A DNA stretch of 21,218 bases, taken from positions 1 through 21,218 of IMG/VR virus record IMGVR_UViG_3300015368_000132; one strand, written 5' to 3'. The notes under the pieces were generated by a model. The model was not told where the DNA came from and ran no database searches. It saw nothing but the letters and a program-made list of their open reading frames with translations. Source of the stretch: a virus. Both the position numbers and the translations under genes were made by a program. Shown one piece after another: positions 1 through 21,218 of the stretch. The stretch's first letter is position 1. Every line of letters begins with the position of its first letter.

Positions 1-2
1 AC

Positions 3-395
3 GGAACAACTACTTTCAACGTTCCCGACCTGCGCAACAGGGCGCGTGTGTCGGTTATGTCTTCTGGCGCGCGATTGACTGCGGCTGTTTCAGGCATTGA
101 TGGAGCGGTTGTTGGCTCTGGCGCATCAACGTCGGAAAGCACTACGCTTTTGACAAGTCAGATCCCATCGCATAGCCACTCGCCCACCTTGACTGACCCA
201 GGCCACCTTCACTCTACTTATGGCGTATTCGGAGGAGGTTCACTCGCACAAGGTTCAGGTTTTTCGAACCAAGTCTCAGCTACGGGCACCAGCACCACGG
301 GCATCACTGTGTCAGTTGGTAACACAGGCGGTGGCACCGCGCACACTAACGTACAGCCAACGGCCATCGCGGGCCTAACTTTTATTAAAACCTGA
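3..395 (+). CDS. Tail fibre protein with tail-collar domain, 3' part only
   Basis: The reading frame is open from the left edge, so the gene begins outside the window. Its first visible residues, TTFNVPDLRNRARV, match the conserved PDLR(G/N)R segment of the phage tail collar domain. A His-rich stretch follows with two HxH motifs (SHSHS, GHLHS) and an AHTN near the end, and the protein finishes in a Thr/Gly-rich tail. HxH motifs coordinate metal at the tips of some fibres such as T4 gp37; a similar receptor-binding tip here is an inference. The stop shares one base (TGATG) with the next start, suggesting translational coupling with the 921-aa tail protein. A GTG at 48 is an internal codon and not a likely start. 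Confidence 0.8.
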   Translation, partial: GTTTFNVPDLRNRARVSVMSSGARLTAAVSGIDGAVVGSGASTSESTTLLTSQIPSHSHSPTLTDPGHLHSTYGVFGGGSLAQGSGFSNQVSATGTSTTGITVSVGNTGGGTAHTNVQPTAIAGLTFIKT

Positions 396-3160
396 TGCCC
401 ATTAAATCCGTCAAACTAATACCGGGCGTCAACGTCGAAAAAACACCGACGCTGAACGAGGCAGGCATATCGCAAAGCGCATTCGGGCGCTTTCGTGACG
501 ACCTGTTTCAAAAAATTGGCGGGTGGGCGCAGTATTTCTTCTATAACGCTGGTATTCCGCGCGCGCTTCACGCTTGGCAAGACCTGAACTCAGTTGGCCA
601 TCTTGCGGTCGGTACAACGTCGTCATTTGGCGTGATTACATCCGGCGCTGTCAACGTGTTGACGCCGCAACAAGTCACGACAAACCCGGCGGTTAATTTT
701 TCTACAAGCACATCGCAGCCAAACCCTAAATTAGTCACTATCATCGACGCCTCGCTAACCGGCGTGACGACCATATACGATGGCGTCTATTTTAACACGC
801 CAGTGTCGGTCGGTGGCCTTATTCTGTCCGGGTTTTACTCAATCATTGCGCCAATAGTTTCAGCAACTAGCTACACCATCGCGGCGGCTAAAAACGCAAC
901 GTCCACCGTTAACAATGGCGGTGCGGTGCCGACGTTTAAGACAACTTCCGGCTCTGCTGTCGTTGAAGTTGGCCTAACGGCACACGGCCTTGCAAATAAC
1001 GATACTATCAATTTTCCAATAGCGACAACAGCTAATGGCATAACCATTGTCGGTTCATACGTCGCCACTGTTGCGAGCGACGCAGACAAATTTACCATAA
1101 CTGGCAACGCTCAGGCCACTGCAAGCAGCACCGTGTCTATGAATGGCGCAGCGGCGCAGCTTCTTTATACGATCACGGCAGGCCCGGCGGCGGCTGGCGC
1201 GGCATATGGTACGGGAACAACCGTCCCTGTTACTTTTGTAAACGGGTCGTCAAATATAAAAAGTAGCAGCGCAACATTACCAATAACGGGCGGTACGCCT
1301 TGTTCGTTTACGACGACTAACACTCTGCCGACAAACTTTGCGCCGTTGACCAAATCGGTAACATTCACAAATTCGTCGGCAAATATAGATGGGGCAAGTT
1401 TGCCCACAACTGCGGGGGCGCTGGTTACCTTCACGGGCGCATTGCCGATCGGGTTCGACGTAGGGAACACATACTACATTCTTCCCGGCGGAAGCTCGTC
1501 AACGATCACCGTTGCGGCATCCGTTGGCGGGACGGCCATTGTCGCTGGAAGTGCGGGTGGTTCCGGCACTATGGCGTATAACAATACGTTTTTTACTCTG
1601 CCAACCGGGGTGTCTTCTGTAACATTTACAAATTCATCCGCGAATATAACGGGCGTTGTCAGTGATCTGCCAACAACGGTAAATACACCCGTTACTTTCA
1701 CTGGTTCAGTGCCAACTGGGTTTACCGTAGGGACGACATATTACATTTTAACGGGCGCATCATCGTCAACGATCACTGTATCATTAACCGTTGGGGGGGC
1801 GGCTGTTGTCGCTGGGGGTGCTGGTTCCGGCGTCATGGCGTATAGCTCAACATCTTCGATTGCTACATTATCCAACGCAAACGGCGGCGCTGCAATCGTT
1901 GCGGGCAGCGCGGGCTCTGGCACGCACACACTAAACATAGGTTTCGGCAGCGGCACATATGGGTTTGGTATCACACCCGGTACGCAAACCGGAACGCCTA
2001 TCAGCGCCACAAACTGGACGATAGACAACTGGGGGCAGGACGTTGTTGCATGCCCGGCAGGTGGCGGCATTTACTACTGGAACCCCACTGGCGGGTTCTC
2101 AACGCTAGTCAACATCCTCACCGCGCCCGCATTCAACGAGGGCATCTTCGTCTCAATGCCGCAGCAAATCCTTGTGGCATATGGTTCTACCGTCGCGCAG
2201 AACATCGGCGTGCAGCAAGACCCGCTATTGGTCGCATGGTCCGACATTGGCGACTTTGAGGCTTGGACGCCACTTACGACAAACCAAGCCGGTTCATACC
2301 GCATTCCGACAGGTTCAAAGATCGTCGGCGGCATACAGGGTCCGCAGAACGGCCTGATCTGGACCGACCTTGATATGTGGTCAATGAACTACCTCGGTTA
2401 TCCATTGGTGTTTGGCTTTACCAAGGTCGGCGCGAACTGCGGCCTCGCCGGTAAACATGCGGCGTGTCAATTAAGCGGTAACGTGTACTGGATGGGCCAG
2501 TCCAACTTCTTCATGTTTGGCGGGTCCGGTGTTCAAGTCATCCCGTGCCCGATTTGGGACTATGTGTTCCAGAACGTCGACACCGCCAACATCTACAAGA
2601 CTGTTGCCTGCGCCAACACGTCTTTCAACGAAGTGTGGTGGTTTTTCCCGGCGTCTGCCGGGTCGGGCGAGCCAAACAGATACGTTAAATACAACACTCT
2701 TGAGCGCACATGGGATTACGGCGTTCTGTCGCGCACGGCATGGATTGACCAGTCCGTTCTGGGACCGCCGATTGCCGCTTCGCCGGATTCTTACATCTGG
2801 CAGCATGAAACGACGGAAGACGCGGCGGGGTCGGCTATCGTCTCGTCTATGCAGACTGGTTACTTCGTTGTCAACGAAGCCCACGAAAAAACGTTCATTG
2901 ACTTGATCTGGCCGGATTTCAAATACGGGCTATATGGCGGCTCTCAAGGGGCAAGTATTCAAGTCACGGTTTACGGTGCGGATTATCCGACAGACACGCC
3001 GACCGCATTTGGCCCTTTCACGATGAACTCAACCACGCAATACATAAACCTGCGAATGCGGGCGCGCCTTGTGGCGATGAAGTTTGAATCGTCTGATTTA
3101 GGATCGTTCTGGCGTATTGGCAACGTGCGTGTGCGATACGCGCAAGACGGCAAGGTGTAA
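395..3160 (+). CDS. Large phage tail protein (gp10-like tail accessory candidate) with internal beta repeats
   Basis: The 921-residue product has three visible zones. Residues 1-170 open with a short basic N-terminus and a region typical of tail proteins (QKIGGWAQYFFYNAG). Residues about 180-500 are Thr/Ser/Gly/Val-rich beta repeats: one segment (HGLANNDTINF, IVGSYVATV, KFTITG) resembles the repeats often labelled 'ubiquitin-activating E1 FCCH domain' in phage proteins, and two 87-residue copies follow. Residues about 560-921 carry the more conserved body (DPLLVAWSDIGDFEAWTP, GPQNGLIWTDLDMWSM, FNEVWWFFP, RTWDYG). That body resembles the P22 gp10 packaged-DNA-stabilisation/tail accessory group in motif order. 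The family match is from memory and moderate. It overlaps the upstream gene by one base and lies 1 nt before the next. An adhesion role for the repeats is an inference. Confidence 0.75.
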   Translation: MPIKSVKLIPGVNVEKTPTLNEAGISQSAFGRFRDDLFQKIGGWAQYFFYNAGIPRALHAWQDLNSVGHLAVGTTSSFGVITSGAVNVLTPQQVTTNPAVNFSTSTSQPNPKLVTIIDASLTGVTTIYDGVYFNTPVSVGGLILSGFYSIIAPIVSATSYTIAAAKNATSTVNNGGAVPTFKTTSGSAVVEVGLTAHGLANNDTINFPIATTANGITIVGSYVATVASDADKFTITGNAQATASSTVSMNGAAAQLLYTITAGPAAAGAAYGTGTTVPVTFVNGSSNIKSSSATLPITGGTPCSFTTTNTLPTNFAPLTKSVTFTNSSANIDGASLPTTAGALVTFTGALPIGFDVGNTYYILPGGSSSTITVAASVGGTAIVAGSAGGSGTMAYNNTFFTLPTGVSSVTFTNSSANITGVVSDLPTTVNTPVTFTGSVPTGFTVGTTYYILTGASSSTITVSLTVGGAAVVAGGAGSGVMAYSSTSSIATLSNANGGAAIVAGSAGSGTHTLNIGFGSGTYGFGITPGTQTGTPISATNWTIDNWGQDVVACPAGGGIYYWNPTGGFSTLVNILTAPAFNEGIFVSMPQQILVAYGSTVAQNIGVQQDPLLVAWSDIGDFEAWTPLTTNQAGSYRIPTGSKIVGGIQGPQNGLIWTDLDMWSMNYLGYPLVFGFTKVGANCGLAGKHAACQLSGNVYWMGQSNFFMFGGSGVQVIPCPIWDYVFQNVDTANIYKTVACANTSFNEVWWFFPASAGSGEPNRYVKYNTLERTWDYGVLSRTAWIDQSVLGPPIAASPDSYIWQHETTEDAAGSAIVSSMQTGYFVVNEAHEKTFIDLIWPDFKYGLYGGSQGASIQVTVYGADYPTDTPTAFGPFTMNSTTQYINLRMRARLVAMKFESSDLGSFWRIGNVRVRYAQDGKV
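1355..1870 (+). repeat. Two diverged in-frame copies of an ~87-aa beta repeat
   Basis: Residues 321-407 and about 408-492 of the 921-aa tail protein align without gaps for long stretches: SVTFTNSSANI opens both, then PVTFTG/LVTFTG, VGNTYYIL/VGTTYYIL, SSSTITV, IVAG/VVAG and TMAY/VMAY. The DNA copies start 261 nt apart and have diverged at third positions, so the duplication is old and under selection. A weaker third relative (VPVTFVNGSSNI) lies just upstream at about 1223, and a partial one (IVAGSAGSGTH) just downstream. Confidence 0.8.
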
Positions 3161-3161
3161 A

Positions 3162-3953
3162 ATGGCCTCATTAGATGACGTTGTTACAGCCGCGAACAAC
3201 ATTAACAAAAATCTGTCACAGCTTATTCAAGCTTTGAATTCCACGCTGTTAACGGTTGGCGCCAACCCCAGCGCCTCCGTTGGTCTGTCTGCCGTCAACG
3301 GTTCGGCTACGACGTTCATGCGAAGTGACGCAGCTCCGGCTTTGGATCAGACAATCGCGCCGACGTGGACGGGTAAAAATACGTTTAACAATGCCGTCAC
3401 GCAGTTGGGTTCGTCGTCCGCGTTGCAGTGGTCAACAGACCTGATCCTGACGCGCTCGGCGGCGGCTACGTTGCAGATAGGCGCGGCGGATGCGGCGGCA
3501 CCAGTAGCACAAACAATAATCGGGCAATCTGTTGTTGCGGGCACGTCAAACACCGCTGGCGCAAACCTTACGATCGGCGGGTCAAAGGGCACAGGATCGG
3601 GTGCGGGCGGGTCTCTTGTGTTCCAAGTGGCCCCTGCGGGGTCGTCCGGAACAACGCAGAACTCCCTGACTGCGGCTTTGACCATTGCGTCGACGAAAGC
3701 CGTCTCTGCGGTCGGGTCGATCACGGCACAAAGTGGCACGGCAATACCGGCTTCGGGTGCTGGGTCTCCGGGCTTCTTGGTATCTAGCACTGCCAGTTTT
3801 GGTGTGTTTTTTGGAGCAGGCACTCCTAATGCTGTACTTTCAGCGGCCAAAGGGTCGCTATATTTGCGCTCGGACGGCTCAACCACAAATGACCGACTAT
3901 ATGTTAACACCAATGGTTCCACAACGTGGACCGCCGTCACAACGGCAGCTTAA
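3162..3953 (+). CDS. Phage tail fibre-like structural protein
   Basis: The 263-residue product starts at an ATG one base after the upstream stop, with AAGG just before it; an earlier in-frame start at 3117 lies inside the tail gene and was not used. The first 30 residues (DDVVTAANNINKNLSQLIQAL) look like a helical, possibly trimerising, N-terminus. The rest is Ala/Gly/Thr/Ser-rich. TTFMRSDAAPALDQTIAPTW resembles repeats of tail fibres, and the C-terminus (GSLYLRSDGS, RLYVNTNGSTTWTAV) is a common ending of phage fibre or head-decoration proteins. No enzymatic motif is seen. Its position between a tail protein and small virion-associated genes supports a structural role; the exact part is not known. 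Confidence 0.7.
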   Translation: MASLDDVVTAANNINKNLSQLIQALNSTLLTVGANPSASVGLSAVNGSATTFMRSDAAPALDQTIAPTWTGKNTFNNAVTQLGSSSALQWSTDLILTRSAAATLQIGAADAAAPVAQTIIGQSVVAGTSNTAGANLTIGGSKGTGSGAGGSLVFQVAPAGSSGTTQNSLTAALTIASTKAVSAVGSITAQSGTAIPASGAGSPGFLVSSTASFGVFFGAGTPNAVLSAAKGSLYLRSDGSTTNDRLYVNTNGSTTWTAVTTAA

Positions 3954-3962
3954 GGACCGACC

Positions 3963-4478
3963 ATGCCTTTGATTAAATCCGGCACGAAACGCGCGATTTC
4001 CACCAATATCGGGGAAATGATCGCCGCTGGTCATCCCCAGAACCAGGCCGTGGCCGCCGCCCTAGACACAGCTCGCAGGGCAAAAATGGCCCGTGGCGGT
4101 TCGGCAACGCACGAGGGCGCCATCGTATCCCACATTCCGGGCCGCACCGACAAGATACCGATGGACGTAAAAAGCGGGTCGTTCGTCATTCCCGCCGATA
4201 TCGTCTCGGGGCTTGGGCAAGGCAATACCTTGGCCGGTATCAAAAAGGTGCAGGATATGTTTGAGAATGTTGCCGGGTTCCCCGCCGAGGCCGACATTAG
4301 CGAACCAGTGCCGATCATTGCCGCCGGCGGCGAATACGTCCTGAGCCCGGCGACCGTTAAGAAATACGGCAAAGGCGACATCAATCGTGGTCATAATGAG
4401 CTAGACAAGTGGGTGATTAAAACCCGCAAAGAACTGATAAATACGCTTAAAAATCTTCCCGGCCCAGCGAAGGATTAG
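3963..4478 (+). CDS. Small conserved phage protein, DUF6496-like N-terminus
   Basis: This 171-residue protein has a good ribosome site (AAGGA) before its ATG and starts 9 nt after the fibre gene. Residues 1-40 (LIKSGTKRAISTNIGEMIAAGHPQNQAVAAAL) resemble the short helical module found in many phage proteins as 'SG..KAVS.NI..E...GKP.KQAVAIAL' (DUF6496-like, from memory). Residues 44-100 contain RGGSATHEG and a conserved stretch, IPGRTDKIPMDVKSGSFVIP, followed by a second copy-like element near 'VPIIAAGGEYVLSPATVKKYG'. Proteins of this form sit beside acetyltransferases and ejection proteins in related phages, possibly as minor virion components. No catalytic motif is apparent. Function unknown. 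Confidence 0.7.
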   Translation: MPLIKSGTKRAISTNIGEMIAAGHPQNQAVAAALDTARRAKMARGGSATHEGAIVSHIPGRTDKIPMDVKSGSFVIPADIVSGLGQGNTLAGIKKVQDMFENVAGFPAEADISEPVPIIAAGGEYVLSPATVKKYGKGDINRGHNELDKWVIKTRKELINTLKNLPGPAKD

Positions 4479-4485
4479 AAACCCG

Positions 4486-4959
4486 ATGACAGCGCAATCC
4501 ATTGTTCGACTTGCTAACCCAGACGACGAAGAAGGGATTATGGCGCTTTGCCGCATGCTGCACGAGGAAAATGGCCTTTTCCCGTTGGATGACGACATGG
4601 TTCGTGATACAATCCGTAAGGCTTTCAACAAGCAGGGCTTTATCGGTGTTATCGGGGCCAAAGACGCGCTGGAAGGCATCATCTACATGGTGATTTCCAA
4701 CTTCTGGTACAGCAAAAAGCCCCATTTGGAAGAACTGTTCAACTACGTTCACCCGGATCACCGCAAGTCTGAACACGCTAAGTCGTTGATTGAGTTTGCT
4801 AAAAAATGCGCCACGGATGACATACGCCTTGTCATCGGCGTCATTTCAAACACGCGCACGGAGGCCAAAATCCGCCTTTATGAGCGCCGTCTCGGAAAAC
4901 CCGCCGGGGCGTTTTTTGTATATCCGCCGCCCGCTGCGGCATTGATTGAAAGCCACTAA
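4486..4959 (+). CDS. GNAT-family N-acetyltransferase
   Basis: The 157-residue product has the length and order of a GNAT fold: beta1 IVRLANPDDEEGIMALCRML, a central strand pair (GFIGVIG, EGIIYMVISNFWYS), and the acetyl-CoA loop and helix at about 86-104 (NYVHPDHRKSEHAKSLIEFA). The loop keeps the V-x-P-x-x-R pattern, but the usual first glycine after the arginine is replaced by Glu96, so acetyl-CoA binding may be altered. GNAT proteins of this type are frequent between structural genes of phages; their substrate is unknown. The gene starts 7 nt after the previous stop, and the next gene starts one base after its own stop, so it belongs to the late operon. Confidence 0.8.
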   Translation: MTAQSIVRLANPDDEEGIMALCRMLHEENGLFPLDDDMVRDTIRKAFNKQGFIGVIGAKDALEGIIYMVISNFWYSKKPHLEELFNYVHPDHRKSEHAKSLIEFAKKCATDDIRLVIGVISNTRTEAKIRLYERRLGKPAGAFFVYPPPAAALIESH

Positions 4960-4960
4960 A

Positions 4961-6808
4961 ATGGGTTCCAAGGGCAGCCAACAGAAAACCGAACAAACCA
5001 GCACCGCGACAAGCGCGCCTAACGCGCAAGCGGGGGCGTTGTACGGCGATATTCTCAACCAGTTGCAGGGTTATGTTCAGCAAAACCAGAATGCCCCGGT
5101 TTATGGTGGGGAGCGGGTAGCGCAGTTCACGCCGGACCAGTTGGCCGCCATGGGCACGGTCAATCAGGCTCAGGGGGCTTATCAGCCCTACATGCAGCAG
5201 GCGGGACAGTTCGCGCAGCAGGCGGGTTCGGCGATTACGCCGGGCCAGATTAACGCCGCGATGAACCCGTATCAGCAGCAGGTCATCGACGCCACAATGG
5301 CTCAGATGGGCCAGAAGAACGCCCAACAGATGTCCTCTCTGAAGGGCACAGAGGCGCAGCAGGGCGCTTTTGGCGGTTCGCGGGCGGCGGTCACGGAGGC
5401 AAATCTTGGCGGTCAGCAGAATATGAATATGGCCTCGACGCTGGCCGGACTGAACAATCAAAACTATACGCAGGCCGTTGCACAGGCTCAGGCTAACCGT
5501 GCGGCTGCGGGCACCGGCGCGCAGTTGGAATCCGGTCTCGGTACACAGTCGATGCAGCTTCCATTTATGGGTGCCCAGGCTCAGTTGCAAACGGGCGCGC
5601 AACAGCAGCAACTCGCGCAACAGAACTTAGACGTGCCATATCAGAATTTCTTGCAGCAGCAAGCTTGGACGCCGCAGATGCTCCAGTTTGAGGCTGGTCT
5701 CGGCACGGGCGTTGGTTCTCAGATGGGCGGCACCACGACCAATACTGGTCAGACCACTACTACGCCAGCGCAGCCTAATCCGTGGATGCAAGGACTGGGG
5801 CTGGCAACATCTATTGCCGCAATGCCTGTTACTGGCGGCGGGTCGCTATTTGGCAACTACTTATCGTCCGACAAACGCGCCAAAGAAAACATTGAGCCGG
5901 TTGGTCATCTAAACGACGGCCAGAAAATCTACAAATACAATTACAAGGGCGACCCCCATACTCAGATAGGGTTGATTGCTCAAGAGGTCGAACGCAAACA
6001 CCCTGAAGCCGTCGGTGAATCAAACGGCCTTAAGACTGTTAATTACGATTTGGCGACTAGAAATGCCGTCCACAAAGCCGATGGCGGCAGTGTCGGCAGC
6101 GATATCGTCGGCAATGCGGTGCGTATGGCCCGGCAAATGCGGGAGGGCATGGCGGGGGGCGGCGTGCCCGGCGCTGGCGTTGGTACCGGCGAGTATATGG
6201 GCCATAAGATACCGGCCATTATCCCAACGTCGCAAATGGCAATGGGCAAGGGTGCCCCCAGCACGCCGGGGTTTGTGTCGTCGCCGGAGATGAAAGATCC
6301 GAATGCTGGCCTTATGAAAGGGCTTGGATCTGGATTGGGAACGCTCGCCAAAGCCGGGTATGACAAGTGGAATAAAACACCAGAACCATACACACCCCCT
6401 GCCGGGATGGACGAAACTGGTGGTTTTGGGTATGAGACGCCGCTTAAATCCCTCGGCGGCACGGTATCGCCGGAATCGGCCTATCATGGCTTTGCGCACA
6501 GGGCATATGGCGGCGATGTTGTTTTTGACCCAACGCCGATCAGCGAGCAGGGCGGTGAAGACCCCAACAAAGCCCCTGTAATGCCCCTTGAGGGCTTTAC
6601 GGACCAGCCGCCATCCATCGTGCCCGCCGGTGAGTTTAAGCCCTATGAGGCCCCGCCGCAGGCCGACGTTCCTATGCCCCGCCCGCGTCCTGAAAGCCTC
6701 CGGGTTAACGACTTCGCTGCCGCCGCGCCGGCGCCTATTGGGGCCGACGCTGAGGCCCTTGTTCCTATCCCACGGCCGCCCCGCCCAAACTGCCGCCCAG
6801 CCAACTGA
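4961..6808 (+). CDS. Gln-rich virion protein with internal S74-type autoprocessing chaperone domain
   Basis: Starting at the ATG one base after the GNAT stop, this frame encodes 615 residues. Residues 1-290 are unusually rich in Gln, Ala and Gly (QQQ, AQAQ, QAGQFAQQAG) and likely helical. At 303-308 the sequence SDKRAK begins a short S74/intramolecular chaperone domain that runs to about 370 (ENIEPVGHLNDGQKIYKYNYKG, TQIGLIAQEVERKHPEAV, VNYDLAT). The Ser303/Lys308 spacing matches the Ser-Lys dyad described for endosialidase self-cleavage. S74 domains are normally C-terminal; here another 240 residues follow (Gly/Pro-rich, KADGGSV, RAYGGDVVFD). The frame ends in PRPPRPN just before the transglycosylase domain appears in the next frame, so this is probably the front half of one frameshifted product. 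Confidence 0.75.
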   Translation: MGSKGSQQKTEQTSTATSAPNAQAGALYGDILNQLQGYVQQNQNAPVYGGERVAQFTPDQLAAMGTVNQAQGAYQPYMQQAGQFAQQAGSAITPGQINAAMNPYQQQVIDATMAQMGQKNAQQMSSLKGTEAQQGAFGGSRAAVTEANLGGQQNMNMASTLAGLNNQNYTQAVAQAQANRAAAGTGAQLESGLGTQSMQLPFMGAQAQLQTGAQQQQLAQQNLDVPYQNFLQQQAWTPQMLQFEAGLGTGVGSQMGGTTTNTGQTTTTPAQPNPWMQGLGLATSIAAMPVTGGGSLFGNYLSSDKRAKENIEPVGHLNDGQKIYKYNYKGDPHTQIGLIAQEVERKHPEAVGESNGLKTVNYDLATRNAVHKADGGSVGSDIVGNAVRMARQMREGMAGGGVPGAGVGTGEYMGHKIPAIIPTSQMAMGKGAPSTPGFVSSPEMKDPNAGLMKGLGSGLGTLAKAGYDKWNKTPEPYTPPAGMDETGGFGYETPLKSLGGTVSPESAYHGFAHRAYGGDVVFDPTPISEQGGEDPNKAPVMPLEGFTDQPPSIVPAGEFKPYEAPPQADVPMPRPRPESLRVNDFAAAAPAPIGADAEALVPIPRPPRPNCRPAN

Positions 6809-8558
6809 CGACATATTCCCCCGGTTGCTCAGAACCGAAAGCACCGGCCGCCAACTTGATGAAAATGGCAACCCGCTGACGTCGCCCAAGGGCGCGATCG
6901 GCATTGCTCAAATCATGCCGAAAACCGGCCCAGAAGCCGCCAAACTGGCCGGGTTACCTTGGGACGAACAGAGGTTCAAATACGACGCCAATTACAACGC
7001 CGCCCTCGGCAAGGCTTATTTTGACCATCAGACCAAAGTATTCGGCGGCGACCCGGAAAAGGGTGCGGCTGCGTACAACGCCGGTCCCGGCAGGTTGCGG
7101 GAGGCTATGGCAATGGCCGCAGCCCATGGCGGGTCGTATAAGGATTACCTGCCAGCCGAAACACAGAACTACCTCGGCAAAATATTCGGTCAACAGCAGG
7201 CTGATGTAGAATTGCCTCCCAATGCTAGGCCAACAGCGTATACGGGGGGAGTAAATGAGCCGATTTCTCAAGACGTTAGCAATCAATACGCACCCTTCGT
7301 TGACCCGCGTGAGGAAAAAATCGCAGAAGGCATGGCCGGCGAGGCCGTTAAAGGCGCCAATACCCCCACGCAACTGGCGCAGAACCTTTCAATTCTTGAG
7401 CGGGTGCTAGGCAAGGAATTCGACCCGGCAACGCGGCAAGCCATCATGGCCGCTGGCCTGCGCATGATGACAACCCCCGGCAATATCGGCACCGTTCTCG
7501 GCACCGCCGGTATGCAGGGCATGGCGACGTATAGCGAAGCCAAGCAGATGGAGCAGGCGCAGGATGAAGCGCGGAGAAAACAAGCGTTTGAACGAGAGAA
7601 GTTTGAGCGGCCATACGAGCGAATGACGGCGCAACAGAAAGCCGAGTCAGGACTAAAACCATATCGTATTGGCGCGGATGGTAAACTTGAACCTACACCG
7701 GGCGGTTCTGCTGATCCGGCTACTGTCAGATCACTAGCTGAAGCAAAAGTACCACCAAGTTCAATGTCTCCGCAATCGTTGGAAGTTTCCGCAGACGTGT
7801 ACCGCATGACTGGCAGACTTCCGCCCAACATGGGCAGAGGTATCCAGGGTAATCAAGAAGCAGCCATAATCAGAAACCGCGCCGCTGAAAAAGAACAAGA
7901 TGCGGGCGGCGATCCCGCAGATTGGGCAGATCGCTGGCAACAATTCGGCACGCGCGCAACTGGATTACGTACATTAGAAACTCGTGCCGCTGGCCTGACG
8001 CTTGCCGAAAATGAGGCGCATGCGTTGGTGCCTCGTGTGCGAGAGTTGCTTGGCACAGTAAATCGCACGCGTTTTCCTGACCTGAACAAACTCATTATTG
8101 CTGGTCAAACCAAAACTGGAAACGAAAATGAAATTAAACTTGGCATCGCCATCGGCAGTTTAATTCCAGTGTACGCACGAGTTCTGAAGCCCGTCGGGCA
8201 AGTTGGTCAGACCGATATGGCTAATGCTCAACATCTGCTGGAACAGAAGTGGGCAACTGGCCAAATGGGCGCCGCGCTCGATCAATTTGAGGTAGAGCTA
8301 CACTCCGCGAAAGACGCATTGGCTCAGGCGCGCAAGGAGTATGGCGCAAGTGGACCATCGCTCCCCGGAAGACCTGAAAAGAAGGCAGAAACGCCACCCC
8401 CTGCTAATCCCGCCGCGCCGACTGCTGAGACTAGAATCCCGCCCCGTCCCGCATCTTTGGCGGGAATTAAGTTGAAGTATGATCCAAGCAAAAACCATTT
8501 TGTTGCCCCGGATGGCGCTCGATATGATGCTTCTGGCAAGCCAGTAGGAGGTCCGTAA
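6645..8558 (+). CDS. Lytic transglycosylase (SLT) / internal virion protein, likely downstream half of a frameshifted gene
   Basis: The recognisable protein begins near 6785. LLRTESTGRQ carries the catalytic Glu (codon 6837-6839) of the SLT lysozyme-like fold, followed by SPKGAIGIAQIMPKT and AAYNAGPGRL, the usual GxxQ and NAGxG motifs. It should cut peptidoglycan, probably as an ejected protein opening a path for phage DNA. The remaining ~520 residues are helical (a Glu/Arg/Gln-rich segment at 7540-7640, RLPPNMGRGIQGNQEAAIIRNRAAE) and end in a Pro-rich tail and NHFVAPDGARYDASGKPVG. The only ATG before the catalytic Glu is at 6645 (a TTG lies at 6588), and the peptide it would add is Arg/Pro-rich noise from the overlapping gene. 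A separate start therefore looks unlikely. It ends 1 nt before the next ATG. Confidence 0.75.
   Translation: MRPRRRPTFLCPARVLKASGLTTSLPPRRRLLGPTLRPLFLSHGRPAQTAAQPTDDIFPRLLRTESTGRQLDENGNPLTSPKGAIGIAQIMPKTGPEAAKLAGLPWDEQRFKYDANYNAALGKAYFDHQTKVFGGDPEKGAAAYNAGPGRLREAMAMAAAHGGSYKDYLPAETQNYLGKIFGQQQADVELPPNARPTAYTGGVNEPISQDVSNQYAPFVDPREEKIAEGMAGEAVKGANTPTQLAQNLSILERVLGKEFDPATRQAIMAAGLRMMTTPGNIGTVLGTAGMQGMATYSEAKQMEQAQDEARRKQAFEREKFERPYERMTAQQKAESGLKPYRIGADGKLEPTPGGSADPATVRSLAEAKVPPSSMSPQSLEVSADVYRMTGRLPPNMGRGIQGNQEAAIIRNRAAEKEQDAGGDPADWADRWQQFGTRATGLRTLETRAAGLTLAENEAHALVPRVRELLGTVNRTRFPDLNKLIIAGQTKTGNENEIKLGIAIGSLIPVYARVLKPVGQVGQTDMANAQHLLEQKWATGQMGAALDQFEVELHSAKDALAQARKEYGASGPSLPGRPEKKAETPPPANPAAPTAETRIPPRPASLAGIKLKYDPSKNHFVAPDGARYDASGKPVGGP
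6769..6808 (+). other. Candidate +1 frameshift joining the S74 and transglycosylase frames
   Basis: The upstream frame reads LVPIPRPPRPNCRPAN and stops at 6806-6808. The downstream frame becomes protein-like at about 6775 (GRPAQTAAQPTDDIF). The switch is one nucleotide forward, within a C/G-rich run that includes CCCC at 6779-6782 and CCC at 6784-6786. Removing one C from this run would give a single ORF of about 1199 codons (4961-8558). The cause could be an assembly or sequencing error, a real mutation, or a programmed +1 shift; the sequence alone does not decide. Confidence 0.55.
8546..8551 (+). promoter_or_regulatory. Strong ribosome binding site of the polyvalent protein gene
   Basis: AGGAGG lies 8 nt before the ATG at 8560. 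It is inside the last codons of the transglycosylase gene and is the clearest Shine-Dalgarno site on the plus strand, consistent with high expression of the 1761-aa protein. Confidence 0.75.
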
Positions 8559-8559
8559 T

Positions 8560-11500
8560 ATGGCAGACAATTTGATCGATGTTCCTGACGACAATTTGAT
8601 CGATGTTTCGGATACTAATTTAGTTGACGTTCCGAAGGAATCTACGGCGCAGCCAGCGCTGACGGCTCAACAACGCTATCATCAATCTTTGAAAGGGTAC
8701 CATGATCAGGGGACTGAAAATCCTGACGTTGCCCCGGGCTATGTTTCTCCTGAAACTTCCAAGGCGTTTGCGGAAGCTAAATCAAACACCTCATCACTCG
8801 GATCGCAATGGGGCGACGTTGGAACCGGTGCTGCAAAGGGCCTAGCCGGCGGGATTTTTGGGGGTTTTGTTGGTGACATTGAATCTTTTGGCAGGCTTCC
8901 TTTTCAAATTCCAGGCGTCCGAGAATATATAGCTGATGTTTCTCCACATACCGTTATTCCGACGTCTGAAGAGGGCGGATATTTAGGCCCACGCGGCCTT
9001 GGCGCATTTAACGCGCCTGAAACTCCGGAAGAAAAAGGCGGCGTTTTTACAGGATCTTTGTTAACCCCATTCGCTGCGACTGCACCACTCAAGGCGCTGA
9101 GAGGTGCGAGCAAGCTTTCTTCATCTGCTGCTGAGATTGCTAACGCCGCTGAACGTCAAGGGATTAGTATTCCACGAGCTGCAGTTACAGACAACCGTGA
9201 AATGCAAACTGCTGCTGGGTATCTGAAAGAGATTCCATTTGTAGGAACTCCGCTCGTAAAAGCCTCCGAGAAAGCATTGAGTGAAATTGAAGATCTTTCA
9301 GACCGAACAGTTTCCGCGCTTGGAAGCGGCAACAAACTGCGTGCCGGAGACATTGCTTCTGATGCAATTGAGGGGTGGGTCACTGGCAAAAGCAAAACAA
9401 TAGCCACAAAACTATATGACGCAGTTGACCCGTTAGTTAATCCAGAATTCACTCGCCCATTGTTTGAGACAAAAAAGGTGGCAAACGAAATTGCCGCCAA
9501 GCGCGCGAATGCAAAAATTTCAGGAGATAGTCCGGCAATCAGAGAGATTGAAGATGCATTGGCATCTCCGGGAATGAATTATAACGGCGTCAAAGACTTG
9601 CGCACATATATTCGAGAGATGACACCGCAAGAAATGGTTGCAAAAAACATCAACAAGAATGAAGCAAAAATAATTTACGACGCCTTAACCACCGATCTTC
9701 GTGCGACGATACTTGATGCTGGTGGTCCCGATGCGCTGAAAAAGTTCGATAAAGCGAACGATGTTTATAACATTATTGCAGATCGCAGAGCCAGTATTGC
9801 CAAGGTAATTGGCGTAAGCGCCGACGCTGCCCCGGAGAAAGTTATTGATAGAATTACAGCAATGGCAGGAAATGCCGGATCGGCTGATTACCAAACACTT
9901 CAAAAAGTTCGCAAGTCAATTGGTCCAAAGTCTTGGGACGAGGTATCGTCTGCAATTCTCGCAAAAATGGGGCGTGCCAATCCGGAGGCTGCATTTAGCG
10001 CAGACCAATTTGTAACTGCGTGGAATAAACTTTCTCCCAGCAGCAAACAACTATTGTTCAATTCAACTAACCGCCCCGGAATAATAAATGATCTGAATGA
10101 CCTTGTGACGCTTTCAGGCGCACAAAAAAACCTAAGTAAATATGCGAACCCAAGTGGATCTGGCAAAATTGCAACGTTTGCAGCGATGATTCCAGCTATG
10201 TGGACTGCGCCGCTACCTACGATTGCTACAATCATTGGCGGAAGACAGATGGCAAAATTTTTTGCTTCTCCTATTGCAATCAAATCAACAGCGCAATGGG
10301 CAAAAGCCAATAATGCTGCATTCACAACTCCAAACATAATGACAACGGCAAGACTACTTTCTGCAAGTGACAATATAGCGAAAACCTTAAATCGAGAATT
10401 TGGCGGCAATTTTTCCGCAAAAGACTTCATACCGCCGGGTCAGGCCAACGAACCCCCCCGCGCCACGGGCGGCTCCGTGTTCGACAAGATGCACGCGGCT
10501 AAGCATATGCAAGAGGGTGGTGGGTTATCTTCTTTTCTTGAGGGAGAATACAGCGGCAATAAGGAAGGCCAGCATGGCGGAGGGTATTTAGGTATTGAAA
10601 GCCCTACAGGGAATGCAGGTATTGGTGGCCAAGGCTGGAGAGAGAATACACCGGAAGGACGCTTGGGCCGTGCTTCAATAACCAACGTTGACGTTGGTCA
10701 CAAAATAGGCGACCTGAACTTAACAGGGAGTTACAGAGCTAACCAGCGTGAGATTGCAAGGCCGCCGGCGGGAGACAATACTTATTTTGATCCGATAGAG
10801 CACTCTGGTCAAAAATTTCGCATGCCGAATGACATAGACAAGCGGTTTATGCTAGGGCTGTCAAAACAATTTTCTGACGGCGGCTCCGTGTTCGACAAGA
10901 TGCACGCGGCAAAGCATATGGCGGAGGGTGGCGGGACCGACGCCCCTTTTAACGAATGGGATGCCGTCCCGCGCAATGCCGAGGGCATCCCACAGATCAG
11001 GATTGAAAAGCCGCCAGTTAATGAGGCGGACGAAGCGCAGGCCGCGCGTGAGGCAGCCGCCGCTCGCGTTGCTGGCAACGTAAGGGGCGCACCATACGAG
11101 CCAACGCCGCCATCCACCGAAGGCAAGACGTGGATGATGGAGCCCGGCATGGAGGCCATGCTGTCTGGCAACTATGAGATGCCGCCAAATGTCCGACTAA
11201 ACGATGCTGGTATTCCGTACAACGTTGAGACCGGCGAAGAACTACAAATGGCTCGCCGTCCTAACGTCCTTCCTTTTACCAGAACGCCGGATGGTGTTCA
11301 GTGGGCCATGCCGAAGATCGCCGAGCTGGCGGGCGACATCCTTAACCCGTTGGCGGTTACCAAGGGCTTAGCTTTGAATCCCGGCGAGTTTGCTTTGGGG
11401 TCAGGGCCAATCCGCGCTTATCACGGCAGCCCGCACGATTTCGACAAGTTTGATCTAGCCAAGATCGGAACAGGCGAGGGCGCGCAGGCTTACGGGCATG

Positions 11501-13845
11501 GGCTGTATTTTGCGGAGAACCCAAAAGTAGCGGAAACATATAAAGCACCTGCTGGCGTTATTGCCAAAGCACCGCAGGGATGGGTACAGGACACTGCGAG
11601 CAACTTTATTAGTGAGCATGGAAAGGAAGGCGCTCAAAAAGTATTAACAGACTTGATGAGTAAGTCTCCCGAAATGAAGGCAACATTTTCTGATGTTCTC
11701 GCAGCCGTAAAAAATTCAAAACCTTTGGGGAAGATGTATGAAGTCGAGTTAAATGCCAACCCTGAGCATTTTTTAGATTGGGATAAGCCATTGGCAAAGC
11801 AGGGCAGCGCGCTAGATCAGAAATTATACGATTTGCTCGGTAATAGCGGAATTAGCAAAGCCGAAACGAATTTCATTATTAACAATAAAACCGGTCAAGA
11901 TGTTGTTAGGAGAATAGCAAAACCATCTTATCCAATACGCGATACGGTTAGCGAGCCTTGGCGTGCGTCAGGTGCAGGTTCTTTAGATGAGGCATTAGGG
12001 ATGGTTGGTGGCGATAAAAAGAGAGTAAATACAGTCCTTACCCCAAACCCTGCTTACACCTCGCAGTCATTGAACGAAGTAGGAATCCCCGGTATCAAAT
12101 ACCTAGACCAAGGTTCGCGCGCAGCCGGTGACGGATCGCGCAACTACGTCGTGTTCGACCCCAAGATAATCCAGATCATGAAGAAGTACGGCATGACGCT
12201 TCCAGCGGCTACCGCTGCATACGAAGCCATGAAGTCCAATCAAGAAAAGACCGGATTTAAAAAGGGCGGCTCCGTGTTTGACAAGATGCATATGGCGCGC
12301 AAGCGAGCGGAGGGTGGCGGGACCGACGCCCCTTTTAACGAATGGGATGCCGTCCCGCGCAATGCCGAGGGCATCCCACAGATCAGGATTGAAAAGCCGC
12401 CAGTTAATGAGGCGGACGAAGCGCAGGCCGCGCGTGAGGCAGCCGCCGCTCGCGTTGCTGGCAACGTAAGGGGCGCACCATACGAGCCAACGCCGCCATC
12501 CACCGAAGGCAAGACGTGGATGATGGAGCCCGGCATGGAGGCCATGCTGTCTGGCAACTATGAGATGCCGCCAAATGTCCGACTAAACGATGCTGGTATT
12601 CCGTACAACGTTGAGACCGGCGAAGAACTACAAATGGCTCGCCGTCCTAACGTCCTTCCTTTTACCAGAACGCCGGATGGTGTTCAGTGGGCCATGCCGA
12701 AGATCGCCGAGCTGGCGGGCGACATCCTTAACCCGTTGGCGGTTACCAAGGGCTTAGCTTTGAATCCCGGCGAGTTTGCTTTGGGGTCAGGGCCTATCAA
12801 GAGTGACCCTAAGCTATGGCATGGTATTTCAAAAATAAAATTGCCAAAACCTATTTCTGAAATGAATGCAACACGGTCTCCTATTGCGGAAATAGCAGAA
12901 AAACAAATAGTTCCATCTGATCTTCAGGGTGGGTTACTTCTTCCAGCTATTGGGGATAGATCAATAGCCAACGCAAATTTACATGGGTTCAACGGATATA
13001 AATTTGAAGAACCAGTGCCAATGCAAGGAGGCCACGGCTTTATGGCCGCCAACGCTGACAAAGATGTTGCATGGGCATCAGGAAGCCCCGTTATAGGGCG
13101 CATTGCTAGTGATGTTAGAAAATTAAATGAAAGCGGAAACCCTATTTACTTTCCGTATACAGCGATGGGCGAGAGGTCTGTAGACTTTTCACATCATATT
13201 TCTTCAACTCTTGCTGAAGCTTTGAAACAACAACCGTTGACTAGAAATGCTGAACGGCAATTTAACGCTGCAATGAAATCAGATGCTGGATCATTTGGTG
13301 CAGTTAAAAATTGGCCGGGTGTAAACTCACCTTATCTTAAGGACTATCTTCTTTCGTCAAAAGGCGACGTAAGAAATAAATTTGCCAAATTAATGGATAC
13401 AAATAATTTTCAATCTCTTGGTTTTCCAAATGTTGCTGAAGCAAGATTTGCAGTAACTGATCCAAGATTGCTCAACGCTCCTACCGGAGCTGCTGGCATA
13501 TCTGTATCAAAATTAGACCCGTCAGGAAAAATTTTGAAAGATGTATCCGGTCATTTAACTTATGACACAGATTTGGGCGGGAAATATGTTGGGGGTCTGG
13601 GGCGATCAATTCCAAAAGAAGTTTTCTACCCTGACCTTCTTTCTGCATATAAAAAACTAAATTATGAGCCGTTTCAATATGATTATTTAATGTCAAGAGG
13701 AGTTACTGGGGCACCTAGAGCACAAAAAGCAAACCAAAAATGGGTTGATAATGTTTCAAAATGGATTGAAAAAAATCCAAAAGAAGAAACTAAATTTAAT
13801 TCCGGCGGCTCCGTGTTCGACAAAATGAAAAGAGCATCAAAATGA
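8560..13845 (+). CDS. 1761-aa modular polyvalent phage protein with ADP-ribosyltransferase-like cargo
   Basis: An N-terminal ejection-protein-like block (about 60-636) has Gly-rich helices, ERQGISIPRAAVTDNREMQ, long helical stretches and a hydrophobic segment near 540-575 (IATFAAMIPAMW); it resembles internal or DNA-transfer proteins of related phages. A GGSVFDKM linker then recurs at 637, 774, 1236 and 1749. Between linkers lie a 118-aa beta-rich piece (656-773), a 163-aa repeat (788-950) followed by an ART-PolyVal-like domain (951-1230), and the same repeat again (1250-1412) followed by an unidentified domain (1413-1748). The ART-like part has YHGSPHDFDKFDL (His955), GHGLYFAEN (Tyr983) and NYVVFDPKII (Asn1195), plus GIPGIKYLDQGSR, typical of the ADP-ribosyltransferases of large polyvalent proteins. 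The N-terminus holds three NLIDV-type repeats. A likely role is a virion-carried, ejected effector; that is inferred from position and domains. Confidence 0.8.
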   Translation: MADNLIDVPDDNLIDVSDTNLVDVPKESTAQPALTAQQRYHQSLKGYHDQGTENPDVAPGYVSPETSKAFAEAKSNTSSLGSQWGDVGTGAAKGLAGGIFGGFVGDIESFGRLPFQIPGVREYIADVSPHTVIPTSEEGGYLGPRGLGAFNAPETPEEKGGVFTGSLLTPFAATAPLKALRGASKLSSSAAEIANAAERQGISIPRAAVTDNREMQTAAGYLKEIPFVGTPLVKASEKALSEIEDLSDRTVSALGSGNKLRAGDIASDAIEGWVTGKSKTIATKLYDAVDPLVNPEFTRPLFETKKVANEIAAKRANAKISGDSPAIREIEDALASPGMNYNGVKDLRTYIREMTPQEMVAKNINKNEAKIIYDALTTDLRATILDAGGPDALKKFDKANDVYNIIADRRASIAKVIGVSADAAPEKVIDRITAMAGNAGSADYQTLQKVRKSIGPKSWDEVSSAILAKMGRANPEAAFSADQFVTAWNKLSPSSKQLLFNSTNRPGIINDLNDLVTLSGAQKNLSKYANPSGSGKIATFAAMIPAMWTAPLPTIATIIGGRQMAKFFASPIAIKSTAQWAKANNAAFTTPNIMTTARLLSASDNIAKTLNREFGGNFSAKDFIPPGQANEPPRATGGSVFDKMHAAKHMQEGGGLSSFLEGEYSGNKEGQHGGGYLGIESPTGNAGIGGQGWRENTPEGRLGRASITNVDVGHKIGDLNLTGSYRANQREIARPPAGDNTYFDPIEHSGQKFRMPNDIDKRFMLGLSKQFSDGGSVFDKMHAAKHMAEGGGTDAPFNEWDAVPRNAEGIPQIRIEKPPVNEADEAQAAREAAAARVAGNVRGAPYEPTPPSTEGKTWMMEPGMEAMLSGNYEMPPNVRLNDAGIPYNVETGEELQMARRPNVLPFTRTPDGVQWAMPKIAELAGDILNPLAVTKGLALNPGEFALGSGPIRAYHGSPHDFDKFDLAKIGTGEGAQAYGHGLYFAENPKVAETYKAPAGVIAKAPQGWVQDTASNFISEHGKEGAQKVLTDLMSKSPEMKATFSDVLAAVKNSKPLGKMYEVELNANPEHFLDWDKPLAKQGSALDQKLYDLLGNSGISKAETNFIINNKTGQDVVRRIAKPSYPIRDTVSEPWRASGAGSLDEALGMVGGDKKRVNTVLTPNPAYTSQSLNEVGIPGIKYLDQGSRAAGDGSRNYVVFDPKIIQIMKKYGMTLPAATAAYEAMKSNQEKTGFKKGGSVFDKMHMARKRAEGGGTDAPFNEWDAVPRNAEGIPQIRIEKPPVNEADEAQAAREAAAARVAGNVRGAPYEPTPPSTEGKTWMMEPGMEAMLSGNYEMPPNVRLNDAGIPYNVETGEELQMARRPNVLPFTRTPDGVQWAMPKIAELAGDILNPLAVTKGLALNPGEFALGSGPIKSDPKLWHGISKIKLPKPISEMNATRSPIAEIAEKQIVPSDLQGGLLLPAIGDRSIANANLHGFNGYKFEEPVPMQGGHGFMAANADKDVAWASGSPVIGRIASDVRKLNESGNPIYFPYTAMGERSVDFSHHISSTLAEALKQQPLTRNAERQFNAAMKSDAGSFGAVKNWPGVNSPYLKDYLLSSKGDVRNKFAKLMDTNNFQSLGFPNVAEARFAVTDPRLLNAPTGAAGISVSKLDPSGKILKDVSGHLTYDTDLGGKYVGGLGRSIPKEVFYPDLLSAYKKLNYEPFQYDYLMSRGVTGAPRAQKANQKWVDNVSKWIEKNPKEETKFNSGGSVFDKMKRASK
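8566..8637 (+). repeat. Three 24-bp tandem repeats encoding (D/T)N-L-(I/V)-D-V-(P/S)-x
   Basis: Units at 8566-8589, 8590-8613 and 8614-8637 encode DNLIDVPD, DNLIDVSD and TNLVDVPK directly after Met-Ala. The first two units are nearly identical in DNA; the third has diverged at silent and conservative positions. Short acidic/aliphatic repeats at this position recall N-terminal tags seen on other large phage proteins; a packaging or docking signal is a guess. Confidence 0.8.
10468..10524 (+). repeat. Linker motif copy 1 (GGSVFDKMHAAKHMQEGGG)
   Basis: Residues 637-655 of the 1761-aa protein. The first 32 nt are identical to copy 2. It marks the end of the N-terminal ejection-like block and the start of the 118-aa beta-rich piece. 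Confidence 0.85.
10879..10935 (+). repeat. Linker motif copy 2 (GGSVFDKMHAAKHMAEGGG)
   Basis: Residues 774-792. Its last 15 nt belong to the first copy of the 488-bp direct repeat. It precedes the cassette that ends in the ADP-ribosyltransferase-like domain. Confidence 0.85.
10921..11408 (+). repeat. 488-bp exact direct repeat, copy 1
   Basis: Compared base by base with 12307-12794, I find no difference over 488 nt (offset 1386). The repeat encodes residues 788-950: AEGGGTDAPFNEWDAVPRN, an Ala/Glu-rich helix, MMEPGMEAMLSGNYEMPPNV and VLPFTRTPDGVQWAMPKIAE, ending at ALGSGP. It is GC-rich (43 of 60 bases in 11041-11100). The domain just downstream of this copy is the ART-like one. Confidence 0.95.
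12265..12321 (+). repeat. Linker motif copy 3 (GGSVFDKMHMARKRAEGGG)
   Basis: Residues 1236-1254. The core GGSVFDKMH is kept while the middle has changed (MARKR for AAKHM). Its last 15 nt are the start of the second 488-bp repeat copy. Confidence 0.85.
12307..12794 (+). repeat. 488-bp exact direct repeat, copy 2
   Basis: Identical to 10921-11408 and encodes residues 1250-1412. Identity stops abruptly on both sides: the preceding bases differ (linker variants) and position 12795 onward enters a different, AT-rich domain. Perfect identity with no silent change implies recent duplication or ongoing gene conversion. Confidence 0.95.
13804..13845 (+). repeat. Linker motif copy 4, C-terminal (GGSVFDKMKRASK)
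   Basis: The last residues of the 1761-aa protein (1749-1761). The 20-nt core GGCGGCTCCGTGTTCGACAA matches copies 1 and 2 exactly, but the gene ends here, as if a further cassette could be attached. Confidence 0.8.
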
Positions 13846-14381
13846 TCCGCATAACCGTTGTCCTGTTGGCGTTATCTTCCCCGGCATTGGCGCAATCGCC
13901 AAGCCTCGGCATATGCCACGGCGAATTTGCCCTATGTGCAGCCGCCAGCACGGAACCAACCAACCGCAACATTGTGGTCAAGGGCGTCACATTCCGCGAA
14001 GGACACTCGGTCTGCCCAGTGCTGCGCGGGCCGTCTATTGCCGACCTTGGCCTCATGAACGGTTCCTGCGCCACGCCAAAAGGCAAGGTATGGTCGCTGT
14101 TCTCAGCCCGTAGCAAATATCCGCAGGCACCCGACTGGAAGGTCAAGACCGCCGTTCACCGCGCCTTTACAACAACCGCAGCGCCCGGCGGCGGCATGTC
14201 AAACATGTGGTCGTTCCCGTGCGTCGTGCGACCCACCCGCGTCAACGGTCACAAGCTCGCCGACTGCTACGGCCCCATGAACGAAAGCCCGTGGACTACA
14301 ACCGCCATCGGTGCCGGGGTAAAGATCGTCACGGACGCGCCCGCCGGCGCGCCTAATCCGGTCGGCGGCAACATCCCGTGA
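13842..14381 (+). CDS. Secreted six-cysteine protein of unknown function
   Basis: The 179-residue product overlaps the large gene by ATGA and so is translationally coupled. Residues 1-17 (MIRITVVLLALSSPALA) form a signal peptide with an ALA|Q cleavage site. The mature part has six cysteines (ICHGEF, LCAAA, SVCPVL, GSCATP, FPCVV, DCYGP), enough for three disulfides in the periplasm. It has several Trp/Gly/Pro-rich loops (APGGGMSNMWSFP) and no catalytic motif that I recognise. It sits directly before the endolysin, so a part in lysis or in superinfection control at the envelope is possible. I cannot assign a family. Confidence 0.7.
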   Translation: MIRITVVLLALSSPALAQSPSLGICHGEFALCAAASTEPTNRNIVVKGVTFREGHSVCPVLRGPSIADLGLMNGSCATPKGKVWSLFSARSKYPQAPDWKVKTAVHRAFTTTAAPGGGMSNMWSFPCVVRPTRVNGHKLADCYGPMNESPWTTTAIGAGVKIVTDAPAGAPNPVGGNIP

Positions 14382-15178
14382 CCGCCGCCAATTTCAGCAA
14401 GTGTCTGGCGCTGGTCCTCAAACACGAGGGCGGCAACGACGACGATCCACAGGACCCCGGCGGGCGCACGTCTCGCGGCATAACCCAACGGGAATACACA
14501 TCTTGGCTGGGCGAGCCGAAAGACGTCTGGAAAGCCACCGACAAGGAAGTCAAGGCAATCTACAAAACCCAGTACTGGGATCCGTGGTGCGATCGCCTGC
14601 CGGACGGGGTTGACTACGAAGCCTTCGATATGTTCGTCAATATGGGGCCTGTGCAGGGCGCTCGTATTATCCAGCGAGCCGTGGGCGTCACAGCCGATGG
14701 GCATATGGGCCTCGTGACCCTAGACGCCATTTTAGGGCAATTCGACAAATCGTCTATCATCCGGCAAATAAGCGACCGGCGGAGGGCTTTTTACCGGTCA
14801 CTGAGGACGTTTAGCCATTTCGGCAGGGGCTGGCTGCGGCGGGTCGATGAAGTCGAACAGGCGGCCCTTAAAATGGTCGTGGCAGAACCCATTCCGCAAG
14901 GCATTATGTCCACAGACTTGCCCGATACTGCCCCTAGGGCGTCCACTCAGAAGGCCGACGACAAAGCCCTCAATATGACCCCAGAAACTGCCGGCGGTGC
15001 CTCTGCGGGCCTTGGCAGCGTCACGGCAACCATTGACCAGATACAGCAGCAACTGGCCCCCTATTCGGACACTATCCGGTACGTCAAATACGGCCTCCTT
15101 TTGCTGACCATTCTTGCCGCAGGCATTGCGGTATGGGGCTTGATTAAGCGCAACCGCGCCAAGGACGCTTCAAATTGA
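14378..15178 (+). CDS. GH108 endolysin (N-acetylmuramidase) with C-terminal membrane segment
   Basis: The 266-residue protein starts at a GTG overlapping the previous stop (GTGA). Residues 1-90 show the glycoside hydrolase 108 signature: KHEGGNDDDPQDPGGRTSRGI with the catalytic Glu17, then REYTSWLG and YKTQYWDPWCDRLPDGVDYEAFDMFVNMG. Residues about 93-170 (RIIQRAVGVTADGHMG, DRRRAFYRSL, FGRGWLRRVDEVE) match the peptidoglycan-binding domain usually paired with GH108. A linker leads to a hydrophobic helix at about 238-255 (GLLLLTILAAGIAVWGLI) with basic residues after it. There is no N-terminal signal, so export probably needs a holin; the C-terminal anchor could hold the enzyme at the inner membrane. 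It breaks the glycan strands during lysis. Confidence 0.9.
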   Translation: MTAANFSKCLALVLKHEGGNDDDPQDPGGRTSRGITQREYTSWLGEPKDVWKATDKEVKAIYKTQYWDPWCDRLPDGVDYEAFDMFVNMGPVQGARIIQRAVGVTADGHMGLVTLDAILGQFDKSSIIRQISDRRRAFYRSLRTFSHFGRGWLRRVDEVEQAALKMVVAEPIPQGIMSTDLPDTAPRASTQKADDKALNMTPETAGGASAGLGSVTATIDQIQQQLAPYSDTIRYVKYGLLLLTILAAGIAVWGLIKRNRAKDASN

Positions 15179-15435
15179 TGATTTCCTTTTTATTCTCGCC
15201 CCTCGGCAAATACTTGTTTTTGGCCGCCCTCATCGCGTCAAGTTGGGTCGGCATAAAAATACACTACGAAAATGTAGGTTATCAAAAAGCCATTCACGCC
15301 ATAGCCGCCCAGGATGGCGCAGCCAAAAAGGAAGCCGATCGTGCCAAAGACACTGTTGAGAAATGTTTTGCTGATGGCGGCGACTGGAGCGTTGCTGATG
15401 GGGTGTGCATCCTCGCCGGTCCCGGCAAGCGTTAG
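15178..15435 (+). CDS. Putative inner-membrane spanin subunit (Rz-like)
   Basis: The ATG shares one base with the endolysin stop (TGATG); a TTG one codon earlier is less likely. The 85-residue product has one N-terminal transmembrane helix (about 10-28, KYLFLAALIASSWVGIKI) followed by a charged helical stretch (KAIHAIAAQDGAAKKEADRAKDTVEK) and two cysteines near the end. This is an i-spanin layout, although shorter than classical Rz. The call rests mainly on position after the endolysin and on the lipoprotein gene that starts inside it in the +1 frame, the arrangement of Rz/Rz1. Spanins fuse inner and outer membranes at the final lysis step. Confidence 0.65.
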   Translation: MISFLFSPLGKYLFLAALIASSWVGIKIHYENVGYQKAIHAIAAQDGAAKKEADRAKDTVEKCFADGGDWSVADGVCILAGPGKR

Positions 15436-15565
15436 CGGCCTTAACAAGGTCTTCCGCGATCCTGGATTTGCCGTCAAGGGCAAGACACGCCGCGATCAAG
15501 AATGGATTAGCGAAACACAGGAAGCTGGCATCCGCGTTCTCGGGTGGAAGCGCCCTCGGCAATGA
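15314..15565 (+). CDS. Putative outer-membrane lipoprotein spanin subunit (Rz1-like)
   Basis: The gene begins inside the i-spanin candidate in the +1 frame and extends 130 nt past it. The 83-residue product has a basic n-region (MAQPKRKPIVPKTLLR), a hydrophobic core (NVLLMAATGALLMG) and a lipobox LMGC with Cys31 as the probable lipidated residue. Ser-Ser at +2/+3 fits outer-membrane sorting. The mature part is about 53 residues (ending EAGIRVLGWKRPRQ). An ATG at 15374 would remove the basic region and spoil the signal peptide, so 15314 is preferred. The stop overlaps the next start as ATGA. Confidence 0.7.
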   Translation: MAQPKRKPIVPKTLLRNVLLMAATGALLMGCASSPVPASVSGLNKVFRDPGFAVKGKTRRDQEWISETQEAGIRVLGWKRPRQ

Positions 15566-15813
15566 TTGACGTGGCGCACATGGAATATCAAACACTGGTT
15601 AATTGGGGCGTTTACATATCAATCGCAATTGGCGGCTGGTTCTGTAAACAAATATGGGACGCTGTCGGAAAATTAAAAGAAGACATACACAAAATTGAAG
15701 TTGATCTGCCGTCGATCTACATTCGCAAAGACGAATTTGCCGATAGCATGAAAGAAATAAAAAACATGCTCAATAAAATCTTCGACAAACTTGATGAAAA
15801 AGCAGACAAGTAA
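15562..15813 (+). CDS. Small membrane protein, holin candidate
   Basis: Starting at the ATG that overlaps the lipoprotein stop (ATGA), the product is 83 residues; a second ATG lies at 15580. One transmembrane helix is predicted by eye at about 11-30 (VNWGVYISIAIGGWFCKQIW). A charged, helical C-terminal half follows (KLKEDIHKIEVDLPSIYIRK, KEIKNMLNKIFDKLDEKADK). This TM-plus-coiled-coil layout ending in KIFDKLDEKADK is common in small proteins beside phage endolysins. A holin or holin-regulator role is inferred from size and place; nothing in the sequence proves pore formation. It is the last gene of the plus-strand arm. Confidence 0.65.
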   Translation: MIDVAHMEYQTLVNWGVYISIAIGGWFCKQIWDAVGKLKEDIHKIEVDLPSIYIRKDEFADSMKEIKNMLNKIFDKLDEKADK

Positions 15814-15837
15814 CCCCGGCAGCCGAAACCGCCGGGG
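15814..15837. terminator. Hairpin between the convergent arms, likely bidirectional terminator
   Basis: CCCCGGC (15814-15820) pairs with GCCGGGG (15831-15837) around a 10-nt loop. On the plus strand it is followed by CTATTTATCTT, a weak T-rich tract; on the minus strand the holin-like gene follows. It lies in the 33-nt gap between converging genes. Confidence 0.7.
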
Positions 15838-15846
15838 CTATTTATC

Positions 15847-16173
15847 TTAACGAGCTACAAGAAGACCAGTGGTCGCACCAGCGCCCGCGCCGATCACGGC
15901 ATAGGAACCGGCAACGCCAACAGTCGAAGTCGCCGCAAGCGTGCCACCGGCAATCGAGCCGCCAGCCGCGCCGACGATCGCGCCAACGCCAAAACCAAGA
16001 GCGCCGCCGACAATCGCGCCGCCAACGATACGGTCAAGCGGCGAGCAATTGGCCGGAATGAAGAAAATCCCACATTCCAGAATCGACGGCGAACGATCAA
16101 CGTGGCGATCTTTGGCAACAGCCGGAGCCGCCGACAAGGCAAGCGCGGCAAGCGTAAGAGCAAGTTTTTTCAT
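15847..16173 (-). CDS. Secreted glycine-zipper protein
   Basis: The start at 16173 has GAGGAG 7 nt upstream; an earlier in-frame ATG (16188) lacks this. The 108-residue product has a signal peptide (MKKLALTLAALALSAAPAVA|KD), two cysteines (LECGIFFIPANC) in a short ordered region, then a long Gly/Ala-rich hydrophobic stretch with GxxxG spacing (GGAIVGGALGFGVGAIVG, GGSIAGG, GAGAGATTG). Glycine zippers of this sort pack in membranes and occur in outer-membrane and surface proteins, including some toxins. It is the last gene of the minus-strand arm, 47 nt after the secreted peptidase, and its role is probably at the envelope. Function unknown. Confidence 0.7.
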   Translation of the reverse strand: MKKLALTLAALALSAAPAVAKDRHVDRSPSILECGIFFIPANCSPLDRIVGGAIVGGALGFGVGAIVGAAGGSIAGGTLAATSTVGVAGSYAVIGAGAGATTGLLVAR

Positions 16174-16220
16174 TTCAGAACTCCTCAAGTTAATGGGCGG
16201 AATGCCCGGTCGAACGGGGA

Positions 16221-16775
16221 TTAAGCCCCCGAAACATATGCGATCACAAGGCGAGCGGGGTATACGCCTTCACGAACAAGGCGATTGTGATTTCCTGAAA
16301 CAATGATTGGGTTGTTGCCCTCAAACCCGGTCACGATGCCGACGTGGCCCCCGTTGCGGCCTCGTGCGAATACAGCAATTGCTCCGACCTGTGGGCTTAC
16401 ATGCGGCAGGGTGGCCCAGTCGCGGGCCCGGTTGGGGTTCTTGATCTTGGCTGCGGCTTCAGGCGCAACCATCGCCATGAACTTGCCGCACCATACGGCG
16501 TTCCAACCGGTAGGATTTGTGCCAAGGTAGTGCCGCGCCTTATCTACCAGATAGTCGCCGGACGCAACTACGTCTGAAACAACGCGCCGGGCGTGCTTGT
16601 TTGCCTTGCGGGTAATCTCAACGAAAACTTTCGGTGCCTGATGTACTTCATCGGATTGCCTGCAGCCTCTTTCGTCACAGAAAATATACGATTCGGCAAT
16701 GCGTGGCTTGGCATAGGCGGACGTCGTAATAAACAAAGCAGCAATAGCAACTGCCATGATCTTAAGTGTCGTCAT
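16221..16775 (-). CDS. Secreted TIGR02594-type Cys/His peptidase (peptidoglycan hydrolase)
   Basis: The 184-residue product starts with a signal peptide (MTTLKIMAVAIAALFITTSAYA|KP). The C-terminal half matches the TIGR02594/CHAP-like pattern: ARHYLGTNPTGWNAVWCGKFMAM with Cys96, VGAIAVFARGRNGGHVGIVTG with His144, and IIVSGNHNRLV with Asn162/His163. These families cut cell-wall peptides as amidases or endopeptidases. The middle (APKVFVEITRKANKHARRVV) carries no domain I know. Export by the Sec system means it reaches the periplasm without a holin, unlike the plus-strand endolysin. It lies 44 nt downstream of the 52-aa membrane gene. Confidence 0.8.
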   Translation of the reverse strand: MTTLKIMAVAIAALFITTSAYAKPRIAESYIFCDERGCRQSDEVHQAPKVFVEITRKANKHARRVVSDVVASGDYLVDKARHYLGTNPTGWNAVWCGKFMAMVAPEAAAKIKNPNRARDWATLPHVSPQVGAIAVFARGRNGGHVGIVTGFEGNNPIIVSGNHNRLVREGVYPARLVIAYVSGA

Positions 16776-16819
16776 AGGAGACCCCTTTTGAGTTGGGTTA
16801 TTATGGCGCGCGCTTAGGA

Positions 16820-16978
16820 TTAAGCGAACGTAGTTTTTAAGACTAACAAAACACCCAATAATATCATAAATGTCACAAACAATACAAGGCTAACAAGGAA
16901 GTAAGTAACCACACTATAAGTGTAGACCTCTGGCTTTAGATTGAGACTTTTTAGCCTATAAGGCTTATGAAAACCCAT
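16820..16978 (-). CDS. 52-aa single-pass membrane protein
   Basis: A short frame reading MGFHKPYRLKSL at its start, then about 22 residues of membrane helix (SVVTYFLVSLVLFVTFMILLGVLLVL) and the end KTTFA. A basic N-terminus before the helix suggests N-in topology. It starts 3 nt after the stop of the 29-aa gene and fills most of what would otherwise be a 290-nt gap. Spacing, strand and a continuous hydrophobic segment support a real gene. No family is recognised; a small holin, antiholin or membrane regulator beside the secreted peptidase is possible. Confidence 0.6.
   Translation of the reverse strand: MGFHKPYRLKSLNLKPEVYTYSVVTYFLVSLVLFVTFMILLGVLLVLKTTFA
16911..16923. promoter_or_regulatory. 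13-bp palindrome ACACTATAAGTGT
   Basis: A perfect 5-bp inverted repeat around ATA. It shares the CTATAAG core with a second palindrome 42 bp away. It lies within the 52-aa membrane gene (codons for TYSV), so codon constraint could explain it; an operator role is only a possibility. Confidence 0.25.
16953..16965. promoter_or_regulatory. 13-bp palindrome AGCCTATAAGGCT
   Basis: Second 5+3+5 palindrome with the same CTATAAG core, centre-to-centre distance 42 bp (four helical turns) from the first. It lies in the codons for KPYRL of the 52-aa gene. The pairing is suggestive of a protein-binding pair but unproven. Confidence 0.25.
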
Positions 16979-16981
16979 TTT

Positions 16982-17071
16982 TCACCCGATAAGTAAGAGA
17001 AAAAAGTAAAATATAACTGAAAACGCCAACGACATCACGGAAATCATTGTTATTTCCAATATTGCGTTCAT
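16982..17071 (-). CDS. 29-aa membrane mini-protein
   Basis: ATG at 17071-17069 overlaps the stop of the upstream 60-aa gene (ATGA), and AGGAAG lies 5 nt before it, inside that gene. The product, MNAILEITMISVMSLAFSV continuing IFYFFLLLIG, is almost wholly hydrophobic with one acidic residue. Overlap, ribosome site and the closely following 52-aa membrane gene argue that it is translated. It is too short for a family assignment. Confidence 0.5.
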   Translation of the reverse strand: MNAILEITMISVMSLAFSVIFYFFLLLIG

Positions 17072-17250
17072 TTTATCTTCCTTTTTGCAACGCTGGACAC
17101 GCCAGACCCAAGCAAAAACTGACGATGAATAAACTCTAGGGATTCCAGCAATGTGGCCTGGTTGCCTTCTAGGATAGCCTGCGCGGCTGTATCCGTTGCC
17201 GCGTCGAGCATCGTCACGATGCTTCGGATTTCTCCAACAAGTTTGACCAT
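17068..17250 (-). CDS. 60-aa helical protein of unknown function
   Basis: The ATG at 17250 comes one base after the previous gene's stop and is preceded by GGGG/GGAATGAA; a start nine bases further up would overlap that gene. The product (MVKLVGEIRSIVTMLDAATD, then AILEGNQATLLESLEFIHRQFLL) is predicted helical, mildly acidic in the middle and basic at the end (AKRKIK). No motif is recognised. Its tight placement between the DUF6378-like gene and the two membrane mini-genes suggests a single transcript. Confidence 0.6.
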   Translation of the reverse strand: MVKLVGEIRSIVTMLDAATDTAAQAILEGNQATLLESLEFIHRQFLLGSGVSSVAKRKIK

Positions 17251-17251
17251 T

Positions 17252-17545
17252 TCATTCCCCCTGTTCATCACCGTCTATCTCCCGTAGCATTTGAGTGTAG
17301 ACGGCGGCGTCATCCAATGAATCCGCATGCCCCCCGTTGTCGAATGATTGGGCATATCGGCACATTTTCATTATTACCATTGTAAAGGTTACAAATCGGT
17401 TAATGTCGTCTGCTGTTTCCAGATTGATTTTACCATCGAAAATTTCCCACAAGACGTTACCAACACGCTTATAAGTGTCTCCGTACTGGGCATTGCGCTG
17501 CTGATACAGCTTTGCAAGTTCAGCTAGTTGGCTTGGGACGGTCAT
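17252..17545 (-). CDS. Small DUF6378/DUF1599-like phage protein
   Basis: The 97-residue product contains RNAQYGDTYKRVGNVLWEIF, the 'YGD' start of a helical phage family (DUF6378, related in pattern to DUF1599, 'nucleotide modification associated domain 1'). A helix (NRFVTFTMVIMKMCRYAQ) and an acidic helix, DSLDDAAVYTQML, follow, equivalent to the D-x-x-x-D-x-x-x-Y of that family. Such proteins accompany phage nucleotide metabolism genes; an activity is not established here. The gene overlaps the upstream HAD gene by 26 nt, supporting a shared role. The family match is from memory. Confidence 0.6.
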   Translation of the reverse strand: MTVPSQLAELAKLYQQRNAQYGDTYKRVGNVLWEIFDGKINLETADDINRFVTFTMVIMKMCRYAQSFDNGGHADSLDDAAVYTQMLREIDGDEQGE

Positions 17546-17963
17546 TGGCTACCTGAAATGAGACAACGCCAGCTTTCTTGAATGTATCAATGACGTCGTC
17601 TCGATCATCGAAAATGCAAAGAACATCGGATTTGATATCTTTAAATCGCGTTATCGCAAGGTCCATTTTCATCACCGGAGCAGGCCGGTAGTCGGTGTCT
17701 TTCCGCATCAACAATTCATTGTACGGAATGTCGTGTTTTGAGAGCCACTGCAAAGTATCTTGCCGCCATTTTTCAGGACGTGCTGTAATGAAAATAATCG
17801 CATGCCCCGCATCGGCCAAAGCTATCAAAATATTAACCATGGCCGATATCGGCAGATCATACGCGGCTTCAGAATGGTAAGTGTCCCAATCCCCGCCAAT
17901 GAGCGGGTCGCGCCATGTGGCGTTAGACACTGTGTGGTCTATGTCGCACAATACGGTTTTCAT
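17520..17963 (-). CDS. HAD-superfamily phosphatase, polynucleotide kinase 3'-phosphatase-like
   Basis: The 147-residue protein begins MKTVLCDIDHTVSN: Asp7 and Asp9 form the DxDxT nucleophile motif of HAD phosphatases. WRDPLIGGDWDTYHS resembles the segment following the nucleophile in the phosphatase domain of T4 polynucleotide kinase. FITARPEKWRQDTLQWL supplies motif II (Thr), ELLMRKDTDYRPAPVMKMDL the Lys region, and CIFDDRDDVIDTFKKAGV the acidic motif. There is no P-loop, so it is a phosphatase only, perhaps removing 3'-phosphates from nucleic acid ends or acting on nucleotides. It is the first gene after a 134-nt gap and overlaps the following small gene. Confidence 0.8.
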   Translation of the reverse strand: MKTVLCDIDHTVSNATWRDPLIGGDWDTYHSEAAYDLPISAMVNILIALADAGHAIIFITARPEKWRQDTLQWLSKHDIPYNELLMRKDTDYRPAPVMKMDLAITRFKDIKSDVLCIFDDRDDVIDTFKKAGVVSFQVANDRPKPTS

Positions 17964-18051
17964 GGAAGTATTCTTGGCCCGGTTCCCGGCTTACGCTTTG
18001 GTAATGCGGTGCGAATCGCTCGGATCGTGGGGGAGACCACTGTCGACCCGT

Positions 18052-18077
18052 CCAGCCGGGGGTCACTTTGCGGCTGG
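18052..18077 (-). other. Inverted repeat in the 134-nt gap between the nuclease and HAD genes
   Basis: CCAGCCG (18052-18058) and CGGCTGG (18071-18077) form a perfect 7-bp stem with a 12-nt loop, 20 nt after the nuclease stop. No T-tract follows on the minus strand, so it may be a weak terminator, an RNA processing site or an mRNA stability element. The rest of the gap (17964-18097) shows no convincing gene. Confidence 0.35.
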
Positions 18078-18097
18078 TTAACCAAAGACCAAGCTCC

Positions 18098-18502
18098 TTA
18101 TTTCAATTTCAAATAATCCTCAAACGCATTAACTGCGGCGTCACACCCAAGAGCTACACAAACAAACGCGCCTGCCTTTGCACACGCTTCGAGATATTCT
18201 ACTTGACCATCCTGCCACCTAGACTTCGTATGGTCTCGGCGCTTAATCTCGCACACGAACGCTGGCGAGCCGGGAATTATAACGTCAGCCGCGCCAGGCG
18301 TCATGCCCTCGGCCTTGTGACGCGCTGCCTGCATAAAGGACCTCTTGCCCTCATTTCTGACATGCACCGCAATCAGCCCCCATGATAGGGGCCATTGTCG
18401 CCTTAACCTAGCGAAAAATGTAACCTGTTCAACCGTCTCGCTCGGGCATACCCCCCGAAACTCAAGATTGCCATAGAGATTAAGGTTATTCGGGAATTTC
18501 AT
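18098..18502 (-). CDS. VRR-NUC domain nuclease
   Basis: The 134-residue product shows the VRR-NUC (PD-(D/E)XK-type) pattern: HVRNEGKRSFMQAARHKAEGMTPGAADVII with Asp73, FVCEIKRRD with Glu85 and Lys87, and WQDGQVEYLEACAKAGAFVCVALG with Gln100. These stand-alone phage nucleases often act with helicases on branched or replicating DNA. The ATG at 18502 lies inside the end of the helicase gene (17-nt overlap), indicating coupled translation. The first 35 residues are less typical and may fit a partner. Confidence 0.85.
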   Translation of the reverse strand: MKFPNNLNLYGNLEFRGVCPSETVEQVTFFARLRRQWPLSWGLIAVHVRNEGKRSFMQAARHKAEGMTPGAADVIIPGSPAFVCEIKRRDHTKSRWQDGQVEYLEACAKAGAFVCVALGCDAAVNAFEDYLKLK

Positions 18503-20264
18503 CTATTGGCCTGTTGTAAGCAAAAACACGATAAAACCCCGTTTCCGGGTCTTTTGAATAAGTAATTGTTTGCGGTGCAACATTTCCTAGGGCAAGAAAT
18601 AAATCCCGGTCCCTCGCGGCACGGCTCCATGTGGGCTGCCTCATTAGCCAGAAAGCAAACGACCTATATGGGGTTATAACGTCAATTCTCTCGGTCTGTT
18701 TACCCGTCCGGCTGATTGACGGCTTCACCGTCCATGACACAACCTTGTCGGTCTGCCTATTGGTCGGATCGCGCTTCATCTCCTGAAATTCAATCCGCAG
18801 CTTGTCGTTTGGATTAACAATTTCGCCTTTGCAGGATTCGCAATATCTTGCCGCTATGTCGTTTGGTTCATCGCAATGCGGGCATTCTTTGCTGGTCCAG
18901 CGATATCCGCATTGCACCAAATCGCCAGCCACGACTAACTTGCTCTGGCACCGCCGACCGAAATGACCTGGCATTGATCCAAATTCGGTCGGGATAGCAA
19001 AGCCGTCTAAATCAACCCAGTAGCCGTGATTATTTGTTTCATAATTATCTGGATTAGGGCGGGCCTTAAATTCGTTTTCGACGTTACAAAGCGGGCAAAC
19101 GCATTTTATATATTTATTACCTGTGGCGGGATTTGCCGTCACCTCCGGCGCGAACACGTCGCCATCAGGACAGTGCCTCTCAAAGTTTTCAGCGTAATCA
19201 AGCAAAAGGCAATCTTGCTTGCCATCGCTGATACGCAAGCCCCTGCCTATGATTTGTTGCATTAGCCCGACGCTTTCTGTCGCCCGCAGGAGCGCAATAA
19301 CGTCAACGTGTGGGGCATCAAAACCCGTAGTCAACACGGCAACGTTGACGAGATACTTGATCTCGTGCGCCTTGAACCTAGACAATATGTCGACCCGCTC
19401 GGATCGCGGAGTATCGCCAGTAACAATCGCAGACAAGCCAGGTGGAAGACTGGCCATACATTCTTCCGCATGACGAACCGTTGCCGCAAAAATCATGACG
19501 CCGCGGCGATCTTTTGATTGGGCAACGACATCCGCAATGATGGCCGATGTTTTCCGTCCATGTCCGTGATAGGCCGTGTCTACGTCCTCGGCGTTAAATT
19601 GGCCCCGGCTGTTTATCTCCATGTGCGACGTGCGGTAGCTGACGGCACGAATGGCGCCGATCACGGGCTTGGTAAGATATCCTTGGTCAATCAATTCCCT
19701 TGCCTGAATCCTGAACACACATTTTTCAAAATACGGGCTTTCCGTTTGATAAGCGGGCACTGGTTTTCCATCGGGAAATAACCCAAATATATAACCGCTG
19801 TTTAACCGATACGGCGTTGCCGTCATGCCGACTACGCGGAGGTTCTGGTTTTTCTCCCGCATGGCTTGGACGATGCTTTTTACTGTTGGCGATATTCCGT
19901 GGCATTCATCAATAATAACCATTGCGAATTGATCGCCAAACTTATTGATGCGGTTTTTCACGGTCATCGGCGTTCCAAAAACAACAGGATGCCGCAAGGA
20001 TACCTTGCCTGCGCTTGCCGAAAAGATCGACGCCGGGTTGCCTGTTGCAAGATACTTTTCATGATTTTGCACGACTAACTCGCTTGACGGCGCGAGACAA
20101 AGGACGTGTTTACCATTGCTGTATTCGTGGATTGTTTTTGCCACGGCTGCAATAATATGCGACTTACCGGAACCGGTAGCCGCTTCAATCATGCAAAACG
20201 CACGCGACCTCTTCACCCATTGGATGATCGCGTCGTGTGCGTCTTGCTGATAGGGACGAAGCAT
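18486..20264 (-). CDS. SF2 DEAD/DEAH-type helicase with zinc-binding cysteines
   Basis: The ATG at 20264 shares one base with the recombinase stop (TAATG); a TTG five codons earlier is less likely. The 592-residue protein has LRPYQQDA (Q-like motif), AATGSGKS (Walker A, 28-35), DECH (119-122), TAT (148-150), VLTTGFDAPHVD (about 309-320) and QIIGRGLR (337-344), the full SF2 set. A C-terminal part has Cys pairs: CVCPLCNVEN, RRCQ with QCGYRW, and CPHCDEPNDIAARYCESCKG, forming probable zinc ribbons for DNA binding. It likely unwinds DNA for replication or recombination, next to an exonuclease and a VRR-NUC nuclease. Phage homologues with this layout replace UvsW- or RecG-like functions (inference). 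Confidence 0.9.
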   Translation of the reverse strand: MLRPYQQDAHDAIIQWVKRSRAFCMIEAATGSGKSHIIAAVAKTIHEYSNGKHVLCLAPSSELVVQNHEKYLATGNPASIFSASAGKVSLRHPVVFGTPMTVKNRINKFGDQFAMVIIDECHGISPTVKSIVQAMREKNQNLRVVGMTATPYRLNSGYIFGLFPDGKPVPAYQTESPYFEKCVFRIQARELIDQGYLTKPVIGAIRAVSYRTSHMEINSRGQFNAEDVDTAYHGHGRKTSAIIADVVAQSKDRRGVMIFAATVRHAEECMASLPPGLSAIVTGDTPRSERVDILSRFKAHEIKYLVNVAVLTTGFDAPHVDVIALLRATESVGLMQQIIGRGLRISDGKQDCLLLDYAENFERHCPDGDVFAPEVTANPATGNKYIKCVCPLCNVENEFKARPNPDNYETNNHGYWVDLDGFAIPTEFGSMPGHFGRRCQSKLVVAGDLVQCGYRWTSKECPHCDEPNDIAARYCESCKGEIVNPNDKLRIEFQEMKRDPTNRQTDKVVSWTVKPSISRTGKQTERIDVITPYRSFAFWLMRQPTWSRAARDRDLFLALGNVAPQTITYSKDPETGFYRVFAYNRPIDEIPE

Positions 20265-21130
20265 TATTTCAACAGCCAATATTCGCTTGGCAGCCCGCGA
20301 AACGGTTCTAGATTGGCTTCTGGCGCAATTGACTTGATTGCTTTTGCGTAGCTGATCGAACCCTCTTTTTTAACAAGTGTTAAATTGCGAGAACCAAACT
20401 TTGCGCTTTTGCCATTGGAAATCTGAACTAAGCTGTCAATTATCTCTTTCTTCCGTTCTGTCGCGGCATCAATTGACCGCACCGTGTCGTCGTATTCCGC
20501 CAGAAGCTGCAAGGCCCGTGGGGTATCAATTAACGCCCGCTTTGGGGCTAGGTGGCCTTCCGCATTTTCCCGCTCACGCAGATATTTGTTCCAAAAGGCG
20601 AACAACGCCGGCGTAGATGAATCTAGAAAAGTGTCGTCTCGATCTACGCGCTCAAGGCTAGTACCCGCTGGAGCCCACTGGTAAAAATCGCACCACTTGC
20701 GATCTGTCACCAATAGTTGAATCTGAATCTGCGCGTAATAGTGCATTTGATCCCGCGCCGTCTTGAACGGGATAGGCTTTTCCAAGTTGCGGTATGAAAA
20801 TGGGCATTTAACTTCAATCAGCCCGTCAGATCCGATCAAACCGTCTGGCGATGCACCAAGCCAGTCTTTGTATTCAAAAAAACCGCATTTCTCGACGGTT
20901 TTGTTTGTTTCCATCGAATATTCTTGAATGGCACCGTTTTCGTTTGACGTGCCCCATGTTGTGGCAATGTTGCCTTCAAATTCGGACGGTGCACCGTGCC
21001 ACTCTCGAACCATCCTGCGCATGACGTCATCTGGTGACGACCACGGTGAGTGGCCGAGTATTGCCCCGACCGACGACCCCGTCACGCGACCCTTGCGGAC
21101 GTTAAACCATTTCTCGCTTCGCTGTTCCAT
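20264..21130 (-). CDS. YqaJ-like viral recombinase / lambda-type exonuclease
   Basis: The start at 21130 is preceded by GGGGAG; the frame stays open to the window edge, but the upstream codons translate a low-complexity pentanucleotide repeat. The 288-residue product has the YqaJ order: RKGRVTGSSVGAILGHSPW, TTWGTSNENGAIQEY (Glu64), LGASPDGLIGSDGLIEVKCP with Asp96, Glu106 and Lys108 as the metal-binding PD-(D/E)XK core, and YYAQIQIQLLVT. Such exonucleases resect double-stranded ends for single-strand annealing recombination. No annealing protein is visible; it may lie beyond the right edge. The C-terminal third is helical (RALQLLAEYDDTVRSIDAAT). Confidence 0.85.
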   Translation of the reverse strand: MEQRSEKWFNVRKGRVTGSSVGAILGHSPWSSPDDVMRRMVREWHGAPSEFEGNIATTWGTSNENGAIQEYSMETNKTVEKCGFFEYKDWLGASPDGLIGSDGLIEVKCPFSYRNLEKPIPFKTARDQMHYYAQIQIQLLVTDRKWCDFYQWAPAGTSLERVDRDDTFLDSSTPALFAFWNKYLRERENAEGHLAPKRALIDTPRALQLLAEYDDTVRSIDAATERKKEIIDSLVQISNGKSAKFGSRNLTLVKKEGSISYAKAIKSIAPEANLEPFRGLPSEYWLLK

Positions 21131-21150
21131 GTGGCTCCCCTGTGAATTGC

Positions 21151-21200
21151 TTGCCTTGCCTTGCCTTGCCACGCCACGCCTCGCCCGGCCCTGCCGCGCC
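21151..21200. repeat. Ten-unit pentanucleotide repeat (NNGCC)
   Basis: Ten consecutive 5-bp units all end in GCC: TTGCC four times, ACGCC twice, then TCGCC, CGGCC, CTGCC and GCGCC. On the minus strand this reads (GGCNN) just upstream of the recombinase ribosome site. Units nearest the gene are identical; distal ones have decayed, as expected for slippage-driven growth at one end. Confidence 0.85.
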
Positions 21201-21218
21201 ACGTGGTACTTATTGTAC

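Follow-up and report, generated by a model that had tools for sequence, protein, structure and literature searches.

The metagenomic record IMGVR_UViG_3300015368_000132, a single environmental virus sequence of 21,218 bases, was analysed over its whole length (hereafter, the window), and its positions 4961-8558 most likely represent a single gene, which encodes a virion protein of ~1,200 residues and whose reading frame has been broken in a linker by a net insertion or deletion of one base that is not programmed (probability about 0.88). From the N-terminus, such a gene would encode an ejection-type domain, an S74 domain, a proline-rich linker, an SLT domain and a C-terminal region, and in the record analysed here the frame would be lost within the linker. 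The frame break is present in the sequence and is not a chance effect. That the two frames on either side of it are halves of a single gene, separated by a +1 offset in the linker, appears well supported by an unbroken homologue of 1199 aa in a close relative, six further fused relatives, codon statistics and substitution patterns. An earlier note on this DNA had proposed the same split gene, and these lines of evidence bear it out.

The upstream part of the gene (4961-6808, + strand) is an open reading frame that comprises the ejection-type N-terminal domain, the S74 domain and some 240 residues leading to the proline-rich linker. Its frame (coordinate mod 3 = 2) contains no stop between 4946 and the TGA at 6806-6808, with an ATG at 4961. 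The N-terminal domain corresponds to PHROG 4287, "DNA ejection protein" (E 6.5e-31), and the S74 (endosialidase-chaperone) domain, PF13884 in Pfam (E 3.5e-8), lies at approximately 5864-6053 (+). The downstream part (6810-8558, +) is formed by the SLT lytic transglycosylase domain, in the C-terminal half of the protein, and the C-terminal region. The SLT domain, at about 6810-7190 (+), was detected as PF01464 in Pfam (E 5.4e-12), and this part also matches Slt70 in the PDB (1qsa, E 7.2e-8). The SLT frame (coordinate mod 3 = 0) is open over 6582-8558 and overlaps the S74 frame with a +1 offset, and the continuous reading frame of a fused ejection/SLT protein is broken in the present record. As had been noted earlier, the presumed catalytic Glu falls just past the upstream stop: read directly, the Glu of LLRTES is at 6837-6839, 29 nt after the TGA. 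For the C-terminal 448 residues (7212-8555) no relative was found in viral contigs, unlike the adjoining SLT domain, which has many. Further downstream, an open reading frame of 1761 aa (8560-13845) carries the same segment of at least 300 nt twice in direct orientation, with 100% identity between the copies, at 10921-11220 and 12307-12606 (1386 nt apart, in frame). An ART-PolyVal-like domain follows the first copy and a different C-terminal part follows the second, and the repeat would stem from a duplication in the very recent past, accompanied by domain exchange, or else from a misassembly.

Profiles of the N-terminal domain, S74 and SLT were run over 115 loci, and the N-terminal and SLT domains were found in one closed frame in seven relatives (L001, L005, L019, L020, L031, L098, and L099). 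The closest of these, IMGVR_UViG_3300011115_000055 (L005), contains both parts in one frame of 1199 aa at about 86-91% nucleotide identity. An acetyltransferase-like gene lies directly upstream in both records, and the amino acid identity reaches 94% in the N-terminal domain and 91% in the SLT domain. Nonetheless, the gene of L005 is unbroken, its linker is 25 nt shorter at 6746-6805 and no S74 domain was detected in it. In phage MW202675.1 (L001) the N-terminal, S74 and SLT domains are likewise joined in a single annotated CDS of 1185 aa, "internal virion protein D", which is also preceded by an acetyltransferase gene; this protein is unbroken and only about 37-39% identical to the present one. 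An intact protein of ~1200 aa, which the earlier note suggested looking for in relatives, is present, at 1199 aa in L005 and 1185 aa in L001.

In the 115-locus survey, closed frames carrying both the N-terminal domain and S74 fell into two length classes, 344-380 aa and 1213 aa or more, with none near 615 aa; the upstream frame described here, of ~615 aa, belongs to neither length class. A split at the present position was found in none of the relatives examined. Two loci have split frames nearby with a different geometry, and no other locus places the SLT frame in the same way. A near-identical contig (L004, 99.4%) ends at 6558, short of the junction. When viral contigs were scanned by protein and by DNA for further copies of the junction, the only close relative covering it was the contig of L005, and no second broken copy was found in these scans, from which records very close to the present one may have been missing. 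Two candidates that matched the DNA pattern (L115 and L117) were rejected, having neither protein nor DNA similarity, and searches of phage and plasmid DNA returned at most a short SLT similarity to Bordetella phages.

Several additional aspects of these modules were observed in the survey. The S74 domain occurs in the present record and in L004, and not in the closely related L005 (about 5846-6050 here, compared with L005 6885-6901), which suggests that the domain has recently been gained or lost. Long proteins with a pair of S74 domains were detected in L006, L019, L021, L025, L038, L046, L047, L053, L056, and L087. S74 begins with a conserved S-D that is similar to the self-cleavage site of endosialidase chaperones, and from this likeness the two-S74 proteins might mature by self-cleavage. 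In a prophage-like region of a Hyphomicrobiales MAG (L111), the open reading frame of the N-terminal domain is also broken, into the adjoining frames 5279-5944 and 5944-6630.

The place at which the frame changes has been narrowed down by alignment and by codon usage. Alignment and repeat comparison delimit the proline-rich linker at 6668-6805 (+), with a VPxPRP motif occurring twice and encoded by DNA repeats at 6668-6682 and 6761-6775. Within it, alignment and codon likelihood together place the frame change in the interval 6746-6805 (+), which measures 60 nt here and 35 nt in L005; the 25 nt by which they differ (24 + 1) do not divide into whole codons. On either side the alignment is clean, to about 6748 and again from about 6800, and the other insertions and deletions between 6075 and 6745 all net to whole codons. 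Codon likelihoods, trained on the virus's own genes and scored in 60-nt steps, recovered the right frame in 100% of steps within the S74 part and 99% within the SLT part; they favour the S74 frame in each step until about 6779, beyond which the SLT frame is preferred. The maximum-likelihood switch falls at 6772, with alternatives within about 4 log units spanning 6757-6790, an interval that contains a C-rich run; overall, the codon signal places the switch at about 6757-6793. Over 6588-6778 the SLT frame scores a log-likelihood of -21.9, compared to +20.8 for the S74 frame. It is therefore anti-coding there, and the earlier view that starts at TTG 6588 or ATG 6645 would be read in antiphase to the real protein is upheld. 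Substitutions relative to L005 fall at third positions of the S74 frame in 7 of 14 cases over 6449-6745 and at third positions of the SLT frame in 15 of 30 over 6806-7211, while dN/dS is 0.18-0.37 before the break and 0.24-0.38 after it. This third-position bias, together with dN/dS below 0.4 on each side, indicates that both parts of the gene were under selection until recently.

The same data bear on whether S74 and SLT could belong to two genes, with the SLT protein starting independently at TTG 6759, or at a different start in the overlap, by translational coupling to the upstream frame, an arrangement that we consider highly improbable. A scan of starts and motifs revealed TTG 6759-6761 (+) in the SLT frame, upstream of the entire SLT domain and with GAGG 3 nt before it, as the only start ahead of that domain with a Shine-Dalgarno-like motif. 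The earlier statement that no plausible start lies between the frames was accordingly nearly right, having overlooked this one. Weak Shine-Dalgarno motifs also occur at other genes of this virus, and S74 and SLT/hydrolase genes are separate in other phages and in one of the surveyed loci (L103), all of which would be compatible with two genes. Yet the 3-nt gap is short, the fused gene of L005 has neither this TTG nor its motif, and the codon signal for the S74 frame continues to about 6779, so that a start at 6759 would sit inside that frame. As an independent start for SLT, this sole and weak candidate was rejected. The position of the break also differs from known gene boundaries. Where cultured phages have short S74 proteins, these terminate immediately behind the S74 domain and the neighbouring gene, often for a hydrolase, adjoins, whereas here the first frame ends ~240 residues later, at SLT. 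Sulfitobacter phage NYA-2014a and EBPR podovirus 2 illustrate this: a structural gene with S74 is directly followed by a peptidoglycan hydrolase gene, but these are two complete genes, the stop of one adjoining or overlapping the start of the other, and they are divided right after S74 and not within the linker that precedes SLT. Since the division of genes in the wider family lies ~240 codons upstream of the break, the case of relatives with two proteins and a clear start before SLT, which would have told against a single gene, does not apply at the present break.

A single gene could also be read through the offset by the ribosome. The earlier note had raised a programmed +1 shift setting the ratio of short and long virion proteins; at the C-run (CCC-CGC, 6779-6784), such a shift would yield mostly the ~615-aa S74 protein and few fusions. 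A proline-rich context may slow ribosomes, which counts in favour of this proposal, and CCC-C is genuinely slip-prone. In Escherichia coli, slippage at CCC-C placed at the second codon can amount to 1% (PMC4519876), and +1 shifts in the capsid and tail genes of Listeria phage PSA take place at CCC codons for proline (PMC5009743). The comparison with PSA cps and tsh is close in that structural genes and a CCC proline shift codon are involved; the known PSA sites, however, have an immediate stop or a pseudoknot beside the shift codon (PMC5009743), and here no stop adjoins the codon, the first lying 8 codons downstream of CCC 6779. Plain folding, which leaves out pseudoknots, gave no downstream RNA stimulator, the region folding no better than shuffled sequences (z -0.29 to -0.86). 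The genes of this virus contain 12 in-frame CCC-C sites, one of them at 6677 in the same gene, 102 nt upstream and with an identical next codon. Moreover, L005 makes the fusion unshifted and without the C-run, and neither the offset nor the shift site is conserved, the frame being continuous in L005 and the six other fused relatives. With no examined relative split at this place, the proposal is not supported, and a programmed shift is regarded as very unlikely. Very little probability is also given to a narrower version, by which the offset would be real in the living virus and slippage at the proline C-run, evolved in this lineage only, would yield a minority SLT fusion beside the short S74 protein.

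For a single gene broken by a non-programmed change of one base, the origin of that change can be considered separately. The probable source, with moderate confidence, is an error of sequencing or assembly, or else a consensus in which two strain variants with different linker lengths have been joined. A proline-rich linker with repeated VPxPRP that varies in length among close relatives would be prone both to real insertions and deletions and to faulty joins of strain variants. An error or chimaera is favoured over a fixed mutation given that the remainder of the gene is intact and that selection should act against a broken virion protein. Short C-runs are not known as strong error hotspots in Illumina reads, which would count against an error if the record came from that platform. 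A genuine mutation at the DNA level, recently fixed in the virus lineage as a loss of function or a gene fission, is judged rather unlikely. Variation in linker length even among close relatives indicates that insertions and deletions do occur there, and both halves are still intact, as a very recent break would predict. Against it, the fusion of hydrolase and ejection domains is likely of importance to infection, and broken genotypes would then be expected to be rare in the assembled population; the scans of viral contigs yielded only the present broken copy.

In domain content the protein is similar to ejection or internal virion proteins bearing a peptidoglycan hydrolase, such as gp16 of phage T7, and its probable role is to accompany the DNA into the cell envelope and cleave peptidoglycan. 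T7 gp16 is a virion ejection protein with a lytic transglycosylase domain, and hydrolase domains are known to be swapped among ejection proteins (PMC8954989). In gp16 the SLT domain is N-terminal and S74 is absent, and the likeness drawn here is one of domain content. The analysis corrects the gene model, with 4961-8558 to be annotated as a single interrupted gene, and removes a candidate programmed frameshift. As a by-product, it has been found that in related phages the N-terminal, S74 and SLT modules are in some cases fused and in others encoded by separate genes that lie next to each other.

Follow-up and report, generated by a model that had tools for sequence, protein, structure and literature searches.

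The window analysed here, the complete virus record IMGVR_UViG_3300015368_000132 (21,218 bases), carries two sets of genes on opposite strands that converge near 15.8 kb. The plus strand encodes phage structural proteins, including the virion structural protein phrog_3287 and a 1761-aa protein matching 'DNA transfer protein', and an endolysin cassette (14378-15813). This cassette comprises a GH108 endolysin (14378-15178), a spanin-like frame (15175-15435) with an embedded lipobox frame (15314-15565), recognized by inspection and matched weakly by phrog_1152 (E=0.2), and a phrog_462 protein annotated as 'lipoprotein' (15544-15813). The minus-strand run consists of genes for a lambda-type exonuclease, a RadD-like helicase, a VRR-type nuclease, a polynucleotide-kinase-type phosphatase (HAD) and a DUF6378-like protein, and continues with a 60-codon gene, two small frames of 29 and 52 codons (ORF29 and ORF52), a CHAP-domain protein and a 108-codon glycine-rich protein. 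The helicase and DUF6378-like matches both lie below the curated cut-off, and the VRR-type nuclease is named after the annotations that similar phage genes carry. ARAGORN finds no tRNA, and the whole window gives no Rfam match at gathering threshold.

ORF29 (16982..17071, minus strand) and ORF52 (16820..16978, minus strand) occupy the gap between the 60-codon gene (17068..17250, minus strand, without a family match) and the CHAP gene. The initial annotation described two head-to-tail minus-strand frames of 29 and 52 codons, and on re-reading all of its sequence details hold: the ATG of ORF29 lies within an ATGA overlap with the 60-codon gene, AGGAAG stops 5 nt before this ATG, and 3 nt (AAA) separate the TGA stop of ORF29 from the ATG of ORF52. 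GGGTGA lies just ahead of ORF52, and both it and AGGAAG resemble ribosome-binding sites. The CHAP gene starts 44 nt beyond the ORF52 stop. G+C content is 33-34% in the mini-gene stretch, against 50% and 55% in the flanking genes. Both lie in a single reading frame, a point absent from the initial annotation, and only TGA-AAA parts them (16820..17071, minus strand); readthrough of the UGA would yield an 83-residue two-helix protein. The RNA fold of the junction is unremarkable (z -1.1; 29/200 shuffles fold as well).

Each product has one strongly hydrophobic stretch, with a best 19-residue Kyte-Doolittle mean of 2.54 for ORF29 and 3.04 for ORF52, values reached by 80/5000 and 16/5000 random open frames matched in length and base composition, respectively. 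Hydrophobic frames arise readily, as the sequence is T-rich; among random open frames, ~10% of those with 29 codons and ~22% of those with 52 codons reach a mean of 2.0. Single-sequence AlphaFold2 predicts the ORF52 product, which has a basic N-terminus, to be one helix (residues 16-51). For the joined 83-residue read, the model has helices at residues 2-33 and 47-82, and in between a short helix of low confidence. A transmembrane helix in each member, as a holin/antiholin pair would have, is thus predicted from the hydropathy of both and the modelled helix of the 52-residue product. When the 252 nt are shuffled 20,000 times with dinucleotides preserved, a comparable pair (head-to-tail ATG frames of ≥20 and ≥40 codons, spaced by -4 to 6) appears 14 times, and in a single case both members are membrane-like (19-residue mean of at least 1.8). 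The longer frame by itself is not very rare, since 487/20,000 shuffles yield an ATG frame of at least 52 codons, 120 of those 487 being membrane-like.

Six near-relative contigs (first locus numbers L002, L003, L004, L008, L011 and L016) were compared with the window, and four of them span the gap; L011 stops at the ORF29 start and L016 within the helicase gene. Stops or frameshifts in both frames in close relatives had been named beforehand as the observation that would speak against the pair, and none occur: both frames are open in 4/4 spanning contigs, whose aligned 1080 bases (905 for L008) contain no indels. L004 replaces the ATG start of ORF29 by TTG, which can also serve as a start codon. 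Most of the information is contributed by L002 and L004, with 4 and 7 differences from the window in ORF29 and 3 and 2 in ORF52, respectively, because L003 departs from the window at a single site and L008 at none in the two frames. The 12 variable sites among the window, L002, L003 and L004 fall at codon positions 1 (six) and 3 (six) and never at position 2 (P=0.0064). When the substitutions are relocated randomly among sites with the same base (5000 trials), an amino-acid cost as low as that observed arises in 0.34% of trials in the true frame (P=0.0034) and in 49% and 98% in the shifted frames; the positive controls, the 60-codon gene and the CHAP gene, give 0/5000 each. Taken singly, ORF29 reaches P=0.014 and ORF52 P=0.063, above 0.05. 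Amino acids are altered in 3/4 of the changed ORF29 codons in L002 and in 5/7 in L004 (start codon included), mostly by exchanges between hydrophobic or small residues, while the ORF52 changes are S11R in both L002 and L004, which is not conservative, and V35L in L002. If these frames are constrained, the constraint would bear on residue character and not on residue identity. Open frames with coding-type substitutions, seen at 12 variable sites in four contigs of a single lineage, a sample too small for dN/dS, lend support to the 'two membrane mini-genes' of the initial annotation and suggest that ORF29 and ORF52 are probably genes.

In the window, 134 nt separate the VRR and HAD genes (17964-18097, minus strand), and this gap too contains an open frame, which starts with TTG and has an ATGA junction. 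An insertion of 1 nt brings an earlier stop into this frame in L002, L003 and L011 (3/5 relatives), possibly as one event because the three share it, and the frame stays open in L004 and L008. The lineage can thus lose an open frame, a fate that the mini-genes have escaped, although a single event supports them weakly.

Counterparts of the mini-genes were found only in the four spanning contigs. Searching 50 loci with both mini-proteins by tblastn returns only the window locus (L001) and the loci of these contigs, plus one chance-like ORF52 match (L046, E=0.38, 30 residues). In IMG/VR, 133 stretches match the patterns for ORF52 and 71 those for the 83-residue read, four being kept in each case, all in the same contigs, and no uninterrupted homologue of the joined read is found there; in GTDB genomes, 578 stretches match for ORF52 and none is kept. 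Both scans require exact short peptide patterns, and distant copies may escape them. GenBank phages give no match to ORF29 or, at E up to 10, to ORF52. Pfam, PHROGs, NCBIfam and PADLOC provide no convincing or above-cut-off family match for the mini-genes, the sub-cut-off matches being Pfam MRAP (E=0.015) and NCBIfam SosA (E=0.14) for ORF52 and NCBIfam AmaP (E=0.063) for the 83-residue read. Frames read by eye around distant CHAP relatives (L031-L038, up to 900 nt either side) and in DUF6378-like relatives (L046, L047) include nothing mini-gene-like. Of seven helicase relatives (L018-L024, about 55-65%), only L018 and L020 have sequences extending well beyond the VRR gene, and neither matches the block from the HAD gene to the 108-aa gene. 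General literature searches return no paper on the ORF29 or ORF52 proteins. Phage small proteins (<100 aa) are a known kind, of which millions are spoken of in a review (PMC11323111). ORF29 and ORF52 resemble them as very short phage genes of the same size class; however, the examples in the cited part of that review act on gene expression, whereas ORF29 and ORF52 are predicted membrane helices for which homologues were not found.

The CHAP-domain protein (16221..16775, minus strand) is TIGR02594-like, under the cut-off of that model, and is presumed to be a peptidoglycan hydrolase. It has a signal-like N-terminus by inspection, its best hydrophobic stretch lying at residue 4. Together with the glycine-rich 108-aa protein (15847..16173, minus strand; also with a signal-like N-terminus by inspection), it forms a two-gene cassette (15847-16775, minus strand) that occurs in two phage backgrounds. 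The two genes adjoin each other again in L005, L006 and L007, at about 80-84% protein identity, and no match to ORF29 or ORF52 is present in these loci. In L007, CHAP is preceded by a different gene, which by inspection is of replication type and ends 57 nt ahead of it, and downstream other-strand genes again converge. The cassette closes a replication or recombination run, convergent with other-strand genes, in both the window and L007. A CHAP scan of GTDB genomes gives 68 stretches, none of them kept. The leader of the CHAP gene (16776..16819, minus strand) contains the blocks GCCATAAT and AACC, which are present in both phage backgrounds; the edge of the cassette is therefore placed just after ORF52, and its left edge is apparently this leader.

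The mini-genes do stand directly before what is presumably a secreted peptidoglycan hydrolase, as first annotated, and CHAP is accompanied by them in 4/4 near relatives spanning the gap. The conserved association that would be expected of a holin/antiholin pair and its hydrolase is nevertheless broken by L005, L006 and L007, where the CHAP pair occurs without the mini-genes; they are thus no obligatory partners of the hydrolase.

The best reading of the locus is that ORF29 and ORF52 are lineage-specific coupled membrane microproteins; we put the probability that they are real, coupled phage genes for accessory inner-membrane microproteins in a recombination/repair run at slightly under one half (about 0.47). 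A tailed phage would encode the two as translationally coupled genes, each product would be a one-helix microprotein inserted in the inner membrane, and both would be expressed early or mid infection, within the minus-strand recombination/repair run. Their role is probably accessory, judging from position, and might consist, for instance, in changes to the host envelope or in superinfection exclusion. The CHAP and 108-aa cassette, with its own leader, would close the same run, which would explain why the mini-genes precede CHAP. One-helix toxic peptides such as the bacterial TisB provide another comparison: ORF29 has about their size and hydrophobicity but differs in having no family match, in lying inside a phage gene run and in a start that overlaps the upstream gene. 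Genes this short are easily overlooked, and the modest comparative data favour two real membrane microproteins. If translated, their products would be phage orphans that act at the host membrane.

A lysis-timing role, in which a holin/antiholin-like pair permeabilises or tunes the membrane and acts together with either the CHAP hydrolase or the endolysin close by, is unlikely but is the strongest competitor. Holins and antiholins are small and strongly hydrophobic, as are ORF29 and ORF52, which adjoin the presumed hydrolase gene and lie ~1 kb from the endolysin cassette. The endolysin resembles the NCBIfam 'holin-associated N-acetylmuramidase', below cut-off, yet no holin family match is found among the lysis-region proteins scanned, and the phrog_462 protein is only weakly hydrophobic (best hydropathy mean 1.05), leaving the lysis region with no separate holin identified. 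However, the endolysin itself carries a hydrophobic stretch near the C-terminus (2.20 at residue 237) that might serve instead. The holin/antiholin-like pair of the initial annotation fares poorly on several further counts. The mini-genes match no holin family in PHROGs, Pfam or NCBIfam, they have one helix each, and they lie on the minus strand, opposite to the endolysin cassette. The hydrolase to which they were tied bears its own signal-like N-terminus and, in L005-L007, does without them. Phage recombination and repair genes are generally early or middle, whereas holins are late, so the setting of the mini-genes also speaks against holins.

Two further readings are improbable, to about the same degree. 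The first holds that ORF29 and ORF52 are halves of one two-helix membrane protein, with the TGA either dividing it into two peptides that interact or being read through at low level to give a minor 83-residue form. Consistent with this, only TGA-AAA interrupts the common frame, the TGA and the next ATG are kept in 4/4 relatives, and the joined read is modelled as two helices. However, a common frame is expected by chance in 1/3 of cases, the IMG/VR search yields no uninterrupted homologue, and a single-sequence model says little on the association of the halves; moreover, the HAD, DUF6378-like and 60-codon genes end in TGA too, which gives no sign of a changed code. The common frame puts a split or readthrough hairpin within direct reach of experiment. 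That the in-frame UGA is maintained as a balance between separate halves, formed by reinitiation 3 nt on, and a joined form, so tuning membrane activity, is very improbable. The second reading takes the frames as products of chance or decay in an AT-rich stretch that is untranslated or a remnant. The low G+C relative to the flanking genes, the orphan status of the frames and the few variable sites would fit, but the codon-phase result, the rarity of such pairs in shuffles, the overlap packing, the retention of both frames in 4/4 relatives and the contrast with the broken VRR-HAD gap frame all argue against it.

Other parts of the window show features of their own. The fold computed for the VRR-HAD gap is branched, its 40 pairs distributed over 6 helices, with 160/160 cells paired over four sequences and 2 pairs changed on both sides. 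The controls for this fold are weak, as 68/500 shuffles reach it, the fold z is -1.2 and the structure is derived from the same sequences. Rfam matches to the gap stay at chance level (best E=3.9) and blastn against phages finds nothing; the sequence of the gap is possibly an unrecognised structured RNA. The phosphatase and DUF6378-like domains are encoded here by two overlapping genes (17252-17963, minus strand), which the phrog_4889 profile matches at different ends. In phages of Rhizobium and Serratia, genes annotated as hydrolase or polynucleotide kinase cover the DUF6378-like part, so that the domains look fused there. On the plus strand, the 1761-codon gene contains a 488-nt exact direct repeat (10921-11408 and 12307-12794), which is either a recent duplication or an assembly artefact.
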